The notes beneath the pieces were generated by a model. It did not search any database and was not told the origin of the DNA. It saw only the letters and a program-made list of their open reading frames with translations. DNA of 64,000 nucleotides from Bryobacteraceae bacterium (lineage in GTDB: Bacteria; Acidobacteriota; Terriglobia; Bryobacterales; Bryobacteraceae), in NCBI GenBank assembly GCA_019752335.1, contig JAIEMJ010000023.1:62001-126000 (forward strand), written 5' to 3'. The translations under genes and the position numbers were made by a program. Position 1 is the stretch's first letter, and every line of letters begins with the position of its first letter. Of this stretch, positions 1-64,000 are shown piece by piece.

Positions 1-33
1 ACAGGTCTACGTACCCGTCGAGTCGCTAAGGTA

Positions 34-55
34 GGGCGGGCCCCCTGGCCCGCCC
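34..55 (-). terminator. GC-rich hairpin behind the beta-oxidation gene
   Basis: A perfect 9-bp inverted repeat (34-42 with 47-55, loop CCCT) lies 18 bases past the stop of the fadB-like gene on the minus strand. An outer GTAG/CTAC pair (31-34 and 60-63) could add to it. There is no U-tract after it, so it may be a stalling or 3'-end-protecting hairpin rather than a classical intrinsic terminator. Confidence 0.4.
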
Positions 56-72
56 GCCTCTACTTGTCTATC

Positions 73-2163
73 TCACAATGGCCTGGACCAGTCGGTAAAC
101 CGGCGGCCTTCGGTTGCCAATTGGACCAGCAGTGGAGCGGGCGTCCAGCCAAAGCTCTTCATCTTCTCCACCACCTTTGCGAGGCCTACCGTGTCGGCAT
201 AGAACATCGGACCGCCGCGCCAGGCGGGAAAACCGTAGCCCATGACGTAGATCATGTCAATATCGACCGAACGCAGAGCGAAGCCCTCTGCGAGGATATG
301 CGCCCCCTCGTTGATTAAGGCGTAGATGGTGCGCGTCACGGTCTCTTCGGCGGAGATCGCGCGCGGCACGATCCCGTTTTGCTTCCGTACTTCCTGAATG
401 AGATTCGTAACGAAGGCATCTTCCTGCGGACGGCGCGACGCGTCGTAGGTGTACCAGCCTTGGCCCGTCTTCTGGCCGTAGCGGCCCGCCTCCACGAGCC
501 GGTCTTCGATCACCGGTTGCCGGACGCCGGCGAAGTGGGCCGGATTCTCCTGGCGCACGCGCCAGCCCACGTCGAGGCCCGCTAAGTCGCCGGTCGCCAG
601 CGGACCCATGGCCATGCCAAAGTTATACAGCGCGGCGTCCACCTGCTGAGGCGTCGCGCCTTCCTGCACGAGTAACTCGGCTTCGCGCCGGTACGGGCCA
701 AACATGCGATTACCGACAAAGCCAAAGCAATTGCCCACCATGACGCCGGTCTTTTTGAGTTGCTTGGCGAGGGCCATGGCCGTAGCTTGCACCGTGGGCA
801 GCGTGCGCGCGCCGCGTACCACTTCAAGTAAACGCATCACGTTGGCGGGGCTGAAGAAATGGGTGCCGATCACCCATTCCGGGCGCTTCGTGGCGGAAGC
901 GATCGCGTCAATGTCGAGCGTGGAGGTATTCGAGGCCAAGATACAACCAGGGCGCGCCACGGCGTCGATCTCGGCGAAGATCTGCTGCTTCAAGGCCATG
1001 TTTTCGAAGACGGCTTCGGTAATCAGGTCCACCGCGTCGAAGCCGTCGTAAGTCAGCGTGCCGGTAATGCGCCCTAAGCGCTGCTCCATTTCGGCCTCAG
1101 TGAGCCGCCCCTTTTGCACCGTGTTGGCGTAGTTCTTGCGAATGGTGGCGAGGCCGCGTTCCAGCGCTTCGGGCGTCGATTCTTTGAGCAAGACGGGGAA
1201 ACCGGCGTTGGCATAAACCATCGCAATACCGCCGCCCATGGTACCGGCGCCGATCACCGCGACGGACTTCACCGGCAGGACGGGCGTGTCCTTGGCTAAG
1301 TCCGGAATCTTGGCGACGGCGCGCTCGCCGAAGAAACTATGGATCATGCCCTTACTCTGATTCGAGAAGAGGCACTCCTTGAAGTACTCGGCTTCCTTGG
1401 CGCAGCCGTCGGCGAAACTCAGCTGCGTCGCGGCTTCAATCGCGTCAATGGCCCGGGTCTCGGCCAGGAGAGCCCGGCCTCGCTTTTCAAGCTTGGCCCG
1501 TGCTGCGGCAATGGCGCCGGCATCGGTTAGCTTGTCCTGGCGATCGCGGACCTTCGAAAAAGGCAATCCGGCTTTATCGCGGGCGAAGTCAATCGCGCCC
1601 TGGAGTAAGTCGCCCATGATGACGTCGTCGAGGATGCCGCAGTCGAGCGCGGCAGAGGCGGAAATCGGCGCGCCGTAAACGCACATGTCAAGCGCCACCG
1701 GCAACCCAGCCAACCGCGGCAGACGCTGCGTACCGGCGGCGCCCGGTATGATACCGAGCTTCACTTCGGGTTGGCCCACCTGCGCCGAAGCCACCGCAAC
1801 GCGGTAATGGCCGGCCATGGCAGTTTCGAGACCGCCACCGAGCGCCGTGCCGTGAATCGCCATGATCACGGGCTTGGCGGAGTCCTCAATCTGTAAACAG
1901 ACGTCCACCAGTCCAATAGCGGCGGACTTCTGGCCGCTGGTGATCTTACCGAATTCCTTGATGTCCGCGCCGGCAATAAACGTGCGTCCACCGCCGATCA
2001 CGACGATAGCCTGAATCGCTGGGTCAGCGTTGAAGGTGGCGACGCCGGCGGCGATGCCTTCCGGTACGCCGGGACTTAACGCATTCACGGGCGGGTTGTT
2101 GATCGTGATAATGCCAATTTCGCCATCACGGGAAAAGACGACCAGGTCTTGCGGTTCGCTCAT
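73..2163 (-). CDS. Enoyl-CoA hydratase / 3-hydroxyacyl-CoA dehydrogenase (FadB/FadJ type)
   Basis: Cytosolic multienzyme of fatty-acid beta-oxidation: hydrates trans-2-enoyl-CoA and oxidises the (S)-3-hydroxyacyl-CoA with NAD. The 696-residue product has an N-terminal crotonase domain (about 1-190) with the glycine-rich GGGLE stretch; E113 and E133 sit 20 residues apart like the two catalytic glutamates of FadB. The NAD-binding domain starts near 300 (GAGTMGGG at 305-312) and two C-terminal 3HCDH half-domains follow to the end. I start at the ATG at 2163: the frame stays open to 2460, but the added residues are Arg/Pro-rich, antisense to the neighbour and unlike the family, while the crotonase domain begins right after this ATG. 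A TACGCT hexamer lies 7 nt upstream and no Shine-Dalgarno is seen. No thiolase lies beside it. FadB and FadJ cannot be separated by eye. Confidence 0.9.
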
Positions 2164-2170
2164 TTCCAAG

Positions 2171-2180
2171 AGCGTAGCAT
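2171..2180. promoter_or_regulatory. Overlapping divergent -10 hexamers
   Basis: The 10-mer AGCGTAGCAT holds TAGCAT on the plus strand (2175-2180, 6 nt before the ATG at 2187) and TACGCT on the minus strand (2176-2171, 7 nt before the ATG at 2163). The two TANNNT hexamers share the central TA. Both would start transcripts at or next to the start codons. No convincing -35 was found. Confidence 0.4.
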
Positions 2181-2186
2181 GGAAGA

Positions 2187-2558
2187 ATGACGGAATTGCT
2201 ATTTGTTTACGGCACGCTGAGGCGCGGCGCGTATCGTGGCGGACAGGTGAATCCCTTCGCCGTCCGCTTGGAGCAGGAAGCCCGCTGGCTCGGACCCGCG
2301 AAGGCGCCGGGCCGGTTGTATCAGGTGAATCCGGAGTATCCCGGTATGCGTCCGCCGGAAACTGTCGACGAATGGGTAACCGGGGAAGTGTGGGAGTTTT
2401 CGGATGTGGACTTATGGCAGGCGCTCGACCACTACGAAGGCGCGGAGTATGTCCGGACATTGAGCAAAACGGTCCTGCACGACGGCAGCGAGCGGCAGGC
2501 GTGGGTGTATCTTTACGCCTCCAAAATCACGACGGCCATGGCCATTACCGGGGTGTGA
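2187..2558 (+). CDS. Gamma-glutamylcyclotransferase-like (AIG2/GGCT fold) protein
   Basis: A 123-residue protein of the GGCT/AIG2-like fold, which in characterised members turns gamma-glutamyl-amino acids or amines into 5-oxoproline. The family hallmark YGTLRRG lies at residues 8-14 after a hydrophobic first strand, and an acidic residue at the usual catalytic place is E67 in TGEVWEF. The substrate cannot be told from sequence. It diverges from the beta-oxidation gene across 23 bp, and its last 46 bp overlap the end of acpS on the other strand. GGAAG lies only one base before the ATG, too close for a normal Shine-Dalgarno; a TAGCAT hexamer 6 nt upstream points to a leaderless mRNA. Confidence 0.75.
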   Translation: MTELLFVYGTLRRGAYRGGQVNPFAVRLEQEARWLGPAKAPGRLYQVNPEYPGMRPPETVDEWVTGEVWEFSDVDLWQALDHYEGAEYVRTLSKTVLHDGSERQAWVYLYASKITTAMAITGV

Positions 2559-2905
2559 GTGAGCGAAAGATGAATATGCCGGGTGCCCATGCGCGCGGCA
2601 TACTCGGCGGCCCTGCCATGCAGACGTAACGTGGGGCGTCCGGAAACTTCGTTCACCACCTCCAGGTCGTGCCAACTTACTCCGCCGGCCCAGCCGGTGC
2701 CGAGAGCCTTCATGCCCGCTTCCTTGGCCGCAAAGCGAGCTGCGTAGCGTTCGGCGCGATTGGCTTTGCTTTCGACGTAGGCAATTTCAGCCACGGTAAA
2801 AACACGATCCACAAAACGGCCACCGAAACGGGAGAGCGATTCCGCGATACGGTCAACATCGGCCAGGTCCGTGCCGAGGCCGGCGATTTTCGCGTGTAGG
2901 GTCAT
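2513..2905 (-). CDS. acpS: Holo-[acyl-carrier-protein] synthase
   Basis: Transfers the 4'-phosphopantetheine arm of CoA to apo-acyl carrier protein, activating fatty-acid synthesis. The 130-residue product has the family's GTDLADVDRI motif with the magnesium-binding Asp (D13), the RFAAKEAGMKAL helix with E62, and the C-terminal SLTHTPVMAMAVV strand. I start at the ATG at 2905; a longer reading to 2974 would run through the terminator hairpin at 2927-2961 and adds a sequence unlike AcpS. A TATACT hexamer lies 12 nt upstream of this ATG. The 3' end overlaps the cyclotransferase-like gene by 46 bp, tail to tail. Confidence 0.93.
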   Translation of the reverse strand: MTLHAKIAGLGTDLADVDRIAESLSRFGGRFVDRVFTVAEIAYVESKANRAERYAARFAAKEAGMKALGTGWAGGVSWHDLEVVNEVSGRPTLRLHGRAAEYAARMGTRHIHLSLTHTPVMAMAVVILEA

Positions 2906-2917
2906 AGGTTGTCTTTG

Positions 2918-2923
2918 AGTATA
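2918..2923 (-). promoter_or_regulatory. Candidate -10 hexamer of acpS
   Basis: TATACT on the minus strand, 12 nt before the acpS start codon and just past the terminator of the upstream gene. It would give a leader of only a few bases. The -35 region would lie in the terminator hairpin and is not recognisable. Confidence 0.35.
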
Positions 2924-2926
2924 AAG

Positions 2927-2961
2927 AAAAAGGCCGCCTCCCAATGGGAGACGGCCTTTTT
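2927..2961 (-). terminator. Rho-independent terminator of the AT-hook protein gene
   Basis: A 16-bp stem with one C-A mismatch (2927-2942 with 2946-2961, loop AAT) carries five A on one side and five T on the other, so it can work in both directions. It begins 15 bases past the stop of the minus-strand gene at 2977 and separates it from acpS. This is the clearest intrinsic terminator in the window. Confidence 0.85.
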
Positions 2962-2976
2962 GGCACGAAAACAAAT

Positions 2977-3378
2977 CTACTTAGGATTGGTTTTGCGGAA
3001 CTCTTCCCAGCGGCGGCGTTGCGCGATGGCGATGGCCTTGCGGGCCGCGGCGCTCAACTTACGACGGGGTTTCTTCCCGGCGGCGGCGGCGGGAGCTTCG
3101 CCACCGGTGGCCGCGGCGGCAGCCGCTTCCTTGGCCTTGGTGGAAGCATTCTTCGAGCCCTTCGGACGGCCGGGCTTACCCTTCTTCTTACCCTTACGAC
3201 CCTTACGCGGGGCAGGAGCCGCTTCCGCAGGGGCGGCCGCCGCAGCAGGCTCGGGTTCTCCCGCAATCGCCGCGCGAACCGAAGCGATCTGAGCGTCTAA
3301 ACGCTGCCGGGACATTTGCAAACCTTCGAGCAGTGCGCCCAGGAGGGCGGGATCGCTCGGTAGTGTAGTCTTAGCCAT
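2977..3378 (-). CDS. Small basic Ala/Lys-rich protein with an AT-hook-like motif
   Basis: A 133-residue protein of unknown role, probably DNA-binding. Residues 10-40 look helical and could form a coiled coil. Residues 44-100 are low-complexity Ala/Pro/Lys, as in histone H1-like tails, and contain KPGRPKGSKN, close to the GRP core of AT-hooks. The C-terminus (KPRRKLSAAARKAIAIAQ then RRRWEEFRK) resembles a short basic module seen at the end of many small bacterial proteins of unknown function. The start has a GGAG about 10 nt upstream, and the gene has its own strong terminator, so it is probably a monocistronic, well-expressed gene. A nucleoid-associated role is inference. Confidence 0.7.
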   Translation of the reverse strand: MAKTTLPSDPALLGALLEGLQMSRQRLDAQIASVRAAIAGEPEPAAAAAPAEAAPAPRKGRKGKKKGKPGRPKGSKNASTKAKEAAAAAATGGEAPAAAAGKKPRRKLSAAARKAIAIAQRRRWEEFRKTNPK

Positions 3379-3490
3379 TTCGATAATTCTCCATCAACTC
3401 AGTTTTCTCTCGGTGGGCGCCGAACCGCTTCCTGTCGGTAAAAGTCTTCAGAACTAGTTTTCCGGACCCTCGAGAATTATTTAGAGTGTA

Positions 3491-3940
3491 TCAAATCAAT
3501 TTCGCGGCGTCATAAATAAAAGTTACCGGACCATCGTTGACCAGGTGGACCTGCATATCCGCTTGAAATATTCCCGTGGCTACAGGGACGCCGGTGGCCT
3601 GCAATTGCCGTACGAAATACTCGTAGAGATTCCGAGCCAAATCGGGCGGAGCGGCACGGTCAAAACTAGGGCGCCGGCCCTTGCGCAGGTCGCCGTAGAG
3701 GGTAAATTGCGACACCACCAGGATGCTGCCGTGGACATCCTGTACTGAGAGATTCATTTTCCCTGCTTCATCGGTGAATATGCGTAAACCCAAGGTCTTG
3801 GTGACCAAATAATCGGCATCTTTTTCGGTGTCTCCCGCCCCCACGGCGACCAAGAGGAGCAATCCTTGGCCGATAGCGCCGGTAACTTGGCCGTCTACTT
3901 CGACGCGGGCTTCCCGGACGCGTTGCAGCACAATGCGCAT
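3491..3940 (-). CDS. dtd: D-aminoacyl-tRNA deacylase
   Basis: Removes D-amino acids (and glycine from tRNA-Ala) mischarged onto tRNAs. At 149 residues it has the normal length, with the SQFTLYGD motif near residues 77-83 and the C-terminal NDGPVTF, which carries the Gly-cisPro pair that selects chirality. The start codon lies 1 bp after the malQ stop, so the two genes are probably co-transcribed, although no functional link is known. About 110 bp with no gene follow before the AT-hook gene. Confidence 0.95.
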
Positions 3941-3941
3941 G

Positions 3942-6101
3942 CTAGGCGCGCCCCTGGTTTTGCAGTTGAGAGTGAATCAATTGGGTAAGCGGCTGTAGCG
4001 TGTCGAGTTCTTCCAAAGGTACCTTCATCTTGCGCCGCCAGTTGGGATACTCGGCGGTGCTGCCGGGTAAATTCTGCTGATGCGCCTCACCGGTAATCTC
4101 TTCCTGATTGAGGATAAATACGGCGGATTTCGCTGGCGCCAGGAAGTCGATTACGGCTTCCGCCAGCCGATCACCGGAGAGGGGCCATTCTTCTTTCGGT
4201 GTACCGAGTGCGACGCGTAAAGGCTCAAGCGACTCGCGCCGTTCTTGCCATTGGCGGTCGTAAGAAGACCGGTCCGGCAGCAGGCCGGCGGCCAAGCGAG
4301 CTTCAATATCGGCGCCGGAGAGAAAGCCGGAGAGCGTAGGTAAGTCGTGCGTGGTAACCGAAGCCGCGGCCAGCGCCGGGTAGTCTTCGGCGGCGCGAAA
4401 AGTATCTGCCTGGCGCTCAAAAATTAACAGGCGGTAGCCGAGAATGCCGAAACGGTCGAGCAGTTCGCGCATTTCTGGCGTCACGGTTCCGAGGTCTTCG
4501 CCGATCACCAGGAACTTCTCACGGACACTCTCGAGCGCGATGATCCGCAACAGAGCTTCGGCCTGATTACGAACATAGGCACCCTGGCGCGCGCTAAGTT
4601 GTCCGGGAATCCAATAGAGGCGGAAGAAGCGCATGACATGGTCGAAACGAAGGGCCCCGCCGGCGTGGGCATTAGCCCGGATGAGTTCGCGAAAACTACG
4701 GTAGCCATCTAGGTCCGCGTAGGTGGGACTGGGCGGCGGAAAGGCCCAGTCCTGGCCTTCGGGGGAAAATCCATCAGGCGGCGAACCAACGCGAACCCCC
4801 TGCGCGAAGGCGGCCTTTTCGTACCAGACGTCGAAGCCGTAACGGTCACTGGCCAGGGCTAAGTCATGATAGAGGCCGAGTGACATCCCAGCGGCGTGTA
4901 AGTCCTGTTGTACGCTCTCTAATTGCTGTTCCAACACCCATTGCAAATAGATGTGAAAGCGTAACGAGCGCGGATGACGGCGGGCAAACTCGGCCACCGC
5001 CGGCGAATCAGGACTACGGTATTCATCGGGCCAATCGGTGAACAGCCAAACGTCGGGGCGTTCACGATGGATGGCTTCATCGAGGGTACAGAAGGTCGCG
5101 AAGGCCCGCAAACGATGCAGTTCGGGGCGCTGGCAGTAGGCATCGAAGGCGCCGCGCCGCGGAGAGTCCTCGCGTTCTAACCGGCGGTGTGCGAGGCGGA
5201 GAAGGCGTTTCTTCAGGCGCCAGACGCGTTCATATTCGACATACTCCGCCGCGCGGAGCGCGGCCAACTCCTCTTGTATGCGACGCGGCAAGACGCAGGA
5301 ATCTAACTCAGGCACCGACGCGACGTCGATATAAAGCGGATTCCGAAAAAAGGCGCTTAACGGTAAGTAAGGGCTGGTGTTAAATGGTTGGCGGTTATGG
5401 ATGGCGTGTAAGGGATTGAGTCCGATGAAGCTGACCCCGAGTTCTCGCTTGGCCCAGAGGCCGAAGGCGCGTAAGTCCTCCGTATCGCCCGCGCCCCAAT
5501 TGCGCGCGGATCGCAGACCATAAAGACTAATCGCGATCCCAGCGGTCCGTAGGCCTTCCGGCATCCAGGCTTTTTCGGGGCCAACGATTAAAGCCATCGT
5601 GGCCGTGGTTTCCGCGATGCGAACCGTCAATTCGTGATAGCCGAGCGGTAACTCGTCGTAGAGGGGAATTTGCAAACGGACAAAGCGCTCGCCCCGCAAT
5701 TCAGCTTCGGCCAGAACCGGGAGGGAGCGGCAGGCAAAGTCACCTCGTTCGAGCCGGCCGTCCTCGTGGCGAAGAGTCACCTCCACGCGGTGGTGGAGGT
5801 GTGCGGCGCGTAGGTGCAGAGTAAGTTCGCCAGCGCTAGGTTTCGTGCCTACGACACAGGTGGGCGGGAGCAGATGATTCCAGTGCTGCCACAGACGTTC
5901 CTCTTCGGCGGCGTTCAGGGCGGCTAAGGACGTCGCGTCGATGCCGAAGGAACGCAGGATTCCTTGCTGCACTTCGCCGGTGGCGAGGTGGGTTTCGCCC
6001 CAATTATCGGTATATCCCGGCTCGATACCATGGGCGGTGGCGGCGCGCTGCAAGGCCTCGGGGAGCGTCTGGGCGGGTTGAAAACGGATAAGCTCTCGCA
6101 A
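3942..6101 (-). CDS. malQ: 4-alpha-glucanotransferase (amylomaltase, GH77)
   Basis: Transfers maltodextrin segments between alpha-1,4-glucans in glycogen or maltodextrin metabolism, in the cytosol. At 719 residues it is the long form with an N-terminal beta-rich region (about 1-180) before the GH77 barrel, which opens with [19 protein letters not shown]. The catalytic trio is visible: nucleophile D487 (RFDHVMRFF), acid/base E535 (GEDLGT) and D586 (THDLPT). The start appears to be TTG at 6101, since the N-terminal motif begins at once and no ATG is near; a TAAACT hexamer lies 6 nt upstream. It diverges from nuoB across 32 bp and leads into dtd. Confidence 0.93.
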
Positions 6102-6107
6102 GCCTCA

Positions 6108-6113
6108 AGTTTA
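6108..6113 (-). promoter_or_regulatory. Candidate -10 of malQ-dtd
   Basis: TAAACT on the minus strand, 6 nt before the TTG start of malQ. A plus-strand TACACT (6118-6123), 10 nt before nuoB, lies 4 bp away, so the divergent promoters would be packed side by side. Confidence 0.35.
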
Positions 6114-6133
6114 TCGCTACACTGAAGGTGTCT

Positions 6134-6685
6134 ATGGAAAATCGCATCCAACTCGGACCCGCCCCCGAGGATCTCTTCGCCCGCATTGACCAAGCCGGGC
6201 TCGGCGCCGACCCTGGCGAAGGCATCATCACCACCACGGTAGATTCGGCCATCAATTGGGCCCGCAAGAACTCCATTTGGCCGATGTCCTTTGGCTTGGC
6301 CTGCTGCGCGATTGAGATGATGTCGATGAATGCGTCGCGCTACGACGCCGCGCGTTTCGGCGCGGAGGTGTTTCGCGGTTCGCCGCGGCAGTCCGACTTG
6401 ATGGTGGTGGCGGGACGCGTCTCAAATAAAATGGCTCCCATCGTGCGCCATTTGTATCAGCAGATGCCGGAGCCGAAGTGGGTGATCTCGATGGGCGCTT
6501 GCGCCACGTCCACCGGCGTGTTCAGCAACTACGCGCTGATCCCCGTCAATCAGGTGATTCCGGTGGACGTCTACGTGCCCGGCTGTCCGCCGCGGCCGGA
6601 GCAATTGATCCACGCGCTGATGATGTTGCAGAAGAAGATTCAGGCCGAGACCGGCACGCTGATGAAAGTGCTGAACCTCGACTAA
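6134..6685 (+). CDS. nuoB: NADH-quinone oxidoreductase subunit B
   Basis: Peripheral-arm subunit of respiratory complex I carrying [4Fe-4S] cluster N2, the last cluster before quinone. All four ligands are present: C57 and C58 ([10 protein letters not shown]), C123 (SMGACATS) and C151 (VPGCPPRPE). I use the ATG at 6134, which has GAAGG 5 nt upstream; an in-frame GTG at 6128 is less likely. Length (183 residues) is normal. Odd point: no other complex I gene is in the window, although NuoB is normally encoded next to nuoA, nuoC and nuoD. It is probably an isolated copy, either the only one in a dispersed complex or a paralogue. Confidence 0.93.
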
Positions 6686-6687
6686 GC

Positions 6688-6693
6688 TATGAT
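6688..6693 (+). promoter_or_regulatory. Candidate -10 of the PQQ dehydrogenase gene
   Basis: TATGAT, 9 nt before the ATG at 6703 and just after the nuoB stop. No Shine-Dalgarno lies between, which fits a nearly leaderless transcript. Confidence 0.35.
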
Positions 6694-6702
6694 GCTCGTT
6701 GA

Positions 6703-8787
6703 ATGCGAGCTATCGTCTTAATCCTCTTGCCTCTGGCCCTGGTGGCCCAGAATACGAACTGGGCGGTCTACGGCGGCTCCCCAGACAACGACCGTTACTC
6801 CCCGCTGAAGCAGATCACCCCGGGCAACGTAAAGAAGCTGCGCGTGGCGTGGACCTACGACACAGGCGATGCTTTTCCGGGCTCTGAAATGCAATGCCAT
6901 CCCCTGATTGTCGATGGCATCATGTACGCCACGACGCCCAAGCTGCGCGTGGTGGCCGTGGACGCGACGAACGGCAAGGAGAAGTGGCGCTTCGACCCGC
7001 ATGAGGCCCGCGAGAAGATCGGCAAATCCCGGGCGCGCGGCGTCACTTATTGGTCGAGTGGCCAGGACCGGCGTATTTTCGTAACGGCGCGCCATTGGCT
7101 CTATGCCTTGAACGCCGACACCGGGCAGCCCGTCGCGAGCTTCGGTACCAATGGCAAGGTGGATCTGCGCGAAGGCCTGGGCCGTCCGGCGCGTGAGGTA
7201 ACGATTACGTCGACCACGCCGGGCGCGTTGTATCAGGACTTACTCATCATGAGCGTCCTGGTGAGCGAGGGCCTGCCGTCGGCGCCGGGCCATGTCCGCG
7301 CCTTCGATGCGCGCACGGGCCAGGTGCGGTGGGTCTTTCACACGGTGCCCCAGCCGGGCGAGCCGGGTTATGAAACTTGGCCCGCAAACGCCTACCAGTA
7401 CACGGGCGGGGCGAATAATTGGAGCGGTATGACGGTGGACGTGAAGCGTGGACTGGTGTTCGCGGGAACGGGCTCCGCCGCCTTCGACTTTTACGGGGCG
7501 AATCGCGCCGGCGACAATCTGTATGCGAACACGCTGCTCGCGTTCGACGCGGCGACGGGCAAACGCGTGTGGCATTTCCAAGCCGTCAAGCACGACGTGT
7601 GGGATCGCGACTTCCCCGCCCCGCCGAACCTCGTTACCGTGAAGCGGGACGGCAAGGCCGTCGACGCGGTGGCGCAGATCACGAAGAGCGGCCATGTCTT
7701 CGTGTTTGAACGGACGACGGGTAAGCCGTTGTTTCCGATTCAGGAGGTGAGCGTGCCGACGCAAGGCGTGGATGGCGAGGTCCTGTCGCCGACGCAGCCC
7801 CTGCCCACGCTGCCGCCCGCTTTCGCCCGCCAAAGGCTGACGGCCGATATGCTGACGCGCCGCACGCCGGATGCGCATTCGGCGGCGTTACAGCGCTTCA
7901 AGCAAGTTCGCTCGAACGGACAGTTCGAGCCGCCCAGCCGCGAAGGCACGGTGATCTTTCCTGGCTTCGATGGCGGCGGCGAATGGGGCGGCGCCGCGTT
8001 CGACGCGACCACGGGTATGCTCTACGCCAATGCCAATGAGATGGCGTGGATTTTGCGGTTGGTAGAACGGAATACCACCGCGCCGCCCAGCGGCCGCGTG
8101 TTGTATGAGAGCCAGTGCGCCAGTTGCCACCGGGCAGACCTGGCCGGCGCCCCGCCCGAGTTTCCGTCGTTGGTGAAGACCGGCGACCGGTATACTTCAG
8201 GCGAGCTGCAAGCGCTGATCCGCGAGGGCCGCGGCCGCATGCCAGGGTTCTCAAACCTGTCCGCGGCGGCGAACCAGGCCATCGCGCGCTATGTACTCAC
8301 CGGCGTGGATGAGAGCGTCGTCGCGACGAGTGCCAAGCCGAATCCGATTGACCAGAAGTACACCCACGATGGCTATAACAAGTTTCTTGACCCCGACGGC
8401 TATCCGGCCATCTCACCGCCGTGGGGCACGTTGAACGCGATTGACTTGAACAAAGGCCGCATCGCCTGGCAGATTCCCTTCGGCGAGTATCCGGAACTCG
8501 CCAAGGCCGGGATGAAGAATACGGGCACCGAGAACTACGGCGGCCCGGTGCTGACGGCCAGCGGACTGCTGTTCATCGGGGCGACCAACTACGATAAGAA
8601 GTTCCACGCCTTCGATAAACGCACCGGAAAACTGCTGTGGGAAACGACGCTGCCGCACGCCGGCAACGCGACGCCGAGCGTTTATCAGGTGAAGGGCAAG
8701 CAGTACATCGTCATCGCGGCCGGCGGCGGTAAAGCCGGGCCGCAATCTTCGGGCGGCAGCTACGTCGCATTTTCCTTGCCGGACTAA
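6703..8787 (+). CDS. Secreted PQQ-dependent dehydrogenase with an internal cytochrome c domain
   Basis: A 694-residue exported quinoprotein. A signal peptide (residues 1-15, ending ALVAQ) precedes an eight-bladed propeller of the PQQ alcohol/glucose dehydrogenase class ([16 protein letters not shown]; repeated GRxxW and FDxxTG motifs). A c-type cytochrome domain is inserted before the last blades: C472-A-S-C475-H476, with a Met-containing GRGRMPGF downstream as likely sixth ligand. Propeller motifs resume ([20 protein letters not shown]), so the heme domain is inserted, not appended. It should pass electrons from a sugar or alcohol to the respiratory chain in the periplasm. Substrate is unknown. 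It lies 17 bp after nuoB. Confidence 0.87.
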
Positions 8788-8792
8788 GGCGA

Positions 8793-8798
8793 TAACAT
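8793..8798 (+). promoter_or_regulatory. Candidate -10 of the LRR operon
   Basis: TAACAT, 6 nt before the GTG start at 8805. The AAAGG between is only one base from the GTG, too close for a normal Shine-Dalgarno. Confidence 0.35.
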
Positions 8799-8804
8799 AA
8801 AGGC

Positions 8805-10751
8805 GTGAAACGTCTGCTCTGGATCCTTTTGCCGTGCCTGATTTCGGCCCAAGCCGTTGACGACCGTCCGGTGGCCGAGTGGGTACTGCGAGCTAACGGC
8901 CGCGTCCGCGTCGTGGGCCAGGTGGGGGTCGTGAATAGCCTGGAGGCCCTGCCTCGCACGCCGTTCCGGCTGGAGGCGATCGACTTAGTAGGCACCACGG
9001 TGCCGTCAACCGAACTCTCGAAATTGGCCACGGCGACCGAGGTCCGCGAGTTACAGCTTCCCGCGCCGATTTTCACGACCGGCGCCGGTGATCGTCTCGA
9101 CGCAAATCACGAATTGAAGGCCTTGGCGTCGTTGACGAAGCTCGAAAAACTGGACTTCAGTTTGCATTTCCTCTTCAATACGAACGTGCAGGATAAGGGG
9201 CTATTGGAGTTCGCGAAGGTGACCTCGATCCGGGAGATGCGGCTGACCCAAACCAAGGTGAAGGGCGCGGGGCTGGCGCCGTTCGTCAACCTGGAGCGCC
9301 TGGAGATGAGTTACACCTTGCTCGACGACGCTGGCGCCGCTAGCCTAGCGGGTTTGAAGCATTTGAAGAGCTTGTCGGCGCGAGACGTGCTGTTGACGGA
9401 TCAGGGCCTCGCCTCGCTCGCCGGGCTGACAGCCCTCGAAGAGCTCGATCTCGCCGGCGCGCGCATTACCGATGCGGGAGTGCAGCACCTGGCGAAGCTC
9501 ACCCAACTGCGCCGCCTGAACTTACTCGGCGCGTCGATCAGTGATGACGGGGCTGCCATCTTGGCCGGATTGCCGAAGCTGGAGGAGTTGAATCTTTACC
9601 GGTCGCGGGTGACCAATGCGGGGCTGGTGAAGCTGGCCGCCTTAAGGAATCTGCGGGAACTCGACGTGCGCTATTCGAAGGTATCGCGCGCCGGCATCGA
9701 CGCGTTGCGCGACGCGCGGCCCGAGTGCAAGGTGAATTTCCTCGACGCGGCGCCGCGACGGGATACGGGCCTGCGCACCAGCAAGCCAGCAAACGGGGCC
9801 GAAGCCGCCGCGATTGCGTGGATCACGAAGATGGGTGGCCGGGCGGAAGGGGACGTGGTGGACCTGACGTCGACGCCGGTGACCGATGCGCAGGTAGTCT
9901 ATTTGAGCCCCATCCGGAAGCTGCGCAAACTGGTGCTCAACTCGACGGAGTTAGGCGACCCGGGAGCGGCCGCGATGGCGAAGTTATTAACGGTGGAGCA
10001 TCTCGAGCTCAACCATACGCTGCTTACCGACAAAGGTTTAGCGCTGCTGGCGGCGCTACCTCGCCTGCGCTATCTGTCGCTGAATCACGCGCCCATGCTG
10101 GGTACGGGCCTGGGACAGTTGCGGCAGGTGGAGCACCTGGAATTGGCGAATACGCAAGTGAACGATGAAGGTGTGGCGGCGATCAGCCAACTTACCGGTC
10201 TGCGTAGCTTGCGGCTCGCGTATACCGACGCCACCGATGCCGGACTGCTGCCCCTGAAGGCGCTCACCAATTTGACCTCGCTTGACCTGACGGCCACCGA
10301 CCTCAGCGATAAAGGACTGCCGGCGATTGCCAGCCTGCCGAATCTCGAAAGCCTGGTGCTGAGTTATGCGCGTTTCACCGACAAGAGCTTTCTCGCTCTC
10401 GCGAAGCTGAGTAAGTTGAAGCGGCTCGAAGCGGTAAAGACGCGCGTTACCGACAAGGGTCTCGCCGCGCTAAGTGGACTCGCCGAGTTGCGGCATTTGA
10501 ATCTCGATTACACGGGCGTGACGGATGCCGCGCTGGGCTTGTTTCCCGCGCTCGAATCGCTGAGCCTGGATACGGGCAACATTACGGACCAGGGCGTGGA
10601 GACGTTAGCGAAAATGACTTCCCTGAAGGCCTTGAATATTTACCATACGCTGGTAACGGACGCAGGGATTGCGCGGTTGAAACAGGCGCTGCCAGGGTGC
10701 ACCGTCGTCTATGATCGCGAAAGCGCGCTGCCCACGCGGAGGAAGAGTTAG
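8805..10751 (+). CDS. Exported leucine-rich-repeat protein
   Basis: A 648-residue protein with a signal peptide (MKRLLWILLPCLISAQA) and two blocks of leucine-rich repeats of about 24 residues with the pattern L-xx-L-xx-L-xL-xx-T-xITDxGL, separated by a linker near residues 300-345 (RRDTGLRTSKPANGAEAAA). This ITDAGL-type repeat is common in planctomycete and acidobacterial extracellular proteins. LRR solenoids normally bind proteins; no catalytic domain is present. The start is GTG. A second LRR gene follows after 3 bp, so the pair is an operon and may be a tandem duplication. Ligand and role are unknown. Confidence 0.8.
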   Translation: MKRLLWILLPCLISAQAVDDRPVAEWVLRANGRVRVVGQVGVVNSLEALPRTPFRLEAIDLVGTTVPSTELSKLATATEVRELQLPAPIFTTGAGDRLDANHELKALASLTKLEKLDFSLHFLFNTNVQDKGLLEFAKVTSIREMRLTQTKVKGAGLAPFVNLERLEMSYTLLDDAGAASLAGLKHLKSLSARDVLLTDQGLASLAGLTALEELDLAGARITDAGVQHLAKLTQLRRLNLLGASISDDGAAILAGLPKLEELNLYRSRVTNAGLVKLAALRNLRELDVRYSKVSRAGIDALRDARPECKVNFLDAAPRRDTGLRTSKPANGAEAAAIAWITKMGGRAEGDVVDLTSTPVTDAQVVYLSPIRKLRKLVLNSTELGDPGAAAMAKLLTVEHLELNHTLLTDKGLALLAALPRLRYLSLNHAPMLGTGLGQLRQVEHLELANTQVNDEGVAAISQLTGLRSLRLAYTDATDAGLLPLKALTNLTSLDLTATDLSDKGLPAIASLPNLESLVLSYARFTDKSFLALAKLSKLKRLEAVKTRVTDKGLAALSGLAELRHLNLDYTGVTDAALGLFPALESLSLDTGNITDQGVETLAKMTSLKALNIYHTLVTDAGIARLKQALPGCTVVYDRESALPTRRKS

Positions 10752-10754
10752 CGC

Positions 10755-11690
10755 ATGTGGACGGCAATTTTGTTTCTCAGTTTGGCAGCGGACGGCGATT
10801 GGATTTCGCGCGTCGGCGGAAGAGCGACGCGGGGTCCGCAAAGCGATATCGTGGCGCTGGACTTGCGCGGCACGTGGATCGGCGATGCGGACCTGAAGGC
10901 GATTGCCTCACTACCGACGCTGAAATTACTCGACCTTTCGCACACGATGATTACGGATATTGGCTTTCAATCCTTGAAGTCAGCGCCGGCCATCGAAGAG
11001 CTGAATCTTTATTACGCCGAGCAGGTCGGCGACGGCGTACCGACGGTGGTGAAGGGCTGGAAGAAGCTCAAGAAACTCAACATGCGTGGCACGAAGATCA
11101 CCGATGTGGGCGTCGCGCAATTGGCGGGGCATCCGAGCCTGGAGTGGATCGACGTTGGGTACTCGCTCTTCACCGACAACGGCTTTGACCCGCTGGTGTC
11201 GATCCCGCGGCTGCAGCATGCCGCCGTGGGGGGCAACAAGCTCACCGACGTCGGCCTGAACGCGTTGCGCCTGCTGCCCGGCCTCACTTCGCTGGACCTC
11301 AGTGGCGCACAACGGACGGACTCCGGAATGTGGTTCGCCACGATCACGGATCGCGGCATGGAGACGATTGGTGTCTTGACGAAGCTTACGTCGCTGAATC
11401 TGCGGGCGAGTAAGCTGAGTGACATCGGCGCCGTGGAGTTGAGTAAGTTGTCCGTGCTCACGCGGCTCGACCTGGCGCAAACGAATCTGACGGCGCGAGG
11501 CCTGGCGAACCTGCCGTCGCGCCTGCAGTGGCTGTCCTTATGGAAGTCCGCGAAGGTGGACGACGGCGCCGTGGAGGCGCTGGCGAAGCTGTCGCAGTTG
11601 ACCTGGCTGGACCTGGAAGGCACAGGCATCACCGAAGCGGGAGCCGCGAAGCTGCGCGCGGCTTTGCCGAAGTGCGAGGTCAAGCGCTGA
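10755..11690 (+). CDS. Second leucine-rich-repeat protein
   Basis: A 311-residue protein with a short hydrophobic start (MWTAILFLSLAADGDW) that may be a signal peptide, followed by about ten repeats of the same ITDxG type (DLSHTMITDIGFQSL; NLRASKLSDIGAVELSKL). It starts 3 bp after the stop of the larger LRR gene and in the same frame. Its own hydrophobic N-terminus, and the clean end of the first gene in RRKS, argue for two proteins, not one broken gene. It overlaps nothing, but its stop is only 1 bp from the stop of the convergent zinc peptidase gene. Confidence 0.75.
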   Translation: MWTAILFLSLAADGDWISRVGGRATRGPQSDIVALDLRGTWIGDADLKAIASLPTLKLLDLSHTMITDIGFQSLKSAPAIEELNLYYAEQVGDGVPTVVKGWKKLKKLNMRGTKITDVGVAQLAGHPSLEWIDVGYSLFTDNGFDPLVSIPRLQHAAVGGNKLTDVGLNALRLLPGLTSLDLSGAQRTDSGMWFATITDRGMETIGVLTKLTSLNLRASKLSDIGAVELSKLSVLTRLDLAQTNLTARGLANLPSRLQWLSLWKSAKVDDGAVEALAKLSQLTWLDLEGTGITEAGAAKLRAALPKCEVKR

Positions 11691-11691
11691 G

Positions 11692-12525
11692 TTAGCGCGC
11701 GAAGGTATTGCAGGCTTCGAGCGAACCGCTCTTCAGCCCGGTCTGGAACCATTGCACGCGCTGCGCGGCAGAGCCATGGGTAAAGCGTTCGGGAGAAACG
11801 CGGCTACCGCTCATCTGCTGGATGCGGTCATCCCCCACGGCCGCCGCCGCTCCCAAGCCGGACTCCACGTCTCCTTGTTCCAAGAGATTTCGCTCCGCCG
11901 TCGAGTGTCCCCACACGCCCGCAAAGCAATCGGCCTGTAACTCCATGCGCACCGAAAGCGCATTTTCCCGCGACGGATTCTCCTGCTGCAGTCGCCGGAC
12001 CTGGCTTTCGATGCCCATCAGCTTCTGGATATGGTGGCCCACTTCGTGCGCGAGGACATAAGCCTGGGCGAATTGGCCAGGCGCGCCAAAGCGCCGCTTG
12101 AGCTCGTCATAGAAGCCCAAGTCGATATACACTTTCTCGTCCGCCGGGCAGTAGAAGGGTCCCATGGCGGAGTCGGCCGCGCCGCAGCCGGACTGGGTGC
12201 CATCGCGAAAGAGCACCAGCTTGGCGCGGCGATAATTCGGCACGGTGCGTTCCATGGTCCGCTGGACGTCGTTGAGGACGAAGGTGACGAACTCCACTTG
12301 CGGCTGTTCGGCCTGCGTCCGTCCGGGATCGGCCGTGCTGGCAATGGGCGCTTCCGCGCTGCCGAGGAAGGGCGAGATGAGGTCGCGCTTGAAGACAAAG
12401 CTCAGCACACCCAGTAAGATCAGTCCGCCGATGCCGACCCGAGGACCGCCGAAGCCACCCCCGCCGCCCCCCTGGTCGCGACGGTCTTCGATATCTTCGC
12501 TGCTCTCACCCCGGTTCCACTTCAT
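11692..12525 (-). CDS. Neutral zinc metallopeptidase (YpfJ family)
   Basis: A 277-residue membrane-anchored protein. The N-terminus is hydrophilic and glycine-rich (DQGGGGGGFGGPR), followed by one membrane segment (GIGGLILLGVLSFVF), then an extracytoplasmic peptidase-like domain. The zinc-site motif HEVGHHIQ lies in the second half, with ELQADCFAG downstream, typical of this family. Substrates of the family are unknown. GGAG lies 8 nt before the ATG. The gene stands alone, convergent with the LRR operon. Confidence 0.88.
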   Translation of the reverse strand: MKWNRGESSEDIEDRRDQGGGGGGFGGPRVGIGGLILLGVLSFVFKRDLISPFLGSAEAPIASTADPGRTQAEQPQVEFVTFVLNDVQRTMERTVPNYRRAKLVLFRDGTQSGCGAADSAMGPFYCPADEKVYIDLGFYDELKRRFGAPGQFAQAYVLAHEVGHHIQKLMGIESQVRRLQQENPSRENALSVRMELQADCFAGVWGHSTAERNLLEQGDVESGLGAAAAVGDDRIQQMSGSRVSPERFTHGSAAQRVQWFQTGLKSGSLEACNTFAR

Positions 12526-12570
12526 GGCATCTCCTTCTTCCTTCCCGTACGTCCCCAGTTTAAGCCCTCC

Positions 12571-13575
<1,005 letters not shown>

Positions 13576-13622
13576 TCGCAGGCTGACGCAAAATTCGGTG
13601 GGCTGATCGGCTCCGCCATTGG

Positions 13623-13628
13623 TAGACT
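13623..13628 (+). promoter_or_regulatory. Candidate -10 of the NTF2-like gene
   Basis: TAGACT, 7 nt before the ATG at 13636, with no Shine-Dalgarno between. Confidence 0.35.
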
Positions 13629-13635
13629 TAGGGCG

Positions 13636-14076
13636 ATGATTCGTTTCGCTTTCTTCACCCTAGCGATCACCCTAGCGATATTGAGCTATGGACTGGCCTT
13701 GGAGCCACCGGCGAAGGAGGCCGTGAGCGCGCTCGAAAAGGCTTGGGCCGCCGCCACCGTGCAGGCCGATGCGACCGCGCTGGGCAAAATTCTCGCCAAC
13801 GACCTGAACTACATCCACTCGACGGGCCTGATCGATTCGAAGACGATGTTCATCGACAAGCTGAAGAGTGGCCAACAGAAGTACTTCAAGCTGCAGCATG
13901 AGGGCATGGAGGTGCGCCTGTACGGGTCCACGGCCGTGGTGACGGCGACGGCGCTGATTGAAAGCAGCACCAAGGGCCTGAAGAATCCGCCCGGGCGGCT
14001 GCGATTTATGCACGTCTGGTATTACTCGAAGGGGGCCTGGCAGTTGGTGGCCCATCAATCATTGCGCTTGCCGTAA
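13636..14076 (+). CDS. Exported NTF2-like (DUF4440) protein
   Basis: A 146-residue protein with a signal peptide (FFTLAITLAILSYGLA) and one NTF2-like cone fold of the SnoaL/DUF4440 type: ALEKAWAAATVQADATALGKI, NDLNYIHSTG, then the late strands MHVWYYSKGAWQLVAHQS. Proteins of this kind bind or isomerise small ligands, but most exported ones have no known role. I start at the ATG at 13636, where the signal peptide begins, not further upstream in the same open frame, which is antisense to the aldo/keto reductase. It lies 24 bp before ald. Confidence 0.75.
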   Translation: MIRFAFFTLAITLAILSYGLALEPPAKEAVSALEKAWAAATVQADATALGKILANDLNYIHSTGLIDSKTMFIDKLKSGQQKYFKLQHEGMEVRLYGSTAVVTATALIESSTKGLKNPPGRLRFMHVWYYSKGAWQLVAHQSLRLP

Positions 14077-14100
14077 CTGAAGGGGACTGAGGAGAAAAGC

Positions 14101-15213
14101 ATGATCATAGGCGTACCGAGAGAGATCAAGGATCACGAGTCGCGCGTCGGTCTGGTGCCGGCGGGCGTGACGACGCTGCGCGAGCACGGCCATGAAGTGA
14201 TCGTGGAGACGGGGGCCGGGCGCCTGAGCTCGATTCAAGATGTGGAGTATGAAGAGGCGGGCGCACGGGTGCTTTCCTCGGCCAGCGAAGTGTGGGCCAA
14301 GGCGCACATGATCGTGAAGGTGAAGGAACCGCAGCCGAGTGAGTACCAGCATTTCCGGCCGGATCTGCTGCTGTTCACCTACCTGCACCTGGCGCCACTT
14401 CGCCAACTTACCGACCACTTGGTGAACGCCAAGGTGACGGCCGTGGCCTACGAGACCATCCGGGAGAAGGACGGTTCCCTGCCCTTGCTTACCCCGATGA
14501 GCGAGATTGCCGGACGCATGTCCGTGCAGGTGGGCGCGCAGTACCTCGAAAAGCCGATGGGTGGCCGCGGGATTCTGCTGGGTGGGATTCCGGGAGTGCA
14601 GGCGGGCAATGTGGTGATTATTGGCGGTGGCGTCGTGGGCCACAACGCAGCCAAGATCGCCGTGGGCCTGGGCGCGCACGTCACGTTGATCGACAAAAAT
14701 CTGAACCGGCTGCGCGAACTCGACGACATCTACAACGGGCAGATCGTCACGCTGGCTTCGAATACCCACACCGTACGGGAGAGCCTGCGGCTGGCCGATC
14801 TGGTGATCGGCGCGGTGCTGGTGCCCGGGGCTTCGGCGCCCAAGGTGGTGCGGCGCGACATGATCAAGCTGATGCGTCCGGGCTCCGTGGTGGTGGACGT
14901 GGCGATTGACCAGGGCGGGTGCATCGAGACGGCGCATGCGACGACGCACTCTGACCCGGTCTACTACGTCGACGACGTGCTGCACTACTGCGTCTCCAAC
15001 ATGCCGGCCGCGGTGCCGCACACGTCTACCTACGGGCTGACGAACGCCACCTTCCCATATCTTTTCAAGATTGCGGATCGCGGTTTGGCCGCCGCGTGCC
15101 AAGCCTCACCGGCCATTGCCGAGGGCGTGAATACCTACCAGGGGCACGTCGTTTATCCCGCCGTCGGCGAAAGCCAGGGACGCGAATGGAAGGACGTCGG
15201 CAGCCTGTTCTAG
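14101..15213 (+). CDS. ald: Alanine dehydrogenase
   Basis: Interconverts L-alanine and pyruvate plus ammonia with NAD(H); it supports alanine catabolism or reductive ammonia assimilation. At 370 residues it has the usual length. The N-terminal [20 protein letters not shown] is diagnostic, the catalytic pair K75 (VKVKEP) and H96 (YLHLAP) is present, and the NAD fold follows ([21 protein letters not shown]). The C-terminus keeps DQGGCIET and the [10 protein letters not shown] loop. GAGGAG about 8 nt upstream gives a good ribosome site. It ends in TAG, which matters for judging the two in-frame TAG codons elsewhere in the window. Confidence 0.96.
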
Positions 15214-15242
15214 CGCGATGCGGCAGACAGTAAGACCATTCA

Positions 15243-15818
15243 ATGCTGGTTGAGTTCAGCCTCATTGATCGTGCAAGCAAAGGGGACGATGCGGCCTTTA
15301 ACGAGATCGTGCGCGCCTACCGGCGGAGGATTCTCGGCACGATCGGACGGCTGATTGGCCGGCCGGAAGACGTGGAAGACGTGGGGCAGGTGGTGTTCCT
15401 ACGGCTGTATGAATCGCTCGACCAACTGCGGACGCCGGAGATGTTTGAGCCTTGGCTGTACCGCCTGACGGTGAACGCGTCTTATGACTACTTGCGGCGG
15501 AAGCGGCGGCGGCCGGAGTCCCGGATGGCCGACCTCTCCGAAGAGCAGGTGATCCTCGCGGATGCGTCGGCGTCGATGGACCGGGGTTCGGAGGATGCGC
15601 GCAAGGCGGCTACGCGTGAACTGGTGGATTCGCTACTGGCATCGGTGTCGGAGGAGGATCGTATCTTGTTGATGCTGAAGGAGGTGGAAGGTCTTTCCAT
15701 CCGCGAGCTCGAGAAGATCTACAACGCCAAGGAAAACGCCATTAAGGTTCGGCTATTCCGGGCGCGGCAGCGCGCATTAAAAGCGTACGAAAAACAAAGG
15801 GAAGGCGAAGGTGCGTAA
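15243..15818 (+). CDS. ECF-type RNA polymerase sigma factor
   Basis: A 191-residue group 4 sigma-70 factor. Region 2 is at about 15-85 (FNEIVRAYRRRILGTIGRLI then PEDVEDVGQVVFLRLYESL) and region 4 at about 125-180 (SEEDRILLMLKEVEGLSIRE; ENAIKVRLFRARQRALKAY). It heads a three-gene operon with a single-pass membrane protein and a Spy/CpxP-like protein, an arrangement that suggests envelope-stress control. Regulon and signal are unknown. Confidence 0.9.
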   Translation: MLVEFSLIDRASKGDDAAFNEIVRAYRRRILGTIGRLIGRPEDVEDVGQVVFLRLYESLDQLRTPEMFEPWLYRLTVNASYDYLRRKRRRPESRMADLSEEQVILADASASMDRGSEDARKAATRELVDSLLASVSEEDRILLMLKEVEGLSIRELEKIYNAKENAIKVRLFRARQRALKAYEKQREGEGA

Positions 15819-15860
15819 CCTCGCCGTGGCGGTAGACGTTATCATATGGAGTACAGTGCG

Positions 15861-16226
15861 ATGGACGAAGATCTAAAATCTCCCGAACTTGACCAGCTTT
15901 TTTCCGAGTACCGGCAGGCTCTGCCGGATACGGACGGCAGCGCTGACTTCATGCCCGGCCTGTGGAAACGCATTGACGCGAAGAACGCATTCAATCGCCG
16001 CTTCCGGCTGTGGACCCACGGAGTTTTGACCGCCGCGCTCGGTTGCTGCCTCGCCATGGGCGCATTTCTCTTCACCCAGAACGCGCCGTACTCGGATTAC
16101 CTGGATGTGCTCGAAGCGGACACCCACGTCGAAACCGACGGTGGCGCATTCCAGCCCGCCAGCTATGAGCCGAGCCAGAATCCGGCTGCTTCGGCCGAAC
16201 CTTGGATCGTAGTCGAGGACGAATAA
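15861..16226 (+). CDS. Single-pass membrane protein, probable anti-sigma factor
   Basis: A 121-residue protein (126 if the in-frame ATG at 15846 is used). I favour 15861 because GGAG lies 9 nt before it while the first ATG has no ribosome site. The cytoplasmic N-terminus (about 1-50) is acidic and helical, one membrane segment follows (GVLTAALGCCLAMGAFLF), and the outer tail of about 50 residues is acidic. It lies directly after the ECF sigma gene, the usual place of its anti-sigma factor, but the zinc-finger motif H-x3-C-x2-C is absent. The assignment rests on position and topology only. Confidence 0.6.
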   Translation: MDEDLKSPELDQLFSEYRQALPDTDGSADFMPGLWKRIDAKNAFNRRFRLWTHGVLTAALGCCLAMGAFLFTQNAPYSDYLDVLEADTHVETDGGAFQPASYEPSQNPAASAEPWIVVEDE

Positions 16227-16227
16227 C

Positions 16228-16632
16228 GTGAAACGGTCGAATTGGAGCATCGCCCTCTACGTGGTGCTGATCTTTGCCTCCGGCGTCGCCGCAGGGGTGA
16301 TGGGTCAACGTTTGCTCGCCTCTAACGTAGTGAGCGCCTCGTCGACCCCGCGTACACCGGAGCAATGGCGCGCCCGCTACGTGGATGAGATCCGCCAGCG
16401 GCTAAGCCTGGATGCCACGCAGTCGGCCAAGGTGAATGACATTCTCGGCGTGACGCGCGCTCGCTACAACGAAGTGCGCGAGCGCAATCGTCCGGAGATG
16501 AAGCGCATTCACGACGAGCAGGTGGAGAGCATCCGCGGCGTATTGAGCGACACGCAAAAGAACCTCTATGCGCAGTTCCTGCTCGAAAAGGAAGCCGAAA
16601 AGAAAGCCCGCACGACTTCAGATTCGCGCTAG
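16228..16632 (+). CDS. Spy/CpxP-like periplasmic protein, membrane-anchored
   Basis: A 134-residue protein with an N-terminal membrane anchor (IALYVVLIFASGVAAGVMG) and a long helical outer domain: LSLDATQSAKVNDILGVTRA, RPEMKRIHDEQVESIRGVLS. The 'Q-x-L-xLD...I..IRxVLS..Q...' pattern matches the LTXXQ-type Spy/CpxP/CnrX group of periplasmic chaperones and stress or metal sensors. GTG start, 1 bp after the upstream stop. As third gene of the sigma operon it is a candidate sensor or effector for the anti-sigma protein. Its last 15 bp overlap the convergent oxidase gene. Confidence 0.65.
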   Translation: MKRSNWSIALYVVLIFASGVAAGVMGQRLLASNVVSASSTPRTPEQWRARYVDEIRQRLSLDATQSAKVNDILGVTRARYNEVRERNRPEMKRIHDEQVESIRGVLSDTQKNLYAQFLLEKEAEKKARTTSDSR

Positions 16633-17736
16633 CCTGAGGAACTCAATCGGCAGCGCACTGCGGCCTTCCATTGCCAAGTCCGCCAACGCTTCGCCGATCA
16701 CCGGCGCGAATTTGAAGCCGTGGCCGGAGAAGCCGCACCCGAAGACGACTTGTGGATGGCGCGGATGCCGGTCCAGGATGAAGTCGGTGTCCGGGGTCAT
16801 GGCATAGAGGCAGCTCTCGGCCCACAGTAGTCGCGTCGCGCTGCCTGGCAGAATGCGCTCCATCGCCGCGCGAAACTCCGCAGCCTCCTCGTCGCTCACC
16901 GCCCGCTCCACCGTGTCCGGGTCGCACGCCATGGCGGCACGGTGCAGACCGAACTTCACGCCTTCGCTCGCGCGGTACGGAACACCGTAGTAGTAGACGC
17001 CGGGGGCCCAGTCAATCAGCCAAAGCGGCGACCGCGCGAAGCGCGTGGGCTCAGCGGGCTCACAATGCAGGTAGTAGACGCGGTGCGCCTCCATCGGCAA
17101 GGCCAGATCGGCGAGCACCTTGGCGGACCAGGGTCCCGCGGCGATGACGAGGCGATCCGCCGTGAAGCGCATCTGGTCTGTCTCCACCGCGACACCCGCG
17201 CCATCGGCGGACCAACGCAGCACCCGCTCACCGAAGCGCAGACGGGCGCCGGCTCGCTCGGCTTGTTCAAGTTGGGCGCGAACGCACTCCTCGGGCTTCA
17301 GCACCCCGGCGTTGGGTTCGAGCAATCCCCAGGTCTCGTCGCTGACCTGGAACTCCGGGTACCGGTGGCGGATGCCGGCGGCGGAAAGAAGCTCATGCGG
17401 CAGGCCATGGCGCTCGGCGCTCAGCCGCGCCCCGGCCACGATAGGCGAATCCAGGGGACCCATCCACAAACCGCCGGTGATCTCGATCAGGTTGCTGCCG
17501 CTCCGCGCCTCCAGGTCGCGCCACTGCCCGTAGGCGCGCCGAACGAGCGTAACGTAGTCCGGTTTCTCGAAGTAGGCCTCGCGGATGAAGCGGCTTTTGC
17601 CGTGGGAGGCGCCCAACTGGTGGCCGCGCGCGTGGGCGTCCAGCCCGAGCACGCGGAGTCCGCGGCGGGTGAGATGATCGGCGGCGGCGCTGCCCATGGC
17701 GCCCAGGCCGAGAACAATACAATCAAAATTTGCCAT
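16618..17736 (-). CDS. solA: Sarcosine oxidase / N-methyltryptophan oxidase-like flavoprotein
   Basis: Monomeric FAD enzyme (372 residues) that oxidises N-methyl amino acids, releasing formaldehyde and hydrogen peroxide. The dinucleotide motif is VLGLGAMGSAAA, followed by the family signature ASHGKSRFIREAYFE. C334 in FGCGFSGHGFKFAPVIGE matches the cysteine to which FAD is covalently bound in monomeric sarcosine oxidase. Sarcosine, N-methyltryptophan and pipecolate oxidases cannot be told apart by eye. It diverges from the ABC exporter genes across 100 bp, and a TAGTTT hexamer lies 9 nt before the ATG. Confidence 0.85.
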   Translation of the reverse strand: MANFDCIVLGLGAMGSAAADHLTRRGLRVLGLDAHARGHQLGASHGKSRFIREAYFEKPDYVTLVRRAYGQWRDLEARSGSNLIEITGGLWMGPLDSPIVAGARLSAERHGLPHELLSAAGIRHRYPEFQVSDETWGLLEPNAGVLKPEECVRAQLEQAERAGARLRFGERVLRWSADGAGVAVETDQMRFTADRLVIAAGPWSAKVLADLALPMEAHRVYYLHCEPAEPTRFARSPLWLIDWAPGVYYYGVPYRASEGVKFGLHRAAMACDPDTVERAVSDEEAAEFRAAMERILPGSATRLLWAESCLYAMTPDTDFILDRHPRHPQVVFGCGFSGHGFKFAPVIGEALADLAMEGRSALPIEFLRLARI

Positions 17737-17745
17737 TCGTGCGAT

Positions 17746-17758
17746 AAACTAATAGTTT
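17746..17758. promoter_or_regulatory. Palindrome between solA and the ABC exporter
   Basis: AAACTA-A-TAGTTT is a perfect 6-bp inverted repeat around one base. Its left arm read on the minus strand is TAGTTT, the candidate -10 of the oxidase gene; the right arm is the same hexamer on the plus strand, towards the exporter. It may be a symmetric promoter or a regulator site. Confidence 0.35.
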
Positions 17759-17836
17759 CGCAAAAGCGCGGTGCGGCCCGAATCGTGCCGCGTCCAAATA
17801 GACGAAGTACAACAACATCCGAAAGTCCAACCAACT

Positions 17837-18805
17837 ATGATCCGAGTCGAAGGCTTAACGAAGCGCTACGCCCAAAATTTGGCCGTGGACGGCATTTCCT
17901 TCGAAGTCGAGCGGGGGCGCATTGTCGGTTTTCTGGGTCCGAACGGGGCCGGAAAAACCACCACGATGCGCGTGCTCACCTGCTTCATGCCCCCTACGGC
18001 GGGCAAGGCGAGCGTCGCCGGCTTCGATTGCGTCGAGAACCCCCAAGAGGTAAAAAAGCGGATTGGCTACCTGCCGGAAACGCCACCGCTGTACCCGGAT
18101 ATGTCGGTGAACGAGTATCTGCTCTTCGTTGGCGCCTTGAAGGGGATCCCCTCAGCTGAACTCGGCAAGCGCGTGGCCGAAGTGGAAGAGCGTTGCGCCG
18201 TCGCCGACGTGAAAAACCGATTGATCAGCAAGCTATCGAAAGGTTACCGGCAGCGCGTCGGCCTGGCGCAAGCGATCATCCACAATCCCGACGTCCTGGT
18301 GCTGGACGAGCCGACCTCCGGCCTCGATCCGCGGCAGATTATGGAGACGCGCGACCTGATCAAGGGCCTGGCCGGCGACCACACCATCATCCTCAGCACG
18401 CACATTCTGCAGGAAGTGGAAGCGATGTGCGAGGAAGTGATCGTCATCGCCAAGGGCAAGCTGCGCGCCATTGAGTCGCTCGACAATCTCATCGCGCGCG
18501 GTGTAGGCGCCGTCGATATCGAGATTGAGCCGCGCGAAGGCGAACTGAGTTTCCCGTTCGTGAAGCAGGTGCTTGAAAAGACGCCGGGCGTCACGCGCGT
18601 TACGCAGACGGGCGAAGTCCGCAACAATCGAGTCCGCTTTGAGGTGGAAAGCCAGTCCGGTCACGATGCCCGCGGCGACATCGCCCGCGCCGTGGTGGGC
18701 GCGAACCTCAATCTGAACGAATTACGGTCCGGCCTTGAGAAGATCTATCTGGAACTTACCGGCGCCCCGGCTGTTGCCGCCGCGCCGGAGGAGACGTCGG
18801 CATGA
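17837..18805 (+). CDS. ABC exporter ATP-binding protein (GldA-like)
   Basis: A 322-residue ATPase of the ABC-2 exporter class. Walker A is GPNGAGKTT, the signature is LSKGYRQRVGLAQAI (LSKGY in place of LSGGQ), Walker B is VLVLDEPTSGLDP and the switch His is in LSTHILQEV. About 90 residues follow the core, as in GldA and NosF-type ATPases. I start at the ATG at 17837, where MIRVEGLTKRY begins. It overlaps the permease gene by 4 bp and forms an operon with GldF-, GldG- and DUF4340-type genes. The cargo is unknown. Confidence 0.9.
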   Translation: MIRVEGLTKRYAQNLAVDGISFEVERGRIVGFLGPNGAGKTTTMRVLTCFMPPTAGKASVAGFDCVENPQEVKKRIGYLPETPPLYPDMSVNEYLLFVGALKGIPSAELGKRVAEVEERCAVADVKNRLISKLSKGYRQRVGLAQAIIHNPDVLVLDEPTSGLDPRQIMETRDLIKGLAGDHTIILSTHILQEVEAMCEEVIVIAKGKLRAIESLDNLIARGVGAVDIEIEPREGELSFPFVKQVLEKTPGVTRVTQTGEVRNNRVRFEVESQSGHDARGDIARAVVGANLNLNELRSGLEKIYLELTGAPAVAAAPEETSA

Positions 18806-19563
18806 GAAATATATTTACGATCTGCAAAAAAGAAATCAAGAGTTACTTTTCGTCACCCGTGGGCTACTTACTGCTCACCATGTTCGCCTTGATCATCGGG
18901 TTCTTCTTCTGGAATGTCGTCGGCTACTTCGCCATCATGGGCGCCCGGCAGATGCAGAGCGGCGGCAACATGAACGTCAACGAGTTTGTGATCCGTCCGC
19001 TCATTCAGAACATGAGCGTCGTCGGGCTCTTCCTGATTCCGCTGATTACCATGCGTCTCTTCGCCGAGGAGAAACGCCAAGGCACGATTGAGTTGCTGCT
19101 TACTTCGCCGATCACCGATATCCAGATGCTGTTGGGCAAGTGGCTCTCGGCGGTAGTGATGTACGGCGCGATGGTGGGCTTTGCGTCGATCAATTTCTTC
19201 TTTCTCTTCGCGTACAGCAATCCCGACGTGAAGCCGATGCTCATCGGACTGCTAGGCCTGATGCTGCAAGCGGGCGCGTTGCTCTCGATTGGCCTGTTTA
19301 TCTCGACTACCACCAAGAACCAGATCATCGCGGGCGCCACCACGTTCGGCGTCGCGTTGTTGCTGTGGACATTTGAGTGGGTGGCGGGCTACGAAACGGC
19401 CGCTTGGGCCAAGGTGATGTCTTATCTCTCGGTGATGTCGCACTTTGAGTCCTTTACGCGAGGCGTACTGGATACGAAAGATGCAATTTACTATGTGTCG
19501 CTCACGTTCCTGGGCCTGTTTCTGACGGCCCGTTCGCTTGAGTCGCTGCGGTGGAGGTCCTAA
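18802..19563 (+). CDS. ABC-2 type permease (GldF/NosY-like)
   Basis: A 253-residue integral membrane protein with about six membrane segments and the N-terminal signature IFTICKKEIKSYFSSPVGY of the GldF/NosY permease group. MRLFAEEKRQGTIELLLTSP is the conserved coupling region for the ATPase. The ATG overlaps the ATPase stop by 4 bp. The GldG-like gene begins 2 bp after it. It should form the membrane channel of the exporter. Confidence 0.88.
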   Translation: MRNIFTICKKEIKSYFSSPVGYLLLTMFALIIGFFFWNVVGYFAIMGARQMQSGGNMNVNEFVIRPLIQNMSVVGLFLIPLITMRLFAEEKRQGTIELLLTSPITDIQMLLGKWLSAVVMYGAMVGFASINFFFLFAYSNPDVKPMLIGLLGLMLQAGALLSIGLFISTTTKNQIIAGATTFGVALLLWTFEWVAGYETAAWAKVMSYLSVMSHFESFTRGVLDTKDAIYYVSLTFLGLFLTARSLESLRWRS

Positions 19564-19565
19564 GA

Positions 19566-20927
19566 ATGGCTTCGGATTTCATGAAAAAACGACAGACGCA
19601 GTTTGCCGCCTATACTTCGGCTTACATCCTGGTGGTCCTGGCGGTATTGGGCGCGATCAACTGGCTCGGGACACGGCATAGCAAGTCCTTTGACACGACG
19701 GCGAATAAGCGATACAGCCTTTCGGAACAGACCGAGAAGATCGTCAAGAACCTGAAGCAGGACGTGAAGATCAGCTTCTGGGATACACCTGATCAATTCC
19801 GGGGCGCGCGCGACTTACTCGACCGCTACGACGCGCTTTCCGACAAGATGACGGTGGAATACGTCGACGGCAATAAGATGGCGCGCTTGGCGCGTGAAAA
19901 AAGCATTAAACAACCTGGCACAATTCTGGTGGAGAGCGGCAGCGCGCGCCAGGAAGCGAAGAGCCTCAGTGAAGAAGAAGTCACCGGCGCCCTGGTGCGC
20001 CTGCTAAAGGGCACGGAGCGCGAAGTCTGCTTCCTGCAGGGTAGCGGTGAACGCGATCCGGGCGACTCGCAGAAAGGCGGTGGCTACGCTCAGGTGAAGA
20101 CGCTGCTGGAGCGCAATAACTACAAAACGCAGACCATTAGTCTGCTGGAGAAGCGAGAGATTCCCGCGAGTTGCACGATTACGGTGGTGGCGGGTCCGCG
20201 CTTTGACTATCCGGCGGAGATCGTCCAAACCTTACAAAATCGCGTGGAGCAGAACGGCGCCGTGCTCTTCATGGTGGATCCACCACTGCAACTGGGCTCG
20301 GAGAAGATCGCCCCGAACGCGGCGTTGCTGGCCATGTTGGCGAAGTGGGGCGTGACGCTCAACGCGGACCTCATCATCGACGACAGCCGGGCCGGCCAGA
20401 TGTTCGGCTTGAACGAAGCCACGCCGCTGGTGGCCGCCTATGACAATCACCCAATTGTGCGGGAAATGACCCGCGCAGCGACGGCTTTTCCCTTGGTTCG
20501 CTCGCTGGAAGTGAAGACGAGTGCGGGCGAAGCGACGGCGCAGAAGCTATTCTCCACCTTGGAATCGAGCTTCGCGACGTCGAACCTGGCCTCGGCACAA
20601 ATCGCGCCGAGTAAGAATGATAAACCTGGGCCTTTGCCCATCGCTGCCGCGGGCAGCGTAAAGAAGGGACGTTTTGTGGTCGTCGGCACGTCGATGTTTG
20701 TTTCGAATAGCGTCCTTCGTTTCCAGGGCAACAGTGACTTGTTCCTGAATATGTGTAACTGGCTCTCCGCCGATGAGGACCTGATTTCGATCCGGCCAAA
20801 AGATCCGGATAGCCGGCCGATGAACTTAAGCCGCGCGCAAATTCTTACCATTCGCACCTTTAGCCAATTCGTGCTGCCGCTGTTGGCGATTGGCGCCGGC
20901 ATCATGGTTTGGTTGAAGCGGAGATAG
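19566..20927 (+). CDS. GldG-like ABC exporter accessory protein
   Basis: A 453-residue protein with one membrane segment near the N-terminus (AYILVVLAVLGAINWLG), a large outer region (about 35-430) and a C-terminal membrane segment (FVLPLLAIGAGIMVWLKRR). The start of the outer region (FDTTANKRYSLSEQTEKIVK) and the later PPLQLGSEKIAPN match the GldG/ABC-2 accessory family, first known from Bacteroidetes gliding machinery. The start is the ATG at 19566, with GGAGG about 8 nt upstream. It works with the two genes before it; gliding itself is not implied. Confidence 0.8.
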   Translation: MASDFMKKRQTQFAAYTSAYILVVLAVLGAINWLGTRHSKSFDTTANKRYSLSEQTEKIVKNLKQDVKISFWDTPDQFRGARDLLDRYDALSDKMTVEYVDGNKMARLAREKSIKQPGTILVESGSARQEAKSLSEEEVTGALVRLLKGTEREVCFLQGSGERDPGDSQKGGGYAQVKTLLERNNYKTQTISLLEKREIPASCTITVVAGPRFDYPAEIVQTLQNRVEQNGAVLFMVDPPLQLGSEKIAPNAALLAMLAKWGVTLNADLIIDDSRAGQMFGLNEATPLVAAYDNHPIVREMTRAATAFPLVRSLEVKTSAGEATAQKLFSTLESSFATSNLASAQIAPSKNDKPGPLPIAAAGSVKKGRFVVVGTSMFVSNSVLRFQGNSDLFLNMCNWLSADEDLISIRPKDPDSRPMNLSRAQILTIRTFSQFVLPLLAIGAGIMVWLKRR

Positions 20928-20932
20928 TCGGT

Positions 20933-22273
20933 ATGAAACAACGAGGCCTTTATGTGGCGCTAGCGCTCGCCCTGCTGTTGGGCGGCGGCGTCTGGTGGTC
21001 CTTACAGGAAGAGGAGAAAGCGGCGTCGAAGGGGGGCAAGGATCAGCCCGCTGCGGATGGCAGCCTAACGAAGTTACTCGATATTCCGGCGTCGCAGTTC
21101 AATATCATTGAGCTGCGAAAATTGGGCCAGCCGCCGATTACCCTCCAGCGCGGCACCGGCGATAATTGGCGCATCACGGCTCCCGTGGAGTATCGCGCGG
21201 ATGGACAGACCATAACGACGATCATCACCAGCCTCGCCTCTTTGGTGGCGGACAAGACGGTGGACGAGAAGCCTAAGACGCTCGACGAGTACGGCTTGGG
21301 GATTCCCGCGATTGACGTGACAATTCGCCGGAAAGACGGCAAGACGCACCGCGTGTTGGTGGGCGACCAATCCAGCATGTCAGGCAGCTTTTACGCCAAG
21401 GTCGATAACGATCCCAAGGTGTACGCGATCGGCACCTTTGTGCAAGCGGGCCTGAATAAGTCGCTCGCCGACTTACGCGACAAACGGCTGCTCACCTTTG
21501 AGCCCAACGACATTACCCAAATAAGCTTGACCGCCAAAGGCGCGACCACCGAAGTCGCTCGGACGGGACAGGGTAAGTGGCAAATGACCAAGCCCAAACC
21601 TTATCGCGCCGACGTACTCACTTGGGAGGAGATGGTCGCCAAGTTGGGCGAAGCGAAGCAGGATTTGACGCTAGCTCCGGAAGAAGCCGCGAAATTAGTC
21701 AGCGCGTTCGCGACAGGTACGCCGGTCGCAACGGTAAGTGTCCGGACTCCGGCCGGAACCCAGTCGATGGAGGTACGCAAGGCAAAAGACGATTACCTGG
21801 CCAGGGCGACTTCGGCGGAGGGCGTACACAAGATCAGCAAGGAAGTGGCGACGGGGTTAGATAAGTCACTCGACCAACTCCGCACCAACAAACTATTCGA
21901 CTTTGGCTTTGCCGAAGTCAGCCAGGCGGGCTACCGCGAAGGGAGCACGAATCTCACCTTCACCCACGAGAAAGATGAGTGGAAGTCGGGTGGGGTGAAA
22001 ATGTCTGGCGTCTCGGTGCAGAGTTACATTGACAAACTCCGCGACCTGGCCAGCCTGCGTTTCCTCGACTCAGGCATGCCGGCGGAGACCGTAGAACTGA
22101 CCCTAACCAGCAACAAGGGCGCGGAGCGCGTCACGCTCGGCAAGCAAGGCACACAGTGGTTCGCCCAGCGTCCGGGTGACCCCGCCGTCTACGAAATCGA
22201 CCCCAAGATCGTAGAAGAGTTACAGTCCGCCGCGCGGGGCGTGAAGCCGGACGCGCCCGAAAAGAAGAAGTAA
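20933..22273 (+). CDS. DUF4340 domain membrane protein
   Basis: A 446-residue protein with an N-terminal membrane segment (LYVALALALLLGGGVWW) and an outer region of repeated DUF4340-type units. Each unit has an ITLQRGTGDNWRITAPVEYR-like strand pair and a D-KTVDEKPKTLDEYGLG helix; comparable pieces recur twice. DUF4340 genes regularly follow GldG-type genes, as here (5 bp gap), so it is probably a fourth exporter component. Molecular role unknown. Its stop is immediately followed by the GTG of pncB. Confidence 0.75.
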   Translation: MKQRGLYVALALALLLGGGVWWSLQEEEKAASKGGKDQPAADGSLTKLLDIPASQFNIIELRKLGQPPITLQRGTGDNWRITAPVEYRADGQTITTIITSLASLVADKTVDEKPKTLDEYGLGIPAIDVTIRRKDGKTHRVLVGDQSSMSGSFYAKVDNDPKVYAIGTFVQAGLNKSLADLRDKRLLTFEPNDITQISLTAKGATTEVARTGQGKWQMTKPKPYRADVLTWEEMVAKLGEAKQDLTLAPEEAAKLVSAFATGTPVATVSVRTPAGTQSMEVRKAKDDYLARATSAEGVHKISKEVATGLDKSLDQLRTNKLFDFGFAEVSQAGYREGSTNLTFTHEKDEWKSGGVKMSGVSVQSYIDKLRDLASLRFLDSGMPAETVELTLTSNKGAERVTLGKQGTQWFAQRPGDPAVYEIDPKIVEELQSAARGVKPDAPEKKK

Positions 22274-23530
22274 GTGGACTCAGTCCTCTTAACCGACCTC
22301 TACCAACTGACGATGGCCGCCGGCTATTGGGCGGCGGGAAAACAGAACGACGTCGCTACGTTTGACCTCTTCGTGCGCCGTCTGCCCCCGCAGCGAGAGT
22401 ATCTCGTCGCGGCCGGGCTAGCGCAAGCATTGGCTTATCTGCAGGAGGCGAGATTTACCGCCGAGGAGATCGCCTGGTTGCGGCAATTACCGGTCTTCGC
22501 CCACACGCCCCCGGAGTTCTTCACTTACTTAGCCAATTGGCGCTTCACGGGCACGGTGCGCGCCCTGGCTGAAGGCACGGTGGCCTTCGCGGGCGAACCG
22601 TTGCTTACCGTTCAGGGTCCGCTGATTGAAGCGCAACTTGTAGAGACGCACTTACTCGCAACGATCAGCTTTCAAACCATGATTGCGAGTAAGTCTGCGC
22701 GGCTGGTGCAGTTGGCCGCTGGCCGCCAGGTGATAGAGTTCGGCACGCGGCGCGCGCACTCGCCCAGCGCCGGACTCTACGCCGCGCGCGCCGCCTACCT
22801 CGCCGGCTGCCAGGGCACCAGCAACGTCCTGGCCGGGCAGCGTTTCGGTATCCCGCTTTACGGGACATCGGCGCACGCCTGGGTGTTGTCGTTCACCAGC
22901 GAAACCGAGGCGTTTCGGCATTTGCAGGGCTTACTTGGCGAACGCGCCGTCCAGTTGATCGACACCTACGACACCGCGGAAGGGGCCCGAGCAGCGGCCG
23001 CCTTGGGGAAGCCATTGGCGGCCGTACGCATCGACAGCGGTGACCCGATTGCTCTGTCGCGTGAAGTGCGCGCGATTCTGGATGCGGCGGGCCTTCATGA
23101 GACGCGCATCATGGTTACGGGCGACCTGGACGAAGAATCCATCGCGGCGATTGTAGCCGCGGAAGCGCCGGTGGATTCCTTCGGCGTCGGCACGCATTTG
23201 GTTACCTCCGCCGATGCGCCCGCGCTGAGCGCGGTCTACAAACTGGTGCAGTACGAGACCCAAGGCCTGGTTCGCTATCCTGCCAAACGGTCACCCGGCA
23301 AGGCGACGCTGGCGGGCGCGAAGCAGGTTTACCGCCAGGCGCACGCCGACTTACTCGCGACGCCGGAAGAACTAGCCGCAGGGGAGCCGTTGCTCACCAC
23401 CGTGATGGCGAACGGCGAGGTTCTGGCCAACCCCAGCCTGACCGAAGCGCGCGAGCGTTGTGCCCGCCAGCCCCGTTATCCGCGTACCATCGAAGTAAGC
23501 GAGAAACTCCGTGCGCACCGTATTTCTTGA
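22274..23530 (+). CDS. pncB: Nicotinate phosphoribosyltransferase
   Basis: Makes nicotinate mononucleotide from nicotinate and PRPP (ATP-assisted), the entry step of NAD salvage. The 418-residue product has the N-terminal LLTDLYQLTMAAGYW, the FGTRRAHSP loop, the RIDSGDP motif and the DSFGVGTHLVTS phosphate-binding loop of the family. The GTG start directly follows the DUF4340 stop. The 3' end overlaps pncA by 20 bp, so salvage of nicotinamide (pncA then pncB) is encoded as a coupled pair behind the exporter operon. Confidence 0.94.
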   Translation: MDSVLLTDLYQLTMAAGYWAAGKQNDVATFDLFVRRLPPQREYLVAAGLAQALAYLQEARFTAEEIAWLRQLPVFAHTPPEFFTYLANWRFTGTVRALAEGTVAFAGEPLLTVQGPLIEAQLVETHLLATISFQTMIASKSARLVQLAAGRQVIEFGTRRAHSPSAGLYAARAAYLAGCQGTSNVLAGQRFGIPLYGTSAHAWVLSFTSETEAFRHLQGLLGERAVQLIDTYDTAEGARAAAALGKPLAAVRIDSGDPIALSREVRAILDAAGLHETRIMVTGDLDEESIAAIVAAEAPVDSFGVGTHLVTSADAPALSAVYKLVQYETQGLVRYPAKRSPGKATLAGAKQVYRQAHADLLATPEELAAGEPLLTTVMANGEVLANPSLTEARERCARQPRYPRTIEVSEKLRAHRIS

Positions 23531-24062
23531 CGTCGATACGCAGCTCGATTTCCTCTATCCGGCGGGCGCACTCTATGTGCCCGGCGCCGAGCACCTCGTG
23601 CCGTTGCTGGCACAGCTGAACCACTATGCGGCGAGCGAGCGCATTCCGCTGATCTGCACCATGGACGCGCACACGGAGAACGACCCCGAGTTTCAGCGGT
23701 GGCCCCGTCACTGCGTCGCCGGCACCCTCGGCCAACGCAAGCCTGAGGCACTGCTGCTGCCTCAGCGCGCCCTGGCGCCGGTTATTGCGCCGCAGATGAT
23801 CGTCGAGAAGCAGTCCGTCGACTGCTTCACCAATCCCCACCTGGCCGGTTTACTCGCCACGCTCCAACCGGAGCGCTGCGTCGTCTACGGCGTCGTCACC
23901 GAGATCTGCGTGCTCCACGCGGCGCAGGGGCTAGTGGATCGCGGCTACCGGGTGCAGATCGTGGCGGAGGCGGTCCGCGAGCTTTCGCGGGAAGCCGCGG
24001 ATGCCATGCACGCGCGTTTCCCCTTTGTCAGCTTGGGCCACATACTGTCGGGCGGCGAATAA
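23511..24062 (+). CDS. pncA: Nicotinamidase (isochorismatase-like hydrolase)
   Basis: Deamidates nicotinamide to nicotinate, feeding PncB. The 183-residue protein has the cysteine-hydrolase triad D9 (DVDTQLDF), K100 (VEKQSVDCF) and C133 (TEICVLHAA), plus the metal-binding D52 and H54 (MDAHTEND). GTG start, 20 bp inside pncB. Function is supported by both motif and partner; another isochorismatase-type amidase is less likely. Confidence 0.9.
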   Translation: MRTVFLDVDTQLDFLYPAGALYVPGAEHLVPLLAQLNHYAASERIPLICTMDAHTENDPEFQRWPRHCVAGTLGQRKPEALLLPQRALAPVIAPQMIVEKQSVDCFTNPHLAGLLATLQPERCVVYGVVTEICVLHAAQGLVDRGYRVQIVAEAVRELSREAADAMHARFPFVSLGHILSGGE

Positions 24063-24067
24063 GCCGA

Positions 24068-24073
24068 TAGAAT
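24068..24073 (+). promoter_or_regulatory. Candidate -10 of the fucosidase gene
   Basis: TAGAAT, 7 nt before the ATG at 24081 and just past the pncA stop. No Shine-Dalgarno lies between. Confidence 0.4.
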
Positions 24074-24080
24074 ACGCATC

Positions 24081-25814
24081 ATGCGGTTCGTTGCCTTACT
24101 TTCTGCCCTGCTTTCTGTTCTCCCGCTCTTCGCCCAGCCCAGCCAGCCACCGCTGAGCGCCACCGAGCGGTTGGCCTGGTTTCAAGAAGCGAAGTTTGGC
24201 ATTTTCTTTCACTGGGGCGCCTATTCCGTCATTGGGCGGCATGAGTGGGCACGCCAACGATTCCAGATTCCGCAAGCCGAGTATGACACCTACGCGAAGC
24301 AGTTTAACCCGGTAAACTTCAACGCCGAGGAGTGGGTGAATCTCGTCCAAAACGCGGGCGCCAAGTACATGGTGATTACGTCGAAGCACCACGACGGCTT
24401 CAGCATTTTCCGTTCCAAGGTTTCGGACTACGACATGGAGATCACGCCCTATCCGGGCGATCCGCTAAAGCAGTTGGCGAACGCCGCGCAACGCAAGAAT
24501 GTGCGGCTGGGCTTTTACCACTCGATCATGGACTGGCATCACCCGGACTACCGTCCGCGCCGCGATTGGGAGAGCAAAACGCCGAAGGCGGGCGGAAACA
24601 ACGGCCGCTACGTGGATTTCATGAAGGCGCAATTGCGCGAGTTACTGACGGGCTACGGTGACGTCGCCATGATCTGGTTCGATGGCGAATGGGAACACAC
24701 CCTGCGCGACCTGAAGCGCGACGACGAGGTGTATGACTTTATCCGCAACCTGCAGCCGAACACGCTGATCAATGACCGCCTCTACGAGCGCCAAGCCGGC
24801 AGCCGGAGCGACTTCGGCACTCCCGAGCAATTCGTCCCGGCGACCGGCGTGCTGGATCCCTCCGGCAAGCCCGCGCTGTGGGAGTCCTGCGTGACGATCA
24901 ACCAGGATTCCTGGGGCTACAACAAGTACGAGACGGAGTTTAAGACATCGCGCGACTTAGTGCGCATGCTGGTGGAAGTGGTGAGTAAGGGCGGCAACTT
25001 ACTGCTAAACGTCGGCCCCACGCCGGACGGGCGCATTCAGCCCGAGTTCGTCGAGCGGCTGGACCAGATCGGCCGTTGGATGAAGGTGAACAGCGAGGCC
25101 ATCTACGGCACCACCGCGAGCCCCTTCAGCCGCCTGCCCTTCTTCGGCCGCGCCACGGTGAAGAACAACAACCTTTACCTGCACGTCTTCGAATGGCCGA
25201 AGAACGGACAGTTGCGCGTGCCCGGCCTGAAGAACCCCGTCTTCTCCGCCCGCGTTCTCGGGATGCCGAACGCCGAGGTGTCAGTGAAGAAGGAGAACGA
25301 CGACGTCCTCTTGACCTTACCCGCGACGCCGCCTAACGACTTCGCCAACGTGATCGCCCTGAAGCTCGACACGGCGCCGGTGACCGTCCCCTTTTCCATC
25401 CGGCCGGACCGCGACGGCGCGATCCACTTGGGCGCGGAGTCCTCCGAGATCGAGACGCGCTTCGAGCAACGCGCGAAGAAGGAGAACGCCCTGGGCCACG
25501 TCTTCATCACGAAGTGGACCCGCAACGACGACGTTCCCGCGTGGAATTTCACCGCGCCGGCGGGCCGCTACCGCGTGGAAGTGGTGTACGGCAAGTCCGG
25601 CCGCATGGATTCCACGGCCGAATATACGATCAGTGTGGGCGCGCAAAAGCTCACCGGCAAGATCGAGCCTACCGGCGGCGACTGGGTCTTCAAGCCGCAC
25701 GCTGCCGGGGTACTAACGGTACCAGCCGGGGAGCAGTCGTTGAAAATTACGACGAACGTGAAGGGCGCCGAGGCCATGCAGTTGGAGCGGATTACCCTGC
25801 GACCGGACCGTTAA
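24081..25814 (+). CDS. Secreted alpha-L-fucosidase (GH29)
   Basis: A 577-residue glycosidase with a signal peptide (ALLSALLSVLPLFAQ), so it is exported. The GH29 barrel (about 25-345) has FGIFFHWGAYSVIG, the SKHHDGFSIF motif and the nucleophile D201 in MIWFDGEWEH. NLLLNVGPTPDGRIQPE closes the barrel. Two beta-rich C-terminal domains follow (about 350-450 and 455-577). It should release L-fucose from plant, algal or animal glycans. No transporter or other glycan gene lies beside it, so it is a stand-alone scavenging enzyme here. Confidence 0.92.
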   Translation: MRFVALLSALLSVLPLFAQPSQPPLSATERLAWFQEAKFGIFFHWGAYSVIGRHEWARQRFQIPQAEYDTYAKQFNPVNFNAEEWVNLVQNAGAKYMVITSKHHDGFSIFRSKVSDYDMEITPYPGDPLKQLANAAQRKNVRLGFYHSIMDWHHPDYRPRRDWESKTPKAGGNNGRYVDFMKAQLRELLTGYGDVAMIWFDGEWEHTLRDLKRDDEVYDFIRNLQPNTLINDRLYERQAGSRSDFGTPEQFVPATGVLDPSGKPALWESCVTINQDSWGYNKYETEFKTSRDLVRMLVEVVSKGGNLLLNVGPTPDGRIQPEFVERLDQIGRWMKVNSEAIYGTTASPFSRLPFFGRATVKNNNLYLHVFEWPKNGQLRVPGLKNPVFSARVLGMPNAEVSVKKENDDVLLTLPATPPNDFANVIALKLDTAPVTVPFSIRPDRDGAIHLGAESSEIETRFEQRAKKENALGHVFITKWTRNDDVPAWNFTAPAGRYRVEVVYGKSGRMDSTAEYTISVGAQKLTGKIEPTGGDWVFKPHAAGVLTVPAGEQSLKITTNVKGAEAMQLERITLRPDR

Positions 25815-25865
25815 AGCCATCATTTCAAAATACTTAGGCACTCTGATTGCCAGGATGGCCCTCCG

Positions 25866-25881
25866 CCTGTTAACCTGTTAA
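25866..25881. repeat. Tandem CCTGTTAA repeat
   Basis: Two perfect copies of CCTGTTAA in tandem, 21 bp before the Tudor-like gene; each creates a GTTAAC palindrome with the next base. It overlaps the place where a -10 would lie relative to TTGCCA at 25847-25852, so it might be an operator. It could also be a chance duplication. Confidence 0.35.
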
Positions 25882-25901
25882 CTAGAGGACCTCATCAGAT
25901 T

Positions 25902-26174
25902 ATGGCGGCAAAACCTGCCTTCGCAACGGGCGCGCAAGTTGAACATGTAAAGTTTGGCCTGGGTTCCGTGCAAGTTTGTAGCGAAGAACACGTCTCGATT
26001 AAGTTCGACGACCACGGCGAGAAGAAGTTCGTTCTGGCCATTGTTCTCCCCAACCTCCGGAAGAGTGATCGTACTCCTCCCCCCGAAAAGCGCAAGCCTC
26101 GTAAGACCAAAGCCGCCGCGACGCCAGCGTCGAAGGTGCCGTCCGGCAGCGGCAAAGCCGTTGCAATGTCCTAA
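25902..26174 (+). CDS. Free-standing Tudor-like (UvrD/PcrA C-terminal type) small basic protein
   Basis: A 90-residue protein. Residues 9-45 (TGAQVEHVKFGLGSVQVC, then SIKFDDHGEKKF) match the pattern GxxVxHxxFGxGxVxxxxxxxxxIxFxxxGxKxF of the Tudor-like domain that ends UvrD/PcrA helicases and binds RNA polymerase. Here it is not attached to a helicase; it is followed by a hydrophobic turn (VLAIVLPNL) and a Lys/Pro-rich tail of about 40 residues that could bind nucleic acid. A role at RNA polymerase or on DNA is inference. The stop overlaps that of the convergent GT39 gene by 4 bp. Confidence 0.65.
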   Translation: MAAKPAFATGAQVEHVKFGLGSVQVCSEEHVSIKFDDHGEKKFVLAIVLPNLRKSDRTPPPEKRKPRKTKAAATPASKVPSGSGKAVAMS

Positions 26175-27655
26175 AGGGCGCAGGCCCGTTTCGCCTGTTC
26201 GCCCGCAATCCTAACCGCGCGGTGAGCCTTAGCCAAAAAGAAGTCCGCTGATGGCCGCGCGGCCATTAGGTGCTCTACCTCCGCGTTGTCACGCGCCAGA
26301 ATCACCGTGCCCAGGCTACGGCGATCCGGCAGGCCCCAAGCCAGCACGTCCTCTCGCGGCGGCGTTCCGCTCAGCTCTTCTTCCACCGTTCGCGTAATTC
26401 CCAGCGCATGAAAGTCGAGCGACTCGGAGCCGTACTCGGGTGGCGGCGCGATGAACACGTAGCGTACCCGGCCGGCCAGGGGCAAGAGCGTGGCGTGGAA
26501 TTCGTCGGGCGTACCCAGGATGTAGAGGTCGTTGGCGCGACGCTCGGCGCAATAGGCGTGCAGTTCGGCGGCCATGGCGAGCGGCGGGTCCGCCGAGCGG
26601 CGCAGTCCACCGGGCGTGAAGAGAGACAGAAACGCGATAGGCGCCACCCAAGCGAGTTTCGGGTGGCGATCCAGCACTTCGCCGATGGCCATGGCGAATG
26701 CGGGAATCAGCGGCAGCCAATACGAGACGTTGCGATACTGATAGCCGAAGACCGCAGCCACCACCGTCAACCCTAGCGCCCACGCTACATTCGATTTAGC
26801 GCGAAACAAAGCCAACGCCCCCAAAACGAACAACGCCGGCTCCAAGCGAAAGAAGCGCCCGGCGTAGAAGAGCGCCGTGGATTCGGTGGACGTCTGCGGT
26901 GGAGCGCCCAAGCCGTAGCGCAGAATTTCGACGCCCACATACTCGGCCAGGAACCAGCGCGGATGCACGATCCACTGGTAGATGTGCCAAGGCGCGGCGA
27001 CGGCGATAGCCACGCCAAAAATCATGAGCAGCGCGGACCACGGCGCCAGCGGCTGACGTCGAAAAAGGCGAATGGCCTGATGCGCTCCCAGCGCAATGAG
27101 CGGCAGTAACCCGGCGATGCCCTTAGTGAGCAGCGCCAGCCCGGTGAGCACGCCGAAGGCGAGTGCCGTGCGACGTAGAGCCAGCGTCTCGTCTTGTCGC
27201 AGCAGGTCCAGCGCCAGCACGATGAGCGCGGTCAAGAGGACGTCGGTGAGGGCGAGTCCGCTAAGGCGGGCGAGATACTCGTTGCCGGCGAGGGTGAGCA
27301 AGGCGAGCGACACGGGCAGAGTCCGCGCGCGCCAAGCGAGCAAGGCCACCATAGCGGCCGCGGCCAGCATGGAGCCGAGCCGTAGCGTGAGCACGGAGAC
27401 ACCGCCCAGCTTGACGATCGCCGCGGTCAGCCAGTAAAAGAGCGGCGGCTTGTAGAGCGCGAAGCGATCCATGAAGCGGGGCGTGAGCCAGTCACCCGCG
27501 TCGGCCATGCGAATCGCGGTGTGGCTGTAGACGGCCTCGTCCTGCGCGCGAATGCGGCCGATGGGATCAACATAAGCGGCGCCGACGCTGCCCAGCGTCA
27601 CCTTTAGCCAAAGGATTGCCAAGGCGGCGGCGAAGCAAAGCAGGAAGCGGGTCAT
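26171..27655 (-). CDS. GT39-family membrane glycosyltransferase (ArnT/PMT-like)
   Basis: A 494-residue integral membrane protein with about ten to twelve membrane segments. The first outer loop carries the hallmark acidic residues and the KPPLFYW motif (DEAVYSHTAIRMADAGDWLT; YKPPLFYWLTAA), as in ArnT and related polyprenyl-phosphate-sugar transferases. It moves a sugar from a lipid carrier to lipid A, protein or another envelope acceptor; the acceptor cannot be told. Its ATG overlaps the ferredoxin-like gene by 4 bp, making it the last gene of the hydroxyproline-type operon, an unexpected partner. Confidence 0.82.
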   Translation of the reverse strand: MTRFLLCFAAALAILWLKVTLGSVGAAYVDPIGRIRAQDEAVYSHTAIRMADAGDWLTPRFMDRFALYKPPLFYWLTAAIVKLGGVSVLTLRLGSMLAAAAMVALLAWRARTLPVSLALLTLAGNEYLARLSGLALTDVLLTALIVLALDLLRQDETLALRRTALAFGVLTGLALLTKGIAGLLPLIALGAHQAIRLFRRQPLAPWSALLMIFGVAIAVAAPWHIYQWIVHPRWFLAEYVGVEILRYGLGAPPQTSTESTALFYAGRFFRLEPALFVLGALALFRAKSNVAWALGLTVVAAVFGYQYRNVSYWLPLIPAFAMAIGEVLDRHPKLAWVAPIAFLSLFTPGGLRRSADPPLAMAAELHAYCAERRANDLYILGTPDEFHATLLPLAGRVRYVFIAPPPEYGSESLDFHALGITRTVEEELSGTPPREDVLAWGLPDRRSLGTVILARDNAEVEHLMAARPSADFFLAKAHRAVRIAGEQAKRACAL

Positions 27656-27885
27656 GACGTCTCAATCGCCATACCGTCGTCGCAGAGCACCTGGCAGCTC
27701 TTCACGTGCGGCACGCCATCGACGCGCACGCGGCACTCCTGGCAGATCCCCATGCCGCACAGCGGCGCGCGCGGCTCGCCGCTGACGGACCGGCGAAAGC
27801 TGGTTTCGCCCGCCAAATAGATGGCCACCGCTATCGTGGTACCGCGGTGGACATCGAGCGGACGTCCGTTCACCGAGATCCTCAT
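27652..27885 (-). CDS. Small [2Fe-2S] subunit of an amino-acid dehydrogenase
   Basis: A 77-residue ferredoxin-fold protein with cysteines C43, C48, C51 and C64 (CGMGICQEC then 12 residues and C), the spacing of the [2Fe-2S] subunits of HcnA-, sarcosine-oxidase-alpha- and D-hydroxyproline-dehydrogenase-type enzymes. It overlaps the flavoprotein gene upstream and the GT39 gene downstream by 4 bp each. It probably relays electrons from the flavoprotein. The separate alpha subunit that usually accompanies this pair is not present. Confidence 0.82.
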   Translation of the reverse strand: MRISVNGRPLDVHRGTTIAVAIYLAGETSFRRSVSGEPRAPLCGMGICQECRVRVDGVPHVKSCQVLCDDGMAIETS

Positions 27886-28985
27886 GCGACACGCTCCCGG
27901 AAGCGGCCCGGCAAGTACGGCGCCACGGGAATCGCCGGCTGGCGACGCAGGATCTGGTCGGCCAGCAGTCGCGCCGTGCCGAGCGACGTCGTAATGCCAA
28001 GCCCCTCGTGGCCGGTCGCCAGGTAAATCCCGGGCCGAGTGAGGCCGATCAGCGGAAGCTTGTCCGGCGTCGCGGCGCGGAAGCCGGTCCAGGTACGCAG
28101 GATATTCAGGTTCGCCAGGGCGGGCATGTAGCGCAACGCGCGCTCAATCATGCGGCGGAGTAAGTCGTCGTTGATTTCGCCGGTGGTCTGGGAAAACTCG
28201 CGCGACGAGCCGAGTAACACTTGCCCCGTCCGGCGCGGTTGCGCATTAAAGGCGACGGACTCATTCGAGTCGCCGTGCGCGCTCTTCAAGTAACCCAACT
28301 CCACTAACTGATGACGCACAAAGCCAGGATACCGGTCCGTAATCACCAAGTGCCCCTTGCGCGGCCGCATCGCGAGATTCGGAAAGTACTCCGCCGCGGC
28401 GGTGCCGAAAGCGCAAACGGAGAGGTCACAGGCGAGTCGTTTATTCGTTAGCCGGACGCCACCCTCTTCAAAGGCCACCACCGTACCGGTGATAAACTTC
28501 GCGCCCTGGCTGATGGCGCGGTCCAGCAGCCACTTCGCGGCGCAGGGCGCATAGATCACGCTATCGCCAGGCACGCGCAAGCCACCGGCCAAGCCACTTA
28601 CTAAATTGGGTTCAGCGCGCTGAAGCTGTCCCGCGTCGAGTAACTCGGATTCCACCTGACGTTCAGCGTAGTAACGCTGCTTCTGGCGGCAAGCTTGCAA
28701 TTCTTCTTCATCGGCCGCCACCCACAACGTTCCCGCGGGATCATGCTCCACTTGCGGCGGCATCTCAGCGACGTAGCTTTGCCAGAGGTCGCGCGAGTAC
28801 TTCGTCAGCGCAAACTGCGCTTCGGAGTCGTCCATCACGACGACATGCCCCATGCCGGCCGCCGTCGCGCCGCCGCCCACCTGGGCGCGTTCGATGATCG
28901 TCACGCGGACTCCCGCCGACGCCAAAGCCTCGGCAATAGCGGCGCCGACGATGCCCGCCCCCGCGACGATCACTTCGGCGCTCAT
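27882..28985 (-). CDS. FAD-dependent D-amino-acid (D-hydroxyproline-type) dehydrogenase
   Basis: A 367-residue DAO-family flavoprotein. The N-terminal motif is [20 protein letters not shown], with [16 protein letters not shown] next; the C-terminus has [14 protein letters not shown] and [16 protein letters not shown], typical of glycine/D-amino-acid oxidases. Placed between an epimerase and a [2Fe-2S] protein, it most likely oxidises cis-4-hydroxy-D-proline to pyrroline-4-hydroxy-2-carboxylate. Start ATG overlaps the epimerase stop by 4 bp. D-proline or another D-imino acid is also possible as substrate. Confidence 0.82.
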
Positions 28986-29914
28986 TGGCCCAATCCATGG
29001 CAGAAAGGGTCTCGCGGATCCAGTAGCAGCGTCGCCTCCGCGGTGACGAAGGCCGTGCCGCGAATGGTGGGGCGGATGCCGCCCTCTTCGGCCGAGTAAC
29101 TTCCCGTAAAGACACTGCCCACGATGCTCTCCTGCCGGAAGTGATCACCCGGGGCCAGTTTGCCATCGGCCGCCAGACAGGCCAGCTTCGCACTGGTCCC
29201 CGTGCCACACGGAGAGCGGTCATAAGCGCCGCCGGGACACAGGACGAAGTTGCGACTATCGGCTTGGGTGGATGGGCCGAAGAGTTCGACATGGTCAATC
29301 ACCTGGCCGTCGGCGCCGGTGATACCCTGCGCGTCCAGGGCCCGTCGAATTTGCTTCGCGCAAGCGTCGAGCTCCGCTAGGTGGGCCAGATCGACGCTCA
29401 ACCCGTGGTCATCCACCAGGAAGAACCAGTTGCCGCCCCAGGCGATGTCGCCGTGCAGACGGCCATAGCCCGGCACGTCGAGCGGCACGGACTTCGCCAG
29501 GCGATAGCTGCGTACGTTGCCGACGCTCACGTCCCCGTTCTCATGCAGCGTCGCCGTCACTTCGCCCACGGGGGTCTCAATGCGGTGCGTTCCGGCGGTG
29601 ATCCGTCCGAGGTGAGCCAGCGTCGCCACCAGCCCAATCGTCCCGTGGCCGCACATGCCCAGGTAACCCACGTTGTTGAAGAAGATCACGCCCGCGGCGC
29701 AGGCCGGATCCACGGGCTCACAGAGCAGCGCGCCGACGATCACGTCGGAGCCCCGCGGCTCCAGTACCGTGGCGCCGCGTAGCCAGTCCTGCTCGTCGCG
29801 CAAACGCGCGAGCCGGCTGGCCATGTCGCCGGGCCCCAGGTCCGGCGCCCCCGCGATGACGATACGCGTCGGCTCGCCTCCGGTGTGCGAGTCAATGATG
29901 GAGAGCCGCTTCAT
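28982..29914 (-). CDS. 4-hydroxyproline 2-epimerase (proline racemase family)
   Basis: Inverts the alpha carbon of trans-4-hydroxy-L-proline to give cis-4-hydroxy-D-proline. Of 310 residues, both catalytic cysteines are present: C88 in MCGHGTIGL and C236 in [11 protein letters not shown]. This argues against the 3-hydroxyproline dehydratase subgroup, where one Cys is replaced. [13 protein letters not shown] at the N-terminus is diagnostic of the family. It is the second gene of the five-gene operon and the strongest pointer to hydroxyproline as the substrate. Proline racemase activity is the main alternative. Confidence 0.88.
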
Positions 29915-30819
29915 GCGTAACGTCGTAAGTCCGGCCGGCCGGCGATCGCGCGGCGAATGATTCCCAGCACCTCCTCGCGCTCGGCCCCCTCAATGGCCAG
30001 CCGCGGCGCGCGTGTCGTTTCGCTGCCCAGGCCGACCTCGGCCATGCACAGCTTGATGTATTGGACCAGCTTCGTTTTAGTGTCCAAGTGCAGCAGCGGC
30101 GTGTACCACCGGTAGAGCTCTCGCGCTTCGGTCCAACGGCCGGCCATGGCCAACTCCCACAGCACGCGATTCTCGTCGGGAAAGGCATTCACCAGGCCCG
30201 AAACCCAGCCCTGCGCGCCCAACAGCGCGGACTCCAGCACTAAGTCGTCGACGCCGGAGAACAGTAAGAAGCGATTGCCGACGGTATTCACTAAGTCAGT
30301 AATGCGCCGCACGTTGTCCGACGACTCCTTAATGGCGACAATCGTCGGCTCGTCCACCAGATGCAAGAACATCTCGGGCGTAATGTCCACGAAGTAAGCC
30401 GGAGGATTGTTGTAGATCATCACCGGCAAAGACGACGCGCGCGCGACGGTACGAAAATGCGCCAGTGACTCGCGACCGTCCGCCTTATAGACCATCGCGG
30501 GCAACACCATCAGGCCGTCGATGCCGATCCGCTCGCAGTCCTTGGCCAGCCGGCACGCCGACGCCGTCGTATACTCCGCCACGCCGCTCAACACCGGGAT
30601 CCTTCCGGCCACCGCGGCCTTCGTGGCGCGCAACACCTCGAGCTTCTCGTCGTAGTCGAGCGCCGTGTTCTCGCCGACGGAGCCCAGCATGATCACCCCA
30701 TGGATTCCCGCCCGAATCATCACCTCCAAATGCTCCAGCGTTGCCGCCAGATTGAGACTCTCGTCGACGCGAAACTGCGTGGTCGCCGCGGGAAAAACAC
30801 CGTGCCAGGAGATTGCCAT
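29911..30819 (-). CDS. DapA-family lyase, probable pyrroline-4-hydroxy-2-carboxylate deaminase
   Basis: A 302-residue aldolase-fold enzyme with the Schiff-base lysine K164 ([13 protein letters not shown]) and the tyrosine Y136 ([10 protein letters not shown]) of the DapA superfamily. Beside an epimerase and a D-amino-acid dehydrogenase, it is most likely the deaminase that turns pyrroline-4-hydroxy-2-carboxylate into 2,5-dioxopentanoate. It is the first gene of the operon, with TATCCT 9 nt before the ATG and no Shine-Dalgarno. The final enzyme of the route, 2,5-dioxopentanoate dehydrogenase, is not in the window. Dihydrodipicolinate synthase proper is less likely given the context. Confidence 0.8.
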
Positions 30820-30828
30820 AATCCGGTC

Positions 30829-30834
30829 AGGATA
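30829..30834 (-). promoter_or_regulatory. Candidate -10 of the hydroxyproline-type operon
   Basis: TATCCT on the minus strand, 9 nt before the ATG at 30819. It lies 57 bp from the divergent PadR start. Confidence 0.35.
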
Positions 30835-30850
30835 CCACCGCTGAAAGATT

Positions 30851-30891
30851 TAGCTTGCTAGGCATAGGATTCTAGGTGTAGGATTCTAGGT
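30851..30891 (+). promoter_or_regulatory. Triple 14-bp repeat abutting the PadR start codon
   Basis: Three head-to-tail units of 14 bp: TAGCTTGCTAGGCA, TAGGATTCTAGGTG and TAGGATTCTAGGT before the ATG. The last two share 13 of 13 bases (30865-30877 and 30879-30891). Each unit holds the near-palindrome TAGGATTCTA. The final unit also supplies TAGGAT (30879-30884) as a -10, 7 nt before the ATG. This looks like an autoregulatory operator laid over a leaderless promoter. Confidence 0.6.
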
Positions 30892-31227
30892 ATGCGAGCT
30901 TCGCGACAAGATATTCTTCAAGGCACGCTCACCCTGCTGGTGCTGCAAACGCTAGGAAGCGGCGAAAAACACGGCTACGCCATCGCCCAGACGATCGAGC
31001 AGGTCTCCAACGAACTCCTCCGCGTGGAGGAGGGTTCGCTCTACCCGGCGCTGCACCGCATGGAGCAGGACGGCTGGATCCAGAGCGAATGGAAGCTGAC
31101 CGAGACGAATCGCAAGGCGCGTTTTTACTCGCTGACGGCCGGTGGCCGCGCGCGGCTGCAACAAGAAACAGAGAACTGGGAGCGCCTGAAAGCGGGCGTC
31201 GGCCTAGTGCTCGGATGGGCGCAATAG
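30892..31227 (+). CDS. PadR-family transcriptional regulator
   Basis: A 111-residue winged-helix repressor. QDILQGTLTLLVLQTLGSGE and HGYAIAQTIEQ form the first helices, VEEGSLYPALHRMEQDG the recognition helix, and KARFYSLTAGGRARLQQE the wing and dimer helix. It belongs to the short PadR class that precedes ADOP permease genes in Acidobacteriota. The ADOP gene starts 1 bp after its stop, so it should control that permease and itself through the repeat array at its own start codon. Confidence 0.92.
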   Translation: MRASRQDILQGTLTLLVLQTLGSGEKHGYAIAQTIEQVSNELLRVEEGSLYPALHRMEQDGWIQSEWKLTETNRKARFYSLTAGGRARLQQETENWERLKAGVGLVLGWAQ

Positions 31228-31228
31228 T

Positions 31229-33820
31229 ATGTCCTGGATCACTCGCTTGAAGAACACGCTGCTGCGCCGCGATGGCGTGGGGCAAGAAGCCGATGACGAG
31301 ATGGCGTTCCATCTGGAGGAGCGGACGCGCGAGAACATCACGCGCGGCATGACTCCAGCGGAAGCCCGGCGCGAGGCGCAGATGCGCTTCGGTTCGCGGT
31401 CCCGCATTAAGGAAGAGACGCGTGAAGCCGACACGGTGGCTTGGCTCGAAACGCTGGGCCGCGACGCGCGGATCGCCATGCGGGGCATCACGCAGCGGCC
31501 AGGGCTGGCCGTGACGGCGATCCTCTCGCTGAGCCTTGGCATCGGCGCTACCAGCGCGATCTTCAGCGTGGTGGACACCGTGCTGCTGAAGCCGCTTCCC
31601 TACCCCGACGCCGGGAATCTGGTGCAGATCCAGGAGTCCATCAGAGGCGAAAAGCTAGGCGGGAACCCGGCCCGCCGGAGGGACTGGCAGCAACAGGTGA
31701 CCGCTCTCACCGGCATCATTGGGCTCTACGGCGAGGGAGTCGTGCTAACCGGGCGCGGCGAACCGCGCCGGCTCACCATGCAACGCAGCGTAGGGCCGTT
31801 CTTCACCGTGCTGGGCGTGCCGCCGGCCTTGGGTCGGCCCTATCGCGAAGGCGAAGAGCAGGCGGTCGTGCTGTCGCACAAGGCATGGCAGACCCACTTT
31901 GGCGGGAATCCAAACATCCTGGGCATGAGTCTCAATTTGAGCCAGGCGGTGTTCACCGTAGTGGGCGTAATGCCGCCCAGTTTCGGCGACAGCACTCGCG
32001 CTGACCTCTTCGCCGCCGCCCCGCCCGATCTGGACTCGCCGCGCCGCACCGGCAACTGGCTCGACCTGGTCGCGCGCTTGAAGCCGGGCCAGACCATCCC
32101 CAGCCTGAATACGCAATTGACGACCGTCGCCCGGCGTCTGAGCGAGCAGTATCCGGCCACCGAGTCCGCACTAACGGCCTACGCGCGGCCGCTCCTCGAA
32201 GCCACCACCACTGAAGCGAGCCAGCCCCTATGGCTCTTGCTCGCAACGATCGGCGCGGTGCTGTTGGTGGTTTGCGCGAATATCTCCAGCCTGTTGCTCG
32301 TGCGCGCCAATGAGCGCCAGCGAGAGTTCGCCGTCCGTTCCGCCATGGGCGCCGAGCGTTTCGCCTTGGTGCGCCTGCAACTCCTCGAAAGCCTGTGGCT
32401 GGGCCTGATCGGCGGCGGCATCGGCGTGTTGGTGGCTTACTGGGGCGTGGAACTACTCAAGTACTTGCTCCCCGCCGGACTCCCGCGTGTCGAGTCCGTC
32501 GAGCTAGATGGTCGCGTGGCGCTCTTCGCCTTTGGCCTCGCGCTCATCGCGGGCTTAGTCTGTGGACTGCTGGCGGCACTCGGCGGAGCCAGCCGCTCTA
32601 CGGCGAATCAACTGCGGGACGGTGCTCGCACCACGCGCCGTACCTGGCTGCGACCTGCCTTTGTGATGCTCCAGGTGGTGCTATCGACTCTGTTGCTCGC
32701 CGGCGCGGCTCGCTTTACCGAAAGCCTGATCGCCAGCGTGCGCATACCGCTCGGGTTTGAGCCACAGGGCCTGATCGCGCTGAGCTACTCGTTCCCCTGG
32801 GATACGCCCGGGAAGAAGCTGAAAGCCACTTTCGACAGCTCGCTCGAACGCTTCGCCGCGATTCCCGGCGTAACCGCCGTCGGCTTTGTGGATCGCTTGC
32901 CGTTGCAGGGGGGGACGCAGTCGGGGCACATCGAAATCCCGGGGCGTGATTTAGTCCCCGCCTTGCGTGACGTTTCGGTGTCGCATCGCGCCATCAGCGA
33001 CGGCTACTTCGCCGCGTTGGGTCTGCCGTTGCAGGCGGGCCGCATGTTCCTCCCGGCTACGAAGGACTCCGTCGAAACGGTCGTGAACACAGCGTTTGCC
33101 AAGTTGTATTTCCCCGGAGAGGACCCCATCGGACGCAAGTTCACCTTCGACCGCAAACGTCCCGCCGGTAAGCCCATCGAATGGCTCACCATCGTGGGTG
33201 TCGTCGCCGACCTCCGGCAGAATCTGCGCCAGACACGCCAAGCCCCCGAGGCCTTTGTACCCTACGCCAGCACCTATTGGCCCCAGGCGAATTTCGTCCT
33301 GCGCACCAACGGCGACCCCGCCACCATCATGGCCGCCGCGCGTCAGCAAATGCTCTCCGTGGACCCCTTGATGCCCATCGAGTCGCTGCGGCCCCTTACC
33401 GATGACCTGCGCGAAGCGGCCTCGCAGACGCGCACCATCGCCGGGCTCCTCGGCGGCTTCGCCCTTACCGCTTTGTTGGTCGCCGCCATTGGCCTGTATG
33501 GCTTGTTAGCGGGCGAAGTGACGGCCCAGCGCCGCGAAATCGGCATCCGCCTGGCGCTCGGCGCGGAGCCGAGTGCGGTGCTCACCAGCGTGGTCCGCCG
33601 GGGTCTGGTGCTCGTCGTCGCCGGCCTCGCCCTCGGCCTTGGGCTCAGCTATCCGGCCTTGCGCTGGCTGGCCAGCCAACTCACCGGCACCACCGACTCG
33701 CCGTGGAACGCCGCTTTGTTGACCGCGGCGTTGATGCTGATGGTGGCCCTGGTGTCCAGCCTGCTTCCCGCGCGCCGCGCTTCCCGCGTCGATCCCGCGA
33801 TTGCGCTGCGGCACGAGTAA
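31229..33820 (+). CDS. ADOP-type orphan FtsX/MacB permease
   Basis: An 863-residue membrane protein of the acidobacterial duplicated orphan permease type. The first 80 residues form the cytoplasmic ADOP module (DDEMAFHLEERTRENITRGM; EARREAQMRFG). Then come two MacB-periplasmic-core plus FtsX halves: first TM near 90-110 (GLAVTAILSLSLGIGATSAI), a TM cluster near 335-460, a second periplasmic region, and the last three TM segments after 740 ending LLPARRASRVDPAIALRHE. No ATPase is encoded beside it, hence orphan. The role is probably mechanotransmission, as in MacB, rather than transport. It is coupled to the PadR gene. Confidence 0.92.
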   Translation: MSWITRLKNTLLRRDGVGQEADDEMAFHLEERTRENITRGMTPAEARREAQMRFGSRSRIKEETREADTVAWLETLGRDARIAMRGITQRPGLAVTAILSLSLGIGATSAIFSVVDTVLLKPLPYPDAGNLVQIQESIRGEKLGGNPARRRDWQQQVTALTGIIGLYGEGVVLTGRGEPRRLTMQRSVGPFFTVLGVPPALGRPYREGEEQAVVLSHKAWQTHFGGNPNILGMSLNLSQAVFTVVGVMPPSFGDSTRADLFAAAPPDLDSPRRTGNWLDLVARLKPGQTIPSLNTQLTTVARRLSEQYPATESALTAYARPLLEATTTEASQPLWLLLATIGAVLLVVCANISSLLLVRANERQREFAVRSAMGAERFALVRLQLLESLWLGLIGGGIGVLVAYWGVELLKYLLPAGLPRVESVELDGRVALFAFGLALIAGLVCGLLAALGGASRSTANQLRDGARTTRRTWLRPAFVMLQVVLSTLLLAGAARFTESLIASVRIPLGFEPQGLIALSYSFPWDTPGKKLKATFDSSLERFAAIPGVTAVGFVDRLPLQGGTQSGHIEIPGRDLVPALRDVSVSHRAISDGYFAALGLPLQAGRMFLPATKDSVETVVNTAFAKLYFPGEDPIGRKFTFDRKRPAGKPIEWLTIVGVVADLRQNLRQTRQAPEAFVPYASTYWPQANFVLRTNGDPATIMAAARQQMLSVDPLMPIESLRPLTDDLREAASQTRTIAGLLGGFALTALLVAAIGLYGLLAGEVTAQRREIGIRLALGAEPSAVLTSVVRRGLVLVVAGLALGLGLSYPALRWLASQLTGTTDSPWNAALLTAALMLMVALVSSLLPARRASRVDPAIALRHE

Positions 33821-33827
33821 GCTCGAA

Positions 33828-33833
33828 TATAAT
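33828..33833 (+). promoter_or_regulatory. Consensus -10 (TATAAT) before the diheme protein gene
   Basis: A perfect TATAAT, 14 nt before the ATG at 33848 and just past the ADOP stop. It would give a leader of about 7 nt without a Shine-Dalgarno. TTGCGC at 33801-33806 is 21 bp away, too far for a normal -35. Confidence 0.5.
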
Positions 33834-33847
33834 AAGCCCAGCACGCT

Positions 33848-36800
33848 ATGACTTACCGTCTCTGGGCTTTTCTCTTATCGCACGTCGTTTTTGCGCAGAA
33901 CCAATTCATGCTGCCCGGCCCCGCCGCGCGCACGCTGAACCTGGCCGTCGGGGCCACCGTCGAAGTGAATGCCGGCATCGTCAAGCCCAGCCAGCTTCCC
34001 GCCAACGCGCGCGTCGCCGTGGAATTCGCGGGTTACCGCAAAATCCTGCATGCTTTGGACGCGGACTTTCACCTGCTCTACCGCGCCCCCCGCGCGGGCA
34101 CTTACACCCTGAAGGCCACCATTGTGGAGGACGAAGAAGCGATCTTCAACCAACCGCGTTGGCGCGAACCCGGCACCGTGCAAAAAGTGAATCCGTTTCC
34201 GCGCCGCACGCCCTGGCCCGCCGGTAAGACGGCCGCATTGACGCTCGAGCTGAAGCCAATTGCTCTCGGCGCCTCCACGCGGGGAATGCATCTGGAGTTA
34301 GAGCCGAATAACTCCATCGCCGAGGCCCAACCGATCTCCTTCGGCGCCAGCGGCCAGGATGAGACGCTCCACATTACGGGAGGCGCCGATGATTTGGAGT
34401 ACTTTGACAACGGACAATTCGGGAAAGCCGGCGACGATTGGTTCAAGCTCGAATACCGCGGCAACGAGCCGCGGCTCTTCACCGGTAACCTCATGTTGCC
34501 GGATCCGCTCGTTGTGGCGCAGTTACAAATCTTCACCGCCGACGGCAAGGAGTACCGCGAGGGCGCCAATCCGAATGAGCGCGTTCATCAGCAACTCGAA
34601 GGTCACCGCACCGCGATGTCGCGCACTTTGCAGCCCGGCGGCACTTACTATTTGCGGGTGGAATCTAACTCGCCTGGCTACGAGGTGGAACTACGCCTGC
34701 GACGCCTCGCGCCTTACACGGATCCACGTTACGCGGTGAAGATGGCCATGTATGACCATTCGAGCCAAGTCCACGCTTGGCTCTTGAATCGTCCGCGCGG
34801 CGCCGCCGTCGAGCGGCGCCTACGCGATACCGGGTCGCTCCTGGGTACGCATTGCATGAGTTGCCATACGCAGTCCGGCGTCTGGGGACCGATGGGCGCC
34901 TTCGTACACGGCTACCGGCCGGAGAACGTGGGCAACTTGCGGCAACTCATGAACCTGATGTACGAGAGCCTGCGCCCGACCAACGTGCTGCAGGACGCAG
35001 CCAACAACACCAGCCTTTCGCCCCTGGACCTCGGCGACGGCCCGGCCGGCACGCGCGCGGCCGGCTTCAATGTCGCCATGGCGGAGAAGTTCGTCGCGCC
35101 GCGCCGCTTGCATTCCGCGCAACAGATTCGCACGGCCAATTTCGTTTTGCAGTCGGCTGACCCCAGCGGCATCAACGCCGCCGGGCCCGGTTCGAACGTC
35201 GGAGCGGCCGTGGTTTATCGCTTCGCCGGAGAGATTCTGCGTCTCGCCTGGAACGATTCGGGAGACGAGAAGTATCTGAAGGCGCTAGAAGATAAAGCAG
35301 AACGCATTTTAAATATCAACGTTCGCTACGCGGACGATCCGGCCAATCGCATTCTCTTTTTCCGTGACGTCTTTCCGGCCAATTACCTGAAGCTCCGTGG
35401 CGAAACCGATGAAGCGAAGAAATTCTGGGCTCGCGTTACCGCGCAGTTACGGGAAGACGAAGCCCGCCTGCGCGCGCTGCAAAAGCCGGAAGGCTGGTGG
35501 GGCTTCGACCCTGGCCGCCGCGCCGGCGACAAGTGGGAAACTACGACTCAGGATCCTAAAGATATTGACCCGGCACCCACGGCCCTGGCACTTACCGCGC
35601 TCGCCGCGTTAGGTTACAACGACTCTGATCCTGCCGTGAAGCGCGGAGTAAGTGGCCTGCTGCGGCTGCAAGATACCTTTGGCCGTTGGAATCGCAACGC
35701 ACTTACCGGCTTCGTGACGACGGCTTATGCGGAGCACGCCTTGGCGCGCCTCTACCCGGAGACTCCTCGCGAGGCCACGGCCAAGGACTTTGAACCAGCG
35801 CCCGCCGAGTCTTTGCTAGATACCGTCGCCCGTTTTCGGGCCATGGCTCAATTGGGCCTGCGTCCCAACGATACCGCCTTTTTCGCGTTGGTACTCCCCG
35901 GAGTAAGTCATGCGAACGCCGAAGTCCGCTACTGGGCGCAGCTTGCGCTCGGCGCCTTGCACGACGAGCGCGGCGTCACCGCGCAGCTGCAAGGCCTCGG
36001 CGACCCGGTGAAGTTAGTCCGTGAGGCGGCGCGCTGGGGGATGCGCCAGACTTTGCTGGACGACAAAGGCTGGGACTATCTCTACGCCACTTACGCAACC
36101 GGCGACGACCGTACCCGCGAGGGCATCGCCGGTGCTTTGATCATGCGCGCGGACGCCGTGATGACGCGCTCCAATGCCGGATTCGTCCGCCTAGGCCAGT
36201 TACTCGGCCGCATGATGAACGACGATCCCCATCCGGCCGTCAGAGCTTGGTCCACGCGTGCGGCGTGGAATTGGTGGATCTGGAATCCGCCGATCCGCGC
36301 GGCGGTGAACGCAGCGGTGCTCACCACGCTGGAGCGCCCTGAGGATAACTGGTTAACTGAAGAGGCCAAGCGCTATCAGATTGAGGCATTGTTTATCGCC
36401 AACGGCCAGAAAGCCAATCCCAGCGCCGAGCATCAATATCCCCAACTCAATCAGTTGTTTCAGACGATCTCTCAGCGCCTGAACCAGAATCCCCCGGACC
36501 GCATGATTGGCCGTCTGGCGGCCATCGCGGGCACTTACTATAGCCAAGCTGGCGGCGACGGTGGACCTGGGCAAATGGGTTACATCACCGAGCAAGCCGC
36601 GCCCATGATGGCCAAGGCCGTGATGCGGTATTGGACCAGCGCCGAGTCGGCGAAGAGCGACGCTCAGTTACGGTTCGCCATTGAATCGGCCGCCAATATC
36701 ATGGACGATCCTTTGCAAAAGAGGTTGCTGACTTATTCGAGCAGCGGCCCCGAGGCTTACCGGACTCTCGCGGCGACGTCTATCTCCGATCCGCGCATCA

Positions 36801-37831
36801 TCGCCCTGCAGGGGACCCACGAGTTTCTTGAGCCCCTAATGGAGCAATTCTATCGCGGGGCCAGCGAAACCGAACGCCGCGGCGAATTGGCCGGCCCGCT
36901 CTTGAAGCTCTTCGGGCGAGCGCGTTGGAACTTGCCCAAAAGCGACGAGCAACAGCGCCTCTTCTACAACGTCCTCTTGCCCCGCTTCGCCCCGGAGCGC
37001 GGCACGCTCGAAGAAAATACGCGCGTCCCCAAGCAAATGGATCCTGACTCGCTCGATTGGTATGTCGCCCGCTCCTTGGCCAACGTCGTTCACGGCAACG
37101 CCGACTTACAAACGCCTATGCTGCTGAACCTAATGCCGGCGCGGTTCGCCACGCCGATGGAAGAGGCCTTCTGGCTACCTAGCCTCGGCTGGCTGCTCCG
37201 CCACGGGACAGAAATTCCCGAAGTACACGCACCACTGAAAGGCCAGGAAGTGGCTGCCGAGCAGAAGGATCGCATCGCCGCCTTGCTCGTGAAGACACTG
37301 CTGGAACCGAAGGTGGACGGCCGCCTGCGCAACACGGCCTTGGCCTTGGCCAACGACGTCATCGTGCGTCAGCATCCCAAGGTGGCGTCAACTCTCCGTC
37401 AGAAGCAACCACAGTTCTACGAAGACGATCCGGCCGAAGCCCAGGCGCTCAGCGCCGCGGCGAAAGAGAATTGGGACTATTTCCAGAATTGGGTGGCCCC
37501 GGAAATGACTAAGGTCGATCGCAATGACCAGCAATCCTGCCTCGGCTGCCACGCGGTTCCCGGCCGCGTTCCCTCTATGGAGTTGGCTGGGCCCAACGGG
37601 AATGGCTATATGTCGAAGAAAGCTCTCTGGAATAACTACAAGATTCTGATGGAGCGCGTCGACGAAAAGGGAGTAGAGACGAGTAAGTTACTCCGCAAAC
37701 CCCTCAACGTGCAAAGCGGCAAGGAAGACGGCCACCAAGGCGGACGCCGCTTCAATCCCAACGACCGCGGTTACGAGATCCTACGCCGCTGGGTGCTGGA
37801 CTCTGCCACCCTCAAGGCTAGCGTGAAGTAA
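33848..37831 (+). CDS. Large secreted diheme protein with toroid-like and HEAT-like regions
   Basis: I do not know a named family for this 1327-residue protein. A signal peptide (WAFLLSHVVFAQ) is followed by beta-rich domains (about 20-290) including a PPC-like stretch (LEPNNSIAEAQPISFG; TLQPGGTYYLRVESNSPGYE). A first c-type heme site is C336-M-S-C339-H340. Residues about 440-640 look like an alpha-toroid of the terpenoid-cyclase type (GWWGFDPGRR; PTALALTALAALGYNDSDPA; LQDTFGRWNRNALTGFVTTA). A long helical, HEAT-like region follows, and a second heme site, C1231-L-G-C1234-H1235, lies near the end. It is probably periplasmic and redox-active. It has its own TATAAT and overlaps metW by 14 bp at the tail. 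Confidence 0.65.
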   Translation: MTYRLWAFLLSHVVFAQNQFMLPGPAARTLNLAVGATVEVNAGIVKPSQLPANARVAVEFAGYRKILHALDADFHLLYRAPRAGTYTLKATIVEDEEAIFNQPRWREPGTVQKVNPFPRRTPWPAGKTAALTLELKPIALGASTRGMHLELEPNNSIAEAQPISFGASGQDETLHITGGADDLEYFDNGQFGKAGDDWFKLEYRGNEPRLFTGNLMLPDPLVVAQLQIFTADGKEYREGANPNERVHQQLEGHRTAMSRTLQPGGTYYLRVESNSPGYEVELRLRRLAPYTDPRYAVKMAMYDHSSQVHAWLLNRPRGAAVERRLRDTGSLLGTHCMSCHTQSGVWGPMGAFVHGYRPENVGNLRQLMNLMYESLRPTNVLQDAANNTSLSPLDLGDGPAGTRAAGFNVAMAEKFVAPRRLHSAQQIRTANFVLQSADPSGINAAGPGSNVGAAVVYRFAGEILRLAWNDSGDEKYLKALEDKAERILNINVRYADDPANRILFFRDVFPANYLKLRGETDEAKKFWARVTAQLREDEARLRALQKPEGWWGFDPGRRAGDKWETTTQDPKDIDPAPTALALTALAALGYNDSDPAVKRGVSGLLRLQDTFGRWNRNALTGFVTTAYAEHALARLYPETPREATAKDFEPAPAESLLDTVARFRAMAQLGLRPNDTAFFALVLPGVSHANAEVRYWAQLALGALHDERGVTAQLQGLGDPVKLVREAARWGMRQTLLDDKGWDYLYATYATGDDRTREGIAGALIMRADAVMTRSNAGFVRLGQLLGRMMNDDPHPAVRAWSTRAAWNWWIWNPPIRAAVNAAVLTTLERPEDNWLTEEAKRYQIEALFIANGQKANPSAEHQYPQLNQLFQTISQRLNQNPPDRMIGRLAAIAGTYYSQAGGDGGPGQMGYITEQAAPMMAKAVMRYWTSAESAKSDAQLRFAIESAANIMDDPLQKRLLTYSSSGPEAYRTLAATSISDPRIIALQGTHEFLEPLMEQFYRGASETERRGELAGPLLKLFGRARWNLPKSDEQQRLFYNVLLPRFAPERGTLEENTRVPKQMDPDSLDWYVARSLANVVHGNADLQTPMLLNLMPARFATPMEEAFWLPSLGWLLRHGTEIPEVHAPLKGQEVAAEQKDRIAALLVKTLLEPKVDGRLRNTALALANDVIVRQHPKVASTLRQKQPQFYEDDPAEAQALSAAAKENWDYFQNWVAPEMTKVDRNDQQSCLGCHAVPGRVPSMELAGPNGNGYMSKKALWNNYKILMERVDEKGVETSKLLRKPLNVQSGKEDGHQGGRRFNPNDRGYEILRRWVLDSATLKASVK

Positions 37832-38429
37832 TCACAAATACCGCTACTTCCGACATCAGGTTCGGAAATTGGTGGATTTCGCGTTGCCCCGCCAGAAAGA
37901 TACTCCGCTCCACGGGCCAGTTTTCCTTGGCGCACAGCATTTCGAAATCGTCCACCGTCAGAAAGTGGATATTGGGAGAGTCGTACCATTCGTACGGAAA
38001 CAGCCGGTTGCGCGGCGCACGGCCGCTGAAGAGATGCGCCAGACGGACGCTGTAATGGCCGAAATTCGGAAACGCCACGATGGCTCGCTTCCCTACCCGC
38101 AGCATCCCGCGCAATACGCGCAGCGGATGCCGGGACTGTTGCAACGTCTGGCTCAAAATCACATAGTCAAAGGCTTGGTCGGGATAGTCGCGCAGACTGG
38201 TTTCAATGTCGCCCTGGTACACCGACGCGCCGCGCGCGATGGCTGTCTGCACCAGTTCGGGCATTAACTCCACGCCGCGCGCATCCACGTTTTTGTGCTC
38301 CATCAGCCAGGCGATTAATTCGCCATCGCCACAGCCAAGATCCAGCACGCGAGAGCCTTCCGGGATGATCGACGTGATGATCTTGTAGTCGAGGCGGCTC
38401 AGGACATTCTGAACAAATTGGCGGCTCAT
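37818..38429 (-). CDS. metW: Methionine biosynthesis protein MetW
   Basis: A 203-residue SAM-methyltransferase-fold protein (VLDLGCGDGELIAWL; FDYVILSQTLQQSRHP) that acts with MetX homoserine acyltransferases in methionine synthesis; its own reaction is not settled. The NFGHYSVRLAHLFSGRAP stretch is typical of MetW. Its ATG overlaps the metX stop by 4 bp, giving the classical metX-metW pair. Confidence 0.93.
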   Translation of the reverse strand: MSRQFVQNVLSRLDYKIITSIIPEGSRVLDLGCGDGELIAWLMEHKNVDARGVELMPELVQTAIARGASVYQGDIETSLRDYPDQAFDYVILSQTLQQSRHPLRVLRGMLRVGKRAIVAFPNFGHYSVRLAHLFSGRAPRNRLFPYEWYDSPNIHFLTVDDFEMLCAKENWPVERSIFLAGQREIHQFPNLMSEVAVFVITSR

Positions 38430-39547
38430 AAGGACGCCGCCCGTCCGATATTGCGGAAGGTGCTGGCGAGAAAGCCTCTCACGAGTTCAGTCTGCTCCTC
38501 CACCTCCAGCAGGAAGGCATCGTGGCCGTAGGTGGAGGGTAACTCGCAGTATGCGACGTCGCGATTGCGCCCACGCAGAGCGCTGACAATCTCCAGCGAC
38601 TGGTAAGTGGGATACAGCCAGTCCGACGTGAAGCTGATCACCAGGAAGCGCGCGCGCGTCTTCTCGAACGCCGCGCCTAATGAGCCGTGGCCCGACGCGA
38701 GGTCGAAGTAGTCCATCGCCTTGGTGATGTAGAGGTAGGAATTCGCATCGAAGCGATCCACGAATTGGCTGCCGCGATAGCGCAGGTAGCTCTCCACTTC
38801 GAACTCAGCCGAAAAGTCATAACCGAGTTCAGCGCGTTGGCGCAGGCGGCGGCCGAACTTCTCCTTCATCGAGTCGTCGCTCATGTACGTAATGTGGCCC
38901 ACCATGCGCGCGACGGCCAGGCCGCGCTTCGGCGGCGGCCCGCTGTAGTAGTTGCCTTCGCGCCAGTCCGGATCACTCATGATGCTCTGCCGGCCCACTT
39001 CGTTGAAGGCGATCTGCTGGGCGCTGTGGCGCGACGTCGACGCGATCGGAATCACGCTTGCCACGGCCTCGGGGAACAGCACCGCCCACGCCAGGGTCTG
39101 CATGCCGCCCATCGAGCCGCCCGAGACACACAGCAGGCGCGCGATTCCCAGATGGTCAATCAGCAGCTTCTGCAGGCGAACCATGTCGCCGATAGTCACC
39201 ACCGGAAAACCCATGCCGAAGGGAGCCTTCGTGGCTGGATTGGTACTCCCAGGACCCGTAGTACCCCGGCAGCCGCCCAGGACGTTCGCGCAAACGACGA
39301 AATACTTGTCCGTGTCGAACGCTAATCCCGGACCCACCATGTCGCTCCACCAGCCGGGACGGCCATCTTCCTTGCTGATGCCAGCCGCATGGGCATCACC
39401 CGAAAAGGCGTGGCACACCAGGATCGCGTTGGAGCGCGCCTCGTTGAGCGTGCCGTAAGTCTCGTAGGCACAATCCACTGGGGCCAACGTGACCCCGCAA
39501 TCCAGGGCGAGCGACGGGAATGTGACTAGCTGTGTTTCAACGACCAT
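38426..39547 (-). CDS. metX: Homoserine O-acyltransferase
   Basis: Acylates L-homoserine (acetyl or succinyl) as the first dedicated step of methionine synthesis. The 373-residue alpha/beta hydrolase has the nucleophile S145 in VSGGSMGGMQTLAW, the Asp in SFTSDWLYP and the His in YGHDAFL. The GPGSTNPATKAPFGMGFPVV segment is typical of MetX. Acetyl versus succinyl donor cannot be decided by eye. The promoter at 39569-39597 would give a leader of about 14 nt that has no Shine-Dalgarno (CCCCTCCTCG precedes the ATG). Divergent from carAB. Confidence 0.93.
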   Translation of the reverse strand: MVVETQLVTFPSLALDCGVTLAPVDCAYETYGTLNEARSNAILVCHAFSGDAHAAGISKEDGRPGWWSDMVGPGLAFDTDKYFVVCANVLGGCRGTTGPGSTNPATKAPFGMGFPVVTIGDMVRLQKLLIDHLGIARLLCVSGGSMGGMQTLAWAVLFPEAVASVIPIASTSRHSAQQIAFNEVGRQSIMSDPDWREGNYYSGPPPKRGLAVARMVGHITYMSDDSMKEKFGRRLRQRAELGYDFSAEFEVESYLRYRGSQFVDRFDANSYLYITKAMDYFDLASGHGSLGAAFEKTRARFLVISFTSDWLYPTYQSLEIVSALRGRNRDVAYCELPSTYGHDAFLLEVEEQTELVRGFLASTFRNIGRAASL

Positions 39548-39568
39548 CGAGGAGGGGTGACGTCTACG

Positions 39569-39597
39569 ATTATAGCCTTTGCGGCCGCGTGTGCTAA
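39569..39597 (-). promoter_or_regulatory. Sigma-70 type promoter of metX-metW
   Basis: On the minus strand TTAGCA (39597-39592) and a perfect TATAAT (39574-39569) are 17 bp apart. This is the best canonical promoter in the window. Transcription would start about 14 nt before the metX ATG. No SAM-riboswitch-like leader fits in this space. Confidence 0.6.
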
Positions 39598-39638
39598 CTT
39601 AGAAAAAATCCCCCCCACGCGAATAAGGAGAGCTACGG

Positions 39639-40772
39639 TTGAACACAGCCATCCTCGCCCTGGAAGATGGAGCCATCTTCGAGGGACTCGGTTTTGGTGC
39701 GCCCGCGGAAAGCCAAGGAGAGGTCGTCTTTAACACGTCCCTCACCGGCTACCAGGAAATATTCACCGACCCATCCTATGCCGGGCAGATCGTCTGCCTG
39801 ACCAATCCCCAAATCGGCAACTACGGCACCAACGCCGGCGACGATGAAGCGGCCCGGCCGTTTATCGAAGGCCTGCTGGTGCGGGAGTTGACGGCGGCCA
39901 GCAATTGGCGTTCGGAAAGCGACGCTGACGCGTACCTGAAGCGGCATCGCATCCCCGCCTCCGCCGAGATCGACACCCGCGCCCTGGTGCGCCGCCTGCG
40001 GACCAAGGGCTCACTGCGCGGGATTCTTTCCACCATGCCCGGCGCCGACGCCAAGGAGCTCGTGGAGCGCGCGCGCCAAGTGCCGTCGATGGCCGGGCTG
40101 GACCTGGCGACGCGCGTCAGCACAAAGGCGCACTATCCCTGGACCGAAACCATCAGCCCGGCGTTGCCATCCGAGGTTCTGCGCGCGGTAACGCCGCCCG
40201 AGTTCAACGTGGTCGCTTACGATTTCGGCATCAAGCGCAACATTCTGCGCTGCCTTGCCCATGCCGGGGCGAAGCTAACCGTCGTCCCGGCGGGCACCAG
40301 CGCGGCGGACGTGCTGGCGATGAGGCCCGACGGGGTCTTTCTGTCGAACGGTCCAGGCGATCCGGAGCCGCTCGAATTTCAGGCGAAGCAAATCAGCCAA
40401 CTGATGGGCCGCGTGCCGATGTTCGGCATCTGCCTGGGCCATCAGATTATGGGCCTGGCCGTCGGCGGCAAGACGTACAAGCTCAAGTTCGGCCACCGCG
40501 GCGGCAATCACCCGGTGTTGAACAAGCTCACGGGAAAAGTGGAAATTACCGTGCAAAACCATGGCTTCGCCGTGGACCCGGACTCGCTCGACGCCCAGCG
40601 CATCGAGCTCACGCACATCAATCTGAATGACCAGACGCTCGAAGGCTTCCGCCACCGCGAGCACCCCGCGTTCTGCGTTCAGTACCATCCCGAAGCGGCG
40701 CCGGGTCCGCATGATTCGCAGTATCTCTTTGACGATTTTGCTCGCCTGATGCGCGACTGGAAGAAGGCCTAA
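39639..40772 (+). CDS. carA: Carbamoyl-phosphate synthase small subunit
   Basis: Glutaminase subunit that supplies ammonia to CarB for carbamoyl phosphate, used for pyrimidines and arginine. The 377-residue product has the N-terminal CarA domain (LEDGAIFEGLGFG) and the class I amidotransferase domain with the nucleophile C265 (FGICLGHQ) and the His-Glu pair in QYHPEAAPGP. The start is TTG at 39639: AAGGAG (39625-39630) lies 8 nt before it and the conserved N-terminus begins there. carB follows after 3 bp. Confidence 0.96.
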   Translation: MNTAILALEDGAIFEGLGFGAPAESQGEVVFNTSLTGYQEIFTDPSYAGQIVCLTNPQIGNYGTNAGDDEAARPFIEGLLVRELTAASNWRSESDADAYLKRHRIPASAEIDTRALVRRLRTKGSLRGILSTMPGADAKELVERARQVPSMAGLDLATRVSTKAHYPWTETISPALPSEVLRAVTPPEFNVVAYDFGIKRNILRCLAHAGAKLTVVPAGTSAADVLAMRPDGVFLSNGPGDPEPLEFQAKQISQLMGRVPMFGICLGHQIMGLAVGGKTYKLKFGHRGGNHPVLNKLTGKVEITVQNHGFAVDPDSLDAQRIELTHINLNDQTLEGFRHREHPAFCVQYHPEAAPGPHDSQYLFDDFARLMRDWKKA

Positions 40773-40775
40773 GCC

Positions 40776-43700
40776 ATGCCCCGCCGCAACGACCTGAAAC
40801 GGATTCTCATCATCGGCTCCGGCCCCATTGTGATTGGCCAAGCCTGCGAGTTCGACTACTCCGGCACGCAAGCCTGCAAGGTGCTGAAGGCCGATGGCTA
40901 CGAAGTGGTGCTGATCAATTCGAATCCCGCCACCATCATGACGGACCCCGAAATCGCGGACCGCACTTACGTCGAACCGCTCACCGTCGAGTACGCCACC
41001 GAAGTGATCCGGCGCGAACGCCCAGACGCGATCTTGTCGACGGTGGGCGGCCAAACGGGTCTGAATCTGTCGATCGCGCTCGCCGAAGCCGGTGTCCTCG
41101 ACAAGTACGGCGTGGAGCTGATTGGCGCGAAGATCGACGCCATCAAGAAGGCCGAGGACCGGCTGCTCTTCAAGGACGCCATGCGCAAGATCGGCTTGGC
41201 GACACCGACCTCGATGCTCCTCAAAGACATCGAGAGCGGCGTGAAGTTCGCCGAGCGCATCGGCTTTCCAATGATTCTGCGCCCCAGCTTCACCATGGGC
41301 GGCTCCGGCGGCGGCATCGCTTACAACCTCGAAGATCTGCACGAGATTCTCGGCCGCGGCCTCGAGCTATCGCCCGTCGGCGAGGTTCTCGCCGAAGAGA
41401 GCGTCCTCGGTTGGAAAGAATTCGAGCTCGAAGTAATGCGGGACCAAGCCGACAACTGCATCATTGTCTGCTCGATCGAGAATTTCGATCCGATGGGCGT
41501 CCACACGGGCGACTCCATCACCGTGGCACCCGCCCAGACCCTCACGGACCGTGAGTACCAGATGATGCGCGACGCCGCCCTGGCCGTGTTGCGCGAGATC
41601 GGCGTCGATACCGGCGGCTCGAACGTCCAGTTCGCCATCAACCCGGAAGACGGGCGCATGGTGGTGGTGGAGATGAATCCCCGCGTGTCGCGCAGTTCGG
41701 CATTGGCGTCCAAAGCGACCGGCTTCCCGATAGCGAAGATCGCCGCCAAGCTCGCGGTGGGCTACCGTTTGGACGAGATCAAGAACGACATCACGCGCCT
41801 GACGCCAGCTTGCTTTGAGCCGACGATCGACTATGTCGTGGTGAAGATTCCGCGCTGGCAGTTCGAAAAGTTCCCCGGCGCCGAGACCACGTTGGGCACG
41901 CAGATGAAGAGCGTCGGCGAAGTAATGTCGATGGGCCGCACCTTCAAGCAAGCCCTCGGCAAGGCGATTCGTTCACTTGAGACTGGTAAGAGCGCCTCCG
42001 CGGAGGTCTTCGATCCGCAGTTGATCAATACTCGTTTGATTACCGCGACGCCTGAACGGTTAGGCTACATCCGCTACGCCTTCGAACAAGGCCGAAGCGT
42101 CGAAGAAGTGCAGGAGATGACTAAGATTGACCCTTGGTTCCTGCGGCAATTGGCCGAAGTGATCGCCGAGGAACAGTCCTTCGGCGGCCGGGCGTTAACG
42201 AGTATCACGAAACCGGAAATGCGGCGCGCTAAGCGCAATGGCATCTCCGACGTTACTTTGGCGCGCAAAGTAAGCGCGACTCCCGACGAAGTACGAACTT
42301 ATCGGAAATCGCTTGGCGTAGAGGCAATCTACAATCGCGTCGATACCTGCGCCGCCGAGTTCGAGAGCTTCACGCCTTATCTTTATTCGAGTTACGAAAC
42401 GGCTTGCGAAGCCGAGCCGACCACGCGCAAGAAGGTAATGATTCTCGGTGCGGGTCCGAACCGGATCGGCCAGGGCATTGAGTTCGACTACGCCTGCTGC
42501 CACGCGTCCTATGCGCTACAGGAGTTCGGCGTCGAGTCGATCATGGTGAATTGCAATCCGGAAACCGTGTCGACCGACTACGACACCTCGGATCGTCTCT
42601 ATTTCGAGCCGCTCACCTTGGAAGACGTCCTGAATATTCAGGACAAGGAAAAACCCGACGGCGCCATTGTCCAATTCGGCGGACAGACGCCGCTCAATTT
42701 GTCGATTCCGCTGAAGGCCAACGGCGTGACGGTGATTGGCACCCAGCCCGAAGATATTGACTTAGCCGAGGATCGCAAGTTATTCGGCGCCTTACTCGAT
42801 GAATTAGGCATTCCCTCGCCCGCCAATCGTACGGCGCGCAGCGAACAGGAAGCCGTCGATGCGGCGCGCGAGATCGGTTACCCGGTGTTAGTGCGGCCCA
42901 GCTACGTACTCGGCGGCCGCGCCATGACGATCGCATACGAAGAAGATACCGTGCGTAAGTACATGCGCGAGGCGGTGCATTTTTCGCAGGACCGTCCGAT
43001 TCTAATTGATCGCTTCCTGGAGGACGCCGTCGAAGTCGATGTCGATTGCCTCTCCGACGGCAACGATGTCCTGATCGCCGGCATCATGGAGCACATTGAG
43101 GAAGCCGGCATCCACTCGGGCGATAGCTCCTGCGTGCTGCCGCCCATCTCCCTAGGCGCCTCCGAACGGCAGCAGATTGAAGACTACACGGTGAAGCTGG
43201 CGCGCGGCCTGCGCGTCGTGGGCTTGATGAACGTGCAGTACGCGATCAAGGAAGGTACCGTTTATGTGCTCGAAGTCAATCCGCGCGCCTCGCGGACCGT
43301 GCCCTATGTCAGCAAGGCGACCGGCATTCCGCTCCCCAAGGTAGCCGTCGGCTTGATGCTGGGCAAAACGCTGAAGGAGTTGTCGTATCTGACCAACGGA
43401 CAGATCTCCGGCGTGCTTCCCGTGCCGCAGTTCTTTGTGAAGTCTCCGGTATTCCCCTTCGCGAAGTTCCCCGGCGTTGATCCGGCCCTGGGGCCGGAGA
43501 TGCGTTCCACGGGCGAAGTGATGGGCGTCGGCGCGAATTTTGGCGAGGCGTTCGCCAAAGCGCAAGTGAGCGCCGGCACTCCCCTGCCCTCGTCGGGCTG
43601 TGTCTTCCTGAGCGTCAGCGACCGGCATAAGCAGGACGCCGTCGAAATCGGCCGCCGCTTCGCCGAACTCGGCTTTGACCTGGCAGCGACGCGCGGCACG

Positions 43701-44009
43701 GCCGCCGTGTTGAAAGCGGCCGGCTTAAAGCCGAAAATCGTCTTCAAGGTAAACGAAGGCCGCCCCAACGCGGTCGACTTACTCAAAGCCGGCAAGGTCC
43801 AACTCATCATCTACACCACCTCCAGCGCCGTCAGCTTTAGCGACGAGAAGGCGCTACGGCGTTCGTCGTTGACGAGTCGTGTACCATGCATCACGACGAT
43901 CAGCGGCGCCAAAGCGGCCGTAGAGGCCCTCGCCTCGCGTCTGCGCGACCCCATCCGCGTATGGAACTTACAGGAGATCCACGCGGGCGTTGGTACGGCA
44001 AAGACGTAG
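40776..44009 (+). CDS. carB: Carbamoyl-phosphate synthase large subunit
   Basis: The 1077-residue ATP-grasp subunit that makes carbamoyl phosphate from bicarbonate, ammonia and two ATP. It has two homologous halves, each opening with the family motif ([40 protein letters not shown]), ATP-grasp cores with [20 protein letters not shown] and [20 protein letters not shown], and a C-terminal MGS-like allosteric domain (about 940-1077, [20 protein letters not shown]). Full length; ends in TAG. An AAA ATPase gene starts 11 bp downstream. Confidence 0.97.
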
Positions 44010-44020
44010 AATGGGGTTCT

Positions 44021-45136
44021 GTGTTCCTCCAGTCTCTCCATCTGCGCGACGTGCTCTCATTTCGAGACTGCAAGCTCGAACTTAAGCCGCTCAATGTCCT
44101 GATTGGGGCCAACGGTTCAGGAAAATCCAATTTCCTCGACGCCATCTCGTTGCTGCCCGGTTTCACGGCGGATTCGGCGGCCTTCCTCCGGACCCAAGGC
44201 GGACCCGGAGCCTGGCTTTCCAAGGGCATCGGAGCCGGTCCAGCGGCAAAGCTGGCCTTCCAATTCGACGGTGGCCAGGATTACGAAGTCGTCTTTGGAG
44301 CCTTTGGGCCGAGTTTGCATATCTATGCGGAGTATCTTCGCAAATCCGGAAGCAAGAGCGCGGTGCTCACCCGCCACGAGTCGGAAATCTCAGGTAGGAC
44401 TCCCATTGCGAACTACTTCAAGTCTGAGTCTCCCCAGTCCGAGCGCTCCCTGCTTAGCTACCTATTCCCAGCGCAGACTGAATGGCGTGCGTGGCAAGAC
44501 AGTCTGCGAAAGATTCGGACCTATCGTCTCGCCGGATTCAATGAGATTCGGCAGGGCGTGCCCATCGGTTCGGGAGATCGATATCTCTCTCCGACGGGCG
44601 ACAATTTAGCCAAACTGATCCATGACTTTTATCAGGCAGGCTTGGCTGATTCGATTGATGAAGCGTTGCAACGATTCGGTGAAAATTACCGGACCGTCAA
44701 GCACGACGTGTCGGGACAATATTGGTCGCTACGGTTAGACGAAACTCGACTGGAAGGGTCAGTGTCCGCATCGCGTATTTCAGACGGAACATTGCGCTTC
44801 CTCCAATTACTGGTAATCCTCCGCCATCCTGATCCACCTCCGCTGATTTTGATCGAAGAGCCGGAACTCGGCTTGCATCCCGATGCCATTCGCATTGTCG
44901 CGGAGGAATTGTTGGTGGCGTCAGACCATACGCAGTTAGTGGTGACTACTCATTCAACGGAATTGATTTCGGCGTTGCAGCAAACACCGGACTCCATCCT
45001 AGTTTGCGAAAAAGATTTTGACAATGCCACGTCGGTGCGCCGACTGGATGGAACCACTATCCGCCGTTGGCTCAAGGAGTTTTCTTCACTCGGCGAACTT
45101 TGGTTGTCGGGAGCTATCGGGGGAACCCGCTGGTGA
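44021..45136 (+). CDS. RecF/OLD-like AAA ATPase (AAA_21 type)
   Basis: A 371-residue ATPase of the ABC-like/SMC class. Walker A is G29-ANGSGK-S36, followed by a middle region (about 60-230) without clear motifs, a signature-like SRISDGTLRFLQLLVILRHP near 250, Walker B ILIEEPELGLHP near 278, and the H-loop VVTTHSTELIS near 308. GTG at 44021 is chosen because the fold begins there (FLQSLHLRDVLSFRDC) and GGGG lies 4 nt upstream; an upstream reading to 43886 would run inside carB. The gene is visibly more AT-rich than its neighbours, hinting at transfer. It is coupled (GTGA) to the DUF4276 gene; such ATPase plus Toprim-like pairs resemble split OLD-type defence nucleases. Confidence 0.82.
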   Translation: MFLQSLHLRDVLSFRDCKLELKPLNVLIGANGSGKSNFLDAISLLPGFTADSAAFLRTQGGPGAWLSKGIGAGPAAKLAFQFDGGQDYEVVFGAFGPSLHIYAEYLRKSGSKSAVLTRHESEISGRTPIANYFKSESPQSERSLLSYLFPAQTEWRAWQDSLRKIRTYRLAGFNEIRQGVPIGSGDRYLSPTGDNLAKLIHDFYQAGLADSIDEALQRFGENYRTVKHDVSGQYWSLRLDETRLEGSVSASRISDGTLRFLQLLVILRHPDPPPLILIEEPELGLHPDAIRIVAEELLVASDHTQLVVTTHSTELISALQQTPDSILVCEKDFDNATSVRRLDGTTIRRWLKEFSSLGELWLSGAIGGTRW

Positions 45137-45702
45137 AGATGATTCGGATTTACTTTGAAGGCGACCGCCGGCTAACGGAAGGGTTGACAGCGTTTCTGAA
45201 AGACGATGTCGACTTGGCTCGGGAACACAAGATCAGGATCGATTTAATTGGCGCCGGCGATAAACGAGCCGAGAAGGCTTACGCCAACGGCCAGAAGGAC
45301 TGGCCAGATGCTCGTCATTTCGTCCTCAAAGATGCCGAAGGGCCTCTTCCGCGCCATCGCCCAAAGCATACTTACTATTGGGTGGAGGTGATGGAGAGCT
45401 GGTTCATTGCGGACCGAGAGGCGATCACCAAGGCACTCGGTGCATGCGCTAAGGCGAAGAATATTCCCGATGCATCGAACGTAGAGCAGATTTCCCATGC
45501 TCGGGGTTTCAAGCTAATCAGCGCAGCCACCTAGCCCTGCGGACAGGAGAAGCACTACGACCAGGCGCATCCGCCCCTATTGGCCAATCGGATCTTGAAG
45601 AACTTAAATCCGGAGACCGTGAAAAATAAGTCAGCCGAATGTCGGAGATTTCTCGACGCGCTAAGAGACATCTTCGTCAAGTTGGCCGCTGAAACAACGT
45701 AA
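45133..45702 (+). pseudogene. DUF4276 (Toprim-like) protein interrupted by an in-frame TAG
   Basis: The first 133 codons encode a recognisable DUF4276 protein (MIRIYFEGD; HFVLKDAEGPLP; VEVMESWFIADREA). A TAG at 45532-45534 then stops translation, but the same frame continues for 55 codons with the expected C-terminus of the family (QEKHYDQAH, LKNLNPETVKNKSAECRRFL) to TAA at 45700-45702. A single base change from AAG, CAG or TGG would explain the TAG. Start is GTG at 45133, overlapping the ATPase stop; ATG at 45139 is the alternative. Either the gene is recently broken, the short form works, or the stop is read through. The end overlaps thiE by 26 bp, tail to tail. Confidence 0.75.
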
Positions 45703-46237
45703 TCGCTGCGATCCCCACCGCACCGGAATCGATACAAGCCGCGGCGTTTGATTCGGTCACTCCCCCCAAGGCGTAAACTGGCCGGATCGCACTCGCCCGC
45801 TGAATGCCGTCGAGCCCGATTACGGGCCCATACCCCGGCTTCGACAACGACTCGAACACCGGCCCCAGCACGACGAAGTCAGCGCTGGAAGCTCGTTGCA
45901 CATCGTCCAACGAATGGCAAGACACGCCAATCAAAAATCCATCTGGCAACGAATCCCGCAACCCAGACGGCGCAGGTGCCCCACCGCGCAGATGCACCCC
46001 GTCAAGACCCACCGCCAGCGCCACATCCAGGCGATCGTTGATGAGAATCTTCGTCCCATGCGGATTCGGCAACGCCCGCACCCGCCGCGCCAAAGCCAAC
46101 AACTCGCGCATCGACAGATCCTTCTCGCGCAACTGCACCATGGTGATCCCTTCACGCAGCCAATGCGCGATGTTCTCCACCAGAGCTTCCACGCCGCCCA
46201 ACCCATGCCGATCCGTAATGTAATAGCGCGCAAGCAA
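45677..46237 (-). CDS. thiE: Thiamine-phosphate synthase (ThiE/TenI)
   Basis: Joins hydroxymethylpyrimidine diphosphate and the thiazole phosphate to form thiamine phosphate. The 186-residue TIM barrel has YYITDRHGLGG at its start, VQLREKDL, LINDRLDVALAVGLDGVHL, the phosphate loop VLGPVFESLSKPGYGP and YALGGVTESN. The frame stays open far upstream but is antisense to the Gfo/Idh gene there; the family N-terminus fixes the start at TTG 46237, with TATCAT 9 nt upstream. No other thi gene is near. TenI, a paralogue with isomerase activity, is the alternative. Confidence 0.85.
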   Translation of the reverse strand: MLARYYITDRHGLGGVEALVENIAHWLREGITMVQLREKDLSMRELLALARRVRALPNPHGTKILINDRLDVALAVGLDGVHLRGGAPAPSGLRDSLPDGFLIGVSCHSLDDVQRASSADFVVLGPVFESLSKPGYGPVIGLDGIQRASAIRPVYALGGVTESNAAACIDSGAVGIAAITLFQRPT

Positions 46238-46246
46238 GCCGTTCCC

Positions 46247-46256
46247 ATGATACGAT
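46247..46256. promoter_or_regulatory. Overlapping divergent -10 hexamers between thiE and the Gfo/Idh gene
   Basis: ATGATACGAT holds TACGAT on the plus strand (46251-46256, 8 nt before the ATG at 46265) and TATCAT on the minus strand (46252-46247, 9 nt before the TTG at 46237). They share the central TA, just as at 2171-2180. Confidence 0.4.
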
Positions 46257-46264
46257 TTCGAGCG

Positions 46265-47611
46265 ATGTCTCTCACTCGACGTTCCTTCGCTCTCTCGGCG
46301 GCCACGGCCGCCGCCGCGCAACGCGTGCTCGGCGCCAATGACCGTGTCGGAGTCGGCTTCATCGGCTACGGTCTCATCGGCGCGCAGCACGTCTTCGACT
46401 TCAAGAACCAGAAGGACGCCGACATGGTGGCCCTCTCCGAGACTTACGCGCCGCGTTTGGACGAAGGCGTCAGCAAACTCGGCGGGCGCACCAAGCCCTA
46501 TCGCGACTTCCGCAAGATGCTTGACGACAAGGACGTCGAAGCCGTCGTCGTCTCCACGCCCGATCACTGGCACGCCTTGATGACGATGATGGCCTGCGCC
46601 GCCGGCAAGGACGTCTATGTCGAGAAGCCGATGACGCTCTTCATCGATGAAGGCAAGTGGATGCGGCAAGTGGCGCGCAAGCACAACCGCGTGGTCCAAG
46701 TGGGCACGCAGCAGCGCAGCGGCAAGCACTACCAGTCCGCCAAGCAACTCATCGCCAGTGGCTACCTCGGCAAGATCCACTCGGTCAAAATGGACTCCTT
46801 CCGCAACATCATGCCCGGCTTCGGCAAGCCGCCCGAAGTGGTAGCGCCTCCCGAATTCGACTACGACATGTGGCTCGGCCCTTCGGCCTCCGCCAAGCCC
46901 TACTCGCCGCACCGGGGCATCTATCACTTCCGTTGGTTCTGGGACTTCTCCGGCGGCCAGATGACCAACCTCGGCGCGCACTCCATCGACATCATGCAGT
47001 GGTACCTCGATCAGAAGGGGCCGCTCTCCGCCACGTCGATCGGCGGCCGCTATGCCCTCGAAGACGACGGCGAAACGCCGGACACACAGGACGCGCAGTT
47101 CGAGTACAGCGGCTTCACCGCGACGTGGGCGCATCGCGAAGCGAGCCGCGGACGCGGCAACGGCAGTGGCCTGGAGTTCTTCGGCACGAAGGGCTCGATG
47201 ACCGTCGGACGCGGCGGCTACGAAGTCTTCCCTGATCCCAGGATCAACCCGGGCAACGCCATTCCCGTTTTCAAGGGCCAGCCCACCGGCGGCGTCGCGC
47301 GGAGCGAGGCCGTGCCCGAACCCTGGGTGCCCGCAAAGAAAGAAAAAGGCTCCTCCGATGAGCAGTTCGACCTACATGTGCGAAACTTCTTGGATTGCAT
47401 CAAGTCACGCAAACGGACGATCGCGGACGTGGAGGACGGCCACTGGACCGCCGTGGCTTGCCATCTCGCCAACATCAGCCTGCGCGTCGGCCGCAAGCTG
47501 AAGTGGGATCCGGTGAAGGAAGAGATCGTCGGCGACCGCGAGGCCGCCGCGATGATGCGCCGCCCCTATCGCAAGCCATGGGATACGCTCTTGCGCTCGC
47601 TCTTGGCTTAG
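46265..47611 (+). CDS. Tat-exported Gfo/Idh/MocA family oxidoreductase
   Basis: A 448-residue NAD(P)-dependent sugar or inositol oxidoreductase. MSLTRRSFALSAATAAAAQ is a twin-arginine signal, so the folded enzyme with its cofactor goes to the periplasm. The Rossmann motif is GFIGYGLIGAQHV, the EKP motif is VYVEKPMTL, and the C-terminal domain has RWFWDFSGGQMTNLGAHSID, with the His expected in the active site. Exported members of this family are often glycoside hydrolases or oxidoreductases acting on sugar residues in Bacteroidetes, Planctomycetes and Acidobacteriota; the exact substrate is unknown. It overlaps the next gene by 34 bp. Confidence 0.87.
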   Translation: MSLTRRSFALSAATAAAAQRVLGANDRVGVGFIGYGLIGAQHVFDFKNQKDADMVALSETYAPRLDEGVSKLGGRTKPYRDFRKMLDDKDVEAVVVSTPDHWHALMTMMACAAGKDVYVEKPMTLFIDEGKWMRQVARKHNRVVQVGTQQRSGKHYQSAKQLIASGYLGKIHSVKMDSFRNIMPGFGKPPEVVAPPEFDYDMWLGPSASAKPYSPHRGIYHFRWFWDFSGGQMTNLGAHSIDIMQWYLDQKGPLSATSIGGRYALEDDGETPDTQDAQFEYSGFTATWAHREASRGRGNGSGLEFFGTKGSMTVGRGGYEVFPDPRINPGNAIPVFKGQPTGGVARSEAVPEPWVPAKKEKGSSDEQFDLHVRNFLDCIKSRKRTIADVEDGHWTAVACHLANISLRVGRKLKWDPVKEEIVGDREAAAMMRRPYRKPWDTLLRSLLA

Positions 47612-48381
47612 TCTGCCTGACGTCCTGCGCCGCGCGCCACCGTGCCAGCGGACTCGTGCTCGACGTCCGCGCCCCGATGGTCACCATCTCCCACGCCGAG
47701 ATTCCCGGCGTGATGCCCGCCATGGCCATGGAATTCCGCGCCGCTTCGCCTGAGGAGTTGAAAGACTTGCGGCCCGGCTCACGCGTCGACTTCGTCATGT
47801 CCGGCCAACGCGCCAAACGCATCCGCGCCCAAGCCTCCGTCTTCGAAGGCGTCGACCGCGAGTTGCCCTTACGCAAGCCCGCCGAAACGCTGAAAGTTGG
47901 CGATGCCGTGCCGGACTTCACGCTCACTGACCATCGCGGCCAGCCCTTCACACTGTCCCAGGCCAAGGGCCGCGTGGTCGCCGTGAACTTCGTCTACACG
48001 CGCTGCCCTTTGCCGGAGGTTTGTCCCCGCCTTTCGGCTCAATTCGCGCAGTTGCAGAAACGCTTCGCCGGGCGCGAGGTCACCCTGCTTTCCGTAACGC
48101 TCGATCCGCAATACGATACGGTGCCCGTGCTGGACGAGTATGCTAGAAGGTGGCGCGCGGATGGCGACACTTGGCATCTGTTGACTGGCCAATTGAAGGA
48201 CGTGGCGCAGGTGGCCGCGCGTTTCGGCATGATCTACTGGCCGGAACAGGGTTTGTTGACACATACATCGATGACTGGTGTCATTGATCGGCAAGGGCGA
48301 TTGCGGGCGATCATTGAAGGATCGTCCTATCAGGCTCGGCAATTGGGAGACCTGATCGAACGAGTACAGGAGTCACGATGA
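47578..48381 (+). CDS. CusF-like plus SCO1 lipoprotein
   Basis: A 267-residue lipoprotein (lipobox LTSC, C17). Residues about 25-90 (LVLDVRAPMVTISHAEIPGV, MPAMAMEF) match the CusF/copper-binding domain with its His and Met ligands. Residues about 105-267 form a SCO1/SenC thioredoxin fold used to insert copper in cytochrome c oxidase. The metal site is C143-PLPEV-C149, with five residues between the cysteines instead of the usual three, and H229. The ATG at 47578 is chosen because the signal peptide begins there. It overlaps the TPR gene by 4 bp. Confidence 0.85.
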   Translation: MGYALALALGLVCLTSCAARHRASGLVLDVRAPMVTISHAEIPGVMPAMAMEFRAASPEELKDLRPGSRVDFVMSGQRAKRIRAQASVFEGVDRELPLRKPAETLKVGDAVPDFTLTDHRGQPFTLSQAKGRVVAVNFVYTRCPLPEVCPRLSAQFAQLQKRFAGREVTLLSVTLDPQYDTVPVLDEYARRWRADGDTWHLLTGQLKDVAQVAARFGMIYWPEQGLLTHTSMTGVIDRQGRLRAIIEGSSYQARQLGDLIERVQESR

Positions 48382-50006
48382 GAGTAGTCTGCTGCTGGTT
48401 GATGGCGGTCGCGTTGTTCGCGGCCGACGCGAAAGACGCCAAGAAGGAAGCCCAAGGCGGAGGCATTTGCACGCCACCGGTGGACAAGGCGTCGCCTTCC
48501 TTGCCGGCCGTCCTGATGCCCGAGATGGGCGTTGTCCACATGCCGATCACCACTTCGAGCCAGCAAGCGCAGAACTTCTTTGACCAGGGCTTGGCCCAAA
48601 TGCACTCCTTCTGGGCCCGCGAAGCCGAGCGCAGCTTTCTGCAAGCGGCGCAGTTGGACCCCGAAGCGCCGATGCCGTGGTTCGGCGTAGCGATGGTCGC
48701 CGCCGGTGACTACCGGCCGCAGTTCCAGAGTGAAGCCGGGGTCGCCTTGTTTGGCAAGGGTCTCAATACGAATCCTCGCGCCACGGCCGCCGTAGAGCGC
48801 GCGCTGAAGCTGGCCGAAGTGCCCGGCAAAGCCACAGAGGTAGAAAAGCTCTACATCAAGGCCATCGCCGCCCGCCGCAACCTGAAGGCGAAGAATTCTT
48901 ATGAGGATTACGTCGCCGGCCTGCGGGCCGTGCTGAAGGCGAGTCCGCAAGAGGTGGAAGCCCGCCTGTTTCTGGCCCTGCAGTTGATGCGTGGGTACGT
49001 ACTTCCGGCGAAGACGCCACGTGAGGGCACGATGGAGTCAGTCGCCATTCTGCGCCAGTTACAGAAGGAAGTTCCGGACCATCCGGGCGTCCCGCACTAC
49101 ATGATCCATGGCTGGGAAGGGAGCACCTTCGCCGCTGAAGCCGAGAACCCCGCGCATCACTACGCGACGCTCGCCGCCGGCATTCCGCACGCGCTGCACA
49201 TGCCGGGCCACATCTTCTCGCAGACCGGGAAGTGGGACGTCGCCGCGAAGTATTTCGAGCTCTGCCTCGCCAAAGAGACCGGCATGATGAAGGCCGACGC
49301 TCTCTATGGCACTGGCCATCATGCGCACAACGCGCACTACCTCTCAATGTCATACTCCTTCGGCGGCGACTTCAACAAGGCCATGGCGACGGCCACCGCG
49401 CTTTATCAGGACTGGAAAAATACGCCGCGCGAGGACGCCCAAATCGACGCCGCTCGCTCACCCGCGCAGCAGGCCCAGTTTGCCATGCTACGTACCTTGG
49501 TGCAGCATGAGAAGTGGGACGTCCTCCTCGACGAAAAGACCGTGCCCGTGATTGATAAGGCCCGCCCACGCGCTTGGCGCGCTTGGGCCATGGCCCTCGC
49601 GTACGCCGCCAAGGGCAATCTGGAAATGGCGCAGAAGCAGGAAGAACTGCTCAGCATCGCCGTGGACGACGTCCGCAAAACCACCTTTGACCGCGAGGCG
49701 CCCGAACTCGCCGTCGCCAAGCTCGAAGTGCGCGGCCATGTGCAATTCGCCGAGGGTCGCACCGACGATGGCATTAAGAGCCTGTTGCAGGCCAGTGAAC
49801 GCGAAGCGCGTCTGGTCTATTCGGAACCAAGCTGGTACCCGCGTCCGGTGGCCGAAGGCCTGGGTTGGGCAGCACTGCGTCATCAGCGGTTGCCGGAAGC
49901 CAAGCGGGCTTTCGCCGAGGCCTTGCGTCAGTATCCGGCCGACGCCCGCGCGCTGGCCGGGATGCGCGCCATCCAAGAACTGAAGCCGAGTCCGGCGGCG
50001 GAGTAG
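48378..50006 (+). CDS. Exported TPR-repeat protein
   Basis: A 542-residue protein with a signal peptide (VVCCWLMAVALFAADA). Tetratricopeptide-like units are visible near 65-100 (FDQGLAQMHSFWAREAERSF), 280-340, 390-420 and 495-525 (RHQRLPEAKRAFAEALRQYP). The centre has His-rich stretches (PHYMIHGWEG; GIPHALHMPGHIFSQTGKW; GTGHHAHNAHYLS) that could bind metal. It is translationally coupled to the SCO1-type gene, so a part in copper delivery or oxidase assembly is possible but unproven. Confidence 0.75.
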   Translation: MRVVCCWLMAVALFAADAKDAKKEAQGGGICTPPVDKASPSLPAVLMPEMGVVHMPITTSSQQAQNFFDQGLAQMHSFWAREAERSFLQAAQLDPEAPMPWFGVAMVAAGDYRPQFQSEAGVALFGKGLNTNPRATAAVERALKLAEVPGKATEVEKLYIKAIAARRNLKAKNSYEDYVAGLRAVLKASPQEVEARLFLALQLMRGYVLPAKTPREGTMESVAILRQLQKEVPDHPGVPHYMIHGWEGSTFAAEAENPAHHYATLAAGIPHALHMPGHIFSQTGKWDVAAKYFELCLAKETGMMKADALYGTGHHAHNAHYLSMSYSFGGDFNKAMATATALYQDWKNTPREDAQIDAARSPAQQAQFAMLRTLVQHEKWDVLLDEKTVPVIDKARPRAWRAWAMALAYAAKGNLEMAQKQEELLSIAVDDVRKTTFDREAPELAVAKLEVRGHVQFAEGRTDDGIKSLLQASEREARLVYSEPSWYPRPVAEGLGWAALRHQRLPEAKRAFAEALRQYPADARALAGMRAIQELKPSPAAE

Positions 50007-50007
50007 C

Positions 50008-50982
50008 TTGCCGGAGCGGGTCCTGGTAGTGGGCGGCGGCTTGGCGGGATCGGCGGCGGCCATTGCCGCGCAAGCCCACGGCGCCAGCGTCACCATCGTC
50101 GAGAAGTCGCGGCTGCCCCGGCATAAGGTCTGCGGCGAGTTTCTTTCGCCCCGCACGTTCGAGATTCTCCGCGACTTGGGCGTCGCCGATGCTTTTCACT
50201 CCTGCCGCCCAGCCCTCATGCGGCGCGTGGTCCTGAACTTCGCCGGGCGCGAGAAGCGCTTTGCCCTGCCCGCCCCCGCCTACGGCCTTAGCCGCTACGC
50301 CCTCGACGAACTGCTCCTCTCCCACGCCCGCTCGCTCGGGGCCACCCTAGTGAGCGAGCGCCCCCAGGAGGTCTTCGGCCGCACCGTGCTGGCCTACGGA
50401 CGGACGCAGTCCGCGCCCAAGGGCAACCGCCTCTTCGGCTTCAAGGCGCACTTCGCAGGCGAGGCCAACGACGCCGTCGAACTCTACTTCTTCGGCGAGG
50501 GATACGTCGGCGTCAACCCGGTGGAAGGCGGCATCACCAACGTCTGCGGGCTCGCGCTCGAATCCGTCATGCGCCAACATGGCTTCGATACTGACACGCT
50601 CATCGCCAGCATTCCTGCCCTCCGCGAGCGCGTCCGGCCGCTCACCCGGCAGATGGATTGGCTGCGAGTGGGGCCGGTAATCTTCTCCAACCGCTTCCGC
50701 GAGTCACCCGCACCGGGCGAGTACCGCGCCGGGGACGCCCTTTCCTTCGTCGATCCCTTTACCGGCTCCGGCATGCTCGGCGCCCTGCTCAGCGGCCAGG
50801 CGGCGGGCCTCGCAGCGGCCACGGGCCAAGCGCCCCAAAGTTATCAAAACGCGATGCGTCAAGTCTTGGGGAGATCTTATGGAATTTCGGGGATAATTCG
50901 CTGGGGACTTAGGAAGTCCTGGGCACCCTGGGCGGCGCAGGCTCTGTCAGGTAGGCTACTGTTCGCCGCTACCCGGCCCTAG
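50008..50982 (+). CDS. FAD-dependent oxidoreductase (geranylgeranyl-reductase-like)
   Basis: A 324-residue flavoprotein with the FAD motif VVGGGLAGSAAAIAAQAHGA, the HKVCGEFLSP motif of the geranylgeranyl-reductase/halogenase group, and the second FAD motif GDALSFVDPFTGSGM. It is shorter than most such enzymes (usually about 380-430 residues), mainly in the substrate domain. TTG start at 50008 with GGAG 4 nt upstream, 1 bp after the TPR gene. Substrate unknown: reduction of polyprenyl chains or oxidation of a small aromatic are both possible. Confidence 0.78.
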   Translation: MPERVLVVGGGLAGSAAAIAAQAHGASVTIVEKSRLPRHKVCGEFLSPRTFEILRDLGVADAFHSCRPALMRRVVLNFAGREKRFALPAPAYGLSRYALDELLLSHARSLGATLVSERPQEVFGRTVLAYGRTQSAPKGNRLFGFKAHFAGEANDAVELYFFGEGYVGVNPVEGGITNVCGLALESVMRQHGFDTDTLIASIPALRERVRPLTRQMDWLRVGPVIFSNRFRESPAPGEYRAGDALSFVDPFTGSGMLGALLSGQAAGLAAATGQAPQSYQNAMRQVLGRSYGISGIIRWGLRKSWAPWAAQALSGRLLFAATRP

Positions 50983-51350
50983 TACGTACTACCCTCATTT
51001 GGGGTCGTTAAGTACCCCTAAAAAACGAGTGCCGGTGAATACTCGGAGGAGGGTACTCACCGGCGGGTCCTACAGATGAGGGAGTAGGACCGGACTATGG
51101 TTAGTCCCAGTATAGGCAATGCTTCCTCAGAAAATCAACAACATCCGCAAATAAGTTACGGGGCGATGACGAATTCTACAGGGCCTCCCCCAGTGAAGGA
51201 TTTCCCCTCATTTAGGGGGATCCAGCACCCCTACGCCGGGAGTAGATCGAGGATACAGCAACGGAGAGTCCTGGAGCGTTCGGCGTCGGAGACTAGTACA
51301 AAAGTTGAGAATGAATTTCATTCCATCCCGAAGGCCAATTCAACAAAATT
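50983..51350 (+). ncRNA. Gene-free stretch with stacked hairpins; candidate structured RNA
   Basis: No convincing gene. The 5' part holds consecutive inverted repeats: the 12-bp palindrome TAGTACGTACTA (50980-50991); GGGGT/ACCCC (51001-51005 with 51014-51018); a 12-bp stem with one mismatch (51031-51042 with 51053-51064) whose loop is TCGGAGGAGG; a perfect 8-bp stem (51066-51073 with 51084-51091) with loop AGATGAGGGA; and GGACTA/TAGTCC (51092-51097 with 51102-51107). Loop 51076-51082 (ATGAGGG) can pair with CCCTCAT at 50992-50998 and again at 51205-51211. A 30-bp unit (50991-51020) recurs imperfectly at 51204-51233. Strand and transcription are not known. Both flanking genes point into it. 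Confidence 0.4.
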
Positions 51351-51716
51351 TTACTTTTGTAACGGCGCGGCGAGCATATCTTGCCACGCCTCCTCATCCT
51401 GCCCGACGCTCAGCCGATTCGTCGACGAACGCACCAGGGGCAAGCGAAGCAGCTTCGGCTCCCGCTCAATGCGCTGGAGGAGTTCGGGGTCGGGTAGGCG
51501 GATATACTTAAGCCCGGCGTCGACGTAGGCAGTGCCCTCACGGTCAATCAGATTCGCCAGCCCAAAGCGGTCAACAAAACGCTTGATCTCGCCTGGCGAC
51601 ATGGGCTTCTGTTTCAGGTCGACCAGGTGGATCGTGATGCGCCGTTCCTTAAAGAAACGCTCGGCGGCGCGGGTGGCTGGGGAATTCTTCACCCCGAAGA
51701 TTTGCACAGTTAACAT
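51351..51716 (-). CDS. ArsC/Spx-family protein lacking the catalytic cysteine
   Basis: A 121-residue thioredoxin-fold protein of the ArsC/Spx/YffB group: VQIFGVKNSPATRAAERFFK, VDLKQKPMSPGEIKRFVDRF, and the late EPKLLRLPLVRSSTNRLSVG with EEAW. The reductase cysteine expected in the first loop (C in NxxCS or CTSC) is absent; the loop reads KNSPATR. It therefore should not reduce arsenate by the usual way and may bind RNA polymerase or thiols as a non-catalytic relative. The ATG at 51716 is chosen because the first strand begins there; a longer reading to 51968 is antisense to the hydrolase gene. Confidence 0.75.
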   Translation of the reverse strand: MLTVQIFGVKNSPATRAAERFFKERRITIHLVDLKQKPMSPGEIKRFVDRFGLANLIDREGTAYVDAGLKYIRLPDPELLQRIEREPKLLRLPLVRSSTNRLSVGQDEEAWQDMLAAPLQK

Positions 51717-51800
51717 CTGTACCTTATTGTGGCAAAATCCCCGTCTGGCTTCCGGGCGCGATCTGGTATACATTGATCCCCAATAAAGGAGAATCTCAGA

Positions 51801-52628
51801 ATGTACGTAGTGAGTTGCCGCCGCGGCTTCGAGTCCGATCAGTTCCTGGGCGCCGAGAACCGCTACCGGAATTACACCAACCCCGCCAACCCCAACGCCT
51901 TTACTGACTTGAACCTGACTGACCTGCTGGCCCTCGCCAAAAACAAGCACGTCTGCATCCTGGTGCATGGCTTCAATAACCAGTTGCCCAACGTGATGAG
52001 CGCCTATTGGGAAGTGGTAACGCGGATGAATGACCAGGGGGTCTTCGGCCCGGCCGGCTATGGCCTGGTGGTCGGCTTCACGTGGCCCGGCATGGCGACT
52101 CCCTTAGGCTACTTCACGGCGATGCTCACGGCAAAAAAAGCAGGCCCGTTCCTGCTGGACCTCGTCAATCAACTGCGCGGCGAAGCACACACGGTGGACG
52201 TACAGACCCACTCGCTCGGCGCGCGCGTCGCGCTCACCGCCGTCAAAAACCCCAAGAAGACCTTCGTCGACAATCTGATTCTCTCGGCGGCCGCCGTGGA
52301 TAACCATCTCCTCGAACCAGACGAGGACTTCTTCCCGGCCATGGACAGCTGCAACCGCTGCCTGGTCTACCATTCCCGGCAGGACTCGGTCTTGCGTAGC
52401 GCTTTTCGCCTCGCCGACATCGCCGACGGCTTCCACAAGGCGCTCGGCCAGACCGGCCCGCGCAGTAAGTCGATCACCCTCTCGAAGACCCCCAACGTCT
52501 ACGTCGTGGATTGCACGGCGCGCGTCGGCAAGGACCATAGCGGCTACCGGAAGACGAACCAATACTTCCAGCATTGGGCCAAGGTGCTCCAGGGCGGCGC
52601 GCTGTCGCGTTATGACGAACTCAGCTAA
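51801..52628 (+). CDS. Alpha/beta hydrolase of the DUF900 type
   Basis: A 275-residue cytosolic hydrolase without a signal peptide. HVCILVHGFNNQLPNVM is the oxyanion strand, the nucleophile is S138 in VQTHSLGARVALTA, and D and H residues in the C-terminal part (VYHSRQDSVLRS; KDHSGYRK) complete a likely triad. GGAG lies 8 nt before the ATG. Substrate unknown. The gene stands alone; its last 4 bp overlap the end of serA. Confidence 0.8.
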   Translation: MYVVSCRRGFESDQFLGAENRYRNYTNPANPNAFTDLNLTDLLALAKNKHVCILVHGFNNQLPNVMSAYWEVVTRMNDQGVFGPAGYGLVVGFTWPGMATPLGYFTAMLTAKKAGPFLLDLVNQLRGEAHTVDVQTHSLGARVALTAVKNPKKTFVDNLILSAAAVDNHLLEPDEDFFPAMDSCNRCLVYHSRQDSVLRSAFRLADIADGFHKALGQTGPRSKSITLSKTPNVYVVDCTARVGKDHSGYRKTNQYFQHWAKVLQGGALSRYDELS

Positions 52629-54211
52629 AAGGTCACCATCCGCGCGCCGCGGATAGCGGGATTGGTGCGCAGTTCCGCGATCACTTCGTCAGACACCAAC
52701 GCGTCGACTTCCACCACGGCGATCGCCGTCAGCGGTTCGCCCGTCGCCGGGGCGTGCGGCTCGCGGCCCAGCGAGAAGTTCGCGATGTTCACGCCGTGCT
52801 TCCCCAGCACGGAGCCGATAAAGCCGATCACGCCGGGGACGTCGTCGTTCTTGAGCACCAGCAAATGGCCGGCCAGCATCGCTTCGCAGTAGATGCCGTC
52901 CACCATCAGCAGGCGCGGACGGTTCAGCACCACGGCGCCTTCCACGGTCACCGTACGGGTGCTGGTTTCGAGCTCAATACGCACCGTATCCACGTGCGCC
53001 GCGCGCTTCTCATGGCTCTCGGAGATCGAAAGCCCACGGTCACCCGCGATCTGCATGGCGTTCACCAGGTTCGCCTTCATCGACAGCGAACGATTCAGCA
53101 AACCCGCCAGCGCGGCGTTGCGCACCAGTTGCGTATTCTGCTCGGCGATCCGGCCGGAGTACGTGATGCGCACCTTGGCCGGGTTGCCGGTGGAGACATA
53201 AGCCGCGAAGAGGCCCAAACGCTCGGCGAGGATGATGAAAGGTCCCATCGCCCGGTAGGCTTCTTTCGACATCGCCGGCATGTTCACGGCGTGGATCGCC
53301 ACGCCTTCGGTGAGGTACTGAATGATCTGGTCGACAATCCGGTGGCCGACGATCTCCTGCGCCTCTTCGGTGGAAGCGCCAATGTGCGGCGTCGCGATCA
53401 GATTCTCCTGCTGGAGCAGCGGATGATCCGCGGGCAGCGGCTCCACGTCAAAGACGTCCAGTGCCGCGCCGGAAACCTTGCCGGAGGCGAGTGCATCCAC
53501 CAGGGCGGCGCTATCAAGCAGTTCGCCCCGCGCGCAGTTCACGATCTTCACGCCGTCCTTCATCTTGGCGATGGAGGCGGCATTGATCATCTTCGTGGTC
53601 TCGGGCGTCAGCGCCACATGGACCGTCAGATAGTCAGCGCCCGCGTAGAGCGCGTCCAGTTCCACCAGTTCCACGCCCAGGTCATTCGCGGCCTGCTGGC
53701 TCACGTAAGGATCGTGGCCCAGGATGCGCATGCCAAAGGCCTTGGCTCGCAGCAGGACCTCGCGGCCGATCGCCCCGAGGCCAATCACGCCGAGCGTCTT
53801 GCCCCGCAGTTCGGAGCCCATGAACTTCTTCTTTTCCCACTTGCCCGCCTTGGTCGACGCAGCAGCTTGCGGAATGTGCCGAGCCAGCGACAGCATAAAG
53901 GCGAGCGTCTGCTCCGCCACCGCGACGGCGTTGCCGCCGGGCGTATTCATCACCGTGACGCCGGCCTGCGTGGCCGCTGGCAGGTCGACGTTGTCCACGC
54001 CGACCCCCGCTCGTCCAATTACCCGCAAGCGGCGGGCCTTCCGGAGAACATCGGCGTTCACCTTCACCGCGCTCCGTACGATCAGCGCGTCGCAGTCATC
54101 CAGGTGCTGCTGGAATTCGCTGGGCGATGAGACGACCACCTCCCAACCCGGCTGCTGCATCAACTTATCGATCCCGGCTTGCGCCAAGGGCTCGGCAATC
54201 AGAATTTTCAT
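52625..54211 (-). CDS. serA: D-3-phosphoglycerate dehydrogenase
   Basis: First step of serine synthesis: oxidises 3-phosphoglycerate to phosphohydroxypyruvate with NAD. The 528-residue protein is the long form. It has the substrate domain (ALIVRSAVKVNADVLRKA), the NAD domain (GVIGLGAIGREVLLRAKAFG), the catalytic Arg in VNCARGELLD and His in ATPHIGASTEEAQ, then an ASB domain (about 320-450) and a C-terminal ACT domain that usually senses serine. It follows the class V aminotransferase gene by 7 bp, so two serine-pathway steps are coupled. Confidence 0.95.
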   Translation of the reverse strand: MKILIAEPLAQAGIDKLMQQPGWEVVVSSPSEFQQHLDDCDALIVRSAVKVNADVLRKARRLRVIGRAGVGVDNVDLPAATQAGVTVMNTPGGNAVAVAEQTLAFMLSLARHIPQAAASTKAGKWEKKKFMGSELRGKTLGVIGLGAIGREVLLRAKAFGMRILGHDPYVSQQAANDLGVELVELDALYAGADYLTVHVALTPETTKMINAASIAKMKDGVKIVNCARGELLDSAALVDALASGKVSGAALDVFDVEPLPADHPLLQQENLIATPHIGASTEEAQEIVGHRIVDQIIQYLTEGVAIHAVNMPAMSKEAYRAMGPFIILAERLGLFAAYVSTGNPAKVRITYSGRIAEQNTQLVRNAALAGLLNRSLSMKANLVNAMQIAGDRGLSISESHEKRAAHVDTVRIELETSTRTVTVEGAVVLNRPRLLMVDGIYCEAMLAGHLLVLKNDDVPGVIGFIGSVLGKHGVNIANFSLGREPHAPATGEPLTAIAVVEVDALVSDEVIAELRTNPAIRGARMVTF

Positions 54212-54218
54212 GTTTACT

Positions 54219-55406
54219 TTACGCCCCTACCAGAACGGGCTGCGGTACGGTGGGCTGGGGTACTGCGGCGTCCACGTAGATTTGTTGCACGGCGGCGACG
54301 CCGGCGCCGTACGGCACGCGGTGGCCGTGCGCGTTCAGGATCACTTCGAGCGCGGCCACCATGGCAAACAGATCCATGAAGTCGAAGTAGCCCAAGTGTG
54401 CGATGCGGAAAATCTGCCCCTTCATCTCGCCTTGGCCGTTGGTGATGATGGCGCCGAAGCGCTGACGGAATTCCTTGACGATCACGCCCGAATCCAGACC
54501 CTTCGGCGCGCGAATCGCGGTGACGCTGCCGCCGGGGGCCGACGAAAAGACCTCCAGACCCATCGCCGCGGCCGCGGCGCGCGTCGCCAGCGCCAACATC
54601 TGCGCGTTCGCCACCAGCTTGTCCATGCCCAGATTCTTGATGTACTTCAGGCTCTCGGCCATGGCCAGCAAAAGCGCCGTATTCGGCGTCCAGGCGGATT
54701 CGCCGTTCACCGCATTCTTCAATTCGCGCTTCAGGTCGAAGTAAAAGCGCGGCAGCTTCGCCGCGTCGTTCAGCGCCCAAGCCTTCGGGCTGATCGACAG
54801 GAAAGAGATCCCGGGCGGGATCATGAAAGCCTTCTGCGAGCCGCCCACCACGATGTCCAGGCCCCAGCCGTCGATGTCGAGCGGCATCGTGCCCAGGCCG
54901 GTGATCGCGTCGAGCACCAGTATGGCGGGCGTCTGGCGCACCAGCGCGGCAATCGCCTGGACGTCGTGCGCCGAACCCGTGGACGTCTCCGACGCCTGCA
55001 GCATCACCGCGCGAACGTCCGGATTTTCCGCCAACGCCTGCGCGACGCGTTCCGGCGCCACCACCTCGCCGTACGGCGACTTCAGCGTCACGGCGCGCAG
55101 CCCGTAGGCCTTCGCGACGTTTTCCCAGCGCTCGCCAAACTTGCCGGCGCTCAGGATCAGCACGGCGTCGCCGGGCGAGAGGAAATTGACGGCCGACGCC
55201 TCCAGGGCGCCCGTGCCGGAGCTCACCAGAATGATTACGTCGTTCTGGGTGCCCATGACGGTCTTGAGGTCAGACAGCACCGACTTGTAGAGTAAGCGGA
55301 AGTCCTCGGTGCGATGGTGAATGTCCGCGCCCATCATCGCGTGCAGGGCCTGGGGCAGCAACGGCGTGGGGCCAGGCGTAAGCAACCGTTGTTTCTTGAT
55401 ATACAT
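54219..55406 (-). CDS. Class V aminotransferase (serine pathway / alanine-glyoxylate type)
   Basis: A 395-residue PLP enzyme of the serine-glyoxylate/alanine-glyoxylate class. It opens with KKQRLLTPGPTPLLPQAL, has VSSGTGALEASAVNFLSPGD at the cofactor site and the PLP lysine in VVGGSQKAFMIPPG. Directly before serA, it is probably the transaminase converting phosphohydroxypyruvate to phosphoserine or an equivalent serine-forming step, replacing serC. Serine-glyoxylate aminotransferase is the main alternative. Confidence 0.87.
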   Translation of the reverse strand: MYIKKQRLLTPGPTPLLPQALHAMMGADIHHRTEDFRLLYKSVLSDLKTVMGTQNDVIILVSSGTGALEASAVNFLSPGDAVLILSAGKFGERWENVAKAYGLRAVTLKSPYGEVVAPERVAQALAENPDVRAVMLQASETSTGSAHDVQAIAALVRQTPAILVLDAITGLGTMPLDIDGWGLDIVVGGSQKAFMIPPGISFLSISPKAWALNDAAKLPRFYFDLKRELKNAVNGESAWTPNTALLLAMAESLKYIKNLGMDKLVANAQMLALATRAAAAAMGLEVFSSAPGGSVTAIRAPKGLDSGVIVKEFRQRFGAIITNGQGEMKGQIFRIAHLGYFDFMDLFAMVAALEVILNAHGHRVPYGAGVAAVQQIYVDAAVPQPTVPQPVLVGA

Positions 55407-55462
55407 GATTGAAATAAAAACAGTGACGCCAGGGGCGCCTATTCCCTAGAATATCAGACAGC

Positions 55463-55909
55463 ATGTCACTCCTCGCGCAATTGCAGACCGATCTGGTTAC
55501 CGCCATGAAGGCCAAAGACGAAATGAAACTGGGCACGGTGCGGATGTTGAAGACCGCCCTCATGAAGTGGAAAGCCGACAACATGAAGGAGCCCGACGAA
55601 GCCGCCGAGCTTCAAGTGATGAATACCTTGCTGAAGCAACGCCGCGAATCGGCCGACAGCTTCCGCAAGAACGGCCGCGAAGAGGCGGCCCTGAAAGAAG
55701 AGGCCGAGTACGCCTTGATCGAGACCTATATGCCCTCGGCGCCGTCCGAGGAAGCGATTGACGCGGCCATTCTGGAGGCGATCACCGCCACCGGTGCCAC
55801 GTCAGCCAAGCAAATGGGGCTAGTGATGAAGGCCGTCCAAGCCAAGTTCGCCGGTCAGCGCGTCGACGGCAAAGTGATCAGTGAAAAAGTGAAAGGCAAG
55901 TTGGCATGA
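55463..55909 (+). CDS. GatB/YqeY domain protein
   Basis: A 148-residue protein of the YqeY family, related to the tail domain of the amidotransferase GatB that binds tRNA. LLAQLQTDLVTAMKAKDEMK and LGTVRMLKTALMKWKADN start the helical domain, and the second domain has GATSAKQMGLVMKAVQAKFA, with DGKVISEKVKGKL at the end. Function is not settled; tRNA binding is inferred from the family. A TAGAAT lies 10 nt before the ATG. It overlaps the M28 peptidase gene by 4 bp. Confidence 0.88.
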   Translation: MSLLAQLQTDLVTAMKAKDEMKLGTVRMLKTALMKWKADNMKEPDEAAELQVMNTLLKQRRESADSFRKNGREEAALKEEAEYALIETYMPSAPSEEAIDAAILEAITATGATSAKQMGLVMKAVQAKFAGQRVDGKVISEKVKGKLA

Positions 55910-57240
55910 GATTTGGATTCGTTTTCCTGGCGGCGGCTCTTTGGGCTCAGTCTCCGAAGCAGTTGCATCCGACGGTAGAAAAAGTGGCAGCCGCGGTCTC
56001 CACCGAACGCATCGCGGCAACGCTGCAGAAGCTCGAGTCCTTCGGGACGCGCGATATTCACTCGACGCAGATTCATGAGGCCACCGCCTGGATCGAGCAG
56101 GAATTCAAAAGCATGTCACCCCGCCTGCAGGTGACGCTCGACAAGCATCTGGCCAAGAAGCGCGGCCGCATGATGCGCGACGTCGAGGTCACCAACGTGG
56201 TCGCGGTGCTGCCCGGCAAGACGCAGCCGGCGGTCCACGTGCTGATCACCGCCCACTATGACTCGGTGGTGCTGGTGCGCAAGCCCGCGGTGGGCAACGC
56301 GCCCGCCGCCATCGACAACGCCGCCTCCGCCGCCGCGCCTAAGGCGCCCGGCGTCTCCGACGATGCTTCGGGCGTCGCCGCCGTCATGGAACTTGCCCGC
56401 GTGATGAGCCAACATGAGTTCGACAAAACGGTAGTCTTCATCGCTTTTTCCGGCGAAGAGTACGGCCTGCTCGGCGCGCTCGGCTACGCCACCGCCGCGA
56501 AGAAAGCCGGCATGAAGATTGAAGCCGTGCTCAACAACGACATCATCGGCAACGACGACAATGGGCAAGGCCTGAAGGTCTCGAACGTGGTCCGCGTCTT
56601 CTCCGAGGATCCGGCGGACTCGCCTTCCCGCGCCATCGCCCGCTACGTGCGCGACACCGGCGAGCGCTACATCCCCGGCATGAAGGTCGACGCCGTTTTC
56701 CGCAACGACCGTTTTGGCCGCGGCGGCGACCACACCGCCTTCAACAACAACGGCTACCCCGGCGTCCGGCTCACCACCGTCGCGGAGGACCTCAAAAAGC
56801 AGCACTCGCCCGACGACACCTTCGCCAACGCCTCGCCCAGCTACTGCGCGCAAGTCGCCCGCGTCAATGGCGCGGCTCTGGCCAGCCTGGCCCTCGCCCC
56901 GGCGCCGCCCATGGTGACCCGCGACGTGACGCGCACCGAAGCCGAAACCGGCTACAGCGTCCAGCCGAATCTGGCCCGCGGCAAGGAGAGCGTGGACGCC
57001 GTGCTCAAGTGGAAGATGGGCACCGAACCGGATCTGGCCGGCTACGCCGTCGTCGTTCGCTCCACCACGTCGCCGTTCTGGGAACGCGAAACCTACGTGG
57101 GGAAGGTGAGCGAGTTTACGCTCAAGAATCTCTCCATCGACGACGCCGTCATCGGCGTGAAGGCGATCGACAAGGACGGAGTGGAGAGCATCGTCTCGGC
57201 CTACGTCCTGCCGAAGCGCAACTTCGCCCCGGTGAATTAA
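55906..57240 (+). CDS. Secreted M28-family zinc aminopeptidase
   Basis: A 444-residue exported peptidase with a short signal peptide (FGFVFLAAALWAQ). The di-zinc site is complete: H and D in ITAHYDSVV, D in SDDASGVAAVMEL, the Glu pair in FSGEEYGLLG, D in LNNDIIGND and H in FGRGGDHTAF. The C-terminal 110 residues form a fibronectin-like domain (VLKWKMGTEPDLAGYAVVVR). It should trim peptides outside the cytoplasm. Between D and E is an Ala/Pro-rich insert (NAPAAIDNAASAAAPKAPG) not needed for catalysis. Confidence 0.92.
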   Translation: MRFGFVFLAAALWAQSPKQLHPTVEKVAAAVSTERIAATLQKLESFGTRDIHSTQIHEATAWIEQEFKSMSPRLQVTLDKHLAKKRGRMMRDVEVTNVVAVLPGKTQPAVHVLITAHYDSVVLVRKPAVGNAPAAIDNAASAAAPKAPGVSDDASGVAAVMELARVMSQHEFDKTVVFIAFSGEEYGLLGALGYATAAKKAGMKIEAVLNNDIIGNDDNGQGLKVSNVVRVFSEDPADSPSRAIARYVRDTGERYIPGMKVDAVFRNDRFGRGGDHTAFNNNGYPGVRLTTVAEDLKKQHSPDDTFANASPSYCAQVARVNGAALASLALAPAPPMVTRDVTRTEAETGYSVQPNLARGKESVDAVLKWKMGTEPDLAGYAVVVRSTTSPFWERETYVGKVSEFTLKNLSIDDAVIGVKAIDKDGVESIVSAYVLPKRNFAPVN

Positions 57241-57277
57241 TGCCTTGACCGAACGGCTAGCCCATCGGGATCCGGAC

Positions 57278-57301
57278 AGCCCATCGCGCAAGCGATGGGT
57301 T
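57278..57301 (-). terminator. GNRA-capped hairpin after the small minus-strand gene
   Basis: CCCATCGC (57280-57287), the loop GCAA and GCGATGGG (57292-57299) form a perfect 8-bp stem that extends two pairs further with a G-U and an A-T. It begins in the stop codon of the 57-residue gene. There is no U-tract, so it is a 3'-end hairpin rather than a proven terminator. Confidence 0.4.
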
Positions 57302-57473
57302 ACAGTGCGGGGAATGTGCCTGTTTTTCTGGGCTTGTAAGGATTCCGAATCGCGTTTCGCCAGAACGACTCAGCCAACTCCGGGAGATCAGACAAGTCGG
57401 GCTTGGCGGCGAGCAAAGCCAGTTCCCGTTTCTGCGCGGGAGTTGGCGGATAATCCGTAAGGGATTTCTTCAT
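57300..57473 (-). CDS. 57-residue protein resembling the N-terminal part of BrnA-like antitoxins
   Basis: A short frame reading MKKSLTDYPPTPAQKRELAL and then DLSDLPELAESFWRNAIRNP before a short tail. The 'D-x-SD-x-PE...FW-x-NA-x-RNP' stretch is typical of the N-terminus of BrnA/CopG-type antitoxins of type II toxin-antitoxin systems, but the ribbon-helix-helix part that should follow is missing: only about a dozen residues remain (KPRKTGTFPAL). It starts 6 nt after the stop of the anti-sigma kinase gene on the same strand and could be translated by coupling. No toxin gene is near. It is probably a remnant, or a small protein in its own right. Confidence 0.5.
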   Translation of the reverse strand: MKKSLTDYPPTPAQKRELALLAAKPDLSDLPELAESFWRNAIRNPYKPRKTGTFPAL

Positions 57474-57479
57474 ACTGAG

Positions 57480-57911
57480 TCAGCGCTTCAGACGCTTCAC
57501 CATCCGCAATTCGTTCTTCTCGCCGGGCACGATCTGATAGTGGACGTCGTCCATAATGCTCTTAATCAACCGCAGACCCAGCCCGCCATTCTTCCGCTGC
57601 GCGACCAGTTCCTCCAGGTTGAGTTGGCGCACCCCGCCCGGATTGAAGGACTGCCCGTTGTCCACAATCACGATCTCGATCTTGTCCGCGTCGAGCAAGG
57701 CGCGGATCTTCACTTCCTTGCTGTGGTCCATGCCGTAAGCATGTTCAATGACATTGGCGCAAGCTTCGTCGACGGCCAAGCCCAGCTTCATCACCTCGCG
57801 CTCATCCATCCCGGCCATCTCGCCGAGCTTCGAGACAAAGTCGCGGATCATGGCGAGATTCTCGGTAGATGACGGCACGTGCAGCGCGAAGGTTTTTTCC
57901 ATCTCAGCCAT
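57480..57911 (-). CDS. RsbW-like anti-sigma factor / serine kinase
   Basis: A 143-residue GHKL ATPase of the RsbW/SpoIIAB type that phosphorylates a STAS antagonist and binds its target sigma factor or another partner. The N-box is VDEACANVIEHAYG, the G1 box IVDNGQSFNP and the G2 box GGLGLRLIKSIMD. It follows the STAS gene by 9 bp, the usual pairing. No sigma-B-like gene is present in the window, so its target may be elsewhere or not be a sigma factor. Confidence 0.9.
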   Translation of the reverse strand: MAEMEKTFALHVPSSTENLAMIRDFVSKLGEMAGMDEREVMKLGLAVDEACANVIEHAYGMDHSKEVKIRALLDADKIEIVIVDNGQSFNPGGVRQLNLEELVAQRKNGGLGLRLIKSIMDDVHYQIVPGEKNELRMVKRLKR

Positions 57912-57920
57912 GCGTAATTC

Positions 57921-58289
57921 CTATTCTGGGGTTCCGATGCCCTGGGCGAAGTGCGACATGGCGTCGTCTACCGTACTCACCATGTCAAAAAGCGCCGGAA
58001 AGCCCAGCACCTCGAAGACCTGGTAGACCTTCGGCACCACACCCGCCAGCTTGATGTCGCCGCCAGCGGCGCGGATCTCTTCGATGAAGCTCATGAAGAC
58101 GCCCAGTCCGGCTGACGAGATGTACGTCAGCTTCTGGCAATCCACGGCGATCCGGTTACGGCCGGCCGTATGTTCTTCCTGAATCGCTTTCTCAAATTGA
58201 GGAGCCGTGTGGGCATCGAGATAACCATCGAGCGCCAGCAGCACCACGCCGTCCTTTTCCGTTCGTTCTACTCCGAATGCATTCGGCAT
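57921..58289 (-). CDS. STAS-domain anti-sigma factor antagonist
   Basis: A 122-residue RsbV/SpoIIAA-type protein. The phosphoacceptor serine is S58 or S59 in TYISSAGLGVFMSF, with GDIKLAGVVPKVYQVFEVLG as the C-terminal half. In partner switching the dephosphorylated form binds the RsbW-like kinase and frees its target; phosphatases encoded upstream in this locus would reset it. It lies 39 bp after the first PP2C gene and 9 bp before the kinase gene. Confidence 0.9.
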   Translation of the reverse strand: MPNAFGVERTEKDGVVLLALDGYLDAHTAPQFEKAIQEEHTAGRNRIAVDCQKLTYISSAGLGVFMSFIEEIRAAGGDIKLAGVVPKVYQVFEVLGFPALFDMVSTVDDAMSHFAQGIGTPE

Positions 58290-58328
58290 GTTTGGTCTAC
58301 TTCCATCCTCCTGGCGAGATTCTCCATC

Positions 58329-59135
58329 TTAAACCCTCACTACAAACAAAGTCATGTCATCATGCGGTGGCGCGCTGCCGATAAACTCGCGCACGGACCG
58401 CAAGATCGCCTCTTCGGTGGCGGCAGCGTCCAGGCCGTCGGAGGCGTCGACCACCGCTTGCAGACGGTCTTCTCCGAACTGCTCCCGCTCCTCATTCATC
58501 GCCTCGGTGATGCCGTCGGAGTAGAGCACGAACGCATCGCCCGGTGAGAGTTCCACCTCTTCCAAGCGCAAAGCCCGCTCAAACAACAGCCGGCTGGTGA
58601 GGCCGAGCCCCATGCCCGGCGGCGTCAGATATTGGCTCTCACCCTGGCTCGCCCGGCGCCACAGCGGCGAGTTGTGCCCCGCCCTCGCGAGCGAGATGCG
58701 CCGTTCCTCCGGCGAAAAATAGGTGAGCGCCATCGTAACGAAAATCTTGCGCTTGCCGGCCGCATAGAGGTGCGAATTCAATTGCGACACCGTCCCCAGC
58801 AAGTCGTCCGAATCGCGGCCCGCGGCCGCCAGGAAGCCTTTGGTGAGCGTCATGTAGAGCGACGCCGGCACGCCCTTGCCCGACACGTCCGCTACGCCAA
58901 TGGCGTAGCGTCCATCGCCGGTCGGGTAGAAGTCATAAAGGTCACCGCCGACGTCGCGCGCCGGGATGCACGTCGCGGCCAGCGACGTCTCGCCGATCCG
59001 CGCCGGTACCTGCGGCAGCATCGCCTGCTGCGCGCGGCGGGCCACATCGAACTCCGACGACAGCCGCTCGCGCTGCGACTTCACTCCCGTCGCGGACTCA
59101 GCCACCATCGCGCGGACCTCCGCCGCTTCGTCCAC
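58329..59135 (-). CDS. SpoIIE/RsbU-type PP2C phosphatase domain protein
   Basis: A 268-residue protein: an N-terminal helix or coiled coil (about 1-40), then the PP2C domain with its metal-binding aspartates in ARDVGGDLYDFY, IGVADVSGKGVPASL, LYSDGITEAM and PHDDMTLFVVRV. It should dephosphorylate the STAS protein encoded next. It begins with GTG at 59135, preceded by AGGGGA at a 5-nt spacing. Crucially it is in the same frame as the membrane protein gene before it, separated only by TAG and three codons; together they match the neighbouring 799-residue paralogue in length and layout. It is therefore the severed catalytic half of a membrane PP2C sensor, probably still made by re-initiation. Confidence 0.87.
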   Translation of the reverse strand: MDEAAEVRAMVAESATGVKSQRERLSSEFDVARRAQQAMLPQVPARIGETSLAATCIPARDVGGDLYDFYPTGDGRYAIGVADVSGKGVPASLYMTLTKGFLAAAGRDSDDLLGTVSQLNSHLYAAGKRKIFVTMALTYFSPEERRISLARAGHNSPLWRRASQGESQYLTPPGMGLGLTSRLLFERALRLEEVELSPGDAFVLYSDGITEAMNEEREQFGEDRLQAVVDASDGLDAAATEEAILRSVREFIGSAPPHDDMTLFVVRV

Positions 59136-59144
59136 CGCCGTCCC

Positions 59145-60713
59145 CTAGCGCATGATCACCATGCCGGCCGCGGCCGTCGCCAACAGCGGCGCCGCCACCC
59201 ACCAGGCCCGCAAGCTGAGCGCCGCCACCGGTTGCACGCCATACTGCGCCGTCAGCCACACCGCCACCATCGTTGCGCCGCCCGTCAACGCCGCCAGCGC
59301 GCCGTACTCCCGCTCCACCAGCCACATCGCCAAGGCCATCAGCAAACTGGCGCACAGCGTAGGCGCCCCCCAATCATCAAAGGGCGACCGCATGATGAGC
59401 CAATTCACGCCCACCGTCACCACAAACACCGGCGCCTGTAGCCACGCGGGCCGCAACCAGTGCGTGAGCGGCAGCACCACCAGGACGATCCCGACGATGT
59501 CGATCAGCAGGAACGGTTGGAAGATCCCCGACAGTGGATTCGGAGCCATCAACGCGGCGACGCCGCTGAGTTGCGTCTGCGCGGGCCCGAAGGCTGGCGC
59601 CACCAGCAGGGGAAGCGCCGCCAGCGCCACGCCGCAAAGCACGCCGTGGAAGACGCTCGCCCCCACTGGCCGCAGCAGGAACCGCCGCGACAGCAAGGCT
59701 TCCAGCCCCAACCAACGCGGATGATCCTTCGCCGCCAAATAGCCCCGGCCGGCGCCATAAAAGAGCACCAACGCGCACGCGAGCACCACTTGGCTGAAGA
59801 TGAAGCCCGCGATGCGGCCCCATACACTACCGAATTGCCGCGCGCCCTCGATCCTGGTCTCGTCAAGCCATGCGCCGCCCGCAAGCCCCACCAGCAAAAT
59901 GACGCCCGCCAGCGCCGCCGCCGAAAGGAGGCGCCGCATCCTCAGCCGGCGATGGACCAGCGCGCGGAAAAAGCTGGGGAAAGCGAGCGTCACCACGACG
60001 AAGTCCGAAACGAGCGTGAACGCAAAGGCGTAGCTTTGCCAGGATTGCAGCGTGCGTACCTGGGCGCGAAAAGAGTCCGAGGGCTCGGTCACTAGCGCGG
60101 CCTGCACCAGGCGTTCGTCGCTGAAGCTCGCCTCAAACCGCAACACGTGCGGCGAGTCCGCCGCATCGTTGAACTCCCAGGAATAGAGCAATTGGCTGCT
60201 CTGCGTGATGCCGCGGTTCACCGGCCGGAAACGGCTGGCGAACTCGCCCAAATACTGCGCCCGTGTGCCATCGGCCAGCGCGTCCAGCGTCTCGCTGGCA
60301 TGCACATGCCCCACGCCGTCCGCGACACGGGATAGCGCACTGAAGCCCACCACGCGGCCATCCGACGCAAACGTGACTTCCACTGTGCGCTCGTCGCCCG
60401 GCTGCCGCAGCGAGACGCGAACGACGTACGGCGTCACCAGCGAACTGAAGACGCGCGACTCCGGATGCAGCCGCCGCCAAAGATAAATCCAGGCCCCGCC
60501 GCGCCAATTCTCCGCTTGCACCGCGCTCCACCAACCTGCGGTGTCCACGCCATTCAAACGCGCCACCTCGCGCGCCTTGCTGATCGCTGCCTCGCGCGAC
60601 AGCCGGAACTGGCCCAGGTCCGCGGCACGGTCGTGCTGGGGAAAGAGCCACCACACCGCCACCGCCCCCAACAGCGCCGCGAGCACCGCCAGCCAAGTGC
60701 GCTGCCGCATCAT
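59145..60713 (-). CDS. Membrane sensor half of a split PP2C phosphatase
   Basis: A 522-residue protein with one N-terminal membrane segment (TWLAVLAALLGAVAVWWLF), an outer domain (about 30-250, with ISKAREVARLNGVDTAGWW), then about ten membrane segments to the end. It ends at TAG (59147-59145) right after the last segment (LLATAAAGMVIMR). The paralogue upstream continues at this point through a short linker into a PP2C domain; here the PP2C domain follows in the same frame after the stop. Summed length with the next gene is about 794 codons against 799 in the paralogue. The start (ATG 60713, or 60710) is 1 nt after the upstream stop. Confidence 0.75.
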   Translation of the reverse strand: MMRQRTWLAVLAALLGAVAVWWLFPQHDRAADLGQFRLSREAAISKAREVARLNGVDTAGWWSAVQAENWRGGAWIYLWRRLHPESRVFSSLVTPYVVRVSLRQPGDERTVEVTFASDGRVVGFSALSRVADGVGHVHASETLDALADGTRAQYLGEFASRFRPVNRGITQSSQLLYSWEFNDAADSPHVLRFEASFSDERLVQAALVTEPSDSFRAQVRTLQSWQSYAFAFTLVSDFVVVTLAFPSFFRALVHRRLRMRRLLSAAALAGVILLVGLAGGAWLDETRIEGARQFGSVWGRIAGFIFSQVVLACALVLFYGAGRGYLAAKDHPRWLGLEALLSRRFLLRPVGASVFHGVLCGVALAALPLLVAPAFGPAQTQLSGVAALMAPNPLSGIFQPFLLIDIVGIVLVVLPLTHWLRPAWLQAPVFVVTVGVNWLIMRSPFDDWGAPTLCASLLMALAMWLVEREYGALAALTGGATMVAVWLTAQYGVQPVAALSLRAWWVAAPLLATAAAGMVIMR

Positions 60714-60714
60714 C

Positions 60715-63114
60715 CTAAGCCACCCCCCGCAACGCAACGCTCGACCCGGCCTGCAACTGCGGCACCTGCATCTCCACCACCACTGCGGTGATGTCGTCCT
60801 GCAGATCATGGCCCGAGGCTTGCACCGCCTGCATCAGGTCGGCGTGGAAACGTTCCGCGGTCTTCGACAACCCACCATCCAGCCACGCGTCGAGCCGGCA
60901 GCCCAGCCGCGCTTCTAACCGCGAAACCAGCCCATCCGTGCAAAACAGAAACAAGTCGCCGGGGCCGAGTTGTAAGCGCGTCTCCGCGCCAGCCGTGCGC
61001 GGCTTCACTTCCTCGATCGCCCGCGCCTGGCCGCGCATATGGAACAGACGCGGATGCTGACCGATGCGGGCAAACCGCAACTCTCCAAGCGACGGATCGA
61101 GCACCGCATAGCAGAGACTAAAGTGATGCGCGGTCGACGAAATCGCCTGCGTCAGCACGGGCTCCAGCCGCTCGAGCGCCTGCGCCGGTGGCCAGTCCCG
61201 CAGGGCGGCATAGGAGAGGAAGCCTTTCGCCAAACCGATCGTGAGCGCGGAGGCGAGTCCGCCAGAGCTGCCGTCCGCCACCAGAATCCCGTAGCGATTC
61301 CGGGAGAGCCGGAAGAAGTCGTAAAAGTCACCACCCACTTCGCGCGCCGGATGGCAGGACGCGGCCAGTCCGAAGCCGGGGATCTCCGGCACGCCTTCCG
61401 GCAGCAGCCGCACTTGCGCTTCCCGCGCCGCCGACACCTCCTGCTCCAGCTGCAGACGCTCCTGGAGACGATGCGCATGCTGCGGACGCACCTCGGCGTC
61501 GCTGAGCTTCCGTCCGCGGTAGACGGCGATCAGCGCAAAACACGCCGACGCCACAGCCAGGCCATAAATGCGGTACTCGGTGGCCGCCCATCCCGCCACC
61601 ACATCGGTGATCTCGTGATTGTGCAAAAAGACGAAGAACCAGCCCAACGCCACCACGACCGCCAGGAAGTCGCCAATCCAAAAGGTCACCAGCGCCAGCG
61701 CCGCAATCAGCACGGGCACCGCAATTGAACTCGGCTCATCGAAATTGATACTGAAGCCCGAACTCACCGCCCCCAGCAGGCAGAAGAGTATGGCCAGAAA
61801 ACGCCGCAGCAAGCTCTGCCCCAGGTGGCGGCTCAGGTAGAGCAGGGGGAGCAGCAGGCAAATACAGGCGATAAAAAAAGCGGTGATGGGATCACCCATC
61901 ACGGAGATCAGGCCCGGCGACCGGCCATAAACCATACCCAGCAAGCGCTCCCGCAGATCACTGCTCCCGGCAGCCTTCTGCACCAGACGGATCGCCAGAA
62001 AGGCCCACCCGCCCGCGGCCGCGCCGGTCACCACCGAGCGACCCACATTCGCCGACGTGACATAGCCGCTGAACAGCGCGTCGAGCGACGTGATCTTGCC
62101 CGGATAGCTCTCGCGCATCTCCCCTTCGCCGGCGCCGTAAACCAGCGCAATCAGAATGCCCTGCAGCGTGGAGGAGAGCACCACCGACAACGGAATCAGC
62201 ATCGCGAAGGGGCTGATCATCTGGTCCGGATTGAGCGCACCGTCGCCCATGGTCGGGTCGGCGACGGCGACGAAGATCCCGAACATCGTCATCGCGCCTA
62301 CCATAACGGCGCTGCGCGTCCAGGAGATCTCGCGCTCCAGCGAGCGCCGTGAAAAGCGATAGATCGAATACAGCACGCCGAGCGCCAGCGCGACCCCCGC
62401 CAGCCCCGACACAATTCCGTTCGCGCGCGACTCGCGCACCGGCAGTTCGCCGCGGTTCACCTTCAGCTTCAGGGTGCGCTCGGTAATGCGGTCGCAGTGC
62501 ACCTCCACGGTGAGTGTGCTCTCCAGGCCCGGCATCACCGGCGTATTCCACAGATACCGGCGCGCCGCATGCGACCCTTCCACCGCCGCCGATTCCACCT
62601 CCGGCTCTCCCCAAGCATGGCCCGGAAACGCCCGCTTCGCTTCCGCCAACGCCAACGCGCGGCTCTCGCTCTCCGGCGGAACATTGCCCAACGCCAACAG
62701 ATTCGTCGACATGTCGAAGCCGTGCAACGCCCCGTCCGGCCGCAACCACACCGCCAGCCACCGCTGCTTGTCGGGAGCGATTAACACCACCCGAATGGTC
62801 GTGATGGGGGCCAGCAGCTTGCGCTCCTGAGGCAACGTCCGCCAAGCTTCCGTACGCGCCAGAACCGCGTGCTCCGCACCCAACGTCGGATGGATGGCCG
62901 GGCTCCAGTCGCTTACGTTGAGTCCCAAGGTCCGGCCGAAATCGACCGCGCGGCGCAACGCCTCCGCCGAGTCAATATGCGGCTCCCGCACTTGCGGGAC
63001 CCGCAAGCTCAGCCCCAGCCAATAGGCAAAAGGAGCCAGCGCGAGCACCGCGAACCAGATAAGGGCCTTCCTTGTCGAGTCACCCGCAAAGGGCGACATC
63101 CAGCGCATCAGCAT
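60715..63114 (-). CDS. Multi-pass membrane sensor with C-terminal PP2C (SpoIIE/RsbU) phosphatase
   Basis: A 799-residue fused protein: N-terminal membrane segment (ALIWFAVLALAPFAYWLGLSL), an outer domain (about 35-225), around ten membrane segments (about 230-540), a coiled linker (HRLQERLQLEQEVSAAREAQ) and a PP2C domain with AREVGGDFYDFF, LVADGSSGGLASAL, FCTDGLVSRLE and LQDDITAVVVE. The usual VSGKG loop is changed to GSSGG, but the metal-binding aspartates remain. It should sense an envelope signal and control the partner-switching pair. The start is ATG 63114 (7 bp overlap) or 63108 (TGATG) with the GAF-PP2C gene. Confidence 0.87.
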   Translation of the reverse strand: MLMRWMSPFAGDSTRKALIWFAVLALAPFAYWLGLSLRVPQVREPHIDSAEALRRAVDFGRTLGLNVSDWSPAIHPTLGAEHAVLARTEAWRTLPQERKLLAPITTIRVVLIAPDKQRWLAVWLRPDGALHGFDMSTNLLALGNVPPESESRALALAEAKRAFPGHAWGEPEVESAAVEGSHAARRYLWNTPVMPGLESTLTVEVHCDRITERTLKLKVNRGELPVRESRANGIVSGLAGVALALGVLYSIYRFSRRSLEREISWTRSAVMVGAMTMFGIFVAVADPTMGDGALNPDQMISPFAMLIPLSVVLSSTLQGILIALVYGAGEGEMRESYPGKITSLDALFSGYVTSANVGRSVVTGAAAGGWAFLAIRLVQKAAGSSDLRERLLGMVYGRSPGLISVMGDPITAFFIACICLLLPLLYLSRHLGQSLLRRFLAILFCLLGAVSSGFSINFDEPSSIAVPVLIAALALVTFWIGDFLAVVVALGWFFVFLHNHEITDVVAGWAATEYRIYGLAVASACFALIAVYRGRKLSDAEVRPQHAHRLQERLQLEQEVSAAREAQVRLLPEGVPEIPGFGLAASCHPAREVGGDFYDFFRLSRNRYGILVADGSSGGLASALTIGLAKGFLSYAALRDWPPAQALERLEPVLTQAISSTAHHFSLCYAVLDPSLGELRFARIGQHPRLFHMRGQARAIEEVKPRTAGAETRLQLGPGDLFLFCTDGLVSRLEARLGCRLDAWLDGGLSKTAERFHADLMQAVQASGHDLQDDITAVVVEMQVPQLQAGSSVALRGVA

Positions 63115-64000
63115 CGGCGAACCACCATCATGGTGATATCGTCAAACTGCGGCGCCTCTCCGGCGAACTCGTCAATGCGCTGGAACATGTGGTCAATGAT
63201 GCGGTCCACCGGCCACTCCCGGGACTCTCGCAATGCCCCCACCAGCCGCTCCATGTCGAACTCCTCGCCCCCCAGGTTATTCGCGTCCGGCACGCCGTCC
63301 GAGTAGATGAAGAGGATATCGCCCGAATGCAATTGCAAGTCACCCTGCTCGAACTCGCGCTTCGGAAACATGCCGATCGGCATCCCGGTGGTGCCCAGCA
63401 GTTCCACGCTCCCGTCGGCGCGCAGAATCACCGGATCATTGTGCCCGCCGTTCACATACTGGCCCGCCCCCGTGGCCGGGTCATACCGGACCAGAAAAGC
63501 CGTGGCGTACTTGTTGGGCGGCGTACTCGCCCACAGCAGATCGTTGGTGCGCACCGCGATCCGCCGCACATCAGTCTCATGCGCCAGAATCGCGCGCAGC
63601 GTAGCCTGAATGTTGCTCATCAACAACGCCGCCGCAATGCCCTTCCCCGAGATGTCGGCGACGCAAAGCAGATGCTCGGGTTGCTCGCTGCCGTGGCAAT
63701 AGAGGACGTCGTAGTAGTCGCCGCCCACCTGCCGGGCCTGCCGGTTCCGCGCCGCGATCTCCGTATGGTCCAAGGTAGGAAGCGTCTTCGGAAAGAGGTC
63801 TACCTGGATCGAGGCCGCCAGGTACAGCTCCTTCTCGATCTGCTGCTTGGCGAGCGTCTCCCGGAAGTGCCAGGCGTTGTCAAAGGCGACGGCGGCTTGG
63901 GCCACCAGGCCCGCGCCGAACTCGCGGTCAGCCTCCGTGTAGGGCTTGCCGCCCAGCCGCGGACCCAGCACCACCACGCCATGGCACAGGTCATTCGAGC
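63108..64000 (-). CDS. GAF-PP2C (RsbU-type) phosphatase, 5' end outside the window
   Basis: The frame runs off the window edge; the visible part is about 297 residues. It starts inside a GAF-like domain (VVLGPRLGGKPYTEADREFG, AQAAVAFDNAWHFRETLAKQ), then a coiled linker (KELYLAASIQVDLFPKTLPT) and a PP2C domain with ARQVGGDYYDVLY, CVADISGKGIAAALL, YSDGVPDANN and FDDITMMVVRR. It is the third phosphatase of the locus, cytosolic as far as seen, and would add a soluble signal input. It overlaps the membrane PP2C gene by 7 bp or 1 bp. Confidence 0.87.
   Translation of the reverse strand, partial: SNDLCHGVVVLGPRLGGKPYTEADREFGAGLVAQAAVAFDNAWHFRETLAKQQIEKELYLAASIQVDLFPKTLPTLDHTEIAARNRQARQVGGDYYDVLYCHGSEQPEHLLCVADISGKGIAAALLMSNIQATLRAILAHETDVRRIAVRTNDLLWASTPPNKYATAFLVRYDPATGAGQYVNGGHNDPVILRADGSVELLGTTGMPIGMFPKREFEQGDLQLHSGDILFIYSDGVPDANNLGGEEFDMERLVGALRESREWPVDRIIDHMFQRIDEFAGEAPQFDDITMMVVRRC

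Follow-up and report, generated by a model that had tools for sequence, protein, structure and literature searches.

The 64,000-nt stretch of a Bryobacteraceae contig analysed here (the window) carries on its minus strand a membrane-protein gene and a SpoIIE/PP2C phosphatase gene parted by one in-frame TAG, which raises the question of whether a sensor-phosphatase has come apart into two working proteins, has been inactivated, or merely appears to be split. The initial annotation had placed both genes in one frame, separated only by TAG-GGG-ACG-GCG and summing to about 794 codons, and translation bears this out: positions 60713-58329 read as 522 residues, the TAG, a second stretch beginning GTAVDEAAEVRAM... 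and a terminal TAA, for a total of 795 codons with the TAA included. The TAG at 59147-59145, where the junction reads TAG-GGG-ACG-GCG-GTG, is the single internal stop, and no further lesion interrupts the 522 and 268 codons on its two sides. The TAG-split single frame is confirmed at these coordinates, and it is not a chance arrangement, since another genome of the same genus, Bryobacter sp. Bin_55_1_sub (JALHNI010000158.1), holds both halves fused in one 793-codon ORF (793 aa) that is 51% identical in the membrane part and 80% identical in the phosphatase.

The downstream half (58329-59135, minus strand) is a SpoIIE/PP2C (PPM) phosphatase by its match to PF07228 (153.4 bits, cut-off 25), and its acidic motifs are intact, with VGGD, DVSGKG, SDG and DD all read in the translation. 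The pattern of DVSGKG plus SDGxxE is present in all 46 homologues of the split gene that span the junction, this genome included, and the terminal DDxT in 37 of them; eight of the other nine read HDDWT, HDDAT or HDDMS, and the ninth (L045) reaches unread bases. The N-terminal regulatory domain, attached in 44 of the 46, is cut off here by the TAG; the loss of a covalent sensor bears on regulation and not on membership of the SpoIIE/PPM family.

The sensor half (59145-60713, minus strand; 522 aa) was read as one N-terminal transmembrane helix, an extracytoplasmic domain and about nine additional long helices, interpreted as transmembrane, and we propose that the stop sits at the cytosolic end of the last of these, between sensor and phosphatase. 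This half is without a Pfam family, and no Pfam family (E 0.5) was common to more than one of 24 members; its best PDB sequence match was to an unlike transporter at E 0.048. An AlphaFold2 model built from seven sequences had a mean pLDDT of 70.8 and a pTM of 0.66. Within it, the extracytoplasmic domain (residues ~34-210; 60084-60614, minus strand), itself without a Pfam match, is a predicted alpha/beta fold that resembles the C-terminal domain of YpeB: VIA-align 2 placed it on 5boi, that PepSY-type domain, with Z 12.0 and an rmsd of 4.3 over 143 aligned residues, ahead of 4pw1 (Z 8.0) and a next row at 6.5, and a search with Foldseek alone gave nothing at or below E 0.001. The likeness to YpeB lies in this predicted fold, whereas sequence identity is 7%, no PepSY model is among the Pfam matches listed for the 24 members, and there is no link to spore germination here. 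A possible likeness to intramembrane proteases (CPBP) had no counterpart among the Pfam, Foldseek and VIA-align matches listed.

Both halves lie in an operon-like minus-strand run of six genes. It begins with a SpoIIE phosphatase truncated where the window ends (63108-63998; PF07228, 163.9 bits), continues with a fused membrane and PP2C-like protein (60715-63114) and the two halves, and closes with a STAS-domain protein of the anti-sigma factor antagonist type (57921-58289; STAS 73.3 bits; TIGR00377 70.7 bits, cut-off 53.45) and an HATPase_c_2 protein of the kinase/anti-sigma type (57480-57911; PF13581 102.7 bits, cut-off 27.4). The last of these may work like RsbW, although it scores below the RsbW equivalog cut-offs (PRK04069, 83.5 against 145 bits; TIGR01924, 80.1 against 155.05 bits), and the STAS protein is the probable substrate of the phosphatase. 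Spacings along the run are -7, 1, 9 (or 36 to a downstream ATG), 39 and 9 nt, and such tight packing favours coupling of translation; a pattern search of 57300-63990 found no sigma-70-type promoter, and none to express the phosphatase separately. Homologues of the STAS and HATPase genes occur at 37 of the 46 loci, so that the cluster is common and not universal: some of the nine loci without them are short stretches, but five span 7.6-8.4 kb and lack both. As a separate observation, a terminator-like hairpin with a T run lies inside the gene at 60715-63114 (61883-61902, minus strand); the region holds 10 terminator-like sites versus 6.2 in shuffles, and a simple pattern search of Bin_55_1_sub found no counterpart of this hairpin.

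To place the split among its relatives, we used a profile (A1) built from three fused relatives; a contig scan with the window protein recovered no relative, and one with A1 recovered 71 loci. Across 237 genomes of the family, A1 gave 73 matches in 51 genomes at E 1e-60, and across 257 genomes of the order it gave 48 matches in 42 genomes at E 1e-90, all from Bryobacteraceae; these counts are minimum values, as the best four candidates per genome were scored and weaker homologues may escape. Two of the 48 begin past the junction at contig ends (G006:C192 and G260:C265) and were dropped. Among the 46 that remain, 44 are uninterrupted, one is cut by a TAG at the junction (this genome, the other 45 having no stop there), and one is cut elsewhere, by a TAG within the extracytoplasmic part, in a further genome of the family (G010). 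The remaining 25 of the 73 family matches cover the phosphatase part only; the five of these that were examined, with short frames of 305-412 aa, have no membrane half in the fetched flanks and hence are not further splits, and the other 20 are mostly in long frames. Since 44 of the 46 are fused and the junction is cut in this genome alone, we regard the fused state as ancestral and the split as derived and private to this genome among the junction-spanning homologues compared. This agrees with the earlier proposal that a fused ancestor underwent fission; unrelated sequence flanking the stop in sister genomes, the outcome that would have spoken against it, was looked for and not found. Bin_55_1_sub, the one other Bryobacter genome on which our sister comparisons rest, carries the genes of this run in unchanged order, with identities of 88% for the upstream phosphatase, 64% for the adjoining fused protein, 84% for the STAS protein and 88% for the HATPase.

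Two observations touch on these relatives. The orthologous cluster of G010 (L009, G010:C82, 5481-11160) holds four TAG and one TGA codons in three genes, while its genes for the STAS and HATPase proteins remain good matches (62% and 61%); it represents either a second lineage with breaking sensors or poor sequence. Outside the acidobacterial family, a metagenome-assembled genome labelled Rhodothermaceae encodes a fused protein of the same layout that is 27% identical (L097, 3851-6304).

The fused protein at 60715-63114 had been offered as an adjoining intact paralogue of 799 residues, like the split gene in layout. Its length is 799 aa, and both the kinship and the shared layout hold; what does not hold is that it is an unaltered or recent duplicate. 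It is 24% identical to the split membrane half over 366 columns (E 4e-06 as a single comparison) and 29% identical to the phosphatase half over 242 columns (E 6e-20), and its active-site motif is altered, reading VADGSSGG instead of VADVSGKG. DVSGKG was present in none of the 28 distinct relatives of this neighbour recovered with a signature pattern, a search that gives a minimum count of the group, and 21 of 28 are without Asp at the first position of the motif, which this genome's neighbour keeps; in SpoIIE the motif that matches DVSGKG is DGMGN, by a motif alignment made here (PMC3517971). The neighbour can hardly be a spare copy, given this divergence and a group without DVSGKG (28/28). 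It is an old, co-conserved partner whose relatives recur across the family, and it may act as a pseudo-phosphatase or by a changed chemistry. The split gene would then be the motif-intact member of a pair, and the combination of one motif-intact and one motif-altered member suggests that the two proteins pair up; a membrane phosphatase pair that recurs side by side in this form suggests heterodimeric control.

The explanation towards which we lean, with modest confidence, is a fission in which both parts are still translated, a soluble phosphatase is made by restart, and membrane control has been lost. The ancestor would have been a one-piece membrane sensor-phosphatase in a partner-switching cluster like that of RsbU, RsbV and RsbW, and a nonsense mutation where the last transmembrane helix meets the cytosol would have parted sensor from phosphatase. 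The sensor would still be produced, ending at the TAG, and ribosomes would restart a few codons on. The initial annotation had proposed a Shine-Dalgarno sequence, AGGGGA, 5 nt before GTG 59135; the element is present (59146-59141; site 59133-59146, minus strand), with a predicted duplex of -6.4 kcal/mol against the anti-Shine-Dalgarno tail, but the better candidate start is ATG 59108, which stands 8 nt behind GGAGG (59121-59117; site 59106-59121, minus strand), with a duplex of -10.2 kcal/mol, a value reached by about 1% of positions in its gene. Close gene spacings and two ribosome-binding-like sites past the stop make re-initiation plausible, most likely at the ATG and less likely at the GTG.

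The product would be a soluble phosphatase of 268 aa from the GTG or 259 aa from the ATG that keeps an N-terminal helix (the linker/alpha0 region) together with the catalytic motifs; the 259-residue form retains QRERLSSEFDVARRAQQAMLP ahead of the catalytic core. Freed in this way, the enzyme could continue to act on the STAS protein of the next gene, uncoupled from the membrane signal, and would either work unregulated or pair by way of the linker helix with a second phosphatase, for which the membrane paralogue next to it is a candidate. In RsbU, linker dimerization controls metal binding and activity, and the N-terminal part sets the linker-mediated dimerization that full activity requires (PMC12143880). 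The freed phosphatase may be weak if it shares this need for N-terminally set dimerization. We infer translation of both parts, re-initiation, enzyme activity, the substrate and the loss of membrane control.

Rates of evolution were compared for the two halves. In relative-rate tests with five outgroups, the membrane half had 29-41 private changes here versus 32-44 in Bin_55_1_sub, and the phosphatase half 5-10 versus 10-12; no rate difference between the halves here and the fused sister was detected with these outgroups (smallest p 0.143). Branch lengths here and in Bin_55_1_sub were 0.50 and 0.43 for the membrane half (23 of the 46 rows) and 0.27 and 0.35 for the whole protein in the 46-row tree. 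Against Bin_55_1_sub, dN/dS (NG86) stood at 0.37 in the membrane half and at 0.09 in the phosphatase half, with an excess of third-position changes, and these values are rough because dS is near saturation (1.2-1.9, whole genes). The ratio of membrane to phosphatase dN, 3.72, is the third highest of 25 pairs (0.92-4.37 in the other 24; pairs share members). Relaxed selection on the membrane half was not detected by the relative-rate tests, and the dN ratio, although high, is within range; mild relaxation may have occurred, given the rank of that ratio and a membrane-to-phosphatase branch ratio higher here than in the sister.

Clean halves and equal rates fit two kept proteins and a recent event alike, and it is on this point that the strongest alternative turns: the TAG may be a recent loss-of-function change that inactivated the sensor-phosphatase, with the halves still clean for want of time to decay. 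The privacy of the split to one genome is what such a loss would leave behind, and in the same family three genes of the G010 cluster contain five nonsense codons between them, so these sensors may be lost; another SpoIIE gene of this genome also appears broken, with a TAA within a partial match (L180, G000:C26, ~3990-4520) at a locus of short ORFs. Against this, the stop falls between domains, downstream starts lie within 9 and 36 nt of it, and the branch of the phosphatase half is shorter than that of the sister (0.085 versus 0.20, 23 of the 46 rows). On balance we judge a recent loss unlikely, while treating it as a serious contender.

Fission with both parts kept also has to be set against a sequencing or assembly error in a gene that is truly fused, which we hold to be decidedly improbable. 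At the column of the stop, defined by the same distance from VGGD, Trp (TGG) occupies 3 of 45 rows and the others have Phe and further residues; a simple guess is a Trp ancestor that changed from TGG to TAG by one transition, and as the two codons are one transition apart, a single wrong base could mimic the split. The codon in Bin_55_1_sub, however, is GCC (Ala), three changes from TAG, and the other genes of the run are intact here in a genome given as 97.25% complete in 55 contigs.

A variant that we consider very doubtful holds that the fused relatives already make two forms, a tethered phosphatase and a soluble one started from an internal ATG, so that fission would have removed the tethered form alone and left the free form to pair, by way of its linker helix, with the membrane pseudo-phosphatase encoded alongside, which would become the sensing subunit. 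An ATG 52 codons before VGGD is present in 17 of 45 anchored homologue rows (L016-L027, L030, L033-L036; L061 has no anchor and was omitted), comprising all 15 rows of one clade and both Bryobacter genes, and in none of the other 28, in a linker that is variable. Upstream pairing at these ATGs averages -7.0 kcal/mol, compared with -3.2 at 291 further in-frame ATGs in these genes, and reaches -6 kcal/mol or stronger in 11 of the 17 versus 14% of controls. It is no stronger than in synonymous shuffles (mean z -0.37), so that the pairing is accounted for by the amino-acid sequence of the linker. Met is the sole invariant column of 26 in the linker of these rows, which were picked for that Met, and the membrane part of the same rows has 14 invariant columns of 569, none of them Met. 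A conserved internal start in the fused relatives is suggestive on this evidence.

Readthrough of the TAG by a suppressor tRNA or recoding, with the fused protein still made, would suit a frame that is open across the stop and conserved on both sides, but it is highly improbable: release factor RF1 is present (506.8 bits, cut-off 423.25), 14 of the 40 window ORFs passing a simple coding filter end with TAG (the split gene included), and no CUA anticodon is among the 45 tRNAs called by ARAGORN in 47 matches (E up to 1), a set that by reading lacks Ile-GAT and Ala-TGC and is therefore incomplete. Taken together, these features indicate that translation should end at the TAG. Recoding of TAG had been raised as a candidate because G010, with 41 tRNA matches, also has in-frame TAGs, and was rejected in view of RF1, the tRNAs and the TAG terminators.

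If both halves are made, the locus would offer a natural cut at the joint between membrane sensor and phosphatase, with an uncut sister gene for comparison, and could show whether a phosphatase of the SpoIIE type depends on a covalently joined sensor, as the linker-dimerization model predicts (PMC12143880). Two proteins made in this way would be a small example, open to experiment, of a signalling protein that has come apart in a soil bacterium. A literature search of titles and abstract openings found no publication on the split gene or its fission.

Among known systems, the nearest in domain content are RsbU and RsbP, SpoIIE-type PPM phosphatases that serve the general stress response in Bacillus subtilis. 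The split gene shares with them a SpoIIE/PPM domain with intact motifs, a linker ahead of it and a position beside STAS and RsbW-like genes, and differs in that its sensor is a polytopic membrane protein, neither RsbT-binding nor PAS, and a separate polypeptide. SiaA, the SpoIIE-type PP2C phosphatase encoded beside a STAS protein and a kinase in SiaABC of Pseudomonas aeruginosa, is the best NCBIfam match of the phosphatase half, at 48.5 bits and far under the 700-bit cut-off, and its membrane part presumably differs from the sensor of the split gene. Fission of a gene by a nonsense mutation, with re-initiation of translation beyond it, is a known kind of event, and the present locus resembles it in having one stop between two domains with close downstream starts. 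Phosphatases of this type and gene fission are both already known; the new variant described here lies in a poorly described family.
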